Shown here: one piece after another, positions 1 through 56,074 of the stretch
Layout: every line of letters begins with the position of its first letter
How positions within the stretch are numbered: position 1 is the stretch's first letter
Source: SAR324 cluster bacterium
Lineage (GTDB): Bacteria; SAR324; NAC60-12
Direction of reading: 5' to 3'
DNA length: 56,074 nucleotides
NCBI GenBank assembly: GCA_015232315.1
Contig: JADFZZ010000033.1
Coordinates: 1-56,074, forward strand
The notes under the pieces: model-generated
What the model was told of the DNA's origin: nothing
The model's database searches: none
Seen by the model: the letters and a program-made list of their open reading frames with translations, nothing else
Position numbers and translations under genes: made by a program

Positions 1-2
1 CA

Positions 3-197
3 GCTACTAACCAAGGTAATGCTTCAATACAAGGGATTTTCATACGTCCTCCTGGGGTGAATGGCGCTCAGAAAATTTTTATGCCAAATCAACACAACTC
101 AACAGATGTTTTTTTCGAAAACCCAAGTAATTCCCTATTTCTCAAAAAACAACCCTTGATGAACTATACCCTCGCCAGTTTTAGAAATATTGGATGA
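3..197 (+). CDS. possible 3' end of an unrecognised gene (partial)
   Basis: Frame 3 stays open from the window edge for 64 codons to a TGA at 195-197. The translation is of ordinary composition (it ends NYTLASFRNIG) and the other two plus frames close early. No family is recognised and no start is visible, so this is either the C-terminus of a gene entering from the left or a chance open stretch. Nothing upstream can be seen. Confidence 0.35.
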   Translation, partial: ATNQGNASIQGIFIRPPGVNGAQKIFMPNQHNSTDVFFENPSNSLFLKKQPLMNYTLASFRNIG

Positions 198-583
198 AAA
201 TTGAGGAACCACGCTGATAAGTTGTAGCGAATTTTTGCATGAACTGTTGTGGCAAGTTCCAGTCAATTCCAGTAGCACACAGAATATCCATGAGTCAGGT
301 AATGCATGAAGACAGCGAGTAAGGTAACGCCAGTATTGTCGCTTGTTACATGAAGCCTCGAGAAATATGGAATTGTTTTTTGTGTTGGCCTGATTGTATC
401 GGAAAGATGTCCTTAACCGATCTTATTATAATTTCCGAATACCACTATTGTTTCTCGACAGTGGTAAATTCTCAGCTTTAAGTTCTCAGTTTTAATGAAT
501 GAATCACCCCTCCATAAACATCAGTTGCTGTATACTGACGTTTGGCGTTAATCCATCAACACAACATGAAACAAGGAATTGGT
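198..583. other. intergenic region, no gene seen
   Basis: About 390 bases between the possible gene end and the first dehydrogenase. It is AT-rich, with stops in all frames at short intervals. No tRNA or convincing terminator was found. Confidence 0.5.
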
Positions 584-1345
584 ATGACAGGGAAATTTGA
601 AGGGAAAGTGGTATTGGTGACTGGCGGAAGCAATGGGATTGGCCGGACGACTGCGCTCGCTTTTGCGCAGGAAGGCGCCACGGTTGTTGTTGCGGATATC
701 CAGATTCAACAAGGGGAAGAAACCGTGAGCCTGATCAAAAATATTGGACAGGAGGCGCTCTTTGTTCACACCAATGTCGCTGAGGCCAAAGATGTTGAAC
801 GCATGGTGCATCAAACAGTGGCCACTTTTGGACGCCTTGATGTCGCCTGCAACAACGCGGGTATCGAGGGAAATATTGCTTCGATCATTGATTGCGACGA
901 AGCAACTTTTGACAGAACGATGGCCGTCAATGTTCGGGGAGTGTGGCTCTGCATGAAGTATCAACTCCCGGTGATGCTCAAGCAGGGAGGGGGCTCCATC
1001 GTCAATACCGCCTCTGTTGCAGGATTATTTGGCAGTCCCAAAATGGGTGCCTACATTGCCAGTAAACATGCTGTGATTGGCTTGACCAAAACCGCGGCGT
1101 TGGAAGTGGGACGATCCCATATCAGAGTCAATGCGGTATGCCCGGGGGTGATCGAAACTGAAATGGCATTACGTGGATTTGGCGACAATGTGGAACTCAC
1201 CAATAAAATGAAGGCAGTTAATCCGTCCAAACGATTTGGTCAACCACAGGAAGTCGCCAAGGCAATACTCTGGTTGAGTTCTGATGAAGCCTCATATATC
1301 AATGGACATTCACTCGTCATTGATGGCGGACTGACTATTCAATAA
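584..1345 (+). CDS. SDR family NAD(P)-dependent oxidoreductase
   Basis: A 253-residue classical short-chain dehydrogenase/reductase, probably cytosolic, oxidising or reducing an alcohol/carbonyl with NAD(P)(H). The glycine-rich cofactor motif TGGSNGIG is at residues 13-20, NNAG follows in the middle, and the catalytic Tyr/Lys pair sits in YIASK (about Tyr157/Lys161) with a serine in the preceding ASVAG. The PG motif after the active site and the C-terminal ITG-like segment (INGHSLVIDGG) fit the glucose 1-dehydrogenase/FabG-like branch. The start at 584 is chosen because AAGGA lies 7 bases upstream; an in-frame start 42 bases earlier lacks a ribosome site. It stands alone and converges on the metallopeptidase gene. 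The substrate cannot be inferred. Confidence 0.9.
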   Translation: MTGKFEGKVVLVTGGSNGIGRTTALAFAQEGATVVVADIQIQQGEETVSLIKNIGQEALFVHTNVAEAKDVERMVHQTVATFGRLDVACNNAGIEGNIASIIDCDEATFDRTMAVNVRGVWLCMKYQLPVMLKQGGGSIVNTASVAGLFGSPKMGAYIASKHAVIGLTKTAALEVGRSHIRVNAVCPGVIETEMALRGFGDNVELTNKMKAVNPSKRFGQPQEVAKAILWLSSDEASYINGHSLVIDGGLTIQ

Positions 1346-1373
1346 AGAATGTGCAAATAAGGAACACTTTCGC

Positions 1374-4300
1374 CTAAAACGACATCCCATAGGTAAATTC
1401 AACCCAGAATGGATCTACCTCTTCCGCACCTGCAATCTGCTGGATATCCGTAGCATAGGCGAATCTGAGAATCAGGTTGATGGGGAATCTCAATCCGAAG
1501 CGGCTGAGCAAGCGTAATTCAAATCCGGTACTGCGGCGTATTTGTTTTGATTCGAGCGTGCGCATATAAAAAATCTGATTGGAAACAATGACATCCGAAT
1601 AGCTCATTTTTCCATCAAACTGCGAATAATCATAAAACAACGCGCCATGCAATAAGCGAAAATAAAATGGTAACAGCCCAATTCCGCGAAAGACTTCTTT
1701 GATTGGGAAGTCCCATTCCAGGTTGGATGCCTGATAACTTTGTGCGGTTTCCAGGTGATTACGGTAGCCCCGGATTAACATGTTGTATTTGGTATAAAAC
1801 GCGGGAAGGGTTTCATTCTGGTTTAAATTGTGTCCCAAGCCAACATCCAGTTTCAACACATGATGCTTCCAGAAAAGTGGAAAAAATCTGGTCATGTTGG
1901 CCTGAAAAACCATCATCGTATTGGACAACTTTATTTCGTCGTTTCCTAGATTTTCAATGAGGATGTTTTCTTCCTTGATGGTGAATTGATCCTCATCCGG
2001 ATTGAGATCTCCCACTTCCTGATACCTCTTGTCAAAATCCAGCGAATCCAACACCCTCAATTTGGGATTGGAACCCCAGGTTTCGGGATACATGGTAAAA
2101 CTGGTGCTGAACCCAAATCCATTTTCTTCCTGAATCGACAAGGGATAATGGTAGGAATCGCCATATCCCAGCGATACTGAAAAACCAACCCGTCGGCCTG
2201 TGAACGTCCGTTTGCTGAAATAATCTTTCGGATCATGATACAGTTCTGGAATCTGATCGAGAGGTTTCAGGGTGAAGCCGGCAATCTGGCTTCGATGTCG
2301 AAGATTCATGGTTTCTGTAAACTCAGAGCCTTCAAACGGTTGCTGATGGCTGTAAAGCAGGCTGGCACTCAGAGCTACACCTTCCTCAGTTGTTTTGGAT
2401 GCGGTCAAACTGGCTTCGTGGTAACGTTCCTGAAATTTCGGAACCGCGGCCGGACTCACATAAGCTCTTGGCAACAGCGACGACGACAGGGACAACGTTG
2501 GCGTCAACTGATCATTGGTGTAGGCCAACCGATGGTACCAATACTGTCCTTTGGCCAAAACCCCATACCAGGCATGATTTTGCAGAGGGTCTTCGCCCGA
2601 AGTGATCACTCCCGGCACATAGGTATCATCCTCCAGTTCCGCATAGGGAAACCAGAATTGTTGAGTGAACTCATGCATCGAATCATAAGGTTTTGGCGAT
2701 GCTTCAATCTCATGGGACACCGATGCATCACGTTTCCTGCTCAATTCGGAACTATACCTCCAGGTTGGCGTGATGACTGGAAGTTGTTGTGATCGACGCA
2801 TCCCGGGGTGCCATTGGGTGCTCGCCAGTTCAAGGCCATTGGTCGTGTAATTCTGAAAATACAGTTTTCCTGATTGGATCGCAGGCAGAGGCATGTAGGC
2901 CCCGCCCATGACATGGGTCACCGGCGATAATGTCCCTGAATTGAAATCATAACGATAAATGTTGCTCACACCTGAATGATCTGAACTGAACAACAGACCC
3001 TGATCCTCCGGTTCCCAGCGGGGAGTCGCCTGTAAATGCCCCTGTTCAATTTTAAGCAATTCCTGACCATTGGCCAAATCAAGCACCACCATTGATGTTT
3101 TCCCCTGACGGTCGGTCAAGGAAAAGGCCACTTTGTCGCCTTTGTGATTCCATTGAGGCGTCGAGACCCGATGATAAACGTAATTTGTCAATCCGAGTTT
3201 TTTCATGACTTTGAACGAATCGTCATTCTTTTGAATGTCATACAGCACCAGATTCTGATGTCCCTGATGATATTCCACACCAATAAACTCGCGACCATCG
3301 GGAGAAATATCAATATCTCCCAAACGGGCACTTGTCGTCAGTCTCAGTGTTGTTTCTGTCTGGCTGTCATACACATGCAATTCTCTAAAAGCATGAAGGC
3401 CCTGTTCATGAACCGAAGTATAAAACAGATGTCGTCCCTCGGGATGCCACACCGCGGAACTGGCATCCTGAGTGCTGATTTTCTTTCGCGATCCGGTTTT
3501 CAGATCCAGGAGCATGAACTGTATTCCCCAATCACCACTGTGATCGACATACGCCATGCTGGTTTCATCAGGAGACAGGGCAAATGTTTTTTGCAAATAA
3601 CCATCTTCACGCATTGATTGTATCGGGGTGAATTCCTGGGTCTGCAAAACAGCCACCCGTTCCATCTGAACCTGTCGCTGAAATTCAATAAAATTTTCAT
3701 ATTCTCCCCCAACTTCTTGATTGGCAGGAGAAAACAGAATTCCCCAATAAGGTGGTAATTTGGCAATGTCATGATTCATATCCCTGACAAACCAGTTATC
3801 ACCCAGATTTGCCAGATAGTTGACATAATAGGCACCATAAAGATAGCGGGCCGCATGCATCCCTCCCGGACGGAAGAAATCAAGCTGGTCCAGTCTGGTG
3901 AACTTGTCTTCCAGTGCCGCTAGCCGGAAAATCATTTCGGATTGGGGACTTTTTCCACGACCGGACTGGGTGAGTTCCGTTTCAAAATATACCGCCAGGC
4001 CTTCCCATAACCAGAAAGGCGCGAAATTGTTGGGGCCGTTCAACGCCAGAAACGCACCGTTTACTTTGGCATTGGGGGCAAAACCCGGACGTCCGAAGGC
4101 CTCTCTCAACCATTTGGAATAGCCAGCCACGGTATCCAGATGCAGGATGTGAAAATATTCATGCAGAATGAGCGCACGGAGCCAATCGCCAGATTCGTAT
4201 TCAGCGATCGGACTGGAAATGTCCGGGGCATTGGGAAAGAGTCTCAGGATCGGATAAGGAAAATTCACCGCGTTTCCATCCTGTTCATCCTTGATGTCAC

Positions 4301-4574
4301 TGATGATCAGATGGACTTTTTCTTTGGGTTCCCAGTCCACCAAGGGAGAAAGAATCTGATGCGATTCCTCACCATACCTGGCGGCCATCCCGGCCAGTTC
4401 TTCCAGACCTTTCTGGTAATGCACTTTAAGGTGGGGCGTTTCCAGAGTTTCCCATTCCAGATGTGTAAATTTATCCACGGTCTGTTCCTGTGCTGACACA
4501 CAGTAAAGACTCGAGTGAAACAATAACACCGTAGTGAGCAATAAAACAATGACACGCATCAAGAAACGATCCAC
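1374..4574 (-). CDS. secreted gluzincin peptidase with beta-propeller and outer-membrane barrel
   Basis: A 1066-residue exported protein. A signal peptide (about residues 1-28) is followed by a peptidase MA-like domain with the zinc motif HEYFH at 138-142 and a likely third ligand in WEGLAVYFE (Glu191), the usual gluzincin pattern. Residues of roughly 320-610 are TolB/WD40-like propeller blades (repeated SPDG, WNHKGD and WEPEDQ motifs). The C-terminal third is rich in alternating aromatic strands and ends in Phe, as outer-membrane barrels do. I infer a surface-anchored protease whose barrel holds the propeller and catalytic domain at the cell envelope. The parts are family-level recognitions; the substrate is unknown. 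It converges on the dehydrogenase at 584-1345 with a 28-base gap. Confidence 0.75.
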   Translation of the reverse strand: MDRFLMRVIVLLLTTVLLFHSSLYCVSAQEQTVDKFTHLEWETLETPHLKVHYQKGLEELAGMAARYGEESHQILSPLVDWEPKEKVHLIISDIKDEQDGNAVNFPYPILRLFPNAPDISSPIAEYESGDWLRALILHEYFHILHLDTVAGYSKWLREAFGRPGFAPNAKVNGAFLALNGPNNFAPFWLWEGLAVYFETELTQSGRGKSPQSEMIFRLAALEDKFTRLDQLDFFRPGGMHAARYLYGAYYVNYLANLGDNWFVRDMNHDIAKLPPYWGILFSPANQEVGGEYENFIEFQRQVQMERVAVLQTQEFTPIQSMREDGYLQKTFALSPDETSMAYVDHSGDWGIQFMLLDLKTGSRKKISTQDASSAVWHPEGRHLFYTSVHEQGLHAFRELHVYDSQTETTLRLTTSARLGDIDISPDGREFIGVEYHQGHQNLVLYDIQKNDDSFKVMKKLGLTNYVYHRVSTPQWNHKGDKVAFSLTDRQGKTSMVVLDLANGQELLKIEQGHLQATPRWEPEDQGLLFSSDHSGVSNIYRYDFNSGTLSPVTHVMGGAYMPLPAIQSGKLYFQNYTTNGLELASTQWHPGMRRSQQLPVITPTWRYSSELSRKRDASVSHEIEASPKPYDSMHEFTQQFWFPYAELEDDTYVPGVITSGEDPLQNHAWYGVLAKGQYWYHRLAYTNDQLTPTLSLSSSLLPRAYVSPAAVPKFQERYHEASLTASKTTEEGVALSASLLYSHQQPFEGSEFTETMNLRHRSQIAGFTLKPLDQIPELYHDPKDYFSKRTFTGRRVGFSVSLGYGDSYHYPLSIQEENGFGFSTSFTMYPETWGSNPKLRVLDSLDFDKRYQEVGDLNPDEDQFTIKEENILIENLGNDEIKLSNTMMVFQANMTRFFPLFWKHHVLKLDVGLGHNLNQNETLPAFYTKYNMLIRGYRNHLETAQSYQASNLEWDFPIKEVFRGIGLLPFYFRLLHGALFYDYSQFDGKMSYSDVIVSNQIFYMRTLESKQIRRSTGFELRLLSRFGLRFPINLILRFAYATDIQQIAGAEEVDPFWVEFTYGMSF

Positions 4575-4579
4575 TAAGG

Positions 4580-4681
4580 AATGGAAAAGAGTAATTTGTA
4601 AAAGTTTGCTCGTGCCCTGGCCCCGTGGGGCCTGTTATCCATCAGGCGAAGCGTTGTTTTGCCCCCATTGGAGGTCGCTCA
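4580..4681 (+). repeat. dispersed repeat D, copy 1
   Basis: This roughly 100-base stretch matches 45177-45280 in the same orientation. Shared blocks include GTAAAAGTTTGCTCGT, CCGTGGGGC and GTTATCCA. It fills the gap between two minus-strand genes, ending almost at the stop codon of the upstream dehydrogenase. No reading frame is seen in it. Confidence 0.6.
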
Positions 4682-4682
4682 C

Positions 4683-5657
4683 TTAGAACACAAATTCACC
4701 AACGGCCATTTCACATCCTTCCCAGTTGATTCGGATGTTTTCAGGATCCAGCAGTAGATCTTCCGGCGGCAAAAGTTCAGGAAAGCCTGTCCATCCTTTA
4801 GGACCGAAGAAGTCACCTGATTTTGCTTTTTCATCACAACAGGCACGGATAATGCCTAAAGCACCATCTTCTGCGGTTTGAGCATTTTCCATAATTGGAC
4901 TATCAGTTTCCATACCTCCTGTTTCTATGGTTGGAAAACGCAAATTGGTCAAAGCAAGTCCCGGATGAGCCAGTAGCGATTTTACATTATTGATATGATG
5001 TTGCTCGAGTTTCTGTTTTAAACCATAGGTAAAGGCACAATTCGCTAACTTGGTTTGATGGTATCTTTCCCATCGTGGCCCGGAAAAACTTGAATTTTCT
5101 TTTTCATTTCCATTTCCGCCCAAATTTCCACCATTTTTTTCGAAGTATTTGATTTCTAATGGCTTACCTAACCTTGCACCTGAAGAATGATTGATTACAC
5201 GTGCCTCACTGCTTTTCATCAATAAGGAAAACAGTTCCTTTGTTAACAGGAAATGCGAAATACAGTTAGTCTGCATTTGAATATCATAGCCATCTTTGGT
5301 GGCTTGATCTTTCAATGCCATAACAGCGGCATTATTACACAATACATCAATTTTCTCATATCTTGATTTGATTTCAGCTATTGCCTTACGAACACTGTCA
5401 AAGTCTTGCAGATCACACGTAATAGGATCAAATTTTCCTGTTGAAACCTCTTCAGTCAATTTTTTATAAGATGATGTTGAACGTTCACTGTCACGATTTA
5501 ACAGCACAACCGAACCACCTAATCGGGCAATCTCTCTTGCGCAAACAAACCCCGTTCCACTCGTAGTTCCGGTAATGACAATCACTTTACCTGTCATATC
5601 CCCTGTGTGGTTTTTAATAACCTTTTCCAAATGAACTGTTTTGATTTCTTTTGTCAT
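4683..5657 (-). CDS. SDR family oxidoreductase (retinol dehydrogenase-like)
   Basis: A 324-residue short-chain dehydrogenase of the longer retinol-dehydrogenase/protochlorophyllide-reductase-like type. The cofactor motif reads TGTTSGTG, with Thr where Ile is usual; NNAAVM follows; the active-site serine is in HSSGARLG and the Tyr/Lys pair in YHQTKLAN. The start at 5657 (MTKEIK) has GGGAG about 10 bases upstream and is preferred to an upstream in-frame ATG at 5702. The substrate is unknown. The gene is divergent from the giant lipoprotein gene and separated from the peptidase gene by a dispersed repeat. Confidence 0.85.
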   Translation of the reverse strand: MTKEIKTVHLEKVIKNHTGDMTGKVIVITGTTSGTGFVCAREIARLGGSVVLLNRDSERSTSSYKKLTEEVSTGKFDPITCDLQDFDSVRKAIAEIKSRYEKIDVLCNNAAVMALKDQATKDGYDIQMQTNCISHFLLTKELFSLLMKSSEARVINHSSGARLGKPLEIKYFEKNGGNLGGNGNEKENSSFSGPRWERYHQTKLANCAFTYGLKQKLEQHHINNVKSLLAHPGLALTNLRFPTIETGGMETDSPIMENAQTAEDGALGIIRACCDEKAKSGDFFGPKGWTGFPELLPPEDLLLDPENIRINWEGCEMAVGEFVF

Positions 5658-6061
5658 GGTAGGAATCTCCCTATTATTTTTCCAAGAGTGTACACAATAC
5701 ATCGGTTCAAAGCCAAAACAAACTTTCGCAAACGAACTGCGCGCTGTTTTCGAGTCAAATATGACTTAATACTGCTGATGCAAATAAAACATCAAAATAA
5801 TCATCCTGAAAGGAATTTCTACTCCATCAGATTGGACAATATGAAGTTCAGGAAGTTGATACTCATTTTTCTTATCTTTTTCAAAGTATTTAAAGCATTA
5901 CCCAGGCTTTTTTTCAATATACATGGCAACTCATTTCCATATAGATGATGGCTTCATTTATTTTGATATATTCAGGAGGGTATGTCATTTTAACCCAATC
6001 AAATCGCATGATTGATACATTAGACATGCATGCTTAAGAACTATTATTCTGCCAAAATACT
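5658..6061. other. AT-rich divergent intergenic region
   Basis: Some 400 bases between the divergent dehydrogenase and the giant lipoprotein gene. It should hold promoters for both but I cannot pick out a convincing pair of -35/-10 boxes. A strong GGAGG at about 5976 precedes an ATG followed by only two more sense codons, so it does not define a gene. Confidence 0.4.
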
Positions 6062-9000
6062 ATGCGACTCATCAGACAATATTCAGCATTTATCCGCTAT
6101 TCCCTGTTGGGATTGCTTGGCATAGCCATAGCACTTCTCCTCTTACTTCATGGATGCGATGATATCCCGATAGAAGGCGGCAACCGTATCACCGCAGGGC
6201 GTATCACTGCCGGGCGCATCACTGCCGGGCGCATCACCGCAGGGCGCATCACCGCAGGGCGCATCACTGCCGGAGTCGCTCAGCCCAATACCCCGATGTT
6301 TGCCATCGATGCACAGGGGAACATCTGCAACATCGGTATTTCTGACGAGGAAGGCACCTTTAATTTTGGTTACGATTATGATGACCGGCCTCTGGAAGAA
6401 CAACTCGCCGAGCCACGCAAAGACACCGCTTTTCGTTGTGAAACAGATAAAACCGGCAAGGTGTTTGTGCACAATCCAACGGTCCCCCTGCTGGTATATG
6501 GGGTATTGCCCTCTGCCAGTGATAAAAAAATCACAATACAGGAACTAGCCACTCAGCGCGGTGGTTGCACCATGGGTCGTGCCAACACCACCGCTCAGGG
6601 GCAATACCGGATCGTCAGTTCCATCGTGGTTACGGGAGAACCCACTGAAGGCAGTATCCCTGAACCGGTAGCAGCCTATGAAGATCCACCACCACCAGTG
6701 GAACAGGTGCTGAATGTGAATCCGGTCACACAGGCTTTGAGTACCCAGTTGCTGGGCAACAATGTGATCAGCAGTTTGCGTAGCGCATATTTCACCAACC
6801 CGTCCTGCTTCCGTGAAATTGGCAAGAATCCCGATGCGTTGGAAGTGAGACGTCGAATTTCTTCAGTTCTTAAAGGTCTTTCCAAAAACAGTTACAACAC
6901 CAAAGCGGATGCCTTGACCGTTCAGGTATTTGGCTCTTCTGTCAGTTTCAGTCAGTTTTATAACGACAAAAATTTCCGTGCCCGGACCCCTCAGGAACCT
7001 AAAGGGGGCAACATGGCGGATATCCTGGTCGATACCATCATCCATCAGGACAAACTGAGAACGCCTGAAACGATCATCGCCAAAATCGGGGATCTTTCCG
7101 ATCCGTCATATCCCTCAAAACTGCTGGATTCTACCGCGTTTCAGGCACGGGTTGCCGGCGTGATGATCGGGCAGGGCCGCACTGCGGCAGAAGCTGGAAC
7201 CGTGGTGCAGGAAGGGATTAAAAGCACCGCGCGTTTTGCCAGACAAACAGGAAGAGCCTTTTCTGAAACAGACGCCCGTGTTGTGGCACTGCAAAACAAT
7301 CTTTCCACCTACAGTCAGTCCCTGGAAACCGTGGCGCAAAAAGTTCAGTCTACAGGCGGTGATGCCATAATCCTCGAGGCCGTCATCAATGGAGTTTCGG
7401 ACACTGCTTCCAAAGTGATAACCAAAACAAAAGCCACTGACAGCACCAAAGCTGGTACCGCGTTTAGCAACACGGTTATTTTGAGTCAAGATTCGATGCT
7501 CAATGCCAACACTTCCAGCAATACTGGAACCGCTAAATTTGCTTTGCCGCGCTTGCTCAATGGGTCCCAGAAAAACACCTTGATGGAAAGTCTGGCCCAG
7601 GAATTGGCTGCACTGGCGACATCCTCCACCGTGACCATGACCAGCGGCAAAGCCAATTTAGCCACACTCAAAAAACAAGGTGACAAACTCTCTGAGATCC
7701 TGGCGTCCACCATCAGCAGTAACCTGAGTTCCACAACCGGTATTTCCGATCAGCAAAAAGATATTATTGCCAAAGCTGCCGCGGCTGAAGTGACCAAATC
7801 GCTCAAGCCTTTCATGAATGATCTGTCAAAAGGCATCGTATCCACAGCGGCACTCAACACGGCCACCAACATGACCAATGCCCTGACAACAGGACTGACA
7901 AAAATTTATACGGGTGCAGACAGCCAGAATCTGTCAACAGCCACGTTGGGCAATTTGACTCAAACAGTGGCATCGACCGCTGGAACTCAACTGCGTAAAC
8001 AGGATTTGAGTGGGGCCTCAACTACCAAAATGGGCAATCTGGTATCAAATCTGACAACTCTTGCCGTTGTCAGCACAGCCAAAACTGTCAGCTCCAATAC
8101 AAATGATGACAATCAGGCCGCGATCGCCTCTGCCATTGCGGAGCAGATTCTGACTGAAACCGTCAAACTTGGAATCGACCTGACCGGGAATTCGCCCCCA
8201 GCCAAAGCCACGAACCTGGCCGGAAACCTGTCACAGTCTCTGGGGGCCGCTCTTTCGCAGACTCTGGACAATTCATCGGGGCGTAAAGGCCAGAATATGG
8301 AAGTAATGCTTAAAAGCGCGGCTTCCTCTGCTACCACATCCCTTAAATCACAGGTTGATCTGACCGGAACTGTCGATAGCACAGCGTTAGCCAGTATGAC
8401 GGCAAAAGCCTCCACCCAGGCACAGAATTCCGCAAAAGCGATGGAATCCACCTTTCAGAAACTGGAAACCGCCGGAGCTGATCTCGGGTTAATGATGGAT
8501 TCATTGCTGGAAAGTGATCTGGATGCCAGTGCGTTGGACAGCATTATGCAACAGGTATCCTCTGTAGTCGGAAAAAGCAGTGGAAACGCCAGTGCTTCTG
8601 TAGAATTGATTTCTGCGGCGGCCACCAGCGCCAACAAAATTCTTGAAGCCGGTGGTTCTCTGGATCAGGCCCTGCAAATTGCGGCGGTTTCAACGTCAGC
8701 CATCCAGCAGGTGGTTCAGGCGGGTGGCGCCAATCTGAATTTTGAGGATCTGTTCATGGCGACCAACACCATGGCGGAATCCACGGATACCTTATTGCAA
8801 AAGGGCGATGTGGCCAAAGCGATGAGTTCGATCAATGTCATTGCTTCAGTCGTTGTCGCCTCGGTCAATTCCAGTTCCAACAATGACGATGATGATCCTG
8901 ATTTTGACGCTTTTCTGGAGAACCTTGGAGCGTCCATGGACCGTGGAGAAACCATTGTAGCGGGAAGTCTGGTCAATGATGCCACCATTATTTCACAGGC

Positions 9001-12000
9001 CCAAACTGCCCAAACCACGTTGGAGCAGGCATCTCAGGTGATACTTGCTGGAACAGAGGCTCCTGTGTTACTGGAAGTGCAACCGGTTTCCACCCCCACT
9101 TCGAATCGAACTCCAGCCTATAAATTTTTTACTGATCAACCAGGCAAACTGACTTATGAGGGAGGATGCTCCAGTACCACCACGGAGGTGCCCACTGCGG
9201 GGGATATCAGCATTACCTTCAATCAACTGAATGACGGCACCTATTCCAACTGTAAAATTTATCTAACCAATGCTGAGGGCGCAAAGTCTCTGGCTTTGAC
9301 GGTTTCAACCTTTGTCATCAACACAGAGGCCCCAACACTGTCTATTGTAACCGGAGTGCCCGTAGTGACAGAAAACACCACACCCACAGTGGTGATCAAC
9401 TCCAGTATTGCCGGCACTATTTCTTATCCGGGTCAATGCTCCAGTGCCAAGACAACCGCAGTGAAAGGTGACAACAGCATCGCTTTGAACCAACTCGCCT
9501 TTGGAACCTATTCAGCCTGCCAGATCAAAATCACCGATTCCCTGGGCAACCATTCGACCCTGACGCTGTCAGAATTTACCATAGGCACCATTTACCCAGT
9601 GATTACCGAAGTTACACCCGTACCTTCTCCTACGAATGATACGACTCCCGGTTTCACCTTCAGTTCTGATTTTGAAGGAACATTGAATCTGGCAGGTTCC
9701 TGTTTTGATACAGCACCTGATACGTCACTAACGGAAGCTGAGGATGGCTCGCTATTATATACAATCACATTCAATGGTCTGGCCGATGGAATGTACAGTG
9801 ACTGTACTGTCAGTTTAACCGATGATGGCGATGATGAAAGCAACACACTGAACATCAATGAATTCACTATTGATTCTACGTTGGCAGGAATAATCGACGT
9901 GATTGCATCCACAGGGAATGGCACCTATACTTATGGCCAGACCATTGACATCCATGTGACATTCGATGACCTGGTGTATATTGATACTGATACAACACCT
10001 GGTATTGACCTTGATACAGGAACATCATCCGGAATAGCGAGCTATGTATCCGGCAGTGGCACCAACGAACTGGTATTCCGCTATACCATCCAGGCGGGTG
10101 ATGTCTCCGCGGATCTGGAGTATATGTCAGGTTCTGCCATCAATCCCGAAGGAATTTTAACAGATGAAACGGGAGCGAGCGTTGCTCAAAACCTGCCAAC
10201 GATTGGCAGTGGGAATTCGCTGTCGGATAATCAGGATCTGGTGATACAGGGTCTTATTGAAAGCACTTCTCCCACCGATAATCAAACGGACTTAAGCCTG
10301 AATTCATCGATTGTGGTTCATTTTTCAACCCCGATTGAGCCAACGTCGTTAACAACCAGCAGTTTCACTATCAATGACGGCACAGGAAATGTTTCGGGAA
10401 ATGTCACTTATAATAGTACCGATTTAACCGCTACCTTCACCCCTTTCGGCGCATTACAGGATAACACTATTTACACCGCGACACTGACGACTGAGGTTCA
10501 AAGTGCTGATGTTCCGGCAATCGCGTTGCCTGTGAACTACACCTTCAACTTCACAACCGTGGATCTCAGCAGCTCATTGGTCGCGTATTATCCATTTACG
10601 GGAAACGCCAATGACGGTGGGATCAATGGACATAATGCCACAGTGACCGGTGCGTCTTTGACCACTGATCGTTACGGAGATGCCGATAGTGCCTATTTGT
10701 TTGATGGTTCCACCAGCGAGATGACTACCGGAATTGACAGTGTGTCACCGCCATGGACTGCGGCTTTATGGGTCAAGAGGCTCGATACCACAGAAACTTC
10801 CGCGGCCCTTCTTTGTGAGTCCACAGGCACGCGCTGTCTCAAACTGGAACAATTGGAGGGCACCAACAAAGTAGGATTGAGTGGAATCTCGGATTATTTT
10901 TTTGACTATGAAGCGCCAACAGGAATTTGGACTCATCTGGTCTTTTCCGCGGCTTCCAATGCCGTTTCGCTGTATGTAAATGGAGTGTTTCAAGACTCCT
11001 TGAGCATTGATGATTACTCTTTGCCGATTTACTATATTGGTAAAAACAGTGAGGGCAATGAGCGCCTCAAAGGCAGTCTGGATGAAATTCTTGTGTATAG
11101 CCGTGAGTTAACGGTCCATGAAATTCAGGATCTCTATACGGAACTTGACCGGGGTTTAGTCGCCTGGTATCCCTTCGACAGCACCCATACTGGAAATGAT
11201 ATCAGTGGCAATGATCTCAATGGAACCGTCACCGATACCGTACTTGCCGCGGATCGTTTTTCAAATGCCGAGTCCGCGTATGCGTTTAATGGTATCAGCG
11301 CTGATGTTCAGATTCCCCATAATTCGCTGCTGAATCCTGGTTCATCTTACACCCTCTCAGCCTGGATCAACGTGCAGAATCCAGGGCAGGATGATGGACT
11401 GATCCAAAAAGGCACCGATGGCTATTCGCTTGGTTTAAGCCAAGGTGCGCCGATGATGGATCAGCGTGTAGCTACTAGCACTTTGTCCACAACTCAATGG
11501 TATCATCTGGCCGCTGTGAACAGTGCTGGAACCAGAACGCTGTATCTTGATGGCGTTGCACAGACTCTGGCTACTGGAAGTACTACGTTGGTTGACAATG
11601 CAAGCGCGCTGATTCTGGGTAAAGACAGTGACAGCTATTTTGACGGGATCATGGATGAAGTCCGCATCTATAACCGACCCTTGGCACCTTTTGAAGTGAC
11701 CGCGTTATTCAATACACAAGATACCAATTCCCCAAACTTCAGCACGGCAACAGTCTCCGCGGATAATAGTTATATTGAAATTGTCTTGTCTGAAGGGGTT
11801 TATGGAACTCCTTATGGTAGTGGCGCGGTCTCAATTGGTGATTGGGAACTGGTCTTTACATCCAACAATGGCGGTGCAACGGGGGCGATGATCACCAGTA
11901 TTACCGATGCCGAGGGTAATCCTTTGACCGGAGGAGAAACTGTCATTCGAATACACATCAGCTACACAGGAACCCCCTCTGGTGTAGAAACCATAAGCCT

Positions 12001-15000
12001 TCATGCGGTCGCTAACGCGGTGTTTGATCAAGGTGGAAATCCGCTCATGATCACCCAAACCACTGGAACCCAGGTGCTTAACGACCAGACATCGCCTGTT
12101 TTAGCACAAATTTCCGCAATTACATCACCAGCCAATGACGCGACGCCCAATTATACGTTCAGTTCCAGTGAAGAAGGCACCATCACCTATGGCGGCAGTT
12201 GCTCCAGCGGTACGACTTCCGCGACAACCGGCAATAACATGATCACGCTTTCAACGCTGACCGATGGCACTTATAGCAACTGTACCATCCAGGTCACTGA
12301 TGCCGCTGGTAATGCAAGCTCCTCATTAAGCCTGAGTGCCTTCACGATCGATTTGACTTCTCCCACCTTGGCTCAAGTGACCCCCATTCCGACACCTGCG
12401 GGAGACAACACCCCGTCCTATACGTTCAGTTCCAGCGAAGCCGGCACCATCACCTATGGCGGCAGTTGCTCCAGCGGCACTTCATCAGTGACGGCTGGCA
12501 ATAACACGATCACCTTTACAACGCTGGCCGATGGCACTTATAGCAACTGTACCCTTCGCGTAACTGACTCGGCTTCCAACCAGAGTACCGTTCTGACCGT
12601 GAGCACCTTTGAGATTGATACCGTCAGTCCTTCAATCAGTTCGGTGTCATCCTCTGCCGCAAATGGTTCCTACAAACTGGGAGATACCCTGATTCTCAGT
12701 GTCACCTTCAATGAAACGGTGACGGTGACGGGAGGCTATCCGTTACTGACTCTCGAAACCGGAAGCACAGATCGCAGTATCCTTTATAGCAGTGGGAGCG
12801 GAAGTAATACCTTGAACTTCACCTACATGGTTCAAGCTGGAGACAATTCCGTTGATCTGGATTATACAAACACCTCCGCGCTCACGCTCAATGGTTCCAC
12901 CATCCAGGATGCAGCCGGTCATAATGCCCTTCTGACACTCCCTACGCCTGGAGCGACTGGCTCATTAGCCTACAATAAATCGCTGGTGATTGATGGGATT
13001 CTGCCGATTGTCAGTTCAGTGTCCTCTTCCACCACAAATGGAACATATATTTTGGGCCAAAACATCAATCTGACTGTGACTTTTAGTGAAGTTGTGAACG
13101 TCACTGGCACACCCTATCTGACCTTGGAAACAGGAACTTCCGACCGCAACGCCAGTTATGCCAGCGGTAGCGGTACCTCCACGCTAGTCTTTAGTTACAC
13201 GGTACAAAGTGGGGACAATTCAGCGGATCTTGATTACACGTCAACTTCCGCTTTGGCGCTCAATAGCGGCACCATCAAGGACAGCAACGGCAATGACGCG
13301 ACCCTGACTTTGCCTGCTGTTGGCGGGGCTAGTTCGATTGCCGGACAAAAAGTTCTGGTTGTTGATGGGGTGATTCCCACGGTCAGTTCAGTTTCTTCAT
13401 CCAGTTCTGATGGAACTTATATTCTGGGCCAAAGCATTAACCTGACTGTGATTTTTAGTGAAGCAGTGACTGTGACTGGAACGCCCTACCTGATCATGGA
13501 AACAGGAACCACTGACCGCAACGCCAGTTATGCCAGCGGTAGCGGCAGCACCACCCTGGTTTTCACTTACACCGTTCAGAGTGGCGACAATTCAGCGGAT
13601 CTCGATTACACCTCAACTTCCGCATTGGCGCTCAATAGCGGCACCATCAAAGACAGCAACGGCAATGACGCGACCCTGACGTTGCCTGCTGTGGGTGGTA
13701 TCAATTCCATCGCTGGACAAAAAGCGATTTTGGTCGATGGAGTGATTCCCACCGTCAGTTCGGTTTCTTCGTCCACCACTGACGGAACTTATAAATTAGG
13801 GGATAGCATTACCATCAGTGTCACCTTCAATGATGTGGTTACCGTGGCAGGGGGGACTCCATTACTGACCCTCGAAACTGGAAGCACAGATCGTAGCATT
13901 CTTTACAGCAGTGGGAGCGGAAGTGATACCTTGAACTTCACCTACCTGGTACAATATGGAGACAATGCTGTTGATCTGGATTATACAAACACCTCCGCGC
14001 TCACACTCAATGGTGCAACCATCAAGGACAGTAGCGGCAATGATGCGACTCTGACGTTGCCTACCGTTGGCGGTGCTAGTTCGATTGCCGGACAAAAAGC
14101 CATTGTGATTGATGGCGTTATTCCAGAAATCAGTTCGGTGTCCTCTTCCACCGCAAATGGAACGTATATTTTGGGCCAAAACATTGATCTGACGGTGACC
14201 TTCAACGAGGCTGTGATCGTCACTGGTGCACCCTACCTGACCCTGGAAACAGGAACCACCGACCGTAATGCCAGTTATGCCAGTGGCAGTGGTAGCACCA
14301 CCCTGGTTTTCACTTACACCGTTCAAAGTGGGGATAATTCAGCGGATCTGGATTACACGTCAACTTCCGCTTTGGCACTCAATAGTGGCACCATTAAAGA
14401 CAGCAACGGCAATGACGCGACTCTGACGTTGCCTGCTGTGGGCGGTGCTAGTTCGATTGCCGGACAAAAAGCTCTGGTTGTTGATGGGGTTGCTCCTGTC
14501 CTGGCGGAAGTCACTTCGATTGGTTCAACCACCAGCACAACCCCTTCCTATACCTTCAGTTCAACAGAGGCGGGAACCATCACTTATGGTGGAAGCTGTA
14601 CAAGTGTGACAACCTCATCTGTTTCCGGAAACAACACGATATCGTTCACAGCTCTTACAGAAGGAACCTACAGCAATTGTACAATTCAGGTAACTGACGC
14701 AAATGGAGGAATAAGCAATTCACTGACTGTAAGCACTTTTACTGTGGATTATACAACGCCGACAGCGGGAAATACAGGCACACTTTCCACTTCAAACATC
14801 AGCGGAGGAAGTCTGACGTTGAGCTGGACAGCCGCGACGGACAACATCGCCACACCATCCACACTGACCTATTATGTGTATTATTCTCTGAGCAACAACA
14901 TTTCTACTGTTGTCACTGCGGAATCCAGCGGAACTCTTGCAACCAGTGGAACCAATATTACCAGCGCCAATATTTCAGGATTGTCGGTCAGCACCCTGTA

Positions 15001-15550
15001 TTATTTTAATGTAGTGGTAAAAGATCCCACGAACAATAAATCAAGCTATACTTCAACATCTGCGACAACGGGTAGTTTAACCACATTTTCAGGAATTCAA
15101 AGCAATGTAGCCATTTCCAGCCTCAGTGGCTGGACCCAATGTTATTCGGATACATACGCTAATGGAAGCACGGCTCTCAGTAGCATTCTCAGTGCTTGCA
15201 ACAAGAACAATCTACTGATTGCCTGTCGTGCCACCAGTTCTTCAACACTGATCATTGCGGCTCACGCTCCCCGGGCTGATGTCACCTATGTCACTACGGC
15301 GGATACAACAACGGTTCATACCGCAAATGGAGTGGATTGGTATTATAACACCAGTCAGGCTTGGGGCTTTGCTCACACGGGTGATGGGGTCAGTAAAAAT
15401 TCCTGTGATACAGCATCCGGAAGCTATCCGGGTGAAAGATTATGTTTTCATACCAGTAGCGGTAATATTTCAGGAGGCTATCGCTGCGGTTCAACCTTAG
15501 GTCTGAACGGAGACGTTAACTATGAACGGATGATTTATCATGCGGATTAA
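6062..15550 (+). CDS. giant multidomain repeat lipoprotein, adhesin-like
   Basis: A 3162-residue protein with a membrane segment ending in a lipobox-like LLHGC (Cys at about 31), so probably a lipoprotein. It begins with six GRITA-type pentapeptides (residues about 42-71). A long Ala/Ser/Thr-rich helical region runs to about 1000. Ig-like modules of about 90 residues (YTFSS, GTITYGGSC, GTYSNC) occur near 1000-1270, 2010-2186 and 2810-2900. A cadherin/SbsA-like Ig region lies at about 1275-1500 and two LamG/concanavalin-type domains (YYPFTGNAND, WYPFDSTHTGND) at about 1500-1880. Five near-identical modules of about 124 residues span 2192-2810. A fibronectin-III-like domain (about 2900-3010) and a Cys-containing C-terminal module follow. 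The layout suggests a surface adhesin or carbohydrate-binding protein. No Shine-Dalgarno is clear at the ATG. Confidence 0.75.
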   Translation: MRLIRQYSAFIRYSLLGLLGIAIALLLLLHGCDDIPIEGGNRITAGRITAGRITAGRITAGRITAGRITAGVAQPNTPMFAIDAQGNICNIGISDEEGTFNFGYDYDDRPLEEQLAEPRKDTAFRCETDKTGKVFVHNPTVPLLVYGVLPSASDKKITIQELATQRGGCTMGRANTTAQGQYRIVSSIVVTGEPTEGSIPEPVAAYEDPPPPVEQVLNVNPVTQALSTQLLGNNVISSLRSAYFTNPSCFREIGKNPDALEVRRRISSVLKGLSKNSYNTKADALTVQVFGSSVSFSQFYNDKNFRARTPQEPKGGNMADILVDTIIHQDKLRTPETIIAKIGDLSDPSYPSKLLDSTAFQARVAGVMIGQGRTAAEAGTVVQEGIKSTARFARQTGRAFSETDARVVALQNNLSTYSQSLETVAQKVQSTGGDAIILEAVINGVSDTASKVITKTKATDSTKAGTAFSNTVILSQDSMLNANTSSNTGTAKFALPRLLNGSQKNTLMESLAQELAALATSSTVTMTSGKANLATLKKQGDKLSEILASTISSNLSSTTGISDQQKDIIAKAAAAEVTKSLKPFMNDLSKGIVSTAALNTATNMTNALTTGLTKIYTGADSQNLSTATLGNLTQTVASTAGTQLRKQDLSGASTTKMGNLVSNLTTLAVVSTAKTVSSNTNDDNQAAIASAIAEQILTETVKLGIDLTGNSPPAKATNLAGNLSQSLGAALSQTLDNSSGRKGQNMEVMLKSAASSATTSLKSQVDLTGTVDSTALASMTAKASTQAQNSAKAMESTFQKLETAGADLGLMMDSLLESDLDASALDSIMQQVSSVVGKSSGNASASVELISAAATSANKILEAGGSLDQALQIAAVSTSAIQQVVQAGGANLNFEDLFMATNTMAESTDTLLQKGDVAKAMSSINVIASVVVASVNSSSNNDDDDPDFDAFLENLGASMDRGETIVAGSLVNDATIISQAQTAQTTLEQASQVILAGTEAPVLLEVQPVSTPTSNRTPAYKFFTDQPGKLTYEGGCSSTTTEVPTAGDISITFNQLNDGTYSNCKIYLTNAEGAKSLALTVSTFVINTEAPTLSIVTGVPVVTENTTPTVVINSSIAGTISYPGQCSSAKTTAVKGDNSIALNQLAFGTYSACQIKITDSLGNHSTLTLSEFTIGTIYPVITEVTPVPSPTNDTTPGFTFSSDFEGTLNLAGSCFDTAPDTSLTEAEDGSLLYTITFNGLADGMYSDCTVSLTDDGDDESNTLNINEFTIDSTLAGIIDVIASTGNGTYTYGQTIDIHVTFDDLVYIDTDTTPGIDLDTGTSSGIASYVSGSGTNELVFRYTIQAGDVSADLEYMSGSAINPEGILTDETGASVAQNLPTIGSGNSLSDNQDLVIQGLIESTSPTDNQTDLSLNSSIVVHFSTPIEPTSLTTSSFTINDGTGNVSGNVTYNSTDLTATFTPFGALQDNTIYTATLTTEVQSADVPAIALPVNYTFNFTTVDLSSSLVAYYPFTGNANDGGINGHNATVTGASLTTDRYGDADSAYLFDGSTSEMTTGIDSVSPPWTAALWVKRLDTTETSAALLCESTGTRCLKLEQLEGTNKVGLSGISDYFFDYEAPTGIWTHLVFSAASNAVSLYVNGVFQDSLSIDDYSLPIYYIGKNSEGNERLKGSLDEILVYSRELTVHEIQDLYTELDRGLVAWYPFDSTHTGNDISGNDLNGTVTDTVLAADRFSNAESAYAFNGISADVQIPHNSLLNPGSSYTLSAWINVQNPGQDDGLIQKGTDGYSLGLSQGAPMMDQRVATSTLSTTQWYHLAAVNSAGTRTLYLDGVAQTLATGSTTLVDNASALILGKDSDSYFDGIMDEVRIYNRPLAPFEVTALFNTQDTNSPNFSTATVSADNSYIEIVLSEGVYGTPYGSGAVSIGDWELVFTSNNGGATGAMITSITDAEGNPLTGGETVIRIHISYTGTPSGVETISLHAVANAVFDQGGNPLMITQTTGTQVLNDQTSPVLAQISAITSPANDATPNYTFSSSEEGTITYGGSCSSGTTSATTGNNMITLSTLTDGTYSNCTIQVTDAAGNASSSLSLSAFTIDLTSPTLAQVTPIPTPAGDNTPSYTFSSSEAGTITYGGSCSSGTSSVTAGNNTITFTTLADGTYSNCTLRVTDSASNQSTVLTVSTFEIDTVSPSISSVSSSAANGSYKLGDTLILSVTFNETVTVTGGYPLLTLETGSTDRSILYSSGSGSNTLNFTYMVQAGDNSVDLDYTNTSALTLNGSTIQDAAGHNALLTLPTPGATGSLAYNKSLVIDGILPIVSSVSSSTTNGTYILGQNINLTVTFSEVVNVTGTPYLTLETGTSDRNASYASGSGTSTLVFSYTVQSGDNSADLDYTSTSALALNSGTIKDSNGNDATLTLPAVGGASSIAGQKVLVVDGVIPTVSSVSSSSSDGTYILGQSINLTVIFSEAVTVTGTPYLIMETGTTDRNASYASGSGSTTLVFTYTVQSGDNSADLDYTSTSALALNSGTIKDSNGNDATLTLPAVGGINSIAGQKAILVDGVIPTVSSVSSSTTDGTYKLGDSITISVTFNDVVTVAGGTPLLTLETGSTDRSILYSSGSGSDTLNFTYLVQYGDNAVDLDYTNTSALTLNGATIKDSSGNDATLTLPTVGGASSIAGQKAIVIDGVIPEISSVSSSTANGTYILGQNIDLTVTFNEAVIVTGAPYLTLETGTTDRNASYASGSGSTTLVFTYTVQSGDNSADLDYTSTSALALNSGTIKDSNGNDATLTLPAVGGASSIAGQKALVVDGVAPVLAEVTSIGSTTSTTPSYTFSSTEAGTITYGGSCTSVTTSSVSGNNTISFTALTEGTYSNCTIQVTDANGGISNSLTVSTFTVDYTTPTAGNTGTLSTSNISGGSLTLSWTAATDNIATPSTLTYYVYYSLSNNISTVVTAESSGTLATSGTNITSANISGLSVSTLYYFNVVVKDPTNNKSSYTSTSATTGSLTTFSGIQSNVAISSLSGWTQCYSDTYANGSTALSSILSACNKNNLLIACRATSSSTLIIAAHAPRADVTYVTTADTTTVHTANGVDWYYNTSQAWGFAHTGDGVSKNSCDTASGSYPGERLCFHTSSGNISGGYRCGSTLGLNGDVNYERMIYHAD
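6185..6274 (+). repeat. six tandem 15-bp repeats
   Basis: Six units of the pattern CGCATCACTGCCGGG, with CGTATC and ACCGCAGGG variants, encode (G)RITAG six times just after the lipobox cysteine of the giant lipoprotein. The unit length is a multiple of three, so copy-number change would alter the length of this linker without shifting the frame. Confidence 0.9.
12635..14500 (+). repeat. five in-frame tandem repeats of about 372 bp
   Basis: Units begin near 12635, 13011, 13383, 13755 and 14130, each opening with a CAGTTC(G/A)GT block and encoding an Ig/cadherin-like module (SSVSSS, GTY.LG, LTLETG, SGSGS, YTVQSGDNS.DLDY). Long identical stretches between units 2, 3 and 5, and between 1 and 4, indicate recent duplication or gene conversion inside the giant lipoprotein gene. 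Confidence 0.9.
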
Positions 15551-15601
15551 TAGATTTTTGCCTCATTTGCTATTTCAGCCTCATTTGCCTGCGAGACATG
15601 T

Positions 15602-16300
15602 TTGAGTGAAAAAAAGATATGGGATTATGCGGCTGATTTGGTGGTTGGTGCCCACAAAACTTTAAACATGGTGGTATCCTGGCAGGTTTTCAAAAGCCTG
15701 GAGGAAGGCCACAGTCTCGCGCTCCAGCACATGGACAGGACCTTCAGGGAAATGTTCTGGAACATTCTGCTCAATATCGTCCTCATCACCGCCTCAGTGT
15801 TTGCGTTCCCCAGGTTTCTGGACTCCTATTCTGCCACCTTGTGGATCACCCAGGTTTATCTGGGATCGGTTCTGTATGGCGTTATCCGTTTTTTATATAA
15901 TTTTGGAGAAATATTCGGGTTTCTGAAATATCTGCTGAAATACCGTCTGGATGCCCTGCATTACTGGATCGCCAGCAAGATTGAACCGGAAGTGCACCAA
16001 GCCTACAAATCCATGGCCATGTGGAAAAAAATGGTGAGCATTCTGGGAGGCGGACCTTCACGTCAACAATACATTGCGTTGCAGACCAACATTATTCTGC
16101 ATGCGATTTTCAAGAAAATGATGGCGTCCTTTGTGATGTTATTGCTGTATGTGGTGATTTTCAGGTTTATGATCGCACCGAAACTGATTGAAAATATGAC
16201 AGGATTGAATTTGATGCAGGCCAGTCTGTTACCCTTGAGTGTCAGTGCTGATTATTATTTCGGGACACATTGGGAAGCCTGGATACTGGCCTTCAAATAG
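15602..16300 (+). CDS. membrane protein of unknown function
   Basis: A 232-residue protein with several hydrophobic segments (about residues 55-75, 82-104, 170-195 and a weaker one near the C-terminus). No family is recognised. The only start giving the full frame is TTG at 15602. An ATG at 15598 runs into a stop after two codons, and no good ribosome site is visible, so the true start may instead be the internal ATG at residue 23. It lies 51 bases after the giant lipoprotein gene and may be co-transcribed with it. Its 3' end overlaps the convergent lipoprotein gene by 8 bases. Confidence 0.6.
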   Translation: MSEKKIWDYAADLVVGAHKTLNMVVSWQVFKSLEEGHSLALQHMDRTFREMFWNILLNIVLITASVFAFPRFLDSYSATLWITQVYLGSVLYGVIRFLYNFGEIFGFLKYLLKYRLDALHYWIASKIEPEVHQAYKSMAMWKKMVSILGGGPSRQQYIALQTNIILHAIFKKMMASFVMLLLYVVIFRFMIAPKLIENMTGLNLMQASLLPLSVSADYYFGTHWEAWILAFK

Positions 16301-16685
16301 ATTTTTTGCAATTTTCTGATGAAAACGAGGGTTCCAGATATTCCACCTGTGAAGCATTCACCCCACCAGACGGAAGTCGGATTGTTTTCAGTGCGGATTC
16401 CCCTTTCATGACGGGTCCCAAAAGAACTTCTTCATCCCTGATCTTGCCGTTTTCAAGATGAACCCTGATCGTGGTTGTTACGTCAGAAGCATCGCATTGA
16501 TCGCTCAGTTCATAGGCAATGACCGTGGCGGTAACAGTGCTTTTGTCTGCGGATTGATAGGGTTCAAGAATATCAAAATGAATATCGGCTCTGTAACTTT
16601 CTGTTCCGCATCCTGCGAGACTCACTACAAAACTGGCGATCAACAGGCATGATCGAGCCTTGAGTGAGAAAAATGAATCTTTCAT
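16293..16685 (-). CDS. small lipoprotein of unknown function
   Basis: A 130-residue protein starting MKDSFFSL, with a hydrophobic stretch ending in the lipobox VSLAGC, so predicted to be lipidated and sent to the envelope. AAGGA lies 8 bases before the ATG at 16685, which favours this start over the longer in-frame one at 16739. The rest is an all-beta-looking sequence with one further Cys pair. No family is recognised. Confidence 0.7.
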   Translation of the reverse strand: MKDSFFSLKARSCLLIASFVVSLAGCGTESYRADIHFDILEPYQSADKSTVTATVIAYELSDQCDASDVTTTIRVHLENGKIRDEEVLLGPVMKGESALKTIRLPSGGVNASQVEYLEPSFSSENCKKSI

Positions 16686-16854
16686 AATTTTCCTTGCTTG
16701 TGATGAACCCCTGGTCACGAATGAACATTCGACTCTCATGCAAAAAGCATAACATCCAGTTGCTGGGAAAATTATTTAAAGGGAGATTATTCACTTAGTT
16801 TATTGAAGTTAATAAATAAAAAAAATATATTTTATTAAGGATTGAGGCCGCCCC

Positions 16855-17150
16855 GGGGCTATTCAGTTCTTCTGCTTTTGAGGGTCAACCGGATGATAGG
16901 CGGGGATTACAGGCCAATGTCGTCAACTTAAGGCGTTCTTCGCTGGGGAATCCCCATTTTCAAAGGGGGCATGGGGGATTTAACGCTCAGAATGACATCC
17001 CCCTAACCCCCTTGAACCAAGGGGGAATTGAAACACAGCACCGTTCAGAATGCTTAAGTTGATGACATTGGATTACAGGCCCCGCCAATTCCACAATCGT
17101 ATGTTTGATGGGCACGTAGTCCCGTCCTGCCTGATAACTGAACAGCCCTG
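16855..17150 (+). mobile_element. MITE-like element A, copy 1, interrupted by element B
   Basis: The two ends, GGGGCTATTCAGTT on the left and AACTGAACAGCCCTG on the right, form an imperfect terminal inverted repeat. The body (CAACC.GATG.TAGG...GGGGATTACA and CGTATGTTTGATGGGCA) matches the reverse complement of 30832-30969. Removing the 156-bp B insertion and one target copy restores a continuous match. It has no coding capacity and lies directly upstream of the zor operon promoter. Confidence 0.65.
16915..17070 (+). mobile_element. MITE-like element B, copy 1, with 10-bp target duplication
   Basis: A 156-bp non-coding element. Its left end CAATGTCGTCAACTTAAG mirrors its right end (reverse complement CAATGTCATCAACTTAAG). 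It is flanked by the direct repeat GATTACAGGC at 16905-16914 and 17071-17080, and the interrupted sequence is element A. The inside carries further palindromes (CCCCATTTTCAAAGGGGG, CCCCCTTGAACCAAGGGGG-like). A second copy in opposite orientation lies at 24517-24671. The mobilising transposase is not in the window. Confidence 0.85.
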
Positions 17151-17167
17151 ACTGAGTCAGGAGTTCA

Positions 17168-17195
17168 TTGACATGTTGATAAGTAATGCTACTAT
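17168..17195 (+). promoter_or_regulatory. sigma-70-like promoter of the zor operon
   Basis: TTGACA at 17168-17173 and TACTAT at 17190-17195 are separated by 16 bases: a perfect -35 box and four of six at -10. Transcription would start near 17202, about 70 bases before the zorA start codon. The promoter is just outside the right end of element A. Confidence 0.55.
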
Positions 17196-17209
17196 GCGTC
17201 GTTTTTGTG

Positions 17210-17237
17210 CTCAGCATGGATCGCTGAGTAATTTTTT
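17210..17237 (+). terminator. terminator-like hairpin in the zor leader
   Basis: CTCAGC (17210-17215) pairs with GCTGAG (17223-17228) across a seven-base loop, followed by TAATTTTTT. It begins a few bases after the predicted start of transcription and ends about 37 bases before zorA. This could attenuate the operon, or simply be a weak terminator of read-through. The stem is only six base pairs. Confidence 0.4.
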
Positions 17238-17273
17238 CCGTGAGGAAGAGTAACCTGTGAATCTTGGAAAATC

Positions 17274-19532
17274 ATGAATACGAATTGGATTCAGAATTTA
17301 TTTTTGCCGATCATTGAGTTTATTGCCAGCAATCATGTCGTTGAAGCGCTGATTGGAATCGCAATCATCATTTTCGGAATGTTTTATGTCTATCCCTGGA
17401 TCAATCTCCGAAAGGAACTTCTTCGGAGAACCAGGGAACTCAAGGCCAAACAGGCAGAACTTAAAACAAACGCGACCTTTCTGACCAGGGACCAGATTTC
17501 GATTGAAGGCTGGCATAACACCTTACAGCATTTGTGGGTTGAATTTAAGGAAACCCTGCATGAACAGGAAGTTTCTCCGGGAGTTCTGAGAGTCAGGGCT
17601 ACCCTGCCAGCAGCCGCTTTTTTCTCACCCCAGTCTGTTGTCGAAACCTGGTTACACACGGATTTTTTCAAACACTTGCCGGGAATCCTCACAGGCCTTG
17701 GAATCATTGGAACTTTTTCCGGATTGATCATTGGTCTGACAGGATTTCATGTGGACAATCCCACCCAGACCACTCAGGAATTACAGGGACTCCTCGGTTG
17801 GGTCATGAAAGCCTTTACCGCTTCCTTTCTGGCCATTGCCTGTGCCATCATCCTGACATTCATTGAAAAGATTCTGCTAACCAGGGCCTATCGCTATCTG
17901 GAAAATTTTACCTGTGTGGTGGATGCACTGTTTGAATCCGGGGTAGGTGAGGAATATCTGGCTTCGCTGGTCAAGTCTTCCCGGGAAAGCACGGATCAGG
18001 CAAAGCATCTCAAACAAGGCATGGTGGACGACTTGCAACGAATTATGGATGGGGTCGTCGAGGCGCTTAGAAAAGACTCGGAAAAAAACACTTATGAACA
18101 AATCCGTGAACAACGGGTCCAATCAGAAAAAATGGCCACAGAACTGGCAAACGCGATCACAAAAAGTATTCAAAAAACGTTTGAGGGGCCGTTGAAACAG
18201 ATCACCAAATTTTCAGGCGATGTCGGCAACAGTCATGTCACAGGGTTGCAGGATCTGATCACCATGTTCATGGGGCAACTGCAAACAACAGTGGGCAGTC
18301 AAATGGGGCAACTGGATTCCATGATGGGGCAATCCGTCAACTCCATGCGGTCCATGCAGGATAATTTTGCGGGATTACTCAACAATCTGGGACATGCCGG
18401 GCAGGATGCGACCAACAGCATCAGTGTGCAATTGAAAGACGCATTGTCTCAGGTTCAGGCAACTCAAACTTCAATGATACAACACATGGAAGACATGCTG
18501 ACCAGGATGAGCATGAACTCTACAGCGTCCCAGTCTGAACTTCAATCCATGACCCAACGGATGGTTTCTCAACTGGATACACAGATTCAGGGAATGGTCC
18601 GGGATCTTCAGACTCAGCGGGAATCGCTTGATGAGCAAGGTCAGCGTCAAATCAGGGACGTGATGGAAACAGTGGCTGTTCAACAAAACAGGCTGATGAC
18701 AGACTTCAGTCAGCGTTTTGATGATCTGCTGCTCCGTGTGGATCAGCGTAATCAACAAACCTGGCAATCCATCACGGAAATTCAGCAGGAATCCGCGGCA
18801 ACTCAGGATCGAATGAAAGTACAGGGGATGGAATCCATTGAGTCACAAAATCAGGTCATGCAAACCTTTATCGGCCAATTCAAACAGGAAGTCGACCGTA
18901 TGGTGAGTTCCACCCATACCGCGGCTCAGGCGATGGGCCGCACCGCTGAACGACTGGATGTTTCAGTGAATCAAAGTGCTACCACCTTATCGGGTACTGT
19001 TCAGAAAATGAGTGGAATCTGGGGCGACTTCAATAAAGCCAGTGAAACGCTGCTACAAGCCACCAGGCAGGCTGATCAGGGGTATGCAAAGCTGTTGGAA
19101 TCCACTGGAAATATGGGGCAGACTTCCACCGTCTTACAGCAGGTCGCCATGGATCTGCACCACATGAATCAGGAATACCGTCAAACGCATGAGCAGATAT
19201 TGCAGATGACTCAAAGTTTACAGAGCATGCTCGAAACCTCTAAACGGGATGTGAGCGTCAACAGAAACCTGCTCGATCAACTGGAAAACTCGGTTGAAAA
19301 AATCCAGTCCTTTTCAGAAAACACTCAAGCATTAATCCACGCGACCAGGGAATATACCACACAACTGGACGATACCCTTTCCTCCGCGTTTGAAAATTTC
19401 GGTGAGGGGGTTGCCCGCAGTTTGCAAACATCCAATCAGGAATTTCAAAAAAGCCTCAAGGAAGCCGCGGATATTCTCAGTGAAGTGGCCGCGGAACTGC
19501 AATTGGCCCAAAATTCCAGCAGGAGAAGTTGA
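17274..19532 (+). CDS. zorA: ZorA-like MotA/TolQ/ExbB motor protein of a Zorya-type system
   Basis: A 752-residue inner-membrane protein. Hydrophobic segments lie at about 22-40, 136-156 and 178-200. GTFSGL (146-151) and the polar helix AFTASFLAIACAI are the TolQ/MotA-type channel helices, preceded by the FFSPQSVVETW...LPGILTGLGIIGTF arrangement (here split by a short linker) that I associate with ZorA. From about 230 to the end it is a very long Gln-rich coiled coil, the cytoplasmic tail typical of ZorA (family members are around 700 residues). In characterised Zorya, a ZorA5-ZorB2 ion-driven motor senses phage injection and the tail signals to ZorC/ZorD. The stop overlaps the zorB start (TGATG). 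The start has only a weak GGA upstream. Confidence 0.8.
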   Translation: MNTNWIQNLFLPIIEFIASNHVVEALIGIAIIIFGMFYVYPWINLRKELLRRTRELKAKQAELKTNATFLTRDQISIEGWHNTLQHLWVEFKETLHEQEVSPGVLRVRATLPAAAFFSPQSVVETWLHTDFFKHLPGILTGLGIIGTFSGLIIGLTGFHVDNPTQTTQELQGLLGWVMKAFTASFLAIACAIILTFIEKILLTRAYRYLENFTCVVDALFESGVGEEYLASLVKSSRESTDQAKHLKQGMVDDLQRIMDGVVEALRKDSEKNTYEQIREQRVQSEKMATELANAITKSIQKTFEGPLKQITKFSGDVGNSHVTGLQDLITMFMGQLQTTVGSQMGQLDSMMGQSVNSMRSMQDNFAGLLNNLGHAGQDATNSISVQLKDALSQVQATQTSMIQHMEDMLTRMSMNSTASQSELQSMTQRMVSQLDTQIQGMVRDLQTQRESLDEQGQRQIRDVMETVAVQQNRLMTDFSQRFDDLLLRVDQRNQQTWQSITEIQQESAATQDRMKVQGMESIESQNQVMQTFIGQFKQEVDRMVSSTHTAAQAMGRTAERLDVSVNQSATTLSGTVQKMSGIWGDFNKASETLLQATRQADQGYAKLLESTGNMGQTSTVLQQVAMDLHHMNQEYRQTHEQILQMTQSLQSMLETSKRDVSVNRNLLDQLENSVEKIQSFSENTQALIHATREYTTQLDDTLSSAFENFGEGVARSLQTSNQEFQKSLKEAADILSEVAAELQLAQNSSRRS

Positions 19533-20425
19533 TGTTTCGTTCTCCCTCAATTCCCGTGAAGTCTTCTGATGAAGGCGAAAAACCTTTCTGGATCTCCTAT
19601 GCGGATTTGATGACCGCGTTGATGGTTCTGTTTCTGGTGGTGATGTGTGTGACACTGCTCAATGTGACACGGCAAATCAACGAAAGTCTCGCTAATGAAG
19701 ACATTCGAAAACAGGAAATCATGACATTTTGTCAGGATCTTCAACAAATGCTTGGTGCCAATGCAAAACTGTCTTCGATCCAGGTAGATTGTGAGCGGAA
19801 AAAAATCAATTTTGGAACAGAGGCACTCTTTCCCTATGCGGATTATCATATTTCCAGTACCACTCAGGGAAAGCTCCGTTATTTTGCGTCCGAACTGCTC
19901 AAGGTTGCGGAAAGTCCAAATGGCAAACGCTGGTTAAAACGAATCATTGTGGAAGGATTCACCGATTCCAAGGGGTCGTATCTCTACAATCTTGATCTGA
20001 GTCTCAAACGTTCTCAATCGGTTCTTTGCTCACTGATTTCACCAGATCAATCATCCGTTCTGACTTTGTCGGAAAAACTGCAAATCCAGAAACTCTTTCT
20101 GGTTGGAGGCTTTTCCTCAAATTCCAGCAAATCTTCCGCGGATGAAAGTCGGCGTGTTGAATGGAAACTGGATTTTTATGGTTTGACGGAAGAGCCTGTC
20201 AATGCTCCGGAAACATATCAACTGACCATGCAGGGTTTGTATGCTTTGGATAAACAGAGTTCCATTCCTAAAGCATACGCTCTCAGAGGATTGGTTGGAA
20301 ACGAATATACAGGTTCAGAAGAGTTCCTCAAAGCGGTTGAAACTGTTTTAGGCCGGGACCTTGTTCTGAAAAACAGTGAAAATCTGCTGGATGTTGCCAG
20401 TAACTTTGGTCGATGCCAACTATAA
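19532..20425 (+). CDS. zorB: ZorB-like MotB/OmpA stator protein
   Basis: A 297-residue partner of ZorA. A single membrane helix (about 24-44) follows FWISYADLMT, whose Asp25 matches the ion-binding aspartate of MotB/ZorB. A periplasmic OmpA-like peptidoglycan-binding domain covers roughly 95-235 (EGFTDSKGSYLYNLDLSLKRS and RRVEWKL; the usual GHTD reads GFTD). A C-terminal extension of about 60 residues is unassigned. The ATG at 19532 overlaps the zorA TGA, with AGGAG 6 bases upstream, so translation is coupled. An in-frame TTG one codon earlier is less likely. Confidence 0.8.
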   Translation: MFRSPSIPVKSSDEGEKPFWISYADLMTALMVLFLVVMCVTLLNVTRQINESLANEDIRKQEIMTFCQDLQQMLGANAKLSSIQVDCERKKINFGTEALFPYADYHISSTTQGKLRYFASELLKVAESPNGKRWLKRIIVEGFTDSKGSYLYNLDLSLKRSQSVLCSLISPDQSSVLTLSEKLQIQKLFLVGGFSSNSSKSSADESRRVEWKLDFYGLTEEPVNAPETYQLTMQGLYALDKQSSIPKAYALRGLVGNEYTGSEEFLKAVETVLGRDLVLKNSENLLDVASNFGRCQL

Positions 20426-21903
20426 CAGCCATGAGTTCTATGTCTCAAACATCACTGGCCCGGCGGCTCGAATTGATTCAGCAAAACTGGGATTTGAAAT
20501 ACAATCCATTTCCCGGAGAATCGTTGAATCCGTTGCTGGAAAATCTGATTGAAACCTTTCATCCTTCCGGAGAGCTGCACCGGGCGTCGCACCAGATCAT
20601 TGCGTCACTGAGAAAATTGAAAGATTACGGTGGATATTCGCTGCAAAAACGGGATTTGTTTTTCATTAGTTTGGGCCTCAATCACGAAGATCCAGGCTTG
20701 TTTCCTGATGCGTTAAAACTGATAAACAGCCCTCTGTTTTACCAATACTGGGGACGTTTCAAAGAGTCCTGGCAAGAATTTGAGTTGAATTCCCTCCATT
20801 GGCGCAAACTACTCATTTTTGGTTATTTCCGGTTCATTCCATCCAAAGGTACAGGAATCGGACAGCAAAACTGGGAAAATATCCGCCAGTTTCTGGCTGA
20901 GACCTTTGATGAAATGAAACGTAGATCCAAACCTCGAGTCTGGATTGCTATGCTGGAACAGCATCTCAATTTATTGCAATCCAATCCCTGTCAGCCCTAT
21001 GTCATGGAATTTTTGAAGGGGGATCACGCTCGTCTGCAAGCCCTCAAGGAACAAATGAAAATGCCCGAAGATGGCTGGTTCTGGTCTGCTATTGTGTTTT
21101 CAGCGGTTCATGAATCCATTCACTATGACGACAATCGCTTCAAGGAAATTCTGGCATTGCCAGAGCGTGAACCACCAGAAGAACGTCAACAGGAACCATG
21201 GCCGTTGATCTGTGCAGAACTGGAACGTCATTCCTTGTATCTGCATGAAGGTCTGGGTTTGTTAATGAACCGCTATCAACAATGTTCAGAACATAGACTC
21301 CATCCGGGATTGTTGACCGTGATTCTGCATTACTGGAAAAATCCTCAACGGGATTCCCGTTCTCCCGAATGGAACAGGGTGCTTCCTGAAACCAGATTCA
21401 TGGTGACAGGCTGGTTGGTGAATGAGGATTTACAGGATTTTTTTGAAATGATTGAACAAGATCCTGTCAACTGCAAACGGATGATTGATTTCTGGAATCG
21501 CTATAGCCAGCAGGTTTCATATTCCAGGATCATGCTCAAACCCATGGTTCGTCAACAGGAGGAATATGTGCCACTGATCACACGCAAGAAAGACCGGTTG
21601 GGTACCCTGGATAGCAATGGAAAATCCAACACACTGCTGATGAAGCTTGGTTCCTCAGTGTTTGTGGAATTTTCCGGAGCAGGCAATGGATCCTATTTTT
21701 ATTCCATTTCCAGGCTCCCCTTCGAGTTTGATCAGCAGTCCATCAGTTCTGATCTCAAAAAAGAAGATCCCGGTAAATTAAAAATGCTCAATACCAACAG
21801 AGAATCTGTAAAACCCCGATTGATTCAAACCCCTCAAATCTGGGAAAATGAATTATCCCGCCAGTTAAATGCTCTGGGTATGATCCCGGATGCTTCCCGG
21901 TAA
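20413..21903 (+). CDS. zorC: ZorC-like protein with EH_Signature domain
   Basis: A 496-residue cytosolic protein. The region at about 388-441 contains RLGTLDSNGKSNTLLMKLG followed by FVEFSGAGNGSYFYS and LPFEFD. I recognise this as the EH_Signature pattern (SN.F.M.LG...VEFS..GN..Y.Y..) that defines ZorC of type I Zorya. The N-terminal 380 residues are mostly helical and not otherwise recognised. In known type I systems ZorC binds DNA and acts with the ZorD helicase/nuclease. Here the following gene is a tRNA nucleotidyltransferase and no ZorD is present. The start is uncertain: ATG at 20413 overlaps zorB by 13 bases, and ATGs at 20431 and 20440 are alternatives; none has a strong ribosome site. 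Confidence 0.7.
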   Translation: MPTITAMSSMSQTSLARRLELIQQNWDLKYNPFPGESLNPLLENLIETFHPSGELHRASHQIIASLRKLKDYGGYSLQKRDLFFISLGLNHEDPGLFPDALKLINSPLFYQYWGRFKESWQEFELNSLHWRKLLIFGYFRFIPSKGTGIGQQNWENIRQFLAETFDEMKRRSKPRVWIAMLEQHLNLLQSNPCQPYVMEFLKGDHARLQALKEQMKMPEDGWFWSAIVFSAVHESIHYDDNRFKEILALPEREPPEERQQEPWPLICAELERHSLYLHEGLGLLMNRYQQCSEHRLHPGLLTVILHYWKNPQRDSRSPEWNRVLPETRFMVTGWLVNEDLQDFFEMIEQDPVNCKRMIDFWNRYSQQVSYSRIMLKPMVRQQEEYVPLITRKKDRLGTLDSNGKSNTLLMKLGSSVFVEFSGAGNGSYFYSISRLPFEFDQQSISSDLKKEDPGKLKMLNTNRESVKPRLIQTPQIWENELSRQLNALGMIPDASR

Positions 21904-21932
21904 AACAGCAAAACATAGGGGAAGCGTTCAGC

Positions 21933-22059
21933 CGTCAGCTATCAGTTTTCAGAAATTATCAAAGACTTGAAGCCTAACGATATTTTCTGCTATTGAATCA
22001 TAATGCTTCTGAGGCGCATAAACACTGAAAGCTGAATACTGAAAGCTGAAAGCTTACAA
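21933..22059. repeat. imperfect inverted repeat of AGCTGAAAGCTGAA type
   Basis: The left side carries CAGCTATCAGTTTTCAG and the right side CACTGAAAGCTGAATACTGAAAGCTGAAAGC, giving partly complementary arms about 70 bases apart after the zor operon. It is a simple interspersed intergenic repeat of a kind common in bacterial genomes and is not itself coding. Confidence 0.45.
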
Positions 22060-22157
22060 TTAAACAGCCCTGGGTTTTTGGGTTGATCCTTAAAGGTTTT
22101 GGCAATATCAAGGCGTTTTCCCAGTTGTTCCCGGACAAAGTTCACGTAGGTTCCCAT
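21990..22157 (-). CDS. possible small ORF or gene remnant, unknown
   Basis: A 55-codon minus-strand frame starting MGTYVNFVREQLGKRLD and continuing through KDQPKNPGLFN, which has protein-like composition. It then runs into the AGCTGAAAG-type repeat and stops. Its ATG shares two bases with the cca start on the other strand. An upstream in-frame stop rules out extension. It may be a truncated N-terminus fused to repeat DNA, or chance. No ribosome site of good quality. Confidence 0.25.
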   Translation of the reverse strand: MGTYVNFVREQLGKRLDIAKTFKDQPKNPGLFNCKLSAFSIQLSVFMRLRSIMIQ

Positions 22158-23547
22158 GAGTTATTTCAAATTTTCCTTATCTGAAGAACTCCTCCAGATA
22201 GCGCAAACCATCCATGACGCCGGAGGCAACGCCCTGCTTGTTGGCGGCGCCGTGCGGGATTTGTTGCTTGGTTCCAGTTCCAAGGACATGGACCTCGAAA
22301 TCTATGGGATTTCTCCTGAAAAACTATCAGGAATTTTATCGTCCTTTGGTGCGGTCAATGCGGTTGGAAAAAGTTTTGGTGTTCTTAAATTATCCACAGC
22401 AGAAGGAGAATATGATGTCAGTATTCCCCGCAGGGACAATAAAACCGGCAAAGGCCACCGCGGATTTCTGATTGAGGCGGATCCTGAAATGAGTCAGCAG
22501 GAGGCGTTTTCCAGGCGTGATTTCACCATCAATGCCATTGGGTTTGATATCTGTCGTCAGCAATTGATTGATCCGTTTCATGGAATTCAAGATCTGGAAC
22601 AGCGACTCATCCGGCATGTGGGTGCTTCCTTCGGCGAAGATCCGCTCAGGGTCGTGAGAGCCATGCAATTCGCCGGTCGTTTTGAATTTGAAATCGCTGA
22701 ACCCACCGTTCAACTTTGTCAACAGATGGATTTGACCGAACTGCCTAGAGAACGGTTGTTTGGAGAATTCAACAAACTGTTTCTCAGAGCAGAAAAACCG
22801 TCACTGGGACTGAAGGCCGCAGAGCAGTTGGGTATTTTGTCAATATTTCCTGAACTGGATGCGCTGAGAGGCGTTCCGCAGGATCCGGAATGGCATCCCG
22901 AAGGAGATGTCTGGGTACACACCCTGATGGTGATGGACGAGGCCGCAAAACTGAAAAACGGCAATGAAACGGAAGATCTGGCCCTGATGTATGGCGCCTT
23001 GTGCCATGATTTTGGTAAACCGCTCACCACGGTGTTTCAGGATGACCGCTGGCGGAGTCCGGCACATGAGTCCCGTGGAACTGAGCCAACCCTTTCGTTT
23101 ATGCACCGTTTGACAGATCATCAGGTTCTGATCGACAAAGTGGTTCTTTATGTTCAGGAACACCTCAAACCCGCTCATTTTTATAAAGTCAGGGAACAGA
23201 TCCGTGATGGCGCCATCAGGCGGCTGGCATTGAAAATTAATATTCCGGATCTCCTCAACGTTGCCACTGCGGATCATTTCGGACGAACCACACCCGATGC
23301 GCTTGCCCGTGAATTTCCGGCGGCGGAATGGCTGCTTTCACGGGCACAATCCCTGGAAATCAACGCAAGTGCTCCCAAACCGATATTGATGGGCCGACAT
23401 CTGCTGGAACTGGGCATGAAACCTGGCCCCGCAATGGGAAATTTACTGAAAGAGGCCTTTGAACTTCAGCTTGATGGAGAACTGACCACTCTGGAATCCT
23501 GTCTTTCATGGGCCAAACTTCAGATTTGTAACGGACTGGTCGAATAG
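22156..23547 (+). CDS. cca: CCA tRNA nucleotidyltransferase / poly(A) polymerase family with HD domain
   Basis: A 463-residue class II nucleotidyltransferase. GGAVRD at 30-35 and the metal-binding pair Asp44/Asp46 in KDMDLEIYG form the palm. RRDFTINAIGFD and the RVVRAMQFAGRF block are the B/C motifs of the CCA-adding/poly(A) polymerase superfamily. An HD hydrolase domain follows (HDFGKP at about 282). It should add or repair the 3' CCA of tRNAs in the cytosol; the HD domain would trim phosphates. A functional split into CC- and A-adding types cannot be read here. It lies 250 bases after the zor genes on the same strand and is most likely an independent housekeeping gene. Confidence 0.88.
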   Translation: MSYFKFSLSEELLQIAQTIHDAGGNALLVGGAVRDLLLGSSSKDMDLEIYGISPEKLSGILSSFGAVNAVGKSFGVLKLSTAEGEYDVSIPRRDNKTGKGHRGFLIEADPEMSQQEAFSRRDFTINAIGFDICRQQLIDPFHGIQDLEQRLIRHVGASFGEDPLRVVRAMQFAGRFEFEIAEPTVQLCQQMDLTELPRERLFGEFNKLFLRAEKPSLGLKAAEQLGILSIFPELDALRGVPQDPEWHPEGDVWVHTLMVMDEAAKLKNGNETEDLALMYGALCHDFGKPLTTVFQDDRWRSPAHESRGTEPTLSFMHRLTDHQVLIDKVVLYVQEHLKPAHFYKVREQIRDGAIRRLALKINIPDLLNVATADHFGRTTPDALAREFPAAEWLLSRAQSLEINASAPKPILMGRHLLELGMKPGPAMGNLLKEAFELQLDGELTTLESCLSWAKLQICNGLVE

Positions 23548-23707
23548 ACACACATGGATGTCTTGCTGATAATAAATTCCCGGATTTGCCTGTAAAAAAG
23601 TTCTTGTAGTTTCCTGACAAGATGACTAAGTTTCCAGCGTTTGGCGAAGGTTTCGCCCTTCTCAATGGTGAGAAGAAATCAACTGTAACCTGTAAAGAGA
23701 GAAGACA

Positions 23708-24337
23708 ATGAAAAAATGGTTAGCTTCCGGCTTGATGGCTTTGGTATGTCTGGGGATCGGTATGAATGTGAATGCGGCTGGGGACGCAGCGGCGGGAAAA
23801 GCAAACTTTGCTGTTTGTTCAAGTTGCCATGGTGCGAATGGTGAGGGAAATCAGGCATTGAATGCGCCCTCTATTGCGGGACAGGAAGAATGGTATGTAG
23901 TACGACAACTTCAAAATTTCAAAGCTGGAGTTCGTGGATTGCATCCGAAAGATATGTATGGCGCACAAATGCGACCAATGGCAATGACTCTGGCCGATGA
24001 GAAGGCAATTGAAAATGTCGCGGCTTATATCCAGACACTGAAAGCAGTAAAACCCGTGGCTACCGGTTCAGGAAAAGTCGATGCCGGAAAAGCGGTTTTT
24101 ATGGTATGCTCCAGTTGCCATGGACCAAATGGTGAAGGAAACAAAGCACTGAACGCTCCCAAATTGTCTACTCTGCCAGACTGGTACATCGTTCGCCAGA
24201 TCAGCAATTTCAAAGCCGGTATCCGTGGTGCTGATCCCAAAGATATTTTTGGTGCTCAAATGCGACCAATGGCCATGACTGTTGCCTCCGATCAAGCAGC
24301 GGCTGATGTTGCGGCTTATATCAACTCCCTCAAGTAA
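23708..24337 (+). CDS. diheme cytochrome c4-type protein
   Basis: A 209-residue periplasmic electron carrier. Signal peptide at 1-24 (cleavage after NAA). Two homologous domains each carry CSSCH (Cys37/Cys40/His41 and Cys134/Cys137/His138) and a methionine ligand in GAQMRPMAM, repeated almost identically. This is the cytochrome c4 plan; these shuttle electrons to terminal oxidases. GAGAGAAGA before the ATG serves as ribosome site. A strong terminator follows, so it is likely monocistronic. Confidence 0.92.
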   Translation: MKKWLASGLMALVCLGIGMNVNAAGDAAAGKANFAVCSSCHGANGEGNQALNAPSIAGQEEWYVVRQLQNFKAGVRGLHPKDMYGAQMRPMAMTLADEKAIENVAAYIQTLKAVKPVATGSGKVDAGKAVFMVCSSCHGPNGEGNKALNAPKLSTLPDWYIVRQISNFKAGIRGADPKDIFGAQMRPMAMTVASDQAAADVAAYINSLK

Positions 24338-24346
24338 GCAGTCTTT

Positions 24347-24380
24347 CAGGCTCCCTGCCTGGGGGCCTGTCTTCTTTTTC
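24347..24380 (+). terminator. rho-independent terminator after cytochrome c4
   Basis: A nine-pair stem (CAGGCTCCC at 24347-24355 with GGGGGCCTG at 24361-24369, one G-U pair) and a five-base loop are followed by TCTTCTTTTT. It lies 10 bases after the cytochrome stop codon. Confidence 0.85.
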
Positions 24381-24516
24381 AGGCAATCCCTGAAAACTTT
24401 CCCAAAAACACATAGATCCCTGTTCATGCCTGGAATGGTCATGATCCTGTGGAACATACGACAGAAGACTGATCTTTTTGAGCAATGGAAGTCTTTGCCA
24501 TGACCAGGAGAGGGCG

Positions 24517-24671
24517 CAATGTCATCAACTTAAGCATTCTGAATGGTGCTGTGTTTCAGTTCCCCCTTGGTTCAAGGGGGTTGGGGGATGTAATTCTGAG
24601 CGTTAAATCCCCCATGCCCCCTTTGAAAAGGGGGATTCCTCGGCGAAGAACGCCTTAAGTTGACGACATTG
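24517..24671 (-). mobile_element. MITE-like element B, copy 2, with 10-bp target duplication
   Basis: A 155-bp copy of the element at 16915-17070, in the opposite orientation. Ends are CAATGTCATCAACTTAAG and the complement of CAATGTCGTCAACTTAAG. The direct repeat GGAGAGGGCG flanks it exactly (24507-24516 and 24672-24681). Together with the other copy this fixes the element boundaries and a 10-bp target-site duplication. Confidence 0.88.
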
Positions 24672-24710
24672 GGAGAGGGCGACCAGCGGGTTGCCCCCTA
24701 CACATAACAA

Positions 24711-27700
24711 TCAATCAATTTTTGCGGGATAATCGGCTGGCGTCATAGGCACATAACTTTGCGTTTCAACATCATACAAATACAACGGATCGCTGATCCG
24801 ATAGGGATCAATTCCTTCATCACGCAAGCGGGATTTCACAAATTTGAGTGTGCCTGTGGTTTCCATGCGTGACACCAGGCGTACCACCCGGGGACGAGCC
24901 GCTTTGGTGAGGTTCTGTTCGACATGCTTAAACAGTGCTTTCCCATCAAAAATTTCATCCGGCTTTATTTCCAGACACACCACACCCACCCGTCCTTCAC
25001 GTCCGGGCAGAAGCACACCATAGGAAGTCGCGGCGGCCACAAACGGCAATTGACTGATAATTTCGCCAACCATTTCTGTTGAAACATTTTCACCCTTCCA
25101 GCGAAAGGTGTCCCCTATCCGATCCACAAACCAGTAATCGCCATCTTCATCCATGCGCATCAAATCCCCGGTAGAAAACCAGGCATCGCCATCTTTGAAC
25201 AAATCTCGCAGAATTTTGCTGGCAGTGGCCGAGGGATCCATGTAGCCATCAAACTTTCCGGCAGGATGTTTGTCATCAATCCGGGCGACCAGAAGTCCTG
25301 TTTCATTGGTTTCACAGGGCATCGCCCGCCCCTTGGAACTGATGATGAGTTGCTGGGTTTCCGGATTGAACCGGATCAACTGGATTCGTCCGGGATCATA
25401 CATGGGCCGCCCGACACTACCGATTTTTTCGCCACTGAGATTCACCAGGGCTACATTGCCTTCCGTTGAGGCATAGAATTCAAGAATCTTTTCAGGATGG
25501 AACCGCTCCATCACATCCTCCCAGACATGCTTCTGCATGCCATTTCCCATGAACAAACGAATGGAATGATTTTTTTCATTCGGAGTTTCCGGCGCATTGA
25601 TCAGATACCGACACATTTCTCCGACGTAGCCCACCACACTGACACCATAGCGCCGCACATCGCCCCAGAAGGAGGACACCGAAAATCTGGGAGCCAAGGC
25701 CAAACGGGAGCCCCCAATAAGCGCCCCACCCACCACGATCATCAGTCCTGAGGAATGATACAGAGGCAGACAGCAATAAACGGTGTCACGGGTGGTAAGC
25801 GTTGCGGCTGCGGCAGTTGCCAGGGACGCCATGCACCAGCGCCGGTTGGTAACTTTTACCGCTTTGGGCATTCCGGTGGTTCCTGACGTAAAAATAAGCA
25901 TGGCCAGATCTTCTGACCTGCCGGCATTGAGAGGAAATGGTGATTCAAACTTATCAAGATCTTGTTCAATATAGGGATCGAACGAAATCAGTCCTTCAGG
26001 CAGTTTTGTCTCGTCATCCGCCCCGAGTATCCATATTTTTTCAAGACCCAGATTGTCCGATAAACCATCAAGATGCTCTTTGTCGGCAATCAACATCCTG
26101 ACTTGTCCGGTCATAAGAGCCTGTTTGAAGGAAAAGCCCCTTGATTCCGCATTCAACAACACAGCCACAGCATTCATACGATTCAGAGCGGCCAGTGTTG
26201 TCAGAAAATCCGGATGGTTGTTCATGTAGATTCCCACATACATTCCCGGTTTGACACCGGCGTTGATTAACCCTGAAAGAATCTGGTTGACCCTGTATTC
26301 GGCCTGTTTATAGGTGAACGCGTTGCCTTCCCACAGAAAAAAAGTGGCCTCAGGAATGGCCTGTGACTGTTCTGTCAGAGCTGAACTCAAACTGATATTC
26401 AAACCGGATTCCTGAAGTTTCCAGATTTGAGCGATTCTGGGAAGTTGCCAGCGAAGGACATCAATCATTTCTGACGTTTCCAGAGAAACATTTCCCAGAC
26501 GATTCCACACCCCATCAAACATTTCAGTTGCCGCATCATACAAATTACCCATGAAACCTTCACGAGGGGTATGATCCTCTGTTTGCTCATGTTCGATATT
26601 TTCAGGATTAAAATTGGGTTCTTTGCCTTTGCCTTCAATCCAGTGAGTCCATTCATACACGGTGGGCCAGGTGATTTTCAGTGCTTTGGAACCGACCACC
26701 AACCCGAAATGCCCTGCTTTGAGTTCGATTTCATAAAGACTGGCATTGAGTGCAGCATTCCTGATGGCTCTTACTGACGCCGGACGGCCAAATTCATCAC
26801 GACTGCCGACAAAATACAGCACGGGACAATAGATATCAGCCAGAGTGACCGAACGTCCATTGATCACAACCCCGCCTGAAATCATCCGGTTGTTCACCAC
26901 CATTTCATCCACGAATTTGCGCAAGGCAGGTCCCGGCCACGCCACAAAGCCTTCACCACCAAGAAATCTACGCTGACGTTCACGTTTTTCGAGAGCCTCC
27001 CTGTCGTGTAGAACTTTGAAAAACCCCATGATCTGTTGAAGTTCCTTGGTACCACTCATCAATTTAAAACCAGTGCTGGACATGGCACCTGTCAGACCAT
27101 CCATATATTCCAGTGGTTTGGTGAGAACCTTGCTACCCCTTTGAATCACCTGCTGGGCGACACTTTCCTTGATGTTGGGGAGATTCCGGTGCAGATTCAC
27201 AGGACTGCCGAAGGTGACCAGCGAGAGGATTCCCTCCGATTTTCGATAGGCGGCGCATTGATATGCGAACATGCCGCCCTGAGAATAACCGATGAGATGC
27301 ACATCTTTTCCAGTTGCGCTGCGAATCCGGTCAATGGAGTCACTGATCGCCAGTATATGATCATCCAGTGTCCGATCCATGCCACCTTCCTGATGTTCCG
27401 GCGCGCCGAAGTCTGTGAGCCAGACATCCAGGCCTTGAGCGACCATCCAGGCCACAGCACTGAGTTCAGGTGAAATATCATACACTTCCGATGCAACCAT
27501 TAAGGGCGGAACCAGTAAAATGACTGGTGCGTTGTCTTTTCTGGGAGTATCGCCTTCGTGGACATACCGTCTGAGTTTGTAAACCTGTGTGTCATGTAAA
27601 ATTGCGAACGGTGTTTGGTAAGGCGCACTCAGACGACCTTCTTTCAGCAATTCCATCGCATTTTGAGCCCCTTTTTGAAAAACACGGACTTTGCGCTGTA

Positions 27701-27740
27701 ACTGACGAACAGTTTTAAAATTCCTTGCGGTTTCCAGCAT
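24711..27740 (-). CDS. PhaC-like alpha/beta hydrolase fused to acyl-CoA synthetase
   Basis: A 1009-residue cytosolic fusion. The N-terminal half (about 40-370) is an alpha/beta hydrolase of the PHA-synthase type: LLVPPLMV oxyanion region, and the nucleophile elbow GYSQGG with Ser153 (true PHA synthases use Cys here). The C-terminal half (about 440-1000) is an AMP-dependent acyl-CoA synthetase of the FATP-like branch: FTSGTTGMPKA phosphate loop near residue 617, YASTEGN, STGDLM and the hinge DRIGDTFRWKGENVS. I infer that a fatty or hydroxy acid is released or transferred by the hydrolase and activated to a CoA thioester. GAGG before the ATG supports the start. It is divergent from the cyclase operon across a region with a CRP-type site. 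Confidence 0.85.
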   Translation of the reverse strand: MLETARNFKTVRQLQRKVRVFQKGAQNAMELLKEGRLSAPYQTPFAILHDTQVYKLRRYVHEGDTPRKDNAPVILLVPPLMVASEVYDISPELSAVAWMVAQGLDVWLTDFGAPEHQEGGMDRTLDDHILAISDSIDRIRSATGKDVHLIGYSQGGMFAYQCAAYRKSEGILSLVTFGSPVNLHRNLPNIKESVAQQVIQRGSKVLTKPLEYMDGLTGAMSSTGFKLMSGTKELQQIMGFFKVLHDREALEKRERQRRFLGGEGFVAWPGPALRKFVDEMVVNNRMISGGVVINGRSVTLADIYCPVLYFVGSRDEFGRPASVRAIRNAALNASLYEIELKAGHFGLVVGSKALKITWPTVYEWTHWIEGKGKEPNFNPENIEHEQTEDHTPREGFMGNLYDAATEMFDGVWNRLGNVSLETSEMIDVLRWQLPRIAQIWKLQESGLNISLSSALTEQSQAIPEATFFLWEGNAFTYKQAEYRVNQILSGLINAGVKPGMYVGIYMNNHPDFLTTLAALNRMNAVAVLLNAESRGFSFKQALMTGQVRMLIADKEHLDGLSDNLGLEKIWILGADDETKLPEGLISFDPYIEQDLDKFESPFPLNAGRSEDLAMLIFTSGTTGMPKAVKVTNRRWCMASLATAAAATLTTRDTVYCCLPLYHSSGLMIVVGGALIGGSRLALAPRFSVSSFWGDVRRYGVSVVGYVGEMCRYLINAPETPNEKNHSIRLFMGNGMQKHVWEDVMERFHPEKILEFYASTEGNVALVNLSGEKIGSVGRPMYDPGRIQLIRFNPETQQLIISSKGRAMPCETNETGLLVARIDDKHPAGKFDGYMDPSATASKILRDLFKDGDAWFSTGDLMRMDEDGDYWFVDRIGDTFRWKGENVSTEMVGEIISQLPFVAAATSYGVLLPGREGRVGVVCLEIKPDEIFDGKALFKHVEQNLTKAARPRVVRLVSRMETTGTLKFVKSRLRDEGIDPYRISDPLYLYDVETQSYVPMTPADYPAKID

Positions 27741-27758
27741 ATTTCCTCTATGAAAAAG

Positions 27759-27797
27759 ATAAACAAAGCACAGTTATTTCCTGTACTCTTTGTTTAT
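27759..27797. promoter_or_regulatory. inverted repeat, possible operator or leader hairpin
   Basis: Perfect 10-bp arms ATAAACAAAG (27759-27768) and CTTTGTTTAT (27788-27797), separated by 19 bases, lie 19 bases upstream of the hydrolase/acyl-CoA synthetase start. Position and symmetry fit an operator or a 5' leader hairpin for the minus-strand gene; no regulator can be named. Confidence 0.4.
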
Positions 27798-27821
27798 GGC
27801 GTACCACGCTGGTTTTTTCAA

Positions 27822-27837
27822 TGTGATTTTTTTCACA
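27822..27837. promoter_or_regulatory. CRP-type binding site
   Basis: TGTGA-TTTTTT-TCACA is an exact match to both half sites of the cAMP receptor protein consensus with the standard six-base spacer. It is about 60 bases upstream of the start of the operon that ends in a cyclase and 82 bases upstream of the divergent acyl-CoA synthetase fusion, so it could serve either. The CRP homologue itself is not in the window. Confidence 0.6.
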
Positions 27838-27898
27838 GACTTCCATTCTAAGTTTTGTGGGACATTTCAAAAATCTGAATTATTTGTTGTGAAGCTGT

Positions 27899-28663
27899 AT
27901 GAATCCGAATGAAGAACCCAATGATGATTTACTGAGCAATGACATCTACATGGATCAGGATCTGCTTGCAGAGATGATCGATGATACTTTTTCCGCGCAT
28001 GATGTGGAACCGTTTGTGCAGAACAGTCAGAACGAATCCAGAATTCCGCCTGAGATTCTGACTTCTGAAAAAAAAGAAAAAACGCTTCCCGTCCATAAAA
28101 AAAAGACTCCACCTGTTTCTCCACGGGCCGTGGCCAAGCCTGTGGAATATAAGGCGAACTCTACACTTTCTGAAAAATTGGCTGTCTTTCTTTCGAATTT
28201 TTTTACCGGAAAAACCAGAGATCCGATTACAGTCCAGTCCTGTGAGAAACAGGAACTACTTTATGAAAACTTCAGACTGCTGGAAGCAAACACAACCTAT
28301 TACATTCTGGGGTATTGCGGGCAACAAAAGCAGCCCTTCATCTGGCATATTCCTTCAAGTCTGGTCCTGTTTCTCTGTTCGCTGAATCAGGATGGTCAGG
28401 ATGTTATTTCCTGGAGTGTGACAGACAAACCGGAATCCGCGATGTTCATCCGCTTTGGTGGAATAGTAAAACAATGGAGTGAAGCCCTATGTCCGTTGCT
28501 AGAACCCGGAACCGGCTATTTGAAAAAGTTTGTTCCAACATTGAAACTCAGCCAGAAGTTGATCACTGAAAAACAGCATTTAATGGTTCTGCAGTGGAAT
28601 ATTTCCAGTCAACAGGAAACCTTGATTTTACGTTGTGCCATCCCCGTTGAGGAGTCCGCATGA
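27899..28663 (+). CDS. hypothetical protein, first gene of cyclase operon
   Basis: A 254-residue protein with no signal peptide or membrane helix. The first 90 residues are acidic then Lys/Pro-rich and look disordered. The part from about 95 to the end (FRLLEANTTYYILGYCG, WHIPSSLVLFLCSL) looks folded and mixed alpha/beta. No family is recognised. Its stop overlaps the next ATG by four bases (ATGA), so it is translationally coupled to the following gene. No good Shine-Dalgarno is seen before the ATG. Confidence 0.7.
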   Translation: MNPNEEPNDDLLSNDIYMDQDLLAEMIDDTFSAHDVEPFVQNSQNESRIPPEILTSEKKEKTLPVHKKKTPPVSPRAVAKPVEYKANSTLSEKLAVFLSNFFTGKTRDPITVQSCEKQELLYENFRLLEANTTYYILGYCGQQKQPFIWHIPSSLVLFLCSLNQDGQDVISWSVTDKPESAMFIRFGGIVKQWSEALCPLLEPGTGYLKKFVPTLKLSQKLITEKQHLMVLQWNISSQQETLILRCAIPVEESA

Positions 28664-29337
28664 GTCACAGAATTATTTATCCCCTCACAGAGCAGACCCG
28701 AAAACGGTTGGAAGAAATCATACAGCGTGTCCGCAACCAGCCTCCGGCAACCAACCATGCCGATGATTATGCTGAAACTGTGATTGAAATCTCGGATCAG
28801 TCGATTGACTTTATTTTTTTGGAAACCGCGGAATTACTTCAACTTGGGCCATGGGCCACCCGAATTGTTCACCTGGGAACAGCCGCCAGCAAAAGTGGTC
28901 TGCACATGATTATTCGCAAAGTTGTTCACGGATTAACTTCGGAACAGTTTGGCCCCCTGACGGAATTTCTGGAAGAGATGCTGATCATCAGAGAAAACAA
29001 GGCGTATTTCGGCATTCCGATCTCAGATGATTTCGCCGGTCGTTTGTATCAAAACATAGAACTCACCCGCAAGGCCCCTCCGCCGACCCAACACACACCG
29101 TTGTGCATGGAATTGCAGAAAGAACTGCTCGATGTTGTGCTGGATTATGGTTTTCTTGAAGCTGCCAGAAGGGTCGATGCCGGCAAATGGGCGTTTCGCA
29201 TAATCCATTGGGGAATTGGCCTGGTGGAAAAAGCCGTTCATGGAATGATTCACAAGATCATGCCATCCCTCAACGATCAGGAAATCCTGTTGTTGTCTGA
29301 CAGACTGGAAATGCTGCTGATGATTCAGAACCACTAA
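28660..29337 (+). CDS. hypothetical protein with internal duplication
   Basis: A 225-residue soluble protein. Two halves resemble each other: WATRIVHLGTAASKSGLHMI with EEMLIIR in the first and WAFRIIHWGIGLVEKAVHGM with LEMLLMIQ in the second, each a run of amphipathic helices of about 60 residues. No known family is recognised. It overlaps its upstream neighbour by four bases and is followed nine bases later by the cyclase gene, so all three genes are probably one transcript and may act together. Confidence 0.75.
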   Translation: MSHRIIYPLTEQTRKRLEEIIQRVRNQPPATNHADDYAETVIEISDQSIDFIFLETAELLQLGPWATRIVHLGTAASKSGLHMIIRKVVHGLTSEQFGPLTEFLEEMLIIRENKAYFGIPISDDFAGRLYQNIELTRKAPPPTQHTPLCMELQKELLDVVLDYGFLEAARRVDAGKWAFRIIHWGIGLVEKAVHGMIHKIMPSLNDQEILLLSDRLEMLLMIQNH

Positions 29338-29346
29338 GAGCCCCTG

Positions 29347-30642
29347 ATGATTAAAGACGCTGAAACAAACAAGCTGGACTTCCAGCAGTCCATGAAAGAA
29401 ATGCTGAGACAGGAAGAAGATGCCGGCGAATTGAAAATATCCAAAGTCGCGGTGATGGTTTGTTTGACAGGCTGGTTGTTCGGTCTGACGGTCCTGCTTG
29501 GATTCAATGTCAGGCTGGGTCAGATTTTATGCGCCATTGCCATGGTGTACGCTGTCTATTACGCCTTGATCATCAAGATCATCCAACGTGGAAAATATCA
29601 TCCCTGGATCAAGTATGTTTCCAGCACTCTGGAAGTCAGTGCGCCAACCCTGATCGCTCTGGTTGATACGCTGCACCAGTCACCGGCTTATGCACTCACC
29701 AGTTCTCCGACCTATCTTTATTTTATCGCAGTGAGCGCGACAACCCTCCGCTTTCGCATCAAACTCAGTGTGTATGCCGGAATTTTGGCAGGATTGGAAT
29801 TGATGTGTCTGTATGTTTTTCTGGCGCCGGGGATTCCAGAGGAACTGGTGGAACAACTGCCCTCTCTGAATGTCGTTATCTATTCGCAACGAGCCATTTA
29901 TCTGGTACTTGCAGGGATTATGGCAGCCGCGATCTCGGGTACAGCCAGACGACTTTCCGCGTCATTTGCCGAAGAAATGCAACAACGTGAATACCTTCGG
30001 CGCATGTTTGGTAAATATGTTTCGCCAGTGGTCGCAGAACATTTATTGAGCCAGACCAGTGTTCTGGAAGGTGAAATGAGAGAGGTCACGATTCTTTGTA
30101 CAGACATCAGAGGGTTCACCAGTTTTTCATCGCATAAACAACCTGCCGAAATTGTGCGATTTTTGAATGCGTTGTTTGACCGTCAGCAGGAAATTGTGAG
30201 CAAATATCATGGGCATGTGAATAAATTTCTGGGAGATGGCATGCTGGCGGTGTTTGGTGCACCGTTTCCGGATGAAAACCATGCGTTGCACGCGGCGCAA
30301 GCCGCATTGGAAATCATGGCTCTGCAACATGAAGTCTGGCCCGAATCTCCGGAAAAACTAAGATTGGGTGCCGCCTTGAATACAGGACCCGTGGTCATCG
30401 GCAATGTGGGGGCCTCTGAAAAACTTGAGTACACTGTGATTGGCGACACGGTCAACACGGCATTTCGGATCGAGGGATTGAATGGGCGACTGGGAACGTC
30501 AGTGTTGATCAGTGAAAGCACCAGACTGAGTCTTGCGGATCAGGCTGTTCTCCAGACATTTCCACCGCAAATGGTTCGTGGCAAGGAAGAACCTGTAGCA
30601 ATCTTTGAGATGACCAACCTCCTCAGTCCTGAGCAAAAATAG
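29347..30642 (+). CDS. membrane-bound class III adenylate/guanylate cyclase
   Basis: A 431-residue protein. The N-terminal half (about 38-205) has some five to six hydrophobic segments. The class III catalytic domain spans about 235-425: metal-binding TDIRGFTSFS, then KFLGDGMLAVFGAP with the second aspartate, then EYTVIGDTVNTAFRIEGLN, which carries the transition-state Asn/Arg pattern. It should make cAMP (less likely cGMP) at the inner face of the cytoplasmic membrane. It is the last gene of a three-gene operon that has a CRP-type palindrome upstream, so cAMP may feed back on its own production. Confidence 0.9.
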   Translation: MIKDAETNKLDFQQSMKEMLRQEEDAGELKISKVAVMVCLTGWLFGLTVLLGFNVRLGQILCAIAMVYAVYYALIIKIIQRGKYHPWIKYVSSTLEVSAPTLIALVDTLHQSPAYALTSSPTYLYFIAVSATTLRFRIKLSVYAGILAGLELMCLYVFLAPGIPEELVEQLPSLNVVIYSQRAIYLVLAGIMAAAISGTARRLSASFAEEMQQREYLRRMFGKYVSPVVAEHLLSQTSVLEGEMREVTILCTDIRGFTSFSSHKQPAEIVRFLNALFDRQQEIVSKYHGHVNKFLGDGMLAVFGAPFPDENHALHAAQAALEIMALQHEVWPESPEKLRLGAALNTGPVVIGNVGASEKLEYTVIGDTVNTAFRIEGLNGRLGTSVLISESTRLSLADQAVLQTFPPQMVRGKEEPVAIFEMTNLLSPEQK

Positions 30643-30648
30643 ACAGAC

Positions 30649-30761
30649 CTATTCATTCAAAATGGTTTTAATAGCTTGATCAGCAAGTTTATTTTCCATA
30701 TCGTTTTGCACGTTTAATGCGTAGCGTGGGTCTAGTTTCCCACCGCTTGCGACGTTAAAAT
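30649..30761 (-). pseudogene. C-terminal fragment of an unrecognised gene
   Basis: A minus-strand frame of about 37 codons ends in TAG at 30649-30651 and reads KLDPRYALNVQND then MENKLADQAIKTILNE. It has good protein character but is cut off where repeat element C begins at 30762. It is read as the remnant of a gene disrupted by the repeat. No matching N-terminal part was identified beyond the element. Confidence 0.35.
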
Positions 30762-31109
30762 GGCTATAGTCATCGTTTGGCCGGTGAGTGGCACAAATCG
30801 GGCAGGACGATACCTGGAACGGTAATCCAGGAGCAGGGCTGTTCAGTTCTACGGTAGGACGGGACTACATGCCCGTCAAACATACGATGTTTGGCGTTTG
30901 CGGGGCATGTAATCCCCCAGCCTACCATCTGGTTGAAGCTCAAAATAAGAAGAAATGAACAGCCTTGAGTCCAGGGGAAAGCGACAAACCGTGGAATTTC
31001 ATCGGGACGTAACCCGATGCTACCCTCTCCGAAAGGGTATTTATCCGCGATGATTCTAGCATTTTCTTTACTGGCCACCGTCTGAAACTGGCGAAACGAT
31101 GACTATGGC
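30762..31109 (+). mobile_element. MITE-like element C, copy 1, carrying element A
   Basis: The ends GGCTATAGTCATCGTTTGGC and, inverted, GGCCATAGTCATCGTTTCGC form terminal inverted repeats. The body matches 44777-44977, including CGGGACGTAACC and GAAAGGGTATTTA. Copy 1 is about 140 bases longer because element A sits inside it. Nothing coding is seen. No target duplication is obvious around C itself. Confidence 0.7.
30832..30969 (-). mobile_element. MITE-like element A, copy 2, inserted in element C
   Basis: A 138-bp insertion flanked by the direct repeat TCCAGG (30826-30831 and 30970-30975). At the equivalent point of the C copy at 44.8 kb the sequence runs uninterrupted (CGGTAGTCCCGGGGAAGG), giving an empty-site comparison. 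Ends are AGGGCTGTTCAG and, inverted, AAGGCTGTTCAT. Its body matches the reverse complement of the A copy beside zorA. Confidence 0.75.
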
Positions 31110-31196
31110 CTTCTGAAGTATGCGACAGCAATTGACCGGAACAAGATATTTGCGTTTTTTCCAGGAGCTATGTAATTGGTAGATAAGATGAATTCA

Positions 31197-31226
31197 TGAA
31201 AATCAGGTTTGGTCACCTGGTTTTCA
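31197..31226 (+). promoter_or_regulatory. strong leader hairpin before the helical-repeat gene
   Basis: TGAAAATCAGGT (31197-31208) pairs with ACCTGGTTTTCA (31215-31226) over twelve positions (one wobble) around a six-base loop. It ends 63 bases before the GTG start at 31290. No U-tract follows, so a leader or operator role is more likely than termination. Confidence 0.4.
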
Positions 31227-31289
31227 TCAATTAGTGGTATCTCACTGAAAATATTTTAAGGTCTGGAAACTGGAAAGGAAACCTCGCAC

Positions 31290-32690
31290 GTGGCAGAAGA
31301 AGTAAAAAAAGAAAATGAAAAGGCTGCAAAAGAGGCTCCTGCCAAGGAGGGTGCTCAGGCTAAAGGAGGTGCGCCTGCCAAAGGAGGTGCGCCTGCCAAA
31401 GGTGGTTCCGCATCGACTGGCAAGGATGGCGGCAAAGATATGGCCATGCTGGAACTTCCTGAAAAATTCAAGGAAGAAGACCGTTTTTTTCTGGGAAATA
31501 AATCCATTGAGCAGGAAGAACGCGAAATGGGAATTCTCCATAAAATGATGGATGTGGCCTTGTATGGCAGTTACAAGGTAACACTGGAACATTTCCAGAC
31601 CATGATCAAACAGAATAAATTCAGTGAAGATGCTCTGGATGAGCATGTCAGGCATTATCTTAAAAAAGGCCCAAGGGAATGTATTGGACATCTCAAAGTC
31701 ATTATCAAGATGCTGATTGACCAGTCCAGGGAAACAGGTCAAACCATGGGGACCCAGGTCGTTCTATTGTTCAAGGCCATTGATTGTCTGAGAATGATTG
31801 TGCAATATTCTGATCAGGGCGTAGACAACATCGCGTCGTTCCTCCTGTTGCAGATCATGGCTAGAATGCCCAAAGCATTTGTAAAACACATGTCGAGGGA
31901 AAAAGAAATTTTTAACCAGAATGTTGCCTTGAAACGTTCCATCAAGGAACAGCAACCTACCATTAATGTCAGAAATAAACTGGCTTCACTCTATTTGCAA
32001 CAGCGATGTTACGCAGACTCGCTCTATCAATATGAAAGTATGCTGGATTATTTTCAGTCTAAAAAACCCATGACTCCTGCGGACCGGGAAAAAGTCTGTG
32101 TGCTGCACCTTAATATCGCTGAAATGTACAAAGCTATTTATAACTGGGAAGCGGATTTTAAAAATGGTCAGATATTTCAGAATTTTCTGTTTCGTTATAA
32201 CCGTGACGCTGAAATTCATATCAAATCAAGAACGCCGATCACACCAATCCGTGGTCCCGTTAATAAAATGACGATCACTCAATCCTACAAAGACATCAAA
32301 CAACTCACTATCAATCATTATGAAACCGCATTGAAATATTTTCCTGCTGAGAAAAACCGGAAAAAACGTTCAGAGATTCTGGCCGTGGTAGGACGATCCT
32401 ATGCGGAGATGGGCAAGGTATCTGATGCGGCGTCTCGATTGCAGGATTCGCTGCTGTTGCTGGGAAAAGAAAGAAATTCCCCTGAAATCTTTAAGGAAAA
32501 AGAGGATATTCTGAACCTGATGAAACAGTGTGTGGGTAAAATGCCCGGACCTAAAGGTGAAAAATACAAATCATTTGTGGTCCATGAATCGAACAAACTG
32601 GAGCAGGATCAACATGAATGGAAGGAAGAAGAAAAACGCAAGGACGAGATCCGCAGGGCCGCTGAAGAGGGCCGAAAAAAAGTCTTATGA
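31290..32690 (+). CDS. helical-repeat (TPR-like) protein with Ala/Lys/Gly-rich head
   Basis: A 466-residue soluble protein. Residues 1-50 are low complexity with GGAPAK repeats encoded by 18-bp tandem units (GGAGGTGCGCCTGCCAAA twice, then variants). The remainder is strongly helical, with TPR-like pieces such as RNKLASLYLQQRCYADSLYQYESML and ILAVVGRSYAEMGKVSDAASRL (each broken by other sequence), and a charged C-terminal helix (EEEKRKDEIRRAAEEGRKK). No specific family is recognised; protein-protein scaffolding is the usual role of such folds. The start is GTG with AAGGAAA about 8 bases upstream. It converges on bioA with a 6-base overlap. Confidence 0.7.
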   Translation: MAEEVKKENEKAAKEAPAKEGAQAKGGAPAKGGAPAKGGSASTGKDGGKDMAMLELPEKFKEEDRFFLGNKSIEQEEREMGILHKMMDVALYGSYKVTLEHFQTMIKQNKFSEDALDEHVRHYLKKGPRECIGHLKVIIKMLIDQSRETGQTMGTQVVLLFKAIDCLRMIVQYSDQGVDNIASFLLLQIMARMPKAFVKHMSREKEIFNQNVALKRSIKEQQPTINVRNKLASLYLQQRCYADSLYQYESMLDYFQSKKPMTPADREKVCVLHLNIAEMYKAIYNWEADFKNGQIFQNFLFRYNRDAEIHIKSRTPITPIRGPVNKMTITQSYKDIKQLTINHYETALKYFPAEKNRKKRSEILAVVGRSYAEMGKVSDAASRLQDSLLLLGKERNSPEIFKEKEDILNLMKQCVGKMPGPKGEKYKSFVVHESNKLEQDQHEWKEEEKRKDEIRRAAEEGRKKVL

Positions 32691-33971
32691 GTCGATCCCC
32701 ACAGTGGCCAACGCCTCTTCAATCACCTGATACACATAATCCAGTTCTGTCGCTGTGATGCAATAAGGCGGCAGGATATAGACCACATTTCCCAGAGGCC
32801 GTAGCAGTACCCCTTTTTCCAGAAAAAACGCATAGAGTTGATCCCTGATCGTATTGAGATAAGAGGTTTCAGACTCTGTGGAGATCTCTATCGCCAGGAT
32901 AACCCCTTGTTGCCGTATGTCCCTGATGCGCGGATGAGGTCCTATTCGTTGGACAAATGCCTGATGCTGGCGGACAATTTCTTGGATTCGTTCCTGACAT
33001 TCCGGTTTTTCCAGAAGATCCAGACTTGCCAGTCCGGCAGTACAAGCCAGAGGATTTGCTGTGTAAGAATGGCCATGAAACAGTGTTTTGGTTTTATCAT
33101 CTGAATAAAAAGCATCAAAAATTCTTGAGTTGCAGGTGGTAACGCCCATGGGCATGGTTCCACCCGTGAGTCCCTTGGACAAACACACGATATCCGGTTT
33201 ATGCCTGAGTGTGTCTGTGGCAAACCAGTGTCCTGTCCTGCCGAAACCCGTCATGACTTCATCCGCAATCGTCAAGACCTCCTCACGCTGGCAAAGCCTG
33301 ACCATGTCATCCAGCACATCGGCTTGGTACATCCGCATTCCTGCGGAACCCTGGACCAGTGGTTCAAAAATAAAAACCGCGGTGTCCTGAGATTTGATCA
33401 ATGCGTTCAATTGATCCAACGCTTGTTGCTCCTTACCCGGCAACGGTAGCGGAATAAATTTGACTTCAAACAGAAGTGGATCAAACGGTGCGGTAAAGAC
33501 ATTCCTGCCGCTGACTGACATTGAACCGAAGGTATCTCCGTGATAGGCCTCTTCAAAGGCGATCACTTTTTGTCGGGGCTGTCCCTGGTTCCGCCAATAC
33601 TGCAAGGCCATTTTGAGTCCGACTTCCACTGCCGTCGAACCATCGTCAGTGAAGAACAGTCGCTGTTGATGCGGTAAATGAGATAACAACCTTTCAGCCA
33701 ACTCCACTGCCGGAGTGTGAGTGAATCCGGCAAAAATCACATGTTCCAGAATGGTCAGTTGCCGGGAAACTTTTTCCGCAATGTAAGGATTTGCATGGCC
33801 ATGCAGATTGACCCACCAGGATGAGACCGCATCAATATAGCTTTTTCCATGCACATCAAATAACAGGGTGTTTTCACCTCTGACGATATGGATTGGCGGG
33901 GGGGATGTTTTTTGTTGAGTGAAGGGATGCCAAATGAGACGTGTGTCTTTGGCACTAAGATCTTCTGTCAT
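32685..33971 (-). CDS. bioA: adenosylmethionine-8-amino-7-oxononanoate aminotransferase
   Basis: A 428-residue PLP-dependent class III aminotransferase of biotin synthesis, converting 7-keto-8-aminopelargonate to 7,8-diaminopelargonate with S-adenosylmethionine as amino donor. The opening IWHPFTQ is characteristic of BioA, as are SSWWVNLHGHANP, the GSTAVEVGLKMA PLP-phosphate region, DEVMTGFGRTG and the Schiff-base lysine in LSKGLTGG. The ATG at 33971 is used; a GTG three codons earlier is possible. It follows the FKBP gene with 1 base between stop and start. The other bio genes are not in the window. Confidence 0.93.
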   Translation of the reverse strand: MTEDLSAKDTRLIWHPFTQQKTSPPPIHIVRGENTLLFDVHGKSYIDAVSSWWVNLHGHANPYIAEKVSRQLTILEHVIFAGFTHTPAVELAERLLSHLPHQQRLFFTDDGSTAVEVGLKMALQYWRNQGQPRQKVIAFEEAYHGDTFGSMSVSGRNVFTAPFDPLLFEVKFIPLPLPGKEQQALDQLNALIKSQDTAVFIFEPLVQGSAGMRMYQADVLDDMVRLCQREEVLTIADEVMTGFGRTGHWFATDTLRHKPDIVCLSKGLTGGTMPMGVTTCNSRIFDAFYSDDKTKTLFHGHSYTANPLACTAGLASLDLLEKPECQERIQEIVRQHQAFVQRIGPHPRIRDIRQQGVILAIEISTESETSYLNTIRDQLYAFFLEKGVLLRPLGNVVYILPPYCITATELDYVYQVIEEALATVGIDS

Positions 33972-33972
33972 A

Positions 33973-34395
33973 TCACGCACGCAGGACTTCCACCTGAAAA
34001 ATCAGGGTAGCATTGGGCGGAATCTTGATATTGTCAAAACCCTGTTGACCATAAGCAAGTTCCGGAGGAACGATTAACTGTATTTTGGAGCCTTCTTTCA
34101 CGCCGGACATGGCTTCTTCCCATCCTGGAATCACCTGATTCTCACCCAGAACAAATTCAAAAGGTTTCCGTTTTTTACGACTGCTGTCAAACATGGTATA
34201 GTCTTCAGCCAACCAGCCTTCATAATGCACTTTCACTTTATCCCCTTTTTGTAAGGCCTTCCCCTCTCCGAAATGTTCCACATAGATTTTCAGACCGGAA
34301 CGGGTTTTCTTGAACGCTGAATCCACTGCTATTCTTGGTTTTTTATTTATCTTTTTTTCAGCATTGGGAGGAGTGTTTGCAGAACCTACTTTCAT
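33973..34395 (-). CDS. FKBP-type peptidyl-prolyl isomerase
   Basis: A 140-residue protein: a basic N-terminal extension of about 30 residues, then one complete FKBP domain (VKVHYEGWL, FDSSRKKRKPFEF, VIPGWEEAM, the PPELAYG loop and LIFQVEVL). It catalyses cis-trans isomerisation at proline and assists folding. No signal peptide is seen, so it is probably cytosolic. Its ATG overlaps the stop of the LptA-like gene (ATGA), suggesting coupled expression and perhaps a link to envelope assembly. Confidence 0.9.
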   Translation of the reverse strand: MKVGSANTPPNAEKKINKKPRIAVDSAFKKTRSGLKIYVEHFGEGKALQKGDKVKVHYEGWLAEDYTMFDSSRKKRKPFEFVLGENQVIPGWEEAMSGVKEGSKIQLIVPPELAYGQQGFDNIKIPPNATLIFQVEVLRA

Positions 34396-36662
34396 CGGCA
34401 GTGAAATGGTACGGGTTGTGGTTGCGGATAAACGTTCACTTCAATCGGTGTTTTATTGTCTCCCTGGGCGATACTTTTTTTCACGTCAATGGCCAGATGA
34501 ATGTTATTTCCTTTCAGATTATAGCGTTCAGCATGAACTTCAGCATTGTTTTCGAGTAAAATATTCTGTTGCACTTCATCGAACAATGCAAAATCAGCTT
34601 TTGCTACCCGGCCAGGTTGCTCCAGACAAACATTTTGAAGGGCGCGAGCTTCTTTAAGGGTTTCCTCTGCACCAAAGGTAAGATTGATGTTGCCTGCTTT
34701 CAAAAACAATTGCTCACTCTCTCGATACAATTCCACATTCCCTTCAAAACGTGAAAGGCCTTCAGCTTTGTTAATGGTGACTTGTTGAGAACGTAACAGC
34801 ATCACTTTGCCAAGTTCCAGAGAACTCAATGCATAGGGCATGATCGCTTTGCCATATTTGGTGGCGATGTCCTCGCCAAGAAGTTTTCTTAAGGTTTTCA
34901 TGAATTCTGTTTTATTCTGGTAGGAGTTGTATTTAATGGACTCCAGATAATCCAGTATTTCAGTGGACAACCCATCCTCTTTGAGACGGAGCAGACTGTA
35001 TTCTGTGATACGGAGATTGGAGTGTACCACCTGTTCCAGAATCCGATTGCCATACAGGAGCGTTTCCTCAGAACCAAGTATATTTTTAAGAAAACGGAGT
35101 AAATCTTCTGAATCTGTAAAACGTTGTCCATCCAAACTGCTCAGTGTCTTCAACACAGGATCAGGCAAGGGGGGTTCCGATAGTTTTTCAAACGATTTGC
35201 TGGTGAGTGACCAGGCCTCAGGAATCCCGTCATGATCATCATCCACAGTCTCAACATGCCGTTTTAATCGTAATTGAGATTTATTGAAGGCTGTTGATCC
35301 CATTCTTTTTTCAACGGCAATCCATAACTCTGATTCAGATTTAAATTTCTGGTTTTTAATAAAATTGAGTGTAGCCAGATTCTCAATCGGAATTCTGGGT
35401 TCTCCAAGGATGTCAATGGACTCCCGATTGATCTGAAAAAAGGGCTGATCCAACGCGCGTTCCTGAATGAGTTTTTTTTGTTTCTGGGAGACCAACTTCA
35501 GAATTTGTTCTGTTTTCGCATAAAAATCTTCCTGAGTAACAATCGATTGGTTTTTGAAGGCTTCAAGTTTTGCGAGAATTTCAGTTGGAATGCCATTTTC
35601 TTCCAACCGAACCAAAGTCTGGTTGGTAAGGAGATAACGAGGTGCTTCTGAATACCGGACAATCTTGGCTTTGTATTGAAAAAACCGATCAAAGCCGATG
35701 GTCTCTTCCAGGGTGGAAAAAAAGGAGTCAATTGACTCAAATCGTTGACCCTTCAGGGTTTTAAACCTGGCAAAGACCGCGATTTGAAAATTTAGTTCTT
35801 TTTCCAGGATAGCCAGATTTTCGTCATTCAATAAAAATATAACCTGTGGTTTTGCTGTCTTGTTGGAATCCAGTGGCGGAAGAGGAAGTCCTGTCGGGTT
35901 GTCCGGAATATCCAAAGCTGAGTTTCCGGTAAAAAACAGCATTTTGATCCTTCCATCCGTGCGAACAGTGGGATCTCCAAAAACAGCGGCCTTCTGTGCT
36001 GTCCGTTCCAGTATGGCGGCATTTCCACGGATAAAACCTCTGGGTGTTCTGATTTTCACATTGCCATCCAGCTTTAGAACATCATTTTTCTGATCATACA
36101 ACATATAATCAGACTCGATGAACTGATCAATTTGCTTGATGCGGACCTTGCCTTCGGCAATCATTTTTTCGTAGGCATCTCCGGTCTGATTTTGCAAAAG
36201 CAGTTTTGTTGCCCAGAAATCAATACTTTCCTGCGGCATTTGTCCAACAACGTCACCATAAAAAATGACTTCGCCTTTCCCCAGATCACCGGAAAACTCC
36301 TTTGAACGAACCTGAAGTTTGTCTAAACGGGAATATGTCAGAAGCGTTTCAATCTGCTTGCTTGTAGGAGGATCCGGTAATTGTTTCAAGGCGTTCACAA
36401 ACGTTTGTTTGGAGGAATACAACTGGTTCAGCAAGGGCGAGAGTTTGGAAAGAAAAGCAGGTTTAAAACCATCCTGATTCAATTGAAGAATGGTTTTGGC
36501 GGAGATCTTGTAAAATTCTTCCCGAGTCGCAATCGTAGGGGATTGTGCCATAGCTATGGCAGTCAGGAGTTGCACTAACAGCAGGATACTCCCAACCACT
36601 CTGAAAAAGTTGAATTGTTTATGATGTTTTGAGTATCCCTCCATCATCAGACATAATTTCAT
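34392..36662 (-). CDS. LptA/OstA-like protein interrupted by helical repeats
   Basis: A 756-residue exported protein with a signal peptide (hydrophobic core about 24-38, cleavage after AMA). LptA/OstA-type beta segments occur twice: at about 100-245 (GEVIFYGDV, VLKLDGNVKIRTPRG, GNAAILERT) and at about 615-745 (QVTINKAEGLSRFEGNVELY, LFLKAGNINLTF, ILLENNAEVHAERYNLKG). Between and before them are about six repeats of some 60 residues of the pattern LP..IL..L..LK.Q.F.....F...L...LG. LptA bridges LPS through the periplasm. Whether this one transports LPS or is a scaffold is unknown. It sits 8 bases after pyrG and overlaps the FKBP gene. Confidence 0.65.
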   Translation of the reverse strand: MKLCLMMEGYSKHHKQFNFFRVVGSILLLVQLLTAIAMAQSPTIATREEFYKISAKTILQLNQDGFKPAFLSKLSPLLNQLYSSKQTFVNALKQLPDPPTSKQIETLLTYSRLDKLQVRSKEFSGDLGKGEVIFYGDVVGQMPQESIDFWATKLLLQNQTGDAYEKMIAEGKVRIKQIDQFIESDYMLYDQKNDVLKLDGNVKIRTPRGFIRGNAAILERTAQKAAVFGDPTVRTDGRIKMLFFTGNSALDIPDNPTGLPLPPLDSNKTAKPQVIFLLNDENLAILEKELNFQIAVFARFKTLKGQRFESIDSFFSTLEETIGFDRFFQYKAKIVRYSEAPRYLLTNQTLVRLEENGIPTEILAKLEAFKNQSIVTQEDFYAKTEQILKLVSQKQKKLIQERALDQPFFQINRESIDILGEPRIPIENLATLNFIKNQKFKSESELWIAVEKRMGSTAFNKSQLRLKRHVETVDDDHDGIPEAWSLTSKSFEKLSEPPLPDPVLKTLSSLDGQRFTDSEDLLRFLKNILGSEETLLYGNRILEQVVHSNLRITEYSLLRLKEDGLSTEILDYLESIKYNSYQNKTEFMKTLRKLLGEDIATKYGKAIMPYALSSLELGKVMLLRSQQVTINKAEGLSRFEGNVELYRESEQLFLKAGNINLTFGAEETLKEARALQNVCLEQPGRVAKADFALFDEVQQNILLENNAEVHAERYNLKGNNIHLAIDVKKSIAQGDNKTPIEVNVYPQPQPVPFHCR

Positions 36663-36670
36663 AGACGGGT

Positions 36671-38281
36671 TCAGGTGTCGGACGTGCGTTCAGATTTGTA
36701 TTGATTACAAGCCTCAATAAACGACGCAAATAACGGATGAGGTTTGAACGGTTTGGATTTTAGTTCCGGATGAAACTGACAGGCCACAAACCAACGGTGG
36801 TCTTTCAATTCAATGGTTTCCACCAGATGACGTTCTGGATGTCGTCCAGAAATTACCATTCCTGCTTGTTCGAGTTTTGGAACAAATTGGTTCATGACTT
36901 CATAACGATGCCGATGCCGCTCTGAAATTTCGGTGCTGCCGTAAATGCGCGCAATCAAACTGTCAGCTTTCAGAACCGCGGGGTATCCGCCCAGACGCAT
37001 ACTGCCTCCGGTTTCCTGAAAACCTTCCTGTTCTGGCATCAGATCGACCACATTGTCAGGATTTCCAGGTGTGAATTCGCCTGAATTTGCTTTGGGAATG
37101 CCTGCCATATTTCTGGCAAATTCAATGATGGCCATCTGCATTCCGAGGCAAATTCCAAAAAACGGGATATTCCGTGTTCTGGCATAGTGAACCGCCTGAA
37201 TTTTACCTTCAGCACCACGCTCGCCAAATCCCGGAGCTACCAGAATACCATCCATGGATGCCAGAATTTTATCAGCACCCTGTGTTTCAATATCCTCAGA
37301 ATTGACATAATGCAAATTGACACTCAAATGATTGGCCAGGCCTCCATGGATCAATGCTTCATTCAGACTTTCATAAGAGTCTTTCTGCTGCACATACTTG
37401 CCCACAAACGCAATGTTGACCTCACCCAGGGGATTTTTAAAACGATCCACAATCTCTGCCCATTCCTGCAGTTTGGGACTTCTGGTCCACATACGCAGAT
37501 TTTCCACGATAATATCATCCAGACGTTCCTGATGAAAAATGAGTGGAACCTCATACACCGATTTCACATCGAGTCCTGTGATGACCGATTGTTCGGGTAC
37601 GTTGGTGAAGAGTGAAATTTTCTTTTTAACATTTTCAGGCAAAGGCGCTTTAGAACGACAAATCAGGATATTGGGTTGAATCCCGATTTCTCTCAATTTT
37701 CCCACACTGTGTTGTGTCGGTTTGGTTTTCATTTCCTCCGAGGCAAAAACAATCAGTGTGAGATGGATAAAAATGGTGTTGTCCATGCCAGTATCATGTC
37801 GAAACTGGCGTATGGCCTCCAAAAAAGGCAACGATTCAATATCACCGACGGTACCACCGATTTCCACAATGGAAACATCAACATTCTGGGAAGCCTTGAT
37901 GATCCTTGTTTTGATTTCATCAATCACATGCGGAACCACCTGAACAGTCCGTCCCAAATATTCACCGGCACGTTCCTTGCGGATGATCGTGTCATAGATT
38001 TGTCCCGTCGTGCAATTGTGTCCACGGCCTAAAGTTGTATGGGTGTAACGTTCGTAATGGCCCAGATCCAGATCGGTTTCAGCGCCATCTTCCGTAACAA
38101 ACACTTCCCCATGTTGAAAGGGACTCATTGTCCCGGCGTCCACATTGATATACGGATCCAGTTTCATCAGACTCACGCTCAATCCACGGCTTTCAAGCAA
38201 AGCACCGATGGAAGCCGCCGCTATACCTTTACCCAATCCTGATACAACACCGCCTGTAATAAAAATATATTTGGTTTGCAT
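36671..38281 (-). CDS. pyrG: CTP synthase
   Basis: A 536-residue cytosolic enzyme making CTP from UTP, ATP and glutamine. The synthetase domain starts KYIFITGGVVSGLGKG and contains LKLDPYINVDAGTMSP and the EDGAETDLDLGHYER loop. The C-terminal class I glutamine amidotransferase has its nucleophile in GICLGMQ and the catalytic His/Glu in HPEL. Length is normal for the family. GAGG sits 8 bases before the ATG. It heads a probable operon with the LptA-like, FKBP and bioA genes; kdsA/kdsB, often downstream of pyrG in relatives, are absent. Confidence 0.97.
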   Translation of the reverse strand: MQTKYIFITGGVVSGLGKGIAAASIGALLESRGLSVSLMKLDPYINVDAGTMSPFQHGEVFVTEDGAETDLDLGHYERYTHTTLGRGHNCTTGQIYDTIIRKERAGEYLGRTVQVVPHVIDEIKTRIIKASQNVDVSIVEIGGTVGDIESLPFLEAIRQFRHDTGMDNTIFIHLTLIVFASEEMKTKPTQHSVGKLREIGIQPNILICRSKAPLPENVKKKISLFTNVPEQSVITGLDVKSVYEVPLIFHQERLDDIIVENLRMWTRSPKLQEWAEIVDRFKNPLGEVNIAFVGKYVQQKDSYESLNEALIHGGLANHLSVNLHYVNSEDIETQGADKILASMDGILVAPGFGERGAEGKIQAVHYARTRNIPFFGICLGMQMAIIEFARNMAGIPKANSGEFTPGNPDNVVDLMPEQEGFQETGGSMRLGGYPAVLKADSLIARIYGSTEISERHRHRYEVMNQFVPKLEQAGMVISGRHPERHLVETIELKDHRWFVACQFHPELKSKPFKPHPLFASFIEACNQYKSERTSDT

Positions 38282-38499
38282 TGAAATGCCTCAGCTTCGA
38301 TTAAATCATTGATTGTAAAAGATTTTAATAATGATGTGACACGAGTTGAATGGAAGGTGCGAAAATAATTCACAGACTATCTAAACACAAGACTTTTGAC
38401 GTTCGATTGAAGTGCGAAGAAATCACCGGTTTGATTAAAAACCGGACAACCTGTTAATTGTTCTCTCATGGAAATACATTCCTGAGTCACTGTCATCCT

Positions 38500-39525
38500 T
38501 TATTCAGAAAGAATCATTTTATCAAACCCTTTGAAAAATAAACCAAACTCTTCCGGCTTATAATCCTGAAGGAGTCCAAAATATTTATCCCATGGTGGAA
38601 TGGGTAGACGTTCCCGGCTCTGATAATAAAGTGCTGTTCCCGGATGTTTCCAGTTTTCCTGAAAAAAAGGTTTAAGCGGAGATTTTTCCATCAAACCTTC
38701 AAACACAATGACCGGAGATTTCGCTCCTTTTGCGTAATTTTCATAGTGTTCAAGAATTTGTGGCCCATGCCCTGCTATCAGCAATTGTTCCAGCGTTCGT
38801 GTCGCTTCAAAATCTATTTTAATCCAGTCCGCAAGATCCAGAAGTTTCCAATGCACAGCACTATCCATTTTATTGGAATCATCCAGCACCAGACGTATGC
38901 CCAGTTCATTGGATAATGTTCTGATTGTGTTCAGATAATCTTCTGTGATGTATTCATTGATTTCCAGATAAAAACGGTTTTTGTGTTCAGGAAACAGTTT
39001 CAGAATCTGTTTGAGTGCCATGGGATAATTCAGATAATTTCCATCCACATTCTGTGTGAACATCAACGATGGAACCTGATCCTGATTGATGGCGATGTAT
39101 TTTCTCAACAGCCTCAATGTCAGAAATGTGACAATGAGCGAGGCAAACCTGATGACGACTGACGGGATATTCAATTCCTTGCATTGCTCCATGATCCCGC
39201 CAAAACTTCTGCCATGCAGGTCAATGGCCAGTAATTCAAAGCCTTTGGTGGCAGGACCTGTTGGGGGTGGTGCCAGCATATCAACCGCTTCTGCCTTGGA
39301 TGACATCCAGGATACGTAGTTTCTGGCTCGTTCGCTCAAGGCCGACCATTCTTTTGACAGTACTTGTTTTAAAATGCCTCCGACAATTTCAGGAAAACAG
39401 GTCAATGGGATCTTGGGTGGCGAAAGGATCACCATGTATTTAATGAGATTATCTGAATCCAGCCATTCCAGAAAGTCTTCAGCTTGTCTTGTTTGGGACA
39501 CTTTATTATCCATTGTGGAATCCAT
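38500..39525 (-). CDS. degenerate EAL-domain-like protein
   Basis: A 341-residue soluble protein. The C-terminal two thirds recall an EAL phosphodiesterase fold: FYLEINEYI in the position of the EIT/E motif, GIRLVLDDSNKMDS for the DDFGxG loop, WIKIDFEATR for KID, and VFEGLMEK for the late EGVE motif. The signature EAL itself and some metal ligands are not evident, so it is probably a c-di-GMP effector or a catalytically dead relative. The first 100 residues are unassigned. It starts one base after the dnaB stop and is likely co-transcribed with dnaB; an ATG four codons downstream is an alternative start. Confidence 0.5.
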   Translation of the reverse strand: MDSTMDNKVSQTRQAEDFLEWLDSDNLIKYMVILSPPKIPLTCFPEIVGGILKQVLSKEWSALSERARNYVSWMSSKAEAVDMLAPPPTGPATKGFELLAIDLHGRSFGGIMEQCKELNIPSVVIRFASLIVTFLTLRLLRKYIAINQDQVPSLMFTQNVDGNYLNYPMALKQILKLFPEHKNRFYLEINEYITEDYLNTIRTLSNELGIRLVLDDSNKMDSAVHWKLLDLADWIKIDFEATRTLEQLLIAGHGPQILEHYENYAKGAKSPVIVFEGLMEKSPLKPFFQENWKHPGTALYYQSRERLPIPPWDKYFGLLQDYKPEEFGLFFKGFDKMILSE

Positions 39526-39526
39526 A

Positions 39527-40882
39527 TTATGGTGTGTCTTGCAGACTTAAATTGGCAAATTTGGTGTATTGACCAATAAACGCCAGCCGGATGGGATGAC
39601 CGAGTTCGCCGTTACGGTTTTTTGCGACGATAATTTCTCCAATCCCTTGATCCGCAGTATTTTCATTATACACTTCATCACGATAAATAAAGAGAATTAC
39701 ATCCGCATCCTGCTCAATAGCTCCGGATTCACGCAGATCCGCCATCATTGGCCGTTTGTTAGGCCGGCGTTCGAGGTCACGATTGAGTTGTGACAACGCA
39801 ATGACTGGCACATTGAATTCTTTGGCAATCGCTTTCAGATTTCTTGAAATTTCAGAAACTTCCTGCTCACGGGAATTGACCTTGCGTGAAGCCTGCATGA
39901 GTTGAAGGTAATCAACCACAATCAAGCCTAAGCCCTTATGATCCTGATGGATCTGTCGAGCAACCTGCCTGATATGGTTGGGTGTGATTGCCGCCTGATC
40001 ATCAATAATCAGCGGAGTTTCGGCCATAACGGATGTGGCCTGTAGCAGTTTTTCCCAATCCTCACTGTCCAGGTTCCCGGACCATAATTTTTTACTGTTG
40101 ATTTTTGCTTCACTGCACAACAAGCGCATTGCCAAATGCTCCTTCGGCATTTCAAGACTGAACACAACGACCGGCAACTGTCGTGCATGCGATGCAAAAT
40201 AGGCAATATTCATGGCAAAGGCTGTTTTCCCCATCGAAGGCCGTGCCGCGATGATCACCAGGTTTCCTGCCTGCAACCCGCGTGTGAGTTCATCCAGATC
40301 TGTAAATCCAGTGGGAAGTCCTGTCACCGTATCATGATTCTGTGACAGTTGCTCCAGCAGTTCAAAATTTCTCAGCAGAATGGTTTTGAGATGCTCATAA
40401 TTTCTGGATTTTGTCCGGGATTCAATGGCCTTGAGCTTCTCGGTCGCTTCAAGAATAAAACCGGGAATATTGATATTGCCTTCACGTCCCTGGCGGGCAA
40501 TATCGTTAGCCGTGACGATAATGTTGCGTAGTTGGCTTTTTTCAGCAACGATGCGGGCATAATGAATGGCATTGTCTGGAACTGGCGCGGTTTGCGCAAG
40601 CGTCGCAAGATATTCAACACCACCGGATTGGGTTATTTTATTGGTATCCGTCAGGAGTTGATGGAGAATGAGTTCATCAATCGGGGAGTTTTTTTCGAAA
40701 AGCTCCCGCATGGCTTCATACAAATGCCGGTGTGCGGGAGAAAAGAAATCGGAAGCTTCCAGAACATCAGAAATTACTGGATATAAATCATTTTTAATAA
40801 TGATTGCTCCCAAAACCGCTTGTTCAGCAAGTTTGTCATTGGGAAGCAATTCATCCAGTTTTTCTATTTTGGTAGAGGACAT
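39527..40882 (-). CDS. dnaB: replicative DNA helicase
   Basis: A 451-residue DnaB hexameric helicase that unwinds DNA at the replication fork. The N-terminal domain opens LPNDKLAEQAVLGAI; the RecA-like motor has Walker A ARPSMGKTAFA, the VFSLEMPKEHLAMRLL block, Walker B LIVVDYLQLM and the QLNRDLERRPNKRPMMADLRESGAIEQDAD region (several motifs, here run together only in the protein). No intein is present. The ATG at 40882 has AGG about 9 bases upstream and is preferred to a TTG eight codons earlier. It closes the ribosomal-protein cluster, as in many bacteria. Confidence 0.96.
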   Translation of the reverse strand: MSSTKIEKLDELLPNDKLAEQAVLGAIIIKNDLYPVISDVLEASDFFSPAHRHLYEAMRELFEKNSPIDELILHQLLTDTNKITQSGGVEYLATLAQTAPVPDNAIHYARIVAEKSQLRNIIVTANDIARQGREGNINIPGFILEATEKLKAIESRTKSRNYEHLKTILLRNFELLEQLSQNHDTVTGLPTGFTDLDELTRGLQAGNLVIIAARPSMGKTAFAMNIAYFASHARQLPVVVFSLEMPKEHLAMRLLCSEAKINSKKLWSGNLDSEDWEKLLQATSVMAETPLIIDDQAAITPNHIRQVARQIHQDHKGLGLIVVDYLQLMQASRKVNSREQEVSEISRNLKAIAKEFNVPVIALSQLNRDLERRPNKRPMMADLRESGAIEQDADVILFIYRDEVYNENTADQGIGEIIVAKNRNGELGHPIRLAFIGQYTKFANLSLQDTP

Positions 40883-40933
40883 TGTTTTAGACCTGAAATT
40901 CTTCAATCCTTGCGGATCAGAACCTCACAGGTG

Positions 40934-41470
40934 TCACTCATCCGCTTCATCATCATAATAATCATCAACCGGTTCTTCGACAGGTGCTTCGGAAACAGGT
41001 GCGGATGCCACAGGGATTTCGCCATCGGCCTTCACTTTCACGATTACCGCGGTTTTTACCTCGGTATGCAGGCGAACATCAATGGTGTGGTTCCCTATTG
41101 TTTTGATTGGTTGCTGCAAAATGATAGATCTGCGCTCCAGTGTAAAGCCATTTTGTGCAAAGACTTGAATCAGTTCCGGAATCGTCACTGAACCAAACAA
41201 TCTTCCTCCCGGGCCTGCTTTTTTCAGAACTTCAATGTTGAGCGATTTAAGCCGCGCAACTTTGTCCTGTGCATCCATGACCGCTGCTTTGCGTTTCTTT
41301 TCAAGATGCTGAAGGTGATGTTTGAATTCTCTGGATTCCTGACTGTCAGCCAGTATTGCTTTTTTCTGGGGAAGTAAAAAGTTGCGGGCATATCCGGGTT
41401 TGACCTGTACGATGTCCCCAATCACCCCCAGATTTGGGACATCTTCCGCTAGGATTATTCTAATTGCCAC
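40934..41470 (-). CDS. rplI: 50S ribosomal protein bL9
   Basis: A 178-residue bL9 that binds 23S rRNA. The N-terminal signature is clear (ILAEDVPNLGVIGDIVQVKPGYARNFLLP), as is the long connecting helix and the C-domain with GRLFGSVT and IGNHTIDVRLH. An acidic tail of about 25 residues (EEPVDDYYDDEADE) extends beyond the usual end. It follows rpsR in the rpsF-rpsR-rplI-dnaB order. Confidence 0.97.
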   Translation of the reverse strand: MAIRIILAEDVPNLGVIGDIVQVKPGYARNFLLPQKKAILADSQESREFKHHLQHLEKKRKAAVMDAQDKVARLKSLNIEVLKKAGPGGRLFGSVTIPELIQVFAQNGFTLERRSIILQQPIKTIGNHTIDVRLHTEVKTAVIVKVKADGEIPVASAPVSEAPVEEPVDDYYDDEADE

Positions 41471-41531
41471 AGTGTTACCTCAGTTAAATGTTTTAAATTT
41501 AGAGAAATCCACTTCCATCAGGGGCTGGATT

Positions 41532-41822
41532 TCAAGATTCAGGGTTGATATATCCTGCTGTATAGGAGATAAGCGCCAGATTCCTTGCGCGTTTGATTGC
41601 CTGACGCAACATGCGCTGATAGGGCATGGACACTCCTGAAATACGGCTGGGAATGATCTTGCCACAATCCGTGATGTAATTTTTCAGCAAATCCACATCT
41701 TTATAATCAATAACATCAATGCCGGCTTCCTTAAAGGGACAGCTTTTGCGGCGTTTCAGCAAAATGGAAGCGGGTACACCTCCACGTTGACCAGGTCGTT
41801 TACTCTTTTTTTTATTGTTCAT
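41532..41822 (-). CDS. rpsR: 30S ribosomal protein bS18
   Basis: A 96-residue bS18 with a basic N-terminal tail ([14 protein letters not shown]), then [29 protein letters not shown] and the conserved [18 protein letters not shown]. It partners bS6 in the platform of the 30S subunit. It is 29 bases downstream of rpsF in the same transcript. Confidence 0.97.
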
Positions 41823-41851
41823 AGGTTTCTCCGGTTATCCGTGATTAGGTA

Positions 41852-42259
41852 TTAAACTATTTCTGTTACAGTTTCATCAGCAGCTTCGATTTCATCAACA
41901 ATAACTTCAGCTTCATCAGGTCGTTCATAGTTTTTGTCACTGAGCTTCATAAATGCATGGTTTGCGGCATCCACATCGTCAACACTGACCGTCTGAAAAC
42001 GAAGCACTTCTTCCAAATACCCCAATTGTTTGTGAAGTTCCTTGAGCATTTCGCCTGTGCCTTCAATGTACCAGAGGTGATACAATCCATAATTCTTTTT
42101 CTGAATTGGATATGCCAATCGCCGCCGTCCCCAAACATTTTTGTGTTTGGTAACACCTTCATATCGGGCAATCACACCCTCAATTTTTTCGAGTGTGGCT
42201 TGAGTTTCGGCCTCACTTATATTGCTGTCTGTAATAAAAACAGTTTCAAAACCTTTCAT
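41852..42259 (-). CDS. rpsF: 30S ribosomal protein bS6
   Basis: A 135-residue bS6: ETVFITDSNISEAE, the KNVWGRRRLAYPIQKKNYG loop and LGYLEEVLRFQTVSV strand, followed by an acidic C-terminal extension of about 30 residues. GAAAGGAAC precedes the ATG. It is the first gene of the rpsF-rpsR-rplI-dnaB transcript and is preceded by a leader with several hairpins. Confidence 0.97.
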   Translation of the reverse strand: MKGFETVFITDSNISEAETQATLEKIEGVIARYEGVTKHKNVWGRRRLAYPIQKKNYGLYHLWYIEGTGEMLKELHKQLGYLEEVLRFQTVSVDDVDAANHAFMKLSDKNYERPDEAEVIVDEIEAADETVTEIV

Positions 42260-42280
42260 ATTGTTCCTTTCGAGTTAAGC

Positions 42281-42395
42281 CTGCAATAGCAGACAAGGAC
42301 TAAGTCAGTTCGTTGGAACTGACACCACTGGATCTCCTGAAACCAGGAGTTTATTGCCGAAGCAATTCGGCAGACTAGCCGTCAATGAATGACGG
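42281..42395 (-). promoter_or_regulatory. rpsF leader with five consecutive hairpins
   Basis: In the 157 bases between ychF and rpsF, five short palindromes follow one another: 42379-42395 (CCGTCA/TGACGG), 42355-42372 (TGCCGA/TCGGCA), 42334-42349 (CTCCTG/CAGGAG), 42304-42323 (GTCAGTTC/GAACTGAC) and 42281-42292 (CTGC/GCAG). Other bacteria control rpsF-rpsR by an S6:S18-binding leader with a CCG element; this leader may be an analogue, and the first hairpin could also end ychF transcription. No long U-tract is present. Confidence 0.5.
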
Positions 42396-42416
42396 AAAAC
42401 AGAGACCAAACAGATC

Positions 42417-43508
42417 TCAGACATTGAACCGGAAATGAATCACATCTCCATCCTGAACCACATAATCTTTACCTTCCATCCGTAACCTCCCGGCATCTTT
42501 GACCGCGGCTTCTGAGCCAAGCTGGTTGATATCGTCATAATGATACACTACGGCACGAATGAATCCTTTTTCAAAATCAGAATGAATTTTGCCGGCTGCT
42601 TTGGGAGCCTGGGTGCCTCGCATGATATTCCACGCACGAACTTCCTGCTTGCCCGCAGTGAAATAGGTGATCTGATCCAGCAAGTGATATCCGGCTCTTG
42701 CCAGTTGATCAAGACCTGATTCTTCAATACCAAGATCCTGCATGAACAGTGTAGCCTCTTCCGCGTCCATTTCAGCTAGTTCAGCCTCGATCTTCGCACA
42801 GATTTTCACCACCTGGATTCCCTCTTTTTCGGCCAGTTCCTTCAATTTCAAAAAGTGGCCTTCATCTTCGGTCAGCATTGTTTCACTGACATTGCCCACA
42901 TAGAGGTATGGCTTCATGGTGATCAGATTCAGATCACGGATCAATAATTTTTCCTGTTCATTCAGTTGTATGGCTTGTGCCAGCTCACCTTTGGCCAAAG
43001 TGTCCAGAAGCTTCTGCAGAACAGGGATAGACTCTGCTGCTGTTTTATCCCCTTTGGCCTGTTTTATGGTGCGTTCCAGTTTGCGTTCCACTTGATCCAG
43101 GTCGGCAAGAATCAATTCTGTTTTGATCACTTCCAGGTCATCGAGTGGTGAAAGTGCTCCAGAAACGTGGCTTACATTTTCATCCTCAAAACACCGCACC
43201 AGATGAATGATGGCATCAATCTGTCGAATATGGCTTAAAAACTGGTTTCCCAAACCTTCACCCTTGCTGGCGCCCTTCACCAGTCCTGCGATATCCACAA
43301 CTCTCAAGGTGCTGGGAACCACCTTGTCTGGTTCCACCAATTGTACCAGTCTGGTCATGCGATCATCTTTAACAGGCACAATACCAATATTCGGTTCAAT
43401 AGTGCAAAAGGGATAATTGGCAATTTCCGCATGGGCTTTGGTCAAAGCCTGAAACAGCGTTGATTTTCCAACATTGGGCAATCCTACAATTCCAACTTCC
43501 AATCCCAT
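42417..43508 (-). CDS. ychF: redox-regulated ATPase YchF
   Basis: A 363-residue OBG-family P-loop protein that binds ribosomes and prefers ATP. Walker A is GLPNVGKSTLFQALT; the switch region DIAGLVKGASKGEGLGNQFL and the unusual NVSE in place of NKxD are typical of YchF. A coiled-coil insert lies in the middle and a TGS domain at the C-terminus (RAWNIMRGTQAPKAAGKIH, VVQDGDVIHFRFNV). It starts 3 bases after pth. Confidence 0.96.
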   Translation of the reverse strand: MGLEVGIVGLPNVGKSTLFQALTKAHAEIANYPFCTIEPNIGIVPVKDDRMTRLVQLVEPDKVVPSTLRVVDIAGLVKGASKGEGLGNQFLSHIRQIDAIIHLVRCFEDENVSHVSGALSPLDDLEVIKTELILADLDQVERKLERTIKQAKGDKTAAESIPVLQKLLDTLAKGELAQAIQLNEQEKLLIRDLNLITMKPYLYVGNVSETMLTEDEGHFLKLKELAEKEGIQVVKICAKIEAELAEMDAEEATLFMQDLGIEESGLDQLARAGYHLLDQITYFTAGKQEVRAWNIMRGTQAPKAAGKIHSDFEKGFIRAVVYHYDDINQLGSEAAVKDAGRLRMEGKDYVVQDGDVIHFRFNV

Positions 43509-43511
43509 GTC

Positions 43512-44069
43512 CTATACCGACAATGATGTGTTTTCAAACTTTGATATATCAAGACACTGAACGATATGTTCAAGAAGCCCCGGTAATAATTTTTCAAATA
43601 AAGCAAATTCTTCCTTCCCCCAAGGTTTCAAGACATACTGACTGACAATCATATTTTCAGGAGGGCGACCAATACCAACACGCAACCGTTTGAAATCCAG
43701 TGTTCCCAGTTCTTCGGCAATGGACTTTAAACCGTTATGACCGCCATGACTGCCCTGCGTCCGCAGGCGAGCTTTTCCAAGAGGGAGATCAAGATCATCA
43801 GAAATAATCAGGATTTGTTCAATGGGGATTTTATAGAATTGAACACATGCTCGAACGGACAACCCACTGCGGTTCATGAAAGTCAATGGTTTGAGCAATA
43901 TCAGCGGATGTCCCCTGGTTGTCCCTCGAAGAACATCCCCTGAAAACTTTTTTTCTCTGATACCCGGATTTAATAATTCGCCAAGCGCGTCGATCACCAT
44001 GAAACCCGCATTATGCGGGGTGTGACTGTATTCAGGACCGGGATTGCCTAATCCCGCAATCAAAAACAT
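43512..44069 (-). CDS. pth: peptidyl-tRNA hydrolase
   Basis: A 185-residue Pth that frees tRNA from stalled peptidyl-tRNA. FLIAGLGNPGPEYSHTPHNAGF opens the protein with the catalytic His (HNAGF); FMNRSG, ISDDLDLPLGK.R and GSHGGHNGLKSI are all present. It lies 14 bases after rplY and 3 before ychF, the usual translation-quality cluster. Confidence 0.96.
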   Translation of the reverse strand: MFLIAGLGNPGPEYSHTPHNAGFMVIDALGELLNPGIREKKFSGDVLRGTTRGHPLILLKPLTFMNRSGLSVRACVQFYKIPIEQILIISDDLDLPLGKARLRTQGSHGGHNGLKSIAEELGTLDFKRLRVGIGRPPENMIVSQYVLKPWGKEEFALFEKLLPGLLEHIVQCLDISKFENTSLSV

Positions 44070-44083
44070 GCGCTATCCTGATA

Positions 44084-44659
44084 TTATTTGGAACGGGTTT
44101 TACCAGCGTAAAGCACAGTATAATTCTGCTTCGCGCTCAGAACAACGTTTTCTGGCAACTTGATTTCCTGAACACGTAACACATTGCCAACATCGATGGC
44201 TGAAACATCCACTTCAAGGAAGTCTGGAATATTGGCCGCATTGCATTCCACATTGATGGTGCGAACAATCATTTGAAGTAGCGCGCCTTTTTTCAAAGCG
44301 GGAGCTTCACCAACCAGTTTTAGTGGAATCGGCAGAACAACAGTTTGACTGCTATTCAATTCACGAAAATCCACATGAACCAGTTTGTGTTTATAAAAAT
44401 GTTTCTGAATTGCCTGGATCAGCACAGAATGGGTTTTTTCCTCATTGGTTTGAGGATTGATAATACGCAAAGGAACCATCTGGTGTTTTCCTGTCAGACG
44501 TTCCATCACACGACGTGTGTGTTCTTCTTCCAGTTGTAACAGAATATTCCCACTTGCTCCATACATCACCGCGGGAATTTTTTTATTTTGTTTTAACGTG
44601 CGGTTGAAGGACTTCCCGGTCATTTCACGCGTATAGGCGACAAGTTCGGCTTGAGACAT
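44084..44659 (-). CDS. rplY: 50S ribosomal protein bL25 (general stress protein Ctc form)
   Basis: A 191-residue two-domain bL25/Ctc that binds 5S rRNA: N-domain with FNRTLKQNKKIPAVMYG and the KHKLVHVDF strand, and a C-terminal TL5-like domain with LPIPLKLVGEAPALKKG and FLEVDVSAIDVG. The ATG has CAGGAG 8 bases upstream. It is the first gene of rplY-pth-ychF. Confidence 0.95.
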   Translation of the reverse strand: MSQAELVAYTREMTGKSFNRTLKQNKKIPAVMYGASGNILLQLEEEHTRRVMERLTGKHQMVPLRIINPQTNEEKTHSVLIQAIQKHFYKHKLVHVDFRELNSSQTVVLPIPLKLVGEAPALKKGALLQMIVRTINVECNAANIPDFLEVDVSAIDVGNVLRVQEIKLPENVVLSAKQNYTVLYAGKTRSK

Positions 44660-44712
44660 GGTTCAACTCCTGTTGAAAGGCAAAAATACGTGGTCCAAAA
44701 AAATAAACGGAC

Positions 44713-44741
44713 TACTTAACCTTAACTCAAGTAGCAGTCAA
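44713..44741 (-). promoter_or_regulatory. promoter candidate for rplY-pth-ychF
   Basis: On the minus strand TTGACT (44741-44736) is 17 bases from TAAGTA (44718-44713). The -35 box matches well and the -10 box poorly. The distance to the rplY ATG is about 54 bases. Confidence 0.4.
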
Positions 44742-44776
44742 TACTAATTTTTAGATAAATAAAAGCACACATTCTT

Positions 44777-44977
44777 GGCTATGGTCATCGTTTGGCCAGT
44801 GAGTGACGCAAACAGGGCAGGACGATACCGGGAACGGTAGTCCCGGGGAAGGCCACAAACCGTGAAATTACATTGGGACGTAACCTGTTGCTACCGTCTT
44901 CGAAAGGGTATTTACCCTTCGATGATTCCGCATTTTCTTTATCGACAACCATCTGACATTGGAAACAATGACTATGG
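44777..44977 (+). mobile_element. MITE-like element C, copy 2 (no insertion)
   Basis: A 201-bp copy of the element at 30762-31109, without the internal A element. Ends GGCTATGGTCATCGTTTGGC and, inverted, CCATAGTCATTGTTTCC. Possible outer extension of the inverted repeat by ACATTC/GAATGT. It shows the unoccupied site for the A insertion. Not coding. Confidence 0.7.
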
Positions 44978-45034
44978 ACGAATGTCCTTTACCCCAAAAG
45001 GTGCAAATCGACCTGAATTATACTTTGAACTGGT

Positions 45035-45176
45035 TAGTTTCTTAGAAGTTAAATTCTGCGCAAAATGGCAAAAGAATTTAGCCACAGAGTCACAGTGTCA
45101 CAGAGTATGTTTTAAAAAATTCTCTGTGTCTTTGTGTCTCTGTGGCAAAAATTGGTTCCGGCTATGCCGGGTTAGG
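45035..45176 (+). repeat. dispersed repeat E, copy 1
   Basis: A 142-bp unit from AGTTTCTTAGAAGTTAAATT to CTATGCCGGGTTAGG that is nearly identical (I see one difference) to 53949-54090. A third, more divergent inverted copy is at 55280-55413. Inside, CCACAGAGTCACAG and its complement near CTCTGTGGC form an imperfect hairpin. Confidence 0.85.
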
Positions 45177-45280
45177 AATGGCAAAAGAATAAGTTGTAAA
45201 AGTTTGCTCGTACCACATCCCGTGGGGCACGTTATCCACCAGACGAAGCTCTGCTTCGCACCCACCGGAGGTGAGTCATG
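45177..45280 (+). repeat. dispersed repeat D, copy 2
   Basis: Matches 4580-4681 and here directly abuts repeat E. It includes the small hairpin ACGAAGCTCTGCTTCGC and the sequence CCGTGGGGCACGTTATCCA. Not coding. Confidence 0.6.
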
Positions 45281-45525
45281 GAACGGTTACGCACGGGAAG
45301 TTCTTAACCAGAAAGTTTCCTATGTTATTTTTTGAACGGGTTTTATCTGGAGTTTTTAGGGAGGGATTCATCCTATTTTCGGCTACACATTTTAGGGGCG
45401 AACCTGTGTGTTCGCACTGATCCCGGGCAGACACACAGGGCTTCCCCTACGGGACAAAATCCAAACCAGTGGTATCTCAGACCGAGTTTTGACACATGGC
45501 CGAAAATGTGATCAAGCCTGTTTAA
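45281..45525. other. intergenic region with remnants of further repeats
   Basis: Between repeat D and nqrM. A stretch near 45400-45470 (GGGGCGAACCTGTGTGTTCG, then GGGCAGACACACAGGG) is an inverted repeat of the common GGGCGAACACAC type. No gene is seen. A weak CCTGATTAAACAGG hairpin (45517-45530) just after the nqrM stop may help end the nqr transcript. Confidence 0.4.
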
Positions 45526-45711
45526 TCAGGTTTTCAATTCAAGTTCCTTGTTGTTTTCACAGGCCTCACACGATGGACCGCCAAACATTTTTTTTAATTT
45601 TCCCAGTCCACCGCAGGAACCCTGAATACATTTGTTGCTGAAAATAACGCCAAGAGCCATTCCCAGCACACACAAACAAAAAATCACAAAGGACGCGATA
45701 AATATTTTCAT
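45526..45711 (-). CDS. nqrM: Nqr maturation factor NqrM
   Basis: A 61-residue membrane protein: one N-terminal helix (about 3-23) followed by NKCIQGSCGG (Cys28, Cys33) and CEAC (Cys48, Cys51), the four-cysteine pattern of NqrM (DUF539). NqrM is needed to assemble Na+-NQR, probably delivering iron for the Fe centre held by NqrD/NqrE. It lies 6 bases after apbE, the same order as in Vibrio. Confidence 0.92.
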   Translation of the reverse strand: MKIFIASFVIFCLCVLGMALGVIFSNKCIQGSCGGLGKLKKMFGGPSCEACENNKELELKT

Positions 45712-45717
45712 AAAACC

Positions 45718-46746
45718 TCAATCATTCTGCATCTTCTGCAGATATTTTTCAAATTCAGGAGTTGTTCGTTCAATAAAGGTGGCCCCTGATTTGATTAGAA
45801 AAAACGCCGCAAGATGATGTGTCACAGCAAGGTCATAGCCTTTTTCAGGACCGAGAACCATCAAGGCGGTCGCCCAGGCATCAGCATCAGCACAATGTTC
45901 ATGAAGCAATGTCACTGACGCAAGGGAATGCTGAATCGGTCTTCCTGAAGCAGGATCAATGGTGTGTGAATAACGTTTGCCATCCTGTTCAAAATAATTG
46001 CGGTAATCCCCTGAAGTCGCAATGCTCATATTTTCAACCTTGAGTACAGTCTGAATCTGATGCATTTCATGGATGACAGGTTTTTCAATGGCAATGCGCC
46101 AGAAATCGCCATTCCATTTTTTTCCTTTGGTTCGAACTTCTCCTCCAATTTCGACCATATAAGCATCAATCTGCTGTGAATCCAGGTACTTTGCGACCTG
46201 ATCGACGCCATAGCCTTTGGCAATGGAGGATAAATCCACATACAATTCAGGGATTTCTTTTTTCAGGGTATTGTCCTGCACTTTCAACCTGTGAAAACCG
46301 ATTTTTTGACGAGCCAATTCAAGCAAGGATTCATCCGGAATTTCCTCTGGAACCGCATCAGGTCCAAAGCCCCATAAGTTGACCAGTGGTCCTACCGTGA
46401 TGTCATAAGCACCCCGGGTTTTTTCACTGATATCCAGCGCAAGTGTGATCACACCAGCCATATCTGCTGAAACAGGCTGCCAATCAAGGGACGTGGACTG
46501 ATTAAACTTCGACAGTTCGGAATCCTTCAGATAGGTGGACATTTGCTGGTTGACACGGTCCAGTGTCTGAGTGATGCCTTTTTGCAGGGATTGCTCTGAG
46601 ATTCCAGAAGGTAGCGCGGATGTTTTGATGGAAAAAGTGGTTCCCATGGTGGAACCACTCCATGACCATTCGGAAGGTTTTGATGAAAAGAGATCGCATC
46701 CTGTCAGCAGAAATAACAGGATGCTAAAAACTGACAGGTGTTTCAT
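45718..46746 (-). CDS. apbE: FAD:protein FMN transferase ApbE
   Basis: A 342-residue lipoprotein (lipobox LLTGC, Cys17) exported to the periplasmic side. ApbE motifs are present: TMGTTFSIK, VDLSSIAKGYGVDQV, EIGGEVRTKG, and HTIDPASGRP. It attaches FMN from FAD to threonines of NqrB and NqrC, whose target motifs are present in this operon. It begins 3 bases after nqrF. Confidence 0.95.
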   Translation of the reverse strand: MKHLSVFSILLFLLTGCDLFSSKPSEWSWSGSTMGTTFSIKTSALPSGISEQSLQKGITQTLDRVNQQMSTYLKDSELSKFNQSTSLDWQPVSADMAGVITLALDISEKTRGAYDITVGPLVNLWGFGPDAVPEEIPDESLLELARQKIGFHRLKVQDNTLKKEIPELYVDLSSIAKGYGVDQVAKYLDSQQIDAYMVEIGGEVRTKGKKWNGDFWRIAIEKPVIHEMHQIQTVLKVENMSIATSGDYRNYFEQDGKRYSHTIDPASGRPIQHSLASVTLLHEHCADADAWATALMVLGPEKGYDLAVTHHLAAFFLIKSGATFIERTTPEFEKYLQKMQND

Positions 46747-46749
46747 TGT

Positions 46750-47976
46750 TTACCCGCCAAAGTCATCCAACATGATGTTTTCACGTTCAACACCCAGTGA
46801 TTCCAGCATTTTGATGACAGCGTTGTTCATCATTGGAGGCCCACACATATAATATTCGCAATCTTCAGGGGCCGGATGGTTTTTGAGATAATTTTCAAAC
46901 AACACCTGATGGATGAAGCCTTTGTAACCAGTCCAGTTGTCTTGAGGCAACGGTTCTGACAAGGCCAGATGCCATTTGAAATTAGGATTTTCTTCCTGGA
47001 GTTTGTTGAAATCCTCCACATAAAAAGCCTCTGTCAAACTCCTTGCACCATACCAATATGTGATTTTACGGTTGGTTTTAATCCGTCGCAGTTGATCAAA
47101 GATATGAGACCGCATCGGCGCCATTCCCGCACCACCCCCGACAAATACCATTTCCGCATCCGTATCTCTGGCAAAAAATTCGCCAAATGGTCCGGAAATG
47201 GTCACATGGTCACCGGGTTTCAAATTAAAAATGAAACTCGACATCTTTCCCGCGGGAACATTGGGATTATTGGGCGGAGGTGACGCGATCCTGACATTGA
47301 GCATGATGATGCCGCGTTCTTCAGGATAATTGGCCATGGAATAGGCCCGTATCACGTCTTCTTTCACGATGGAAGAATAACGCCATACATTGAATTTATC
47401 CCAATCGCCACGGTATTTTTCCTCAACAATGAAATCCTTGTAATGCACTTCATGAGGGGGGCATTCGATCTGGATATAACCACCGGCACGGAAATCCACA
47501 TGTTCACCTTCGGGCAACTGAAGTACCAGTTCCTTGATGAACGTGGCCACATTATGATTGGATTTGACGACGCAGTCCCATTTTTTCACATGAAAGAATT
47601 CATGAGGAACTTCAATTTTCATGTTTTGTTTGACGGCGACCTGGCAGGAAAGCCTCCAGCCTTCGCGTGCTTCGCGCTTGGAAATATGCCCAAGTTCGGT
47701 TGGCAGAATTTCTCCGCCGCCATCGTGAATCTGAACCCTGCACTGACCGCAGGTTCCGCCGCCGCCGCAAGCGGAGGACAGAAAAATTTTCTGATCTGCC
47801 AGAACACCCAGCAGTTTTCCACCACCACCACAGGTTACCGCAAGATTGGGATCATCATTGATCTCAATTTTAATATCTCCCGCAGGAACCAGTTTGGCTT
47901 TGGCAAATAAAATCACCGTCACCAGCGCAAGCACGATGACGGTGAACATGGTGACTCCTAATACAATCTGCAACAT
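46750..47976 (-). CDS. nqrF: Na+-translocating NADH:quinone reductase subunit F
   Basis: A 408-residue NADH-oxidising subunit. An N-terminal membrane helix (3-25), then a 2Fe-2S ferredoxin domain with Cys70, Cys76, Cys79 and Cys111, then an FAD domain ([11 protein letters not shown]) and an NADH domain ([32 protein letters not shown]). It takes electrons from NADH to FAD and the Fe-S centre and passes them into the membrane part. A 74-base gap separates it from nqrE. Confidence 0.97.
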
Positions 47977-48050
47977 AATACCCTTTGTATTTTTGCCGTT
48001 CTAACCATGAGAAGAGGAAAGCGAGCTTTCCATGGAAAATTCTAAAGGAA

Positions 48051-48662
48051 TTACAACTGAATGCCTGAAAAACACATGAATGCCAGAGACATCAAACCAG
48101 CGGTAATAAACGTGATCCCCAATCCGCGTAAGCCGGGAGGAACATCGCTGTAAGCCATTTTTTCACGAATGCCTGCCAATGCCACAATAGCCAGTGCCCA
48201 ACCAAAGCCGGAACCAAAACCAAACACGACACTTTCAGGGAAATTGTAATCTCGTTCCACCATGAACAACGATCCAGCCATAATCGCGCAATTCACTGTA
48301 ATCAAGGGCAGAAAGATACCCAACGCATTGTAAAGCGCCGGGAAAAAACGATCGAGAGTCATTTCCAGAATCTGGACAATGGCCGCAATCACACCGATAT
48401 AGCTGATAAATCCGAGGAAACTCAGATCCAGTTCAGGCAAACCGGCCCATCCCAGTGCGCCTTCTTTCAGCACATGCTGAAAAATCAGGTTATTGACTGG
48501 AACAGTGATCGTCTGTACCACAACAACCGCAACGCCCAAACCTATGGCGGTGTCCACTTTTTTGGAGACTGCCAGAAAAGTACACATCCCCAGGAAAAAG
48601 GCCAAAGCCATGTTTTCAATAAAGATCGATTTGATCAGCAAACTCAGATAATATTCCAACAT
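48051..48662 (-). CDS. nqrE: Na+-translocating NADH:quinone reductase subunit E
   Basis: A 203-residue six-helix membrane protein, opening [20 protein letters not shown], with [10 protein letters not shown] and the [11 protein letters not shown] motif, whose cysteines with those of NqrD hold the intramembrane iron centre. One base separates it from nqrD. Confidence 0.96.
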
Positions 48663-48663
48663 A

Positions 48664-49284
48664 TCAACCTTCCTCTATTTGATCGGTTTTCCAGGTTCTA
48701 AGTGCCCAAATCAGCAGGCCAATCAGAAAAAACGCACTGGGTGGAAGAACCAGCAAACCGTTAGGGACATACCAGCCACCATCGGTAGTGAGTTTCAAAA
48801 TTTCAAAACCCAACAGTTTTCCAGCACCAAATAACTCACGTACAATGCCTACCAGCAATAAAACCAGACTATATCCCAAACCATTGCCGATCCCATCGAG
48901 AAAACTCATCCATGGGCCGTTTTTCATGGCGTAGCCCTCTGCCCGTCCCATGACGATACAGTTGGTGATGATCAAGCCCACAAAGACGGATAACTGTTTG
49001 CTGATAGCAAACGCATACGCTTTGAGCAACTGATCCACCACAATCACCAGCGATGCGATGATCACCATTTGCACAATGATCCGGATACTGGAAGGAATAT
49101 GGTTTCGGATAGCACTCACGGCCGCATTGGAAAAAGCGGTGACCAGCGTTACGGCGGCGGCCATGACTATCACGGTTTCAAGTTTATTGGTTACTGCAAG
49201 CGCGGAACAGATTCCCAGAATCTGCAACGCGATCGGATTGTTTTGAAAAACCGGACTCAGTAATACCTTTTTTTTACTATCCAT
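48664..49284 (-). CDS. nqrD: Na+-translocating NADH:quinone reductase subunit D
   Basis: A 206-residue membrane protein homologous to NqrE/RnfA/RnfE. It has [14 protein letters not shown] and [15 protein letters not shown] with the cysteines for the shared iron centre. Its start overlaps the nqrC stop by 8 bases. Confidence 0.96.
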
Positions 49285-50059
49285 TGGACCCTCCTTCCTG
49301 TCTGAGTTTTGTCAGGTATGGGCCGAAACCTGTTTCACCCAACCAGAAACGTAATAAGCCTTCGATCCCCCGTGAGGTCAGTGTCGCACCTGAAAGTCCA
49401 TCGACCTGATGAATCGCGCCGGCATCCTGAGGATTGACAGCCCCTTTGAGAATCTGAACCACAGGGTTCCATGAATCATCAAACACTGTTTTTCCCGGCC
49501 AGATTGCTTTCCACAGGGGATTGTCCACTTCGCCGCCAAGTCCTGGGGTTTCTCCATGTTCATAAAACACGAGTCCTTTGACCGTGTTGGTGTCTGTGGC
49601 AAGTGCGATAAACCCATACAGGGTGGACCATAGCCCTTTTCCATGAATCGGAAGAATGATGGTTTGCACTATCCCGCCTTCCTGTACCAGATAGACCGGC
49701 GCGTATTTTGCGATCCGTTTAACGCCAGCCTTGTCCTGCTCACGGGTGAGCATCACTTGAAGTTTGGGATCTTTTGCCGCCGCATAAGCATCGAAACTTG
49801 TAGCGTTGATATCAGACACATACGTTCCTGTCGCCAGATCCACCAATCGTGTTTCCACTTTTTTAAAAAGCTCATCAATGTTCTGGCTTTCGTCTTTATA
49901 CAATCCCGCGGCCGCCAGAATGTTTTTCTTTTTATCCAGGGCCTTGTTCCGTTCCTGTGCGGGTTTCAGAAAAACCGCGGCACCGGAAACCATCACAGAA
50001 CACACGACACACAGCAATGTCGCGACAATAAATGTTTTACTGATCGAATTATTGGACAT
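49277..50059 (-). CDS. nqrC: Na+-translocating NADH:quinone reductase subunit C
   Basis: A 260-residue subunit with one N-terminal membrane helix and a periplasmic FMN-binding domain. The flavinylation motif SGATLTS lies near the C-terminus ([15 protein letters not shown]). The ATG at 50059 has GAGGA 11 bases upstream and overlaps the end of nqrB by 11 bases; an earlier in-frame start lacks such support. Confidence 0.96.
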
Positions 50060-51262
50060 AGCGCAATTTCCTCCTCTTGATGTGAGCCTTGACAACAAAA
50101 TAATCTATGACTGGCGCGAAGATGTTACCAAACAGAATTGCCAGCATCACACCTTCAGGGAATGCCGGGTTGAGTGAACGTACCACAATCGCCATAGCCC
50201 CGATCAAAAATCCATAAACCCATTGTCCTGTTGACGTCATCGCAGAAGAAACCGGATCGGTTGCCATGAACACCAGTCCAAAAGCAAAACCGCCCACAAC
50301 CAGGTGCCAGACAGGAGGAATTCCAAACATAGGATTTGTCTGGCTCCCAATCACATACAGCAAGGAAGCAATCCCAAGCCCACCAATCAGCATAGACAGC
50401 ATCACCCGATAGGAACCCACACCGGTCATGATGAGGATGGCCGCTCCGAACAGACACGCCAGTGCGGATGTTTCTCCCATCGAACCGGGAATAAATCCCA
50501 TGAAAGCCTGACTCCAGGTGAAACCGGCATCGGTAACGCCTTTGATTCCGCTTTCAGCCATGATCCCCAGAGGAGTAGCACCACTGAAACCATCCACTGC
50601 GGTCCAGACGTTGTTTCCTGATATTTGAGCCGGGTAGGCAAAGAAGAGAAAGGCCCGTGCGGTAAGAGCCGGGTTCATGAAATTCTTGCCGGTTCCGCCA
50701 AATACTTCTTTTCCAATCACGACTCCAAAACTGATTCCCACAGCCACTTGCCACAAGGGAATTGTGGGGGGCAGAATCAAGGGGAACAGCATCCCTGTGA
50801 CCAGAAAGCCTTCATTGATTTCATGGCCTCTGATTGAGGCGAATAAAACCTCCCAGAACCCTCCGGCAATGTTACAAACCAGAAACACCGGCAAAAAATA
50901 GAGGGCACCGTGAATCATACTGGAAATAATGCTGTTCGGATCAAATCCAACTCCCAGCATGTCCATCACCCCTCCACGCCAGCCGGTTGTGGAGGTCAAA
51001 CCCAGTTGCATCATGGCCATGTTGGCCTGATAACCGGTGTTGTACATGGCAAAAAACATACAGGGGGTCAAGGCCACAGCCACCGTGATCATCATCCGTT
51101 TGAGATCCATGCCATCTCTGACATGAGACGCGGACCGGGTGACATCAGGCGGTGTGAACATAAACGTGTCAGCCATTTCATAAATGGCATAAAATTTCTC
51201 CAGTTTTCCGCCCTTGGCAAAATGATGATGCGCCTGATCCAGAGCTTTTCTCAAAAATTTCA

Positions 51263-51263
<1 letters not shown>
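50049..51263 (-). CDS. nqrB: Na+-translocating NADH:quinone reductase subunit B
   Basis: A 404-residue polytopic membrane subunit, starting [10 protein letters not shown]. It carries the covalent FMN motif SGATPL ([13 protein letters not shown]) and the conserved [20 protein letters not shown] block (two adjoining motifs). It forms the main Na+ path and quinone site. AAGGAGGG sits just before the ATG, which overlaps the nqrA stop (TGATG), so the start is well fixed. Confidence 0.97.
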
Positions 51264-53140
<1,877 letters not shown>

Positions 53141-53640
53141 TTAAAATACCTGGATGAAACTTTGAGGACTCACTGCCATGACTAACATGATCACCAGACT
53201 GATAGCCAACGCCTCGAACACCCAGAAATTATGCGTTCCTGAATTTGATGGAGGGATGAGTTTAGCTGTTCCGTGGGTCTCTGATTCAGAGTGCATGAAG
53301 ACATACACCAGAATGCGGATATAAAAGAAAATCCCCAGAAAACTACAGATGAACGCTAACAGCGCAAGCATTGAATACCCTGACGCGACGACATTCTTGA
53401 AGATAAAAAATTTGGCATAAAAACCGGGGAATGGAGGGATTCCTGCCAGTGAAAAAATCGCGAAAATCAGGAATCCGGCTGCCAGGGGTTTTTTCATGAA
53501 CATCCCCTTGAAGCCTTCCAGATCGTCGGATGTGTCATTATCAAAAAAATAGATCACCGCCGCAAAGGCAAGAATGGTCGTGATCGCATAAACCGCGTCC
53601 TGGTAACGGGCGAAGGCAAGCAAGCGTTCTTTTTGTCGAT
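53141..53640 (-). pseudogene. nuoN: C-terminal fragment of NADH-quinone oxidoreductase subunit N
   Basis: The frame reads DAVYAITTILAFAAVIYFF, DDLEGFKGMF, then FLIFAIFSLAGIPPFPGFYA and YIRILVYVFM, the last third of a NuoN/antiporter-like subunit with its final helices and a proper stop. About two thirds of the protein is missing: upstream, the sequence changes into unrelated DNA that looks like part of a transposase-type gene. It is read as a truncated relic. The rest of the nuo operon is not in the window. Confidence 0.75.
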
Positions 53641-53888
53641 CCTGCGAACGCGAGAGCGCTCCGACCCAAGGCGGCGGAGGCGTTATTTGCGGCTTGGGCT
53701 TTGTGAACTTGTTGGTACACAAATTTACTACTGACCTGGTGAACTTCAGCTTGGGCGCTGACGGAGACTTGTTGGCATACCTCATCCAGCGCTTGGCTCC
53801 GTTGCTCGCTGTCTAATCCATAGGCCCCAAGGAGGAGCGGACTTGATTGCTGGAATTCGGCTGGTATATGATTCAACGGTGTTGTCAT
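53641..53888 (-). pseudogene. possible transposase N-terminal fragment
   Basis: A minus-strand frame from ATG 53888 reads VSSKFVYQQVHKAQAA after about 50 residues, which resembles the helix-turn-helix head (SRKFVYQQ..KAQ) of a transposase-like family. The frame then passes into the nuoN fragment out of register. Boundaries are approximate and identification rests on a short motif. It may mark the event that truncated nuoN. Confidence 0.4.
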
Positions 53889-53948
53889 AAAACCTCACTA
53901 TTCGGGGAATATCGTATTTGCTTCTAAACAAATACTAACATCCCTCAA

Positions 53949-54090
53949 TAGTTTCTTAGAAGTTAAATTCTGCGCAAAATGGCAAAAGAATTTAGCCACA
54001 GAGTCACAGTGTCACAGAGTATGTTTTAAAAAATTCTCTGTGTCTTTGAGTCTCTGTGGCAAAAATTGGTTCCGGCTATGCCGGGTTAGG
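53949..54090 (+). repeat. dispersed repeat E, copy 2
   Basis: Near-identical to 45035-45176, placed directly upstream of the LpxR-like gene. A spurious upstream start of that gene at 54040 falls within this repeat. Confidence 0.85.
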
Positions 54091-54144
54091 GTTTGGCAAC
54101 ACCACTCCTTTTGTTACCTTGATTTGAACCAGGCCAATAATAAA

Positions 54145-55170
54145 ATGATCCAGTTTTGTAGGTATCCACAAATAGCAACCCTTAGGATTTATATTTATTT
54201 ATCCATAATTTTTATATCAATCGCTCCACCTCTTGCCTATTCCGATCAATCCAGCCAGCACATTTCCTATGAAAACGATTTTCTTAATTTTCGATGTGTC
54301 GATCGTGATGGTAAAAAAATCGGTCTAAAACTGCCCTATAAATGCTCCAATGAAGATGAATGGTATACTAGCGGATTTTTTTACGAGGGAAGGTATCAGA
54401 CCACCGAAAATGACTCCAATCACCACGTTGGTTTTGGTCTGGGGCAAATGATATTTACCCCGGCAGATTTGGAGAATCATGAAATTATCAAAAATGACAG
54501 ACCTTATGCAGGATGGCTTTATGGTAGTTATTTTCGGGAAACAGTGTCCAAAGAAAATTATGAAAGAAGAGAATTGGAGGTGGGTGTTCTCGGGAAATAT
54601 TCAAAAGCGGAAGAATTTCAAAATTTATTTCACCGAAAATTCTATGGAAACAGTAAAAACAATGCCCAGGGATGGAAACATCAAATTGGATCTGAACCGG
54701 GTTTAGTGGCTGTCTATCATTTTTCGGATTTAATGTTCAGAAGTAACGGCCATAAAATGGATCTGAACTGGTTATTTAATGGACGTGGCGGAAATATTTT
54801 TATTGATGCCGGCCTTGGAACAATAGTCAGGGTTAGCCTGTTCAATCCGCTTTTTCCGCTATTCTCTCCCTATTCGACACCTCATACCGTGATTTTCTTT
54901 TCATTGAAAACAGATGTTAAAATTGTGGGCTATGATGCTACTTTCCAGGGTGGTGGTTTGGATCGAGTGTTCAATCGTGGACGTGGCAGTCCTCACCATT
55001 ATGAATATCAAGACATAGTACCGATTGTAACCACTCTGGAAGGAGCACTGGCTCTAAAAAGCCATTATGGTGTATCCTTGGGTTATTCTGTGTTTCTGCG
55101 TAGCAAAGAATTTGTTGCTCAATCTGAAAATTCCCGATGGGGAAGAATCACTCTAACTGGTAGTTTCTAA
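54145..55170 (+). CDS. LpxR-family lipid A deacylase-like outer-membrane protein
   Basis: A 341-residue exported protein. The start MIQFCRYPQ at 54145 is followed by a signal peptide (hydrophobic core about 14-28, cleavage near LAYS). LpxR-type motifs: YENDFLNF near the N-terminus, DEWYTSGF, NDRPYAGWLYGS, and the EEFQNLFHRKF...GWKHQIGSEPG block containing the likely catalytic His. The protein ends in a strand with terminal Phe, as outer-membrane barrels do. LpxR removes the 3'-acyl chain of lipid A. It lies between inverted copies of repeat E, which suggests an acquired cassette. No clear ribosome site. Confidence 0.75.
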   Translation: MIQFCRYPQIATLRIYIYLSIIFISIAPPLAYSDQSSQHISYENDFLNFRCVDRDGKKIGLKLPYKCSNEDEWYTSGFFYEGRYQTTENDSNHHVGFGLGQMIFTPADLENHEIIKNDRPYAGWLYGSYFRETVSKENYERRELEVGVLGKYSKAEEFQNLFHRKFYGNSKNNAQGWKHQIGSEPGLVAVYHFSDLMFRSNGHKMDLNWLFNGRGGNIFIDAGLGTIVRVSLFNPLFPLFSPYSTPHTVIFFSLKTDVKIVGYDATFQGGGLDRVFNRGRGSPHHYEYQDIVPIVTTLEGALALKSHYGVSLGYSVFLRSKEFVAQSENSRWGRITLTGSF

Positions 55171-55279
55171 AATCTTTTGGTTCTCCAGATTTTTCAGTGT
55201 TTGACCAGCAATTCATCCGATATCATAAAACCCTCCGTGATCAAAAGAGAGCAATTCTTTGCCGCCAGTATCAGCATTC

Positions 55280-55413
55280 CCTAACCCGGCATAGCCGGAA
55301 CCAATTTTTGCCACAGAGCCACAGAAAATTTTTTAAAACATACTTTGTGATACTGCGACTCTGTGGTTAAATTCTTTTGCCATTTTCCGCAGAATTTAAT
55401 TTCTAAGAAACTA
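55280..55413 (-). repeat. dispersed repeat E, copy 3 (inverted, diverged)
   Basis: A 134-bp inverted copy, CCTAACCCGGCATAGCCGGA through TTCTAAGAAACT, with several substitutions and small deletions relative to copies 1 and 2. It closes the segment holding the LpxR-like gene. Confidence 0.8.
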
Positions 55414-55607
55414 ATGGGGTTCAATCGGGACATATCCATTTGTTGAAACTCTGGAAAATAAACAGAAATTTTCTATTGAAATATTCAAATATCTATATAT
55501 AAATTAATTATAAATAAAACAGTGAATTATTTTTTGAAAGGGGGGATTGAACTTTTCAGGAGGTGATTTACAAAATCCATTTAATGATCATTGATCGCAG
55601 GAGAAAT
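55414..55607. other. AT-rich upstream region of the HesB-like gene
   Basis: About 190 bases of AT-rich sequence without a gene. CAGGAGGTG at about 55557 is a good ribosome-site sequence but is too far (about 18 bases) from the nearest in-frame ATG at 55584; the AGGAG before 55608 is used instead. Confidence 0.4.
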
Positions 55608-55898
55608 ATGCAAATCAAAGTCACACCGACAGCCAGGCAGGAACTGGCTAAATTGTTAAAAGAAGATATTGGAAAGAAAGTTCGGATATTTATTGCAGGA
55701 TTTGGTTGAGGCGGGCCCCGCTGGGGCCTGGCTCTGGATGAGCCAAAAGACAGTGATGACACCATGCATGTAGATGGTATGGATATTATTTTGTCAAAAA
55801 GTGACAAACCGTATTTCCCTGATTCCGTAATAGATTTTGTGGAAAAAGGTTGGAGAAAAGGTTTTTATGTTCAACCCAGTTATGGGTATGCCTGCTAA
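55608..55898 (+). CDS. HesB/IscA-like selenoprotein (in-frame UGA = Sec34)
   Basis: A 96-residue protein if the TGA at 55707-55709 is read as selenocysteine. Upstream it reads MQIKVTPTARQELAKLL and VRIFIAGFG; directly after the UGA it reads GGPRWGLALDEPKDSDD and continues in frame to TAA at 55896, ending YGYAC. G-[C/U]-G-GP..GLALDEP is the hallmark of HesB-like proteins (A-type Fe-S carrier fold), of which a selenocysteine form is known in deltaproteobacteria. AGGAG lies 5 bases before the ATG. A GC-rich hairpin follows the UGA at once. A conventional gene caller would split or miss it. The role in Fe-S metabolism is inferred from the fold. Confidence 0.85.
55710..55732 (+). promoter_or_regulatory. 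bacterial SECIS-like hairpin
   Basis: Directly after the UGA, CGGGCCCC (55712-55719) pairs with GGGGCCUG (55723-55730), eight pairs including one G-U, around the three-base loop GCU. The loop starts with G, as bacterial SECIS elements require near the apex. The apical loop is 10 bases past the UGA, somewhat short of typical spacing. Confidence 0.65.
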
Positions 55899-55905
55899 TC
55901 CAAAA

Positions 55906-55930
55906 GAGGAGGGATCAATTCCCTCCTCTT
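55906..55930. terminator. bidirectional terminator hairpin
   Basis: A perfect nine-pair stem, GAGGAGGGA (55906-55914) with TCCCTCCTC (55920-55928), five-base loop TCAAT, eight bases after the HesB-like stop and before a converging gene end. The U-tract is poor, so it may work in both directions or only stabilise the ends. Confidence 0.65.
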
Positions 55931-55972
55931 CCATTCCAAAGGACAACATTTTTCCACCTGTGCAGGTGTATT

Positions 55973-56074
55973 TTACGCAACCAGTTTAAACTCAAGGACA
56001 TGATGCTTAAACCAGGTTGGATATTCCTGATTCTTTTTTAAGGCCGTCACCGAAGCCAAGGCCACACTCCCTGC
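55973..56074 (-). CDS. possible C-terminus of an unrecognised gene (partial)
   Basis: A minus-strand frame enters from the right edge for 33 codons and stops with TAA at 55973-55975; it reads ASVTALKKNQEYPTWFKHH and ends EFKLVA. Composition is protein-like and it converges on the terminator hairpin. Family unknown. Confidence 0.4.
   Translation of the reverse strand, partial: AGSVALASVTALKKNQEYPTWFKHHVLEFKLVA

What the first reader, a model, noticed from the sequence alone, without database searches (positions are those of the whole stretch)
17168..21903. Zorya-type zorA-zorB-zorC operon with no zorD or other known effector beside it
Seen: a MotA/TolQ-like membrane protein with a 500-residue coiled-coil tail, a MotB/OmpA-like protein with the ion-binding Asp, and an EH_Signature protein, coupled by overlapping starts and stops. 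Known: type I Zorya is zorABCD, type II zorABE, type III carries zorF/zorG; ZorD is a SNF2-type helicase with a nuclease domain. Here zorC is followed by a tRNA nucleotidyltransferase 250 bases on. Inference: this is either a reduced or variant Zorya (ABC only), a system whose effector is encoded elsewhere, or a relic kept for another use. The OmpA-like motif has Phe for the usual His (EGFTD).
Basis: partly seen in the sequence, partly recalled or inferred. Interest (0 to 1): 0.8.

Follow-up and report, generated by a model that had tools for sequence, protein, structure and literature searches.

The report
Zorya motor operon lacking its nuclease
A bacterium carries three of the four genes of a known anti-virus system (Zorya type I) but, as far as its genome shows, not the DNA-cutting partner, and one otherwise universal residue of the third gene is changed; similar three-gene versions occur in other bacteria and some are clearly preserved by selection, so the motor part may have a use of its own.

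Summary
Window 17274-21903 encodes ZorA, ZorB and ZorC of the type I Zorya family in overlapping frames. No zorD follows: a 138-bp dispersed repeat begins 19 bp after the zorC stop, then comes cca. No ZorD was found in this 95%-complete genome; its SNF2 helicases match only ZorD's C-terminal half. The motor is intact (ZorA T147/S184, ZorB D26; 0 of 43 conserved ZorB sites broken). ZorC is altered: the EH-signature His, present in all 104 other alignable ZorC compared, is Asn (N460), and the C-terminal domain is missing. Phe in EGFTD is ordinary here. zorABC without zorD recurs: 11 of 80 fetched ZorB loci, and most ZorC-bearing Gallionellaceae. AU tests reject a single origin; the window is an independent case. 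In Gallionella and Oxalobacter these genes are under purifying selection (dN/dS 0.03-0.18), and in Gallionellaceae they usually sit beside an FHA-domain cyclase and often a Ser/Thr kinase, which no zorD-linked locus showed. Most likely the window locus is a zorD-less type I derivative, inactive in ZorD-type defence; a ZorD-independent function remains open.

The parts
16914..17071 (.). dispersed repeat upstream of zorA (one of two repeat families that bracket the three genes)
   Evidence: at least 40 other copies in the genome, 81-98% identical; inverted arms 16896-16932 / 17053-17089
17274..19532 (+). zorA: MotA/TolQ-like membrane protein with long cytoplasmic tail, 752 aa
   Evidence: PADLOC ZorA1 6e-141; E. 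coli ZorA 8qyd 5e-80 over residues 24-737; T147 and S184 kept
19532..20425 (+). zorB: MotB/OmpA-like peptidoglycan-binding stator protein (297 aa from ATG; 298 from TTG 19529)
   Evidence: PADLOC ZorB1 3e-85; E. coli ZorB 8qyd 1e-54; ion-binding Asp26 kept; 0 of 43 conserved sites broken
20222..20401 (+). insertion of about 60 codons in zorB before the conserved C-terminal FGxC tail (limits approximate)
   Evidence: alignment A1; longest ZorB of the set; low-confidence helices in the model
20413..21903 (+). zorC: EH_Signature protein, 496 aa, ends at the end of the EH domain, no C-terminal D-R-x-GG-LW domain
   Evidence: PADLOC ZorC1 4e-71; Pfam EH_Signature 2.5e-24; E. coli ZorC 8r68 8e-29; fold match to 8r68 E 1.8e-13; alignments
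21667..21669 (+). codon of ZorC Glu419, the Glu of the EH signature (aligns with E. coli E400)
21790..21792 (+). AAT codon of ZorC Asn460 where every other alignable ZorC has His (aligns with E. coli H443)
21922..22059 (.). dispersed repeat of about 138 bp starting 19 bp after the zorC stop, where zorD would lie
   Evidence: at least 39 other copies in the genome (only 40 places scored), 83-98% identical

Best explanation
A type I Zorya locus that has secondarily lost its effector arm. ZorA and ZorB should still assemble the ion-driven, peptidoglycan-anchored motor with its cytoplasmic tail. ZorC is present but lacks the signature His and the C-terminal domain, and the ZorD helicase-nuclease is absent from the locus and was not found in the genome. 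In the published model the activated motor recruits ZorC/ZorD to the DNA; without ZorD nothing is delivered, so the locus is most likely inactive in ZorD-type defence: a reduced remnant, probably recent, whose frames are still open. Shown: gene content, residue changes, no ZorD in the assembly, origin separate from other zorD-less lineages. Inferred: motor assembly, loss of defence, recency.
For: Profile, structure and phylogeny put the genes in type I. No zorD beside it or elsewhere in the assembly. Signature His replaced only here, 104 of 104 other alignable ZorC keep it; ZorC breaks 5 of 21 conserved sites while ZorB breaks 0 of 43. A high-copy repeat abuts the 3' end of zorC, a possible deletion site. 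All nearest relatives on the tree (L047, L058) have zorD. In a tested type I system deletion of each component, zorD included, abolishes protection (PMC11890865).
Against: All three frames are open over 1,545 codons, and the ZorC branch is not disproportionately long (C/B ratio 1.60 against 1.78 tree-wide), so there was no long period of decay. zorD-less zorABC is kept by selection elsewhere. Loss of zorD is inferred from the tree, not seen; no remnant of zorD remains. The His change rests on one base.
Confidence: 0.5

Rival explanations
1. A functional ZorD-independent variant: the motor and ZorC act as a complete unit with another output, as the zorABC sets of Gallionellaceae and Oxalobacter seem to do.
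For: Open frames, intact motor residues, even branch lengths. zorABC without zorD recurs, with dN/dS 0.03-0.18 in close pairs, no ZorD in their genomes, and a kept cyclase/kinase neighbourhood.
Against: Those lineages keep the EH His and are not its nearest relatives. The window has no cyclase/kinase of that kind beside it and no other gene that looks like a replacement effector. It is the only genome of 52 in its phylum with this class.
Confidence: 0.35
2. The effector is encoded elsewhere in the genome and acts in trans, for example one of the SNF2-type helicases.
For: Several SNF2 proteins score against ZorD models (E down to 1e-136).
Against: Matches cover only the C-terminal helicase half; two carry DUF3670, one fits DpdE models better. 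The best by the ZorD alignment has a 66% identical counterpart in G004, which has no type I ZorB or ZorC. In the 72 zorD-linked loci sampled zorD lies beside zorC.
Confidence: 0.07
3. Assembly or completeness artefact: the contig was misjoined at the high-copy repeat after zorC and zorD lies in the unassembled few percent.
For: The repeat is short and has many near-identical copies; the genome is in 88 contigs, 95% complete.
Against: In canonical loci zorD overlaps or closely follows zorC; here zorC ends and 19 bp intervene before the repeat. No ZorD N-terminal half on any contig. The His change would remain.
Confidence: 0.06

Closest known systems
Zorya type I (zorABCD; E. coli, Klebsiella, Pseudomonas and others)
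   Same: ZorA, ZorB and ZorC homologous over their length and in the same order, with overlapping frames; motor residues kept
   Different: No zorD at the locus or in the assembly; EH His replaced by Asn; no ZorC C-terminal domain; ZorB insertion; about 30% (ZorA), 50% (ZorB) and 20-30% (ZorC) identity to relatives
zorABC without zorD in Gallionellaceae, Oxalobacter and Formivibrio (found here; no description found in the papers searched)
   Same: Same three genes, no zorD at the locus and none found in the genomes searched
   Different: EH His kept; separate origin (p-AU 2e-6 and 7e-7); in Gallionellaceae usually next to an FHA-cyclase and often a Ser/Thr kinase, absent in the window
Zorya types II (zorABE) and III (zorABFG)
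   Same: Shared ZorAB motor
   Different: They carry ZorE or ZorF/ZorG instead of ZorC; none of these is beside the window locus. ZorA and ZorB score far higher with type I models

Membership tests
Zorya type I | ZorA of type I with T147/S184 motor residues | tested here: met
   PADLOC ZorA1 6e-141; residues kept. NCBIfam ZorA1 equivalog cut-off not reached (354 of 750 bits), subfamily antiphage_ZorA_3 reached
Zorya type I | ZorB of type I with ion-binding Asp and OmpA-like domain | tested here: met
   PADLOC ZorB1 3e-85, D26 kept; NCBIfam equivalog cut-off not reached (252 of 400 bits)
Zorya type I | ZorC with EH_Signature domain | tested here: met
   Pfam 86.8 bits over cut-off 27.5, PADLOC ZorC1 4e-71, fold match to 8r68
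Zorya type I | Glu and His of the EH signature | tested here: not met
   Glu419 kept, His replaced by Asn460
Zorya type I | ZorD (SNF2 helicase-nuclease) next to zorC | tested here: not met
   repeat and cca follow zorC; no match on C33
Zorya type I | ZorD anywhere in the genome | tested here: not met
   only C-terminal SNF2 matches; genome 95% complete
Zorya type I | Protection against phage | not testable with these tools
   needs a plaque assay
Zorya types II and III | ZorE, or ZorF and ZorG, beside zorAB | tested here: not met
   Neighbouring ORFs of the window have no such match in PADLOC; the whole genome was not searched for ZorE, ZorF or ZorG
Gallionellaceae-type zorABC with FHA-cyclase and Ser/Thr kinase | FHA-cyclase and kinase beside zorABC; common origin | tested here: not met
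   No such neighbour in the window; common origin rejected, p-AU 2e-6

The most novel reading that the evidence does not exclude
ZorABC is a module able to work without ZorD. It arose several times from type I Zorya by loss of zorD and was given another output, in Gallionellaceae linked to an FHA-domain cyclase and a Ser/Thr kinase. The window locus would be a further, independent example, the only one among the 52 genomes of its phylum, with a ZorC that does without its signature His.
Probability: 0.3. Interest if true: 0.75.

Novelty: new variant of a known kind. Interest (0 to 1): 0.5.

Why it matters
Type I Zorya is understood as a motor that recruits a nuclease, and ZorD is treated as indispensable. 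Natural zorABC sets without zorD, kept by strong purifying selection in two bacterial lineages and arisen more than once, make it testable whether the motor and the EH protein have an output of their own. The window adds an independent case in which even the EH His is gone, a natural test of what that residue does.

Tried and rejected
ZorD in trans: the SNF2 hits of G000 lack the ZorD N-terminal half. Phe in EGFTD as a peculiarity: rejected. Loss of the ZorC C-terminal domain as the mark of zorD loss: rejected, because Acinetobacter/Psychrobacter zorABCD have ZorC of about 475 aa without it and Gallionella zorD-less ZorC is about 522 aa with a degenerate version. A remnant of zorD or of the ZorC C-terminal domain in the window: only chance-level tblastn matches. 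Same origin as the other zorD-less lineages: rejected. Conserved neighbourhood in relatives to define an insertion site: no synteny around cca at family level. Window ZorC in viral contigs and phages: no match. A careful IQ-TREE run timed out, so FastTree and a quick tree were used. Other defence genes around the locus, among ten neighbouring ORFs: only a cyclase matching Pycsar models 7.4 kb away.

Full report
What is there. The window is one whole contig (G000:C33). Three open frames with overlapping ends lie at 17274-19532, 19532-20425 and 20413-21903. PADLOC assigns them to ZorA1, ZorB1 and ZorC1 at 6e-141, 3e-85 and 4e-71; Pfam finds MotB_plug, OmpA and EH_Signature, and only a weak MotA_ExbB. 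The closest solved proteins are E. coli type I ZorA/ZorB and ZorC, and an AlphaFold model of the window ZorC (mean pLDDT 84) finds ZorC 8r68 as its only significant PDB neighbour. cca on the same contig is up to 61% identical to that of relatives, and the flanking repeats are those of this genome, so the contig is not foreign.

What is missing. zorC is followed by 19 bp, a dispersed repeat at 21922-22059 (at least 39 other copies), about 100 bp, and cca. A second repeat family lies upstream of zorA. Such repeats are frequent in this genome, so their presence alone proves no deletion. ZorD models find in the genome only SNF2 proteins, matched over the C-terminal half; zorD genes of this class score over their full length. 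Two of the SNF2 proteins carry DUF3670, and the best match has a 66% identical counterpart in G004, which lacks type I ZorC and ZorB. ZorE, ZorF and ZorG were not searched genome-wide; none lies beside the locus.

State of the three proteins. ZorA T147 and S184 and ZorB D26 are kept. Against clustered sets of relatives ZorB breaks 0 of 43 conserved sites, ZorA 3 of 35 (mild changes), ZorC 5 of 21: L157I, L285M, R357M, G376K, H460N. The last is the His of the EH signature; by alignment it is His443 of E. coli ZorC, one of the two ZorC residues that I recall (from memory, not checked here) being mutated to inactivity in the first Zorya study. 71 of 71 alignable zorD-linked ZorC and all 33 other ZorC without a zorD in view (one of them, L040, cut by a contig end) have His there. 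AAT differs from CAT by one base, so a sequencing error is possible though unlikely. ZorC ends where the EH domain ends, as some ZorC of zorABCD loci also do. On a fixed tree the window's ZorC branch is not disproportionately long (C/B ratio 1.60 against 1.78). ZorB carries an insertion of about 60 aa before its conserved FGxC tail. Phe in EGFTD is ordinary.

Relatives. A scan of 84,980 species genomes with ZorB found 335 relatives; the best 80 were fetched. Most are zorABCD; 11 have zorABC (one, L066, cut before zorA) without zorD after it: Formivibrio citricus, seven Gallionella/Sideroxydans-type loci, a gammaproteobacterial MAG and two Oxalobacter-type loci; some of these contigs end within 1-2 kb of zorC. 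In the nine such genomes searched no ZorD N-terminal half was found, and two had no match at all. In Gallionellaceae 30 of 158 genomes have a ZorC match: 26 have ZorC with ZorA and/or ZorB and no zorD, 2 are zorABCD, 2 are partial. At 20 of the 26, and at the gammaproteobacterial locus, an FHA-domain guanylate/adenylate cyclase is adjacent, in 16 of the 21 together with a Ser/Thr kinase; arrangements vary, and none of the zorD-linked loci shows this. Shared descent within one family accounts for part of this association. dN/dS between close zorD-less pairs is 0.03-0.18, similar to zorABCD pairs. Holding all zorD-less rows together, or the window with either other zorD-less group, is rejected (p-AU 8e-57, 2e-6, 7e-7), though the window branch is long and its exact place is unsure. 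Among 52 genomes of the phylum only G000 has a ZorB of this class; G048 holds a distant zorABCD and G010 a locus that looks like type II by its HNH-like third gene.

Reading. The locus is a type I Zorya derivative without ZorD, by an event separate from the other lineages. In a tested type I system deletion of each component, zorD included, abolishes protection (PMC11890865). With ZorD gone and the EH His replaced, the likeliest state is loss of ZorD-type defence with the motor still intact. Open frames and the even branch lengths say that this is either recent or that the genes still do something. Kept zorD-less zorABC elsewhere makes the second option real. No text describing zorABC without zorD was found in the open-access papers searched; the 2025 Nature structural paper on Zorya was not held, so novelty is judged against a partial library.

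Noticed in passing
L149-L166, L169, L080, L088, L084 (Gallionellaceae and one gammaproteobacterial MAG): zorABC without zorD next to an FHA-domain guanylate/adenylate cyclase, often also a Ser/Thr kinase and a PAS histidine kinase; not seen at zorD-linked loci. Looks like a domesticated Zorya motor in a signalling neighbourhood.
   Followed up: partly
L060, L068, L087, L100 (Methylococcaceae): zorABCD loci with 0.7-3 kb of extra sequence, probably an additional gene, between zorB and zorC.
   Followed up: no
L077 (Limnobacter sp. 130), 8985-10762: zorA with a short tail (339 aa) and zorB without zorC or zorD, followed by genes of other kinds.
   Followed up: no
L202 3880-10610 (G048, same class as the window genome): A distant zorABCD beside a type I restriction-modification gene, ZorC only 397 aa and ZorD ending in a restriction-endonuclease-like stretch.
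   Followed up: partly
window 29347-30642: Class III nucleotide cyclase matching Pycsar PycC models (1.4e-24), preceded by two overlapping small genes without Pfam match; may be housekeeping.
   Followed up: partly
window 16914-17071, 24517-24672 and 21922-22059: Two families of short dispersed repeats, each with about 40 or more copies in the genome; many more candidates were not scored.
   Followed up: partly
window 6062-15550: A 3162-residue repetitive, probably surface-exposed protein with a lipoprotein-like start and an ITAGR repeat near its N-terminus.
   Followed up: no

What the first reader, a model, noticed from the sequence alone, without database searches (positions are those of the whole stretch)
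55608..55898. HesB-like selenoprotein with in-frame UGA and adjacent SECIS-like hairpin
Seen: TGA in the centre of one conserved frame, FGUGGPRWGLALDEPKD, with an 8-bp GC hairpin right behind it whose loop starts with G, and the frame continues to a normal stop. Known: HesB-like selenoproteins occur in deltaproteobacteria. Inference: the organism incorporates selenocysteine, and this protein uses Sec at the position of a conserved Cys of the A-type carrier fold. The UGA-to-loop distance is short, which makes the element worth testing. The C-terminal YGYAC also ends in Cys, a possible Sec partner.
Basis: partly seen in the sequence, partly recalled or inferred. Interest (0 to 1): 0.7.

Follow-up and report, generated by a model that had tools for sequence, protein, structure and literature searches.

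The report
Selenocysteine-containing HesB-like protein gene
A bacterial gene reads one stop codon as the rare amino acid selenocysteine; it belongs to a known group of iron-sulfur-type selenoproteins, and the RNA signal that directs this most likely lies just downstream of the hairpin first proposed.

Summary
The gene looks real: window 55608-55898 (+) encodes a 96-residue A-type-carrier-like protein with in-frame UGA at codon 34 (55707-55709). The same genome carries selA, selB, selC (tRNA-Sec, anticodon TCA) and a selD with its own in-frame TGA. The 35 distinct TGA-bearing homologues collected, this one included, have the UGA at one aligned column, which matches Cys35 of IscA. HesB-like selenoproteins were already listed as known in 2005, so this is a divergent new member of a known kind.

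The 8-bp GC hairpin directly behind the UGA (55712-55730) is probably not the SECIS. The next hairpin, 55729-55745 (UGGCUC-UGGAU-GAGCCA), meets the published bacterial SECIS rules, is complete in 28 of 35 homologues and shows strong compensatory change. The GC hairpin is complete in 4 of 35 and too close to the UGA.

Function is inferred. The fold matches IscA/SufA, but only one C-terminal Cys remains. This hints at a thioredoxin-linked selenol role for part of the group. Interest is modest.

The parts
55599..55603 (+). AGGAG, probable ribosome-binding site, 4 nt before the ATG
   Evidence: sequence as read
55608..55898 (+). HesB-like selenoprotein gene, 96 aa, ATG to TAA with UGA read as Sec
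55707..55709 (+). UGA codon for Sec34, aligned with IscA Cys35
55712..55730 (+).
55729..55745 (+). predicted SECIS: stem UGGCUC/GAGCCA, loop UGGAU, 25 nt after the UGA
   Evidence: rules from PMC13188914
55893..55895 (+). codon of the C-terminal Cys96, possible partner of Sec34
55904..55930 (+). perfect 11-bp inverted repeat (loop TCAAT) 5 nt after the stop codon; possible transcript end, without a T run
   Evidence: sequence as read; the scan did not list it

Best explanation
The gene encodes a genuine selenoprotein of the HesB-like group. The ribosome reads UGA 55707-55709 as selenocysteine: SelD makes selenophosphate, SelA converts Ser-tRNA-Sec to Sec-tRNA-Sec, and SelB carries it and binds the SECIS hairpin 55729-55745 through its GG-containing loop (UGGAU). 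The protein is predicted to have the IscA/SufA fold with Sec34 in place of the conserved Cys and one Cys at the C-terminus. Most likely it does selenol chemistry at that site with Cys96 as partner, either as a metal or Fe-S ligand or as a thiol-redox centre recycled by thioredoxin. The decoding step is well supported by sequence. The biochemical role is inference, and the confidence given is for the decoding claim.
For: Own genome: selB 386.6 bits against cut-off 242.25, selA 495 against 267.9, tRNA-Sec 62.4 against 47 with anticodon TCA, selD 363.3 against 125 with an in-frame TGA in its N-terminal CGU motif. In the 14 control genomes these models pass the cut-off in only 2, 1, 5 and 2 (same calls), so passing it is informative. 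In 52 genomes of the class, 18 of 54 matches carry 1 TGA and score at least 68.3 bits; the other 36 carry no stop and score at most 58.3 bits. The 35 distinct homologues, chosen for having TGA, have it at one aligned column. Hairpin 55729-55745: 93.3% of 210 cells paired against 80.5% in shuffles, covariation 0.454 against 0.205 (0 of 500 shuffles as high), slid versions at most 0.171; RNAalifold picks it unprompted. RNA-level constraint on codons: the loop Leu site is CTG in 32, TTG in 1, ATG in 1 and CTT in 1 of 35, against 120 of 249 other Leu codons ending in G; the stem codon before it ends in T in 33 of 35, against 112 of 568 elsewhere. Fold: best PDB matches IscA 1r94, 1s98, 1x0g and SufA 2d2a. 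TGA ends 12 of 34 long ORFs of the window, so it is not reassigned.
Against: No protein or selenium measurement. The score is below both curated NCBI cut-offs for HesB selenoproteins (56.8 against 85; 36.5 against 66.35). 2 of 35 homologues (L103, L108, one family) lack the hairpin. In isolation the window RNA folds preferentially into the GC hairpin, which shares 2 nt with the predicted SECIS, and the GC hairpin also beats its shuffles for covariation (0.231 against 0.141, 0 of 500). Only G000 among 31 genomes of its family has the gene, though many of those are incomplete drafts. The modelled C-terminus (93-96) has pLDDT under 50, so the Sec34-Cys96 distance is unknown.
Confidence: 0.94

Rival explanations
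1. The GC hairpin right behind the UGA is the SECIS, or both hairpins act as one composite element.
For: It is stable (-14.7 kcal/mol), its loop starts with G, and some covariation is seen (0.231 against 0.141 shuffled, 0 of 500 as high), so it may help as a lower or accessory stem in the GC-rich members.
Against: 10 nt from the UGA, outside the 16-37 nt rule (PMC13188914, which says 'most' elements); complete in 4 of 35; 71.4% of cells paired against 93.3% for the second hairpin; two pairs fail in 14 and 19 of 35.
Confidence: 0.07
2. The UGA is a true stop: the gene is a pseudogene or the base is a sequencing error.
For: Only this genome of its family carries the gene (1 of 31); draft assembly with the gene 176 bases from the contig end.
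Against: The same TGA in 35 distinct sequences from many lineages, the frame conserved on both sides, and a selected SECIS hairpin.
Confidence: 0.02
3. The protein is a conventional Fe-S carrier (IscA/ErpA/SufA type) in which Sec simply replaces one Cys ligand.
For: Fold and profile match the A-type carriers; Sec aligns with Cys35 of IscA; members L018-L024 keep three or four Cys in the C-terminal tail.
Against: This protein has one C-terminal Cys instead of the C-x-C pair; in a same-class paralogue clade 5 of 7 have none in the last 22 residues; the genome has a separate Cys-type carrier (G000:C18). In Methanococcus maripaludis a disruption mutant of the HesB-like selenoprotein was not impaired in nitrogen fixation (unpublished observation cited in PMC11097638, passage).
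Confidence: 0.4
4. It is a thioredoxin-linked selenol redox protein built on the A-type fold.
Against: 21 of 28 loci lack such a neighbour, this window included (the upstream gene is LpxR-like, and the sequence ends 176 nt after the stop codon). The neighbour class was noticed before it was counted. In G046 and G048 a sigma-54-type regulator gene lies closer, upstream on the same strand.
Confidence: 0.35

Closest known systems
HesB-like selenoproteins (NCBIfam TIGR01911 HesB_rel_seleno and NF038090 IscA_HesB_Se)
   Same: A-type-carrier domain, Sec at the conserved first Cys, Sec machinery in the genome; 90 such proteins in 86 bacteria in the 2016 table (PMC5029168, table passage)
   Different: scores below both curated cut-offs; a single C-terminal Cys
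IscA / SufA / ErpA A-type Fe-S carriers
   Same: fold (IscA 1s98 TM 0.79, SufA 2d2a TM 0.78) and position of the first ligand
   Different: Sec for Cys35; no C-x-C near the C-terminus
HesB-like selenoprotein MMJJ_08070 of Methanococcus maripaludis
   Same: named in the same family and identified by mutagenesis and 75Se labelling (PMC11097638 passage)
   Different: archaeal; not compared by sequence here

Membership tests
HesB-like selenoprotein | Fe-S_biosyn (PF01521) domain | tested here: met
   32.5 bits, cut-off 26.3
HesB-like selenoprotein | in-frame UGA at the conserved Cys of the domain | tested here: met
HesB-like selenoprotein | Sec machinery in the genome | tested here: met
HesB-like selenoprotein | bacterial SECIS: loop 3-9 nt, stem 4-16 bp, G in the first two loop positions, 16-37 nt from UGA, MFE at or below -7.5 | tested here: met
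   55729-55745: 5-nt loop UGGAU, 6 bp, G second, 25 nt, -9.2 kcal/mol (rules)
HesB-like selenoprotein (NCBI models) | score over the curated cut-off of NF038090 or TIGR01911 | tested here: not met
   56.8 of 85 and 36.5 of 66.35; hence called a divergent relative, not a member of these NCBI models
HesB-like selenoprotein | selenium in the protein | not testable with these tools
   needs 75Se labelling or mass spectrometry
IscA/SufA/ErpA carrier | three-Cys motif C...CxC (recalled) | tested here: not met
   Sec34 and a single Cys96
IscA/SufA/ErpA carrier | equivalog score over cut-off | tested here: not met
   PRK13623 (ErpA) 33.6 of 117, sufA_proteo 27.2 of 136.2, IscA 22.6 of 150.6

The most novel reading that the evidence does not exclude
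A branch of HesB-like selenoproteins, including this one, is not an Fe-S carrier but a thioredoxin-recycled selenol/thiol redox protein built on the A-type-carrier fold. In one bacterial class it has expanded into several paralogues, some of which keep Sec but have lost the C-terminal Cys.
Probability: 0.28. Interest if true: 0.5.

Novelty: new member of a known kind. Interest (0 to 1): 0.3.

Why it matters
HesB-like proteins are among the commonest bacterial selenoprotein families (sixth row of the 2016 table seen), yet a 2024 paper still says the function is not clear (PMC11097638 passage). This case places the SECIS of a divergent branch by covariation, shows that the stretch is selected at the RNA level, and offers a testable functional lead through the thioredoxin/thioredoxin-reductase neighbours. 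This gene falls below the curated cut-offs, so annotation may miss or truncate such genes (inference).

Tried and rejected
Pseudogene or sequencing error: rejected because the TGA is shared by 35 sequences and the flanking frame is conserved. UGA reassigned throughout the genome: rejected, since TGA ends 12 of 34 ORFs of at least 150 aa in the window. Known Rfam element: none of the 4 matches listed over 55000-56074 reaches its gathering score; the lowest E-value is CsrB with 0.12. Intrinsic terminator by simple scan: 1 weak site at 55955 (shuffle mean 0.9), and the perfect inverted repeat 55904-55930 was not listed. Conserved operon with Fe-S assembly genes: not seen among the neighbours I scanned (9, 10; most neighbours of the 35 genes were not scanned); one Rrf2-type regulator matches IscR below cut-off (88.9 of 207.55). 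Recent transfer: in the tree the window gene falls in a group of 16 with 13 same-class and 2 other rows, support 71/84, midpoint root, so no claim is made. Organism name: not determined. A search for SAR324 with selenoprotein gave 1 paper, but I have no result that places the window in SAR324. Plasmid records: 8 with distant matches under 60% identity, not followed up. A literature search for HesB, selenoprotein, thioredoxin reductase and Sec insertion sequence (123 papers with at least 3 of 4 terms, 15 listed) showed no title on a HesB-thioredoxin link; I read only the listing, so this is no proof of absence.

Post hoc step: the thioredoxin count was made after I had noticed the first cases. 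The expected number used all 65 and 32.

Full report
Observation. Read with TGA as Sec, window 55608-55898 (+) gives MQIKVTPTARQELAKLLKEDIGKKVRIFIAGFG-U-GGPRWGLALDEPKD...YGYAC, 96 residues, ATG to TAA. An AGGAG precedes the ATG and a perfect 11-bp inverted repeat follows the stop. Upstream is an LpxR-like outer-membrane gene ending at 55170. The window ends 176 nt after the stop codon, and the locus fetched from the genome ends at the same place.

Sec machinery. The same assembly (5.25 Mb, 95% complete) has selB over its cut-off on C41, tRNA-Sec over its gathering score on C1, called tRNA-SeC with anticodon tca by ARAGORN, selA on C6 and selD on C28. In the 14 control genomes the same models pass their cut-offs in 2, 5, 1 and 2. 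The selD frame itself has a TGA at residue 10 of the stretch translated, in a CGU motif; that this is the SelD active site is recalled. It is thus a second probable selenoprotein of this genome. selA over its cut-off is found in 43 of 52 genomes of the class.

Family. Pfam Fe-S_biosyn matches over its cut-off. The nearest NCBI model is IscA_HesB_Se (56.8 bits, cut-off 85); HesB_rel_seleno is third (36.5 bits, cut-off 66.35). Both are under cut-off. All 21 members of alignment A1 match IscA_HesB_Se and 20 match HesB_rel_seleno at E 0.001. AlphaFold2 on 8 sequences gave mean pLDDT 80.2 and pTM 0.65, and Foldseek puts IscA and SufA first. A profile search aligns the Sec column with the Cys of the G-C-S-G motif of E. 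coli IscA (residue 35) and HI1723.

Homologues. In the unselected search of 52 genomes of the class, 18 of 54 matches carry 1 TGA and are the 18 best (68.3 bits and up), while 36 have no stop and 58.3 bits or less. In the search of 383 genomes at E 1e-14, 28 of 63 matches carry one TGA. G074 and G076 hold a Sec and a Cys copy near each other. In the tree the Sec and Cys copies of each of these loci group together (100/100 and 100/99). The window gene falls in a weakly supported group of 16 rows, 13 of them same-class (71/84). Within its own family the gene is in 1 of 31 genomes, many of them incomplete.

SECIS. The published bacterial rules are loop 3-9 nt, stem 4-16 bp, G in the first two loop positions, 16-37 nt from UGA, MFE at or below -7.5 kcal/mol (PMC13188914, passages seen; the same passage says that some elements do not fit). 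Hairpin 55729-55745 meets all of them: 5-nt loop UGGAU, 6 bp, G second, 25 nt, -9.2. The GC hairpin 55712-55730 has 10 nt. On the gap-free alignment of 35 (A4) RNAalifold chooses only the second hairpin. Counts for it: 196 of 210 cells paired (93.3%), 26 cells changed on both sides against 5.3 in shuffles, covariation 0.454 against 0.205, 0 of 500 shuffles as high, best slid version 0.171. All 6 pairs form in 28 of 35; L018, L019, L022 and L110 have 5, L051 has 4, L103 has 3 and L108 has 1. One member, L085, changes U-A to G-C at a pair whose 3' base lies in the codon that is Glu in most others, giving Ala instead. The GC hairpin has 200 of 280 cells paired (71.4%), covariation 0.231 against 0.141 (0 of 500 as high), and is complete in 4 of 35. 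It may be an accessory stem; the two hairpins share 55729-55730. Alone, the stretch 55699-55750 folds with the GC hairpin. I infer that a ribosome with UGA in the A site covers that part and frees the second hairpin.

Codon-level test. At the loop Leu site the codon is CTG in 32, TTG in 1, CTT in 1 and ATG in 1 of 35. Among 249 other Leu codons of the same stretches 120 end in G. The codon before it ends in T in 33 of 35, against 112 of 568 Ala, Thr, Val and Ser (TCN) codons elsewhere. Selection on the RNA is therefore visible without folding, though related sequences are not independent.

C-terminus. All 27 members with U-(G/S)-G-P carry Cys in the last 22 residues. L047 (UIGP) has none. Of the 7 UKGS/UTGI paralogues, 5 have none, L106 has one near the end, and L107 has one 20 residues from the end. 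The paralogues form one clade (99/100).

Neighbours. At the density of these genes (65 and 32 in 78.75 Mb) 0.096 would be expected; the Poisson chance of 5 or more is about 6e-8. The test is post hoc and ignores gene clustering. In G046 and G048 a sigma-54-type regulator gene lies closer, upstream on the same strand. The G046 locus continues with an Rrf2-family regulator, a MetA-like gene (below cut-off) and an O-acetylhomoserine sulfhydrylase-type gene. 21 of 28 loci show no thioredoxin-type neighbour.

Function. The Sec-decoding step rests on strong sequence evidence. For the role two models remain: a metal or Fe-S ligand site as in IscA, or a thioredoxin-recycled selenol. In M. maripaludis the HesB-like selenoprotein was identified by mutagenesis and 75Se labelling, its function is called not clear, and a disruption mutant was not impaired in nitrogen fixation (PMC11097638, two passages; the last point is an unpublished observation cited there).

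Known before. HesB-like selenoproteins are in surveys of 2005 and 2006 (PMC1242214, PMC1794560, passages), 2016 (PMC5029168, table passage) and 2022 (PMC9312934, table passage). The finding is thus a new member of a known kind, with the SECIS re-placed.

Noticed in passing
G000:C28:50700-51623 (L053): selD of the same genome has an in-frame TGA in its N-terminal CGU motif, so it is probably a selenoprotein too.
   Followed up: partly
L049, L050, L051 (beside the paralogue genes): A gene with MtxA-like (magnetotaxis protein) domains, shown by Pfam for L050, has homologues beside three HesB-like paralogues of the same class.
   Followed up: partly
L032, L049, L050, L051, L105, L106, L107: Paralogue clade with U-K-G-S or U-T-G-I that keeps the TGA; 5 of 7 lack Cys in the last 22 residues.
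   Followed up: partly
L109, L110: Sec and Cys versions of the gene near each other in G074 and G076, a natural pair for studying the Sec/Cys exchange.
   Followed up: partly
L103, L108: Two homologues with the TGA but without the conserved hairpin; their SECIS may differ.
   Followed up: no
window 54040-55170: LpxR-like outer membrane protein gene (Pfam PF09982, 152.3 bits).
   Followed up: no
L116 (G041:C23): Homologue locus with a RicR-like copper-sensing repressor gene (below cut-off) and a gene that looks like a P-type ATPase (by eye).
   Followed up: no
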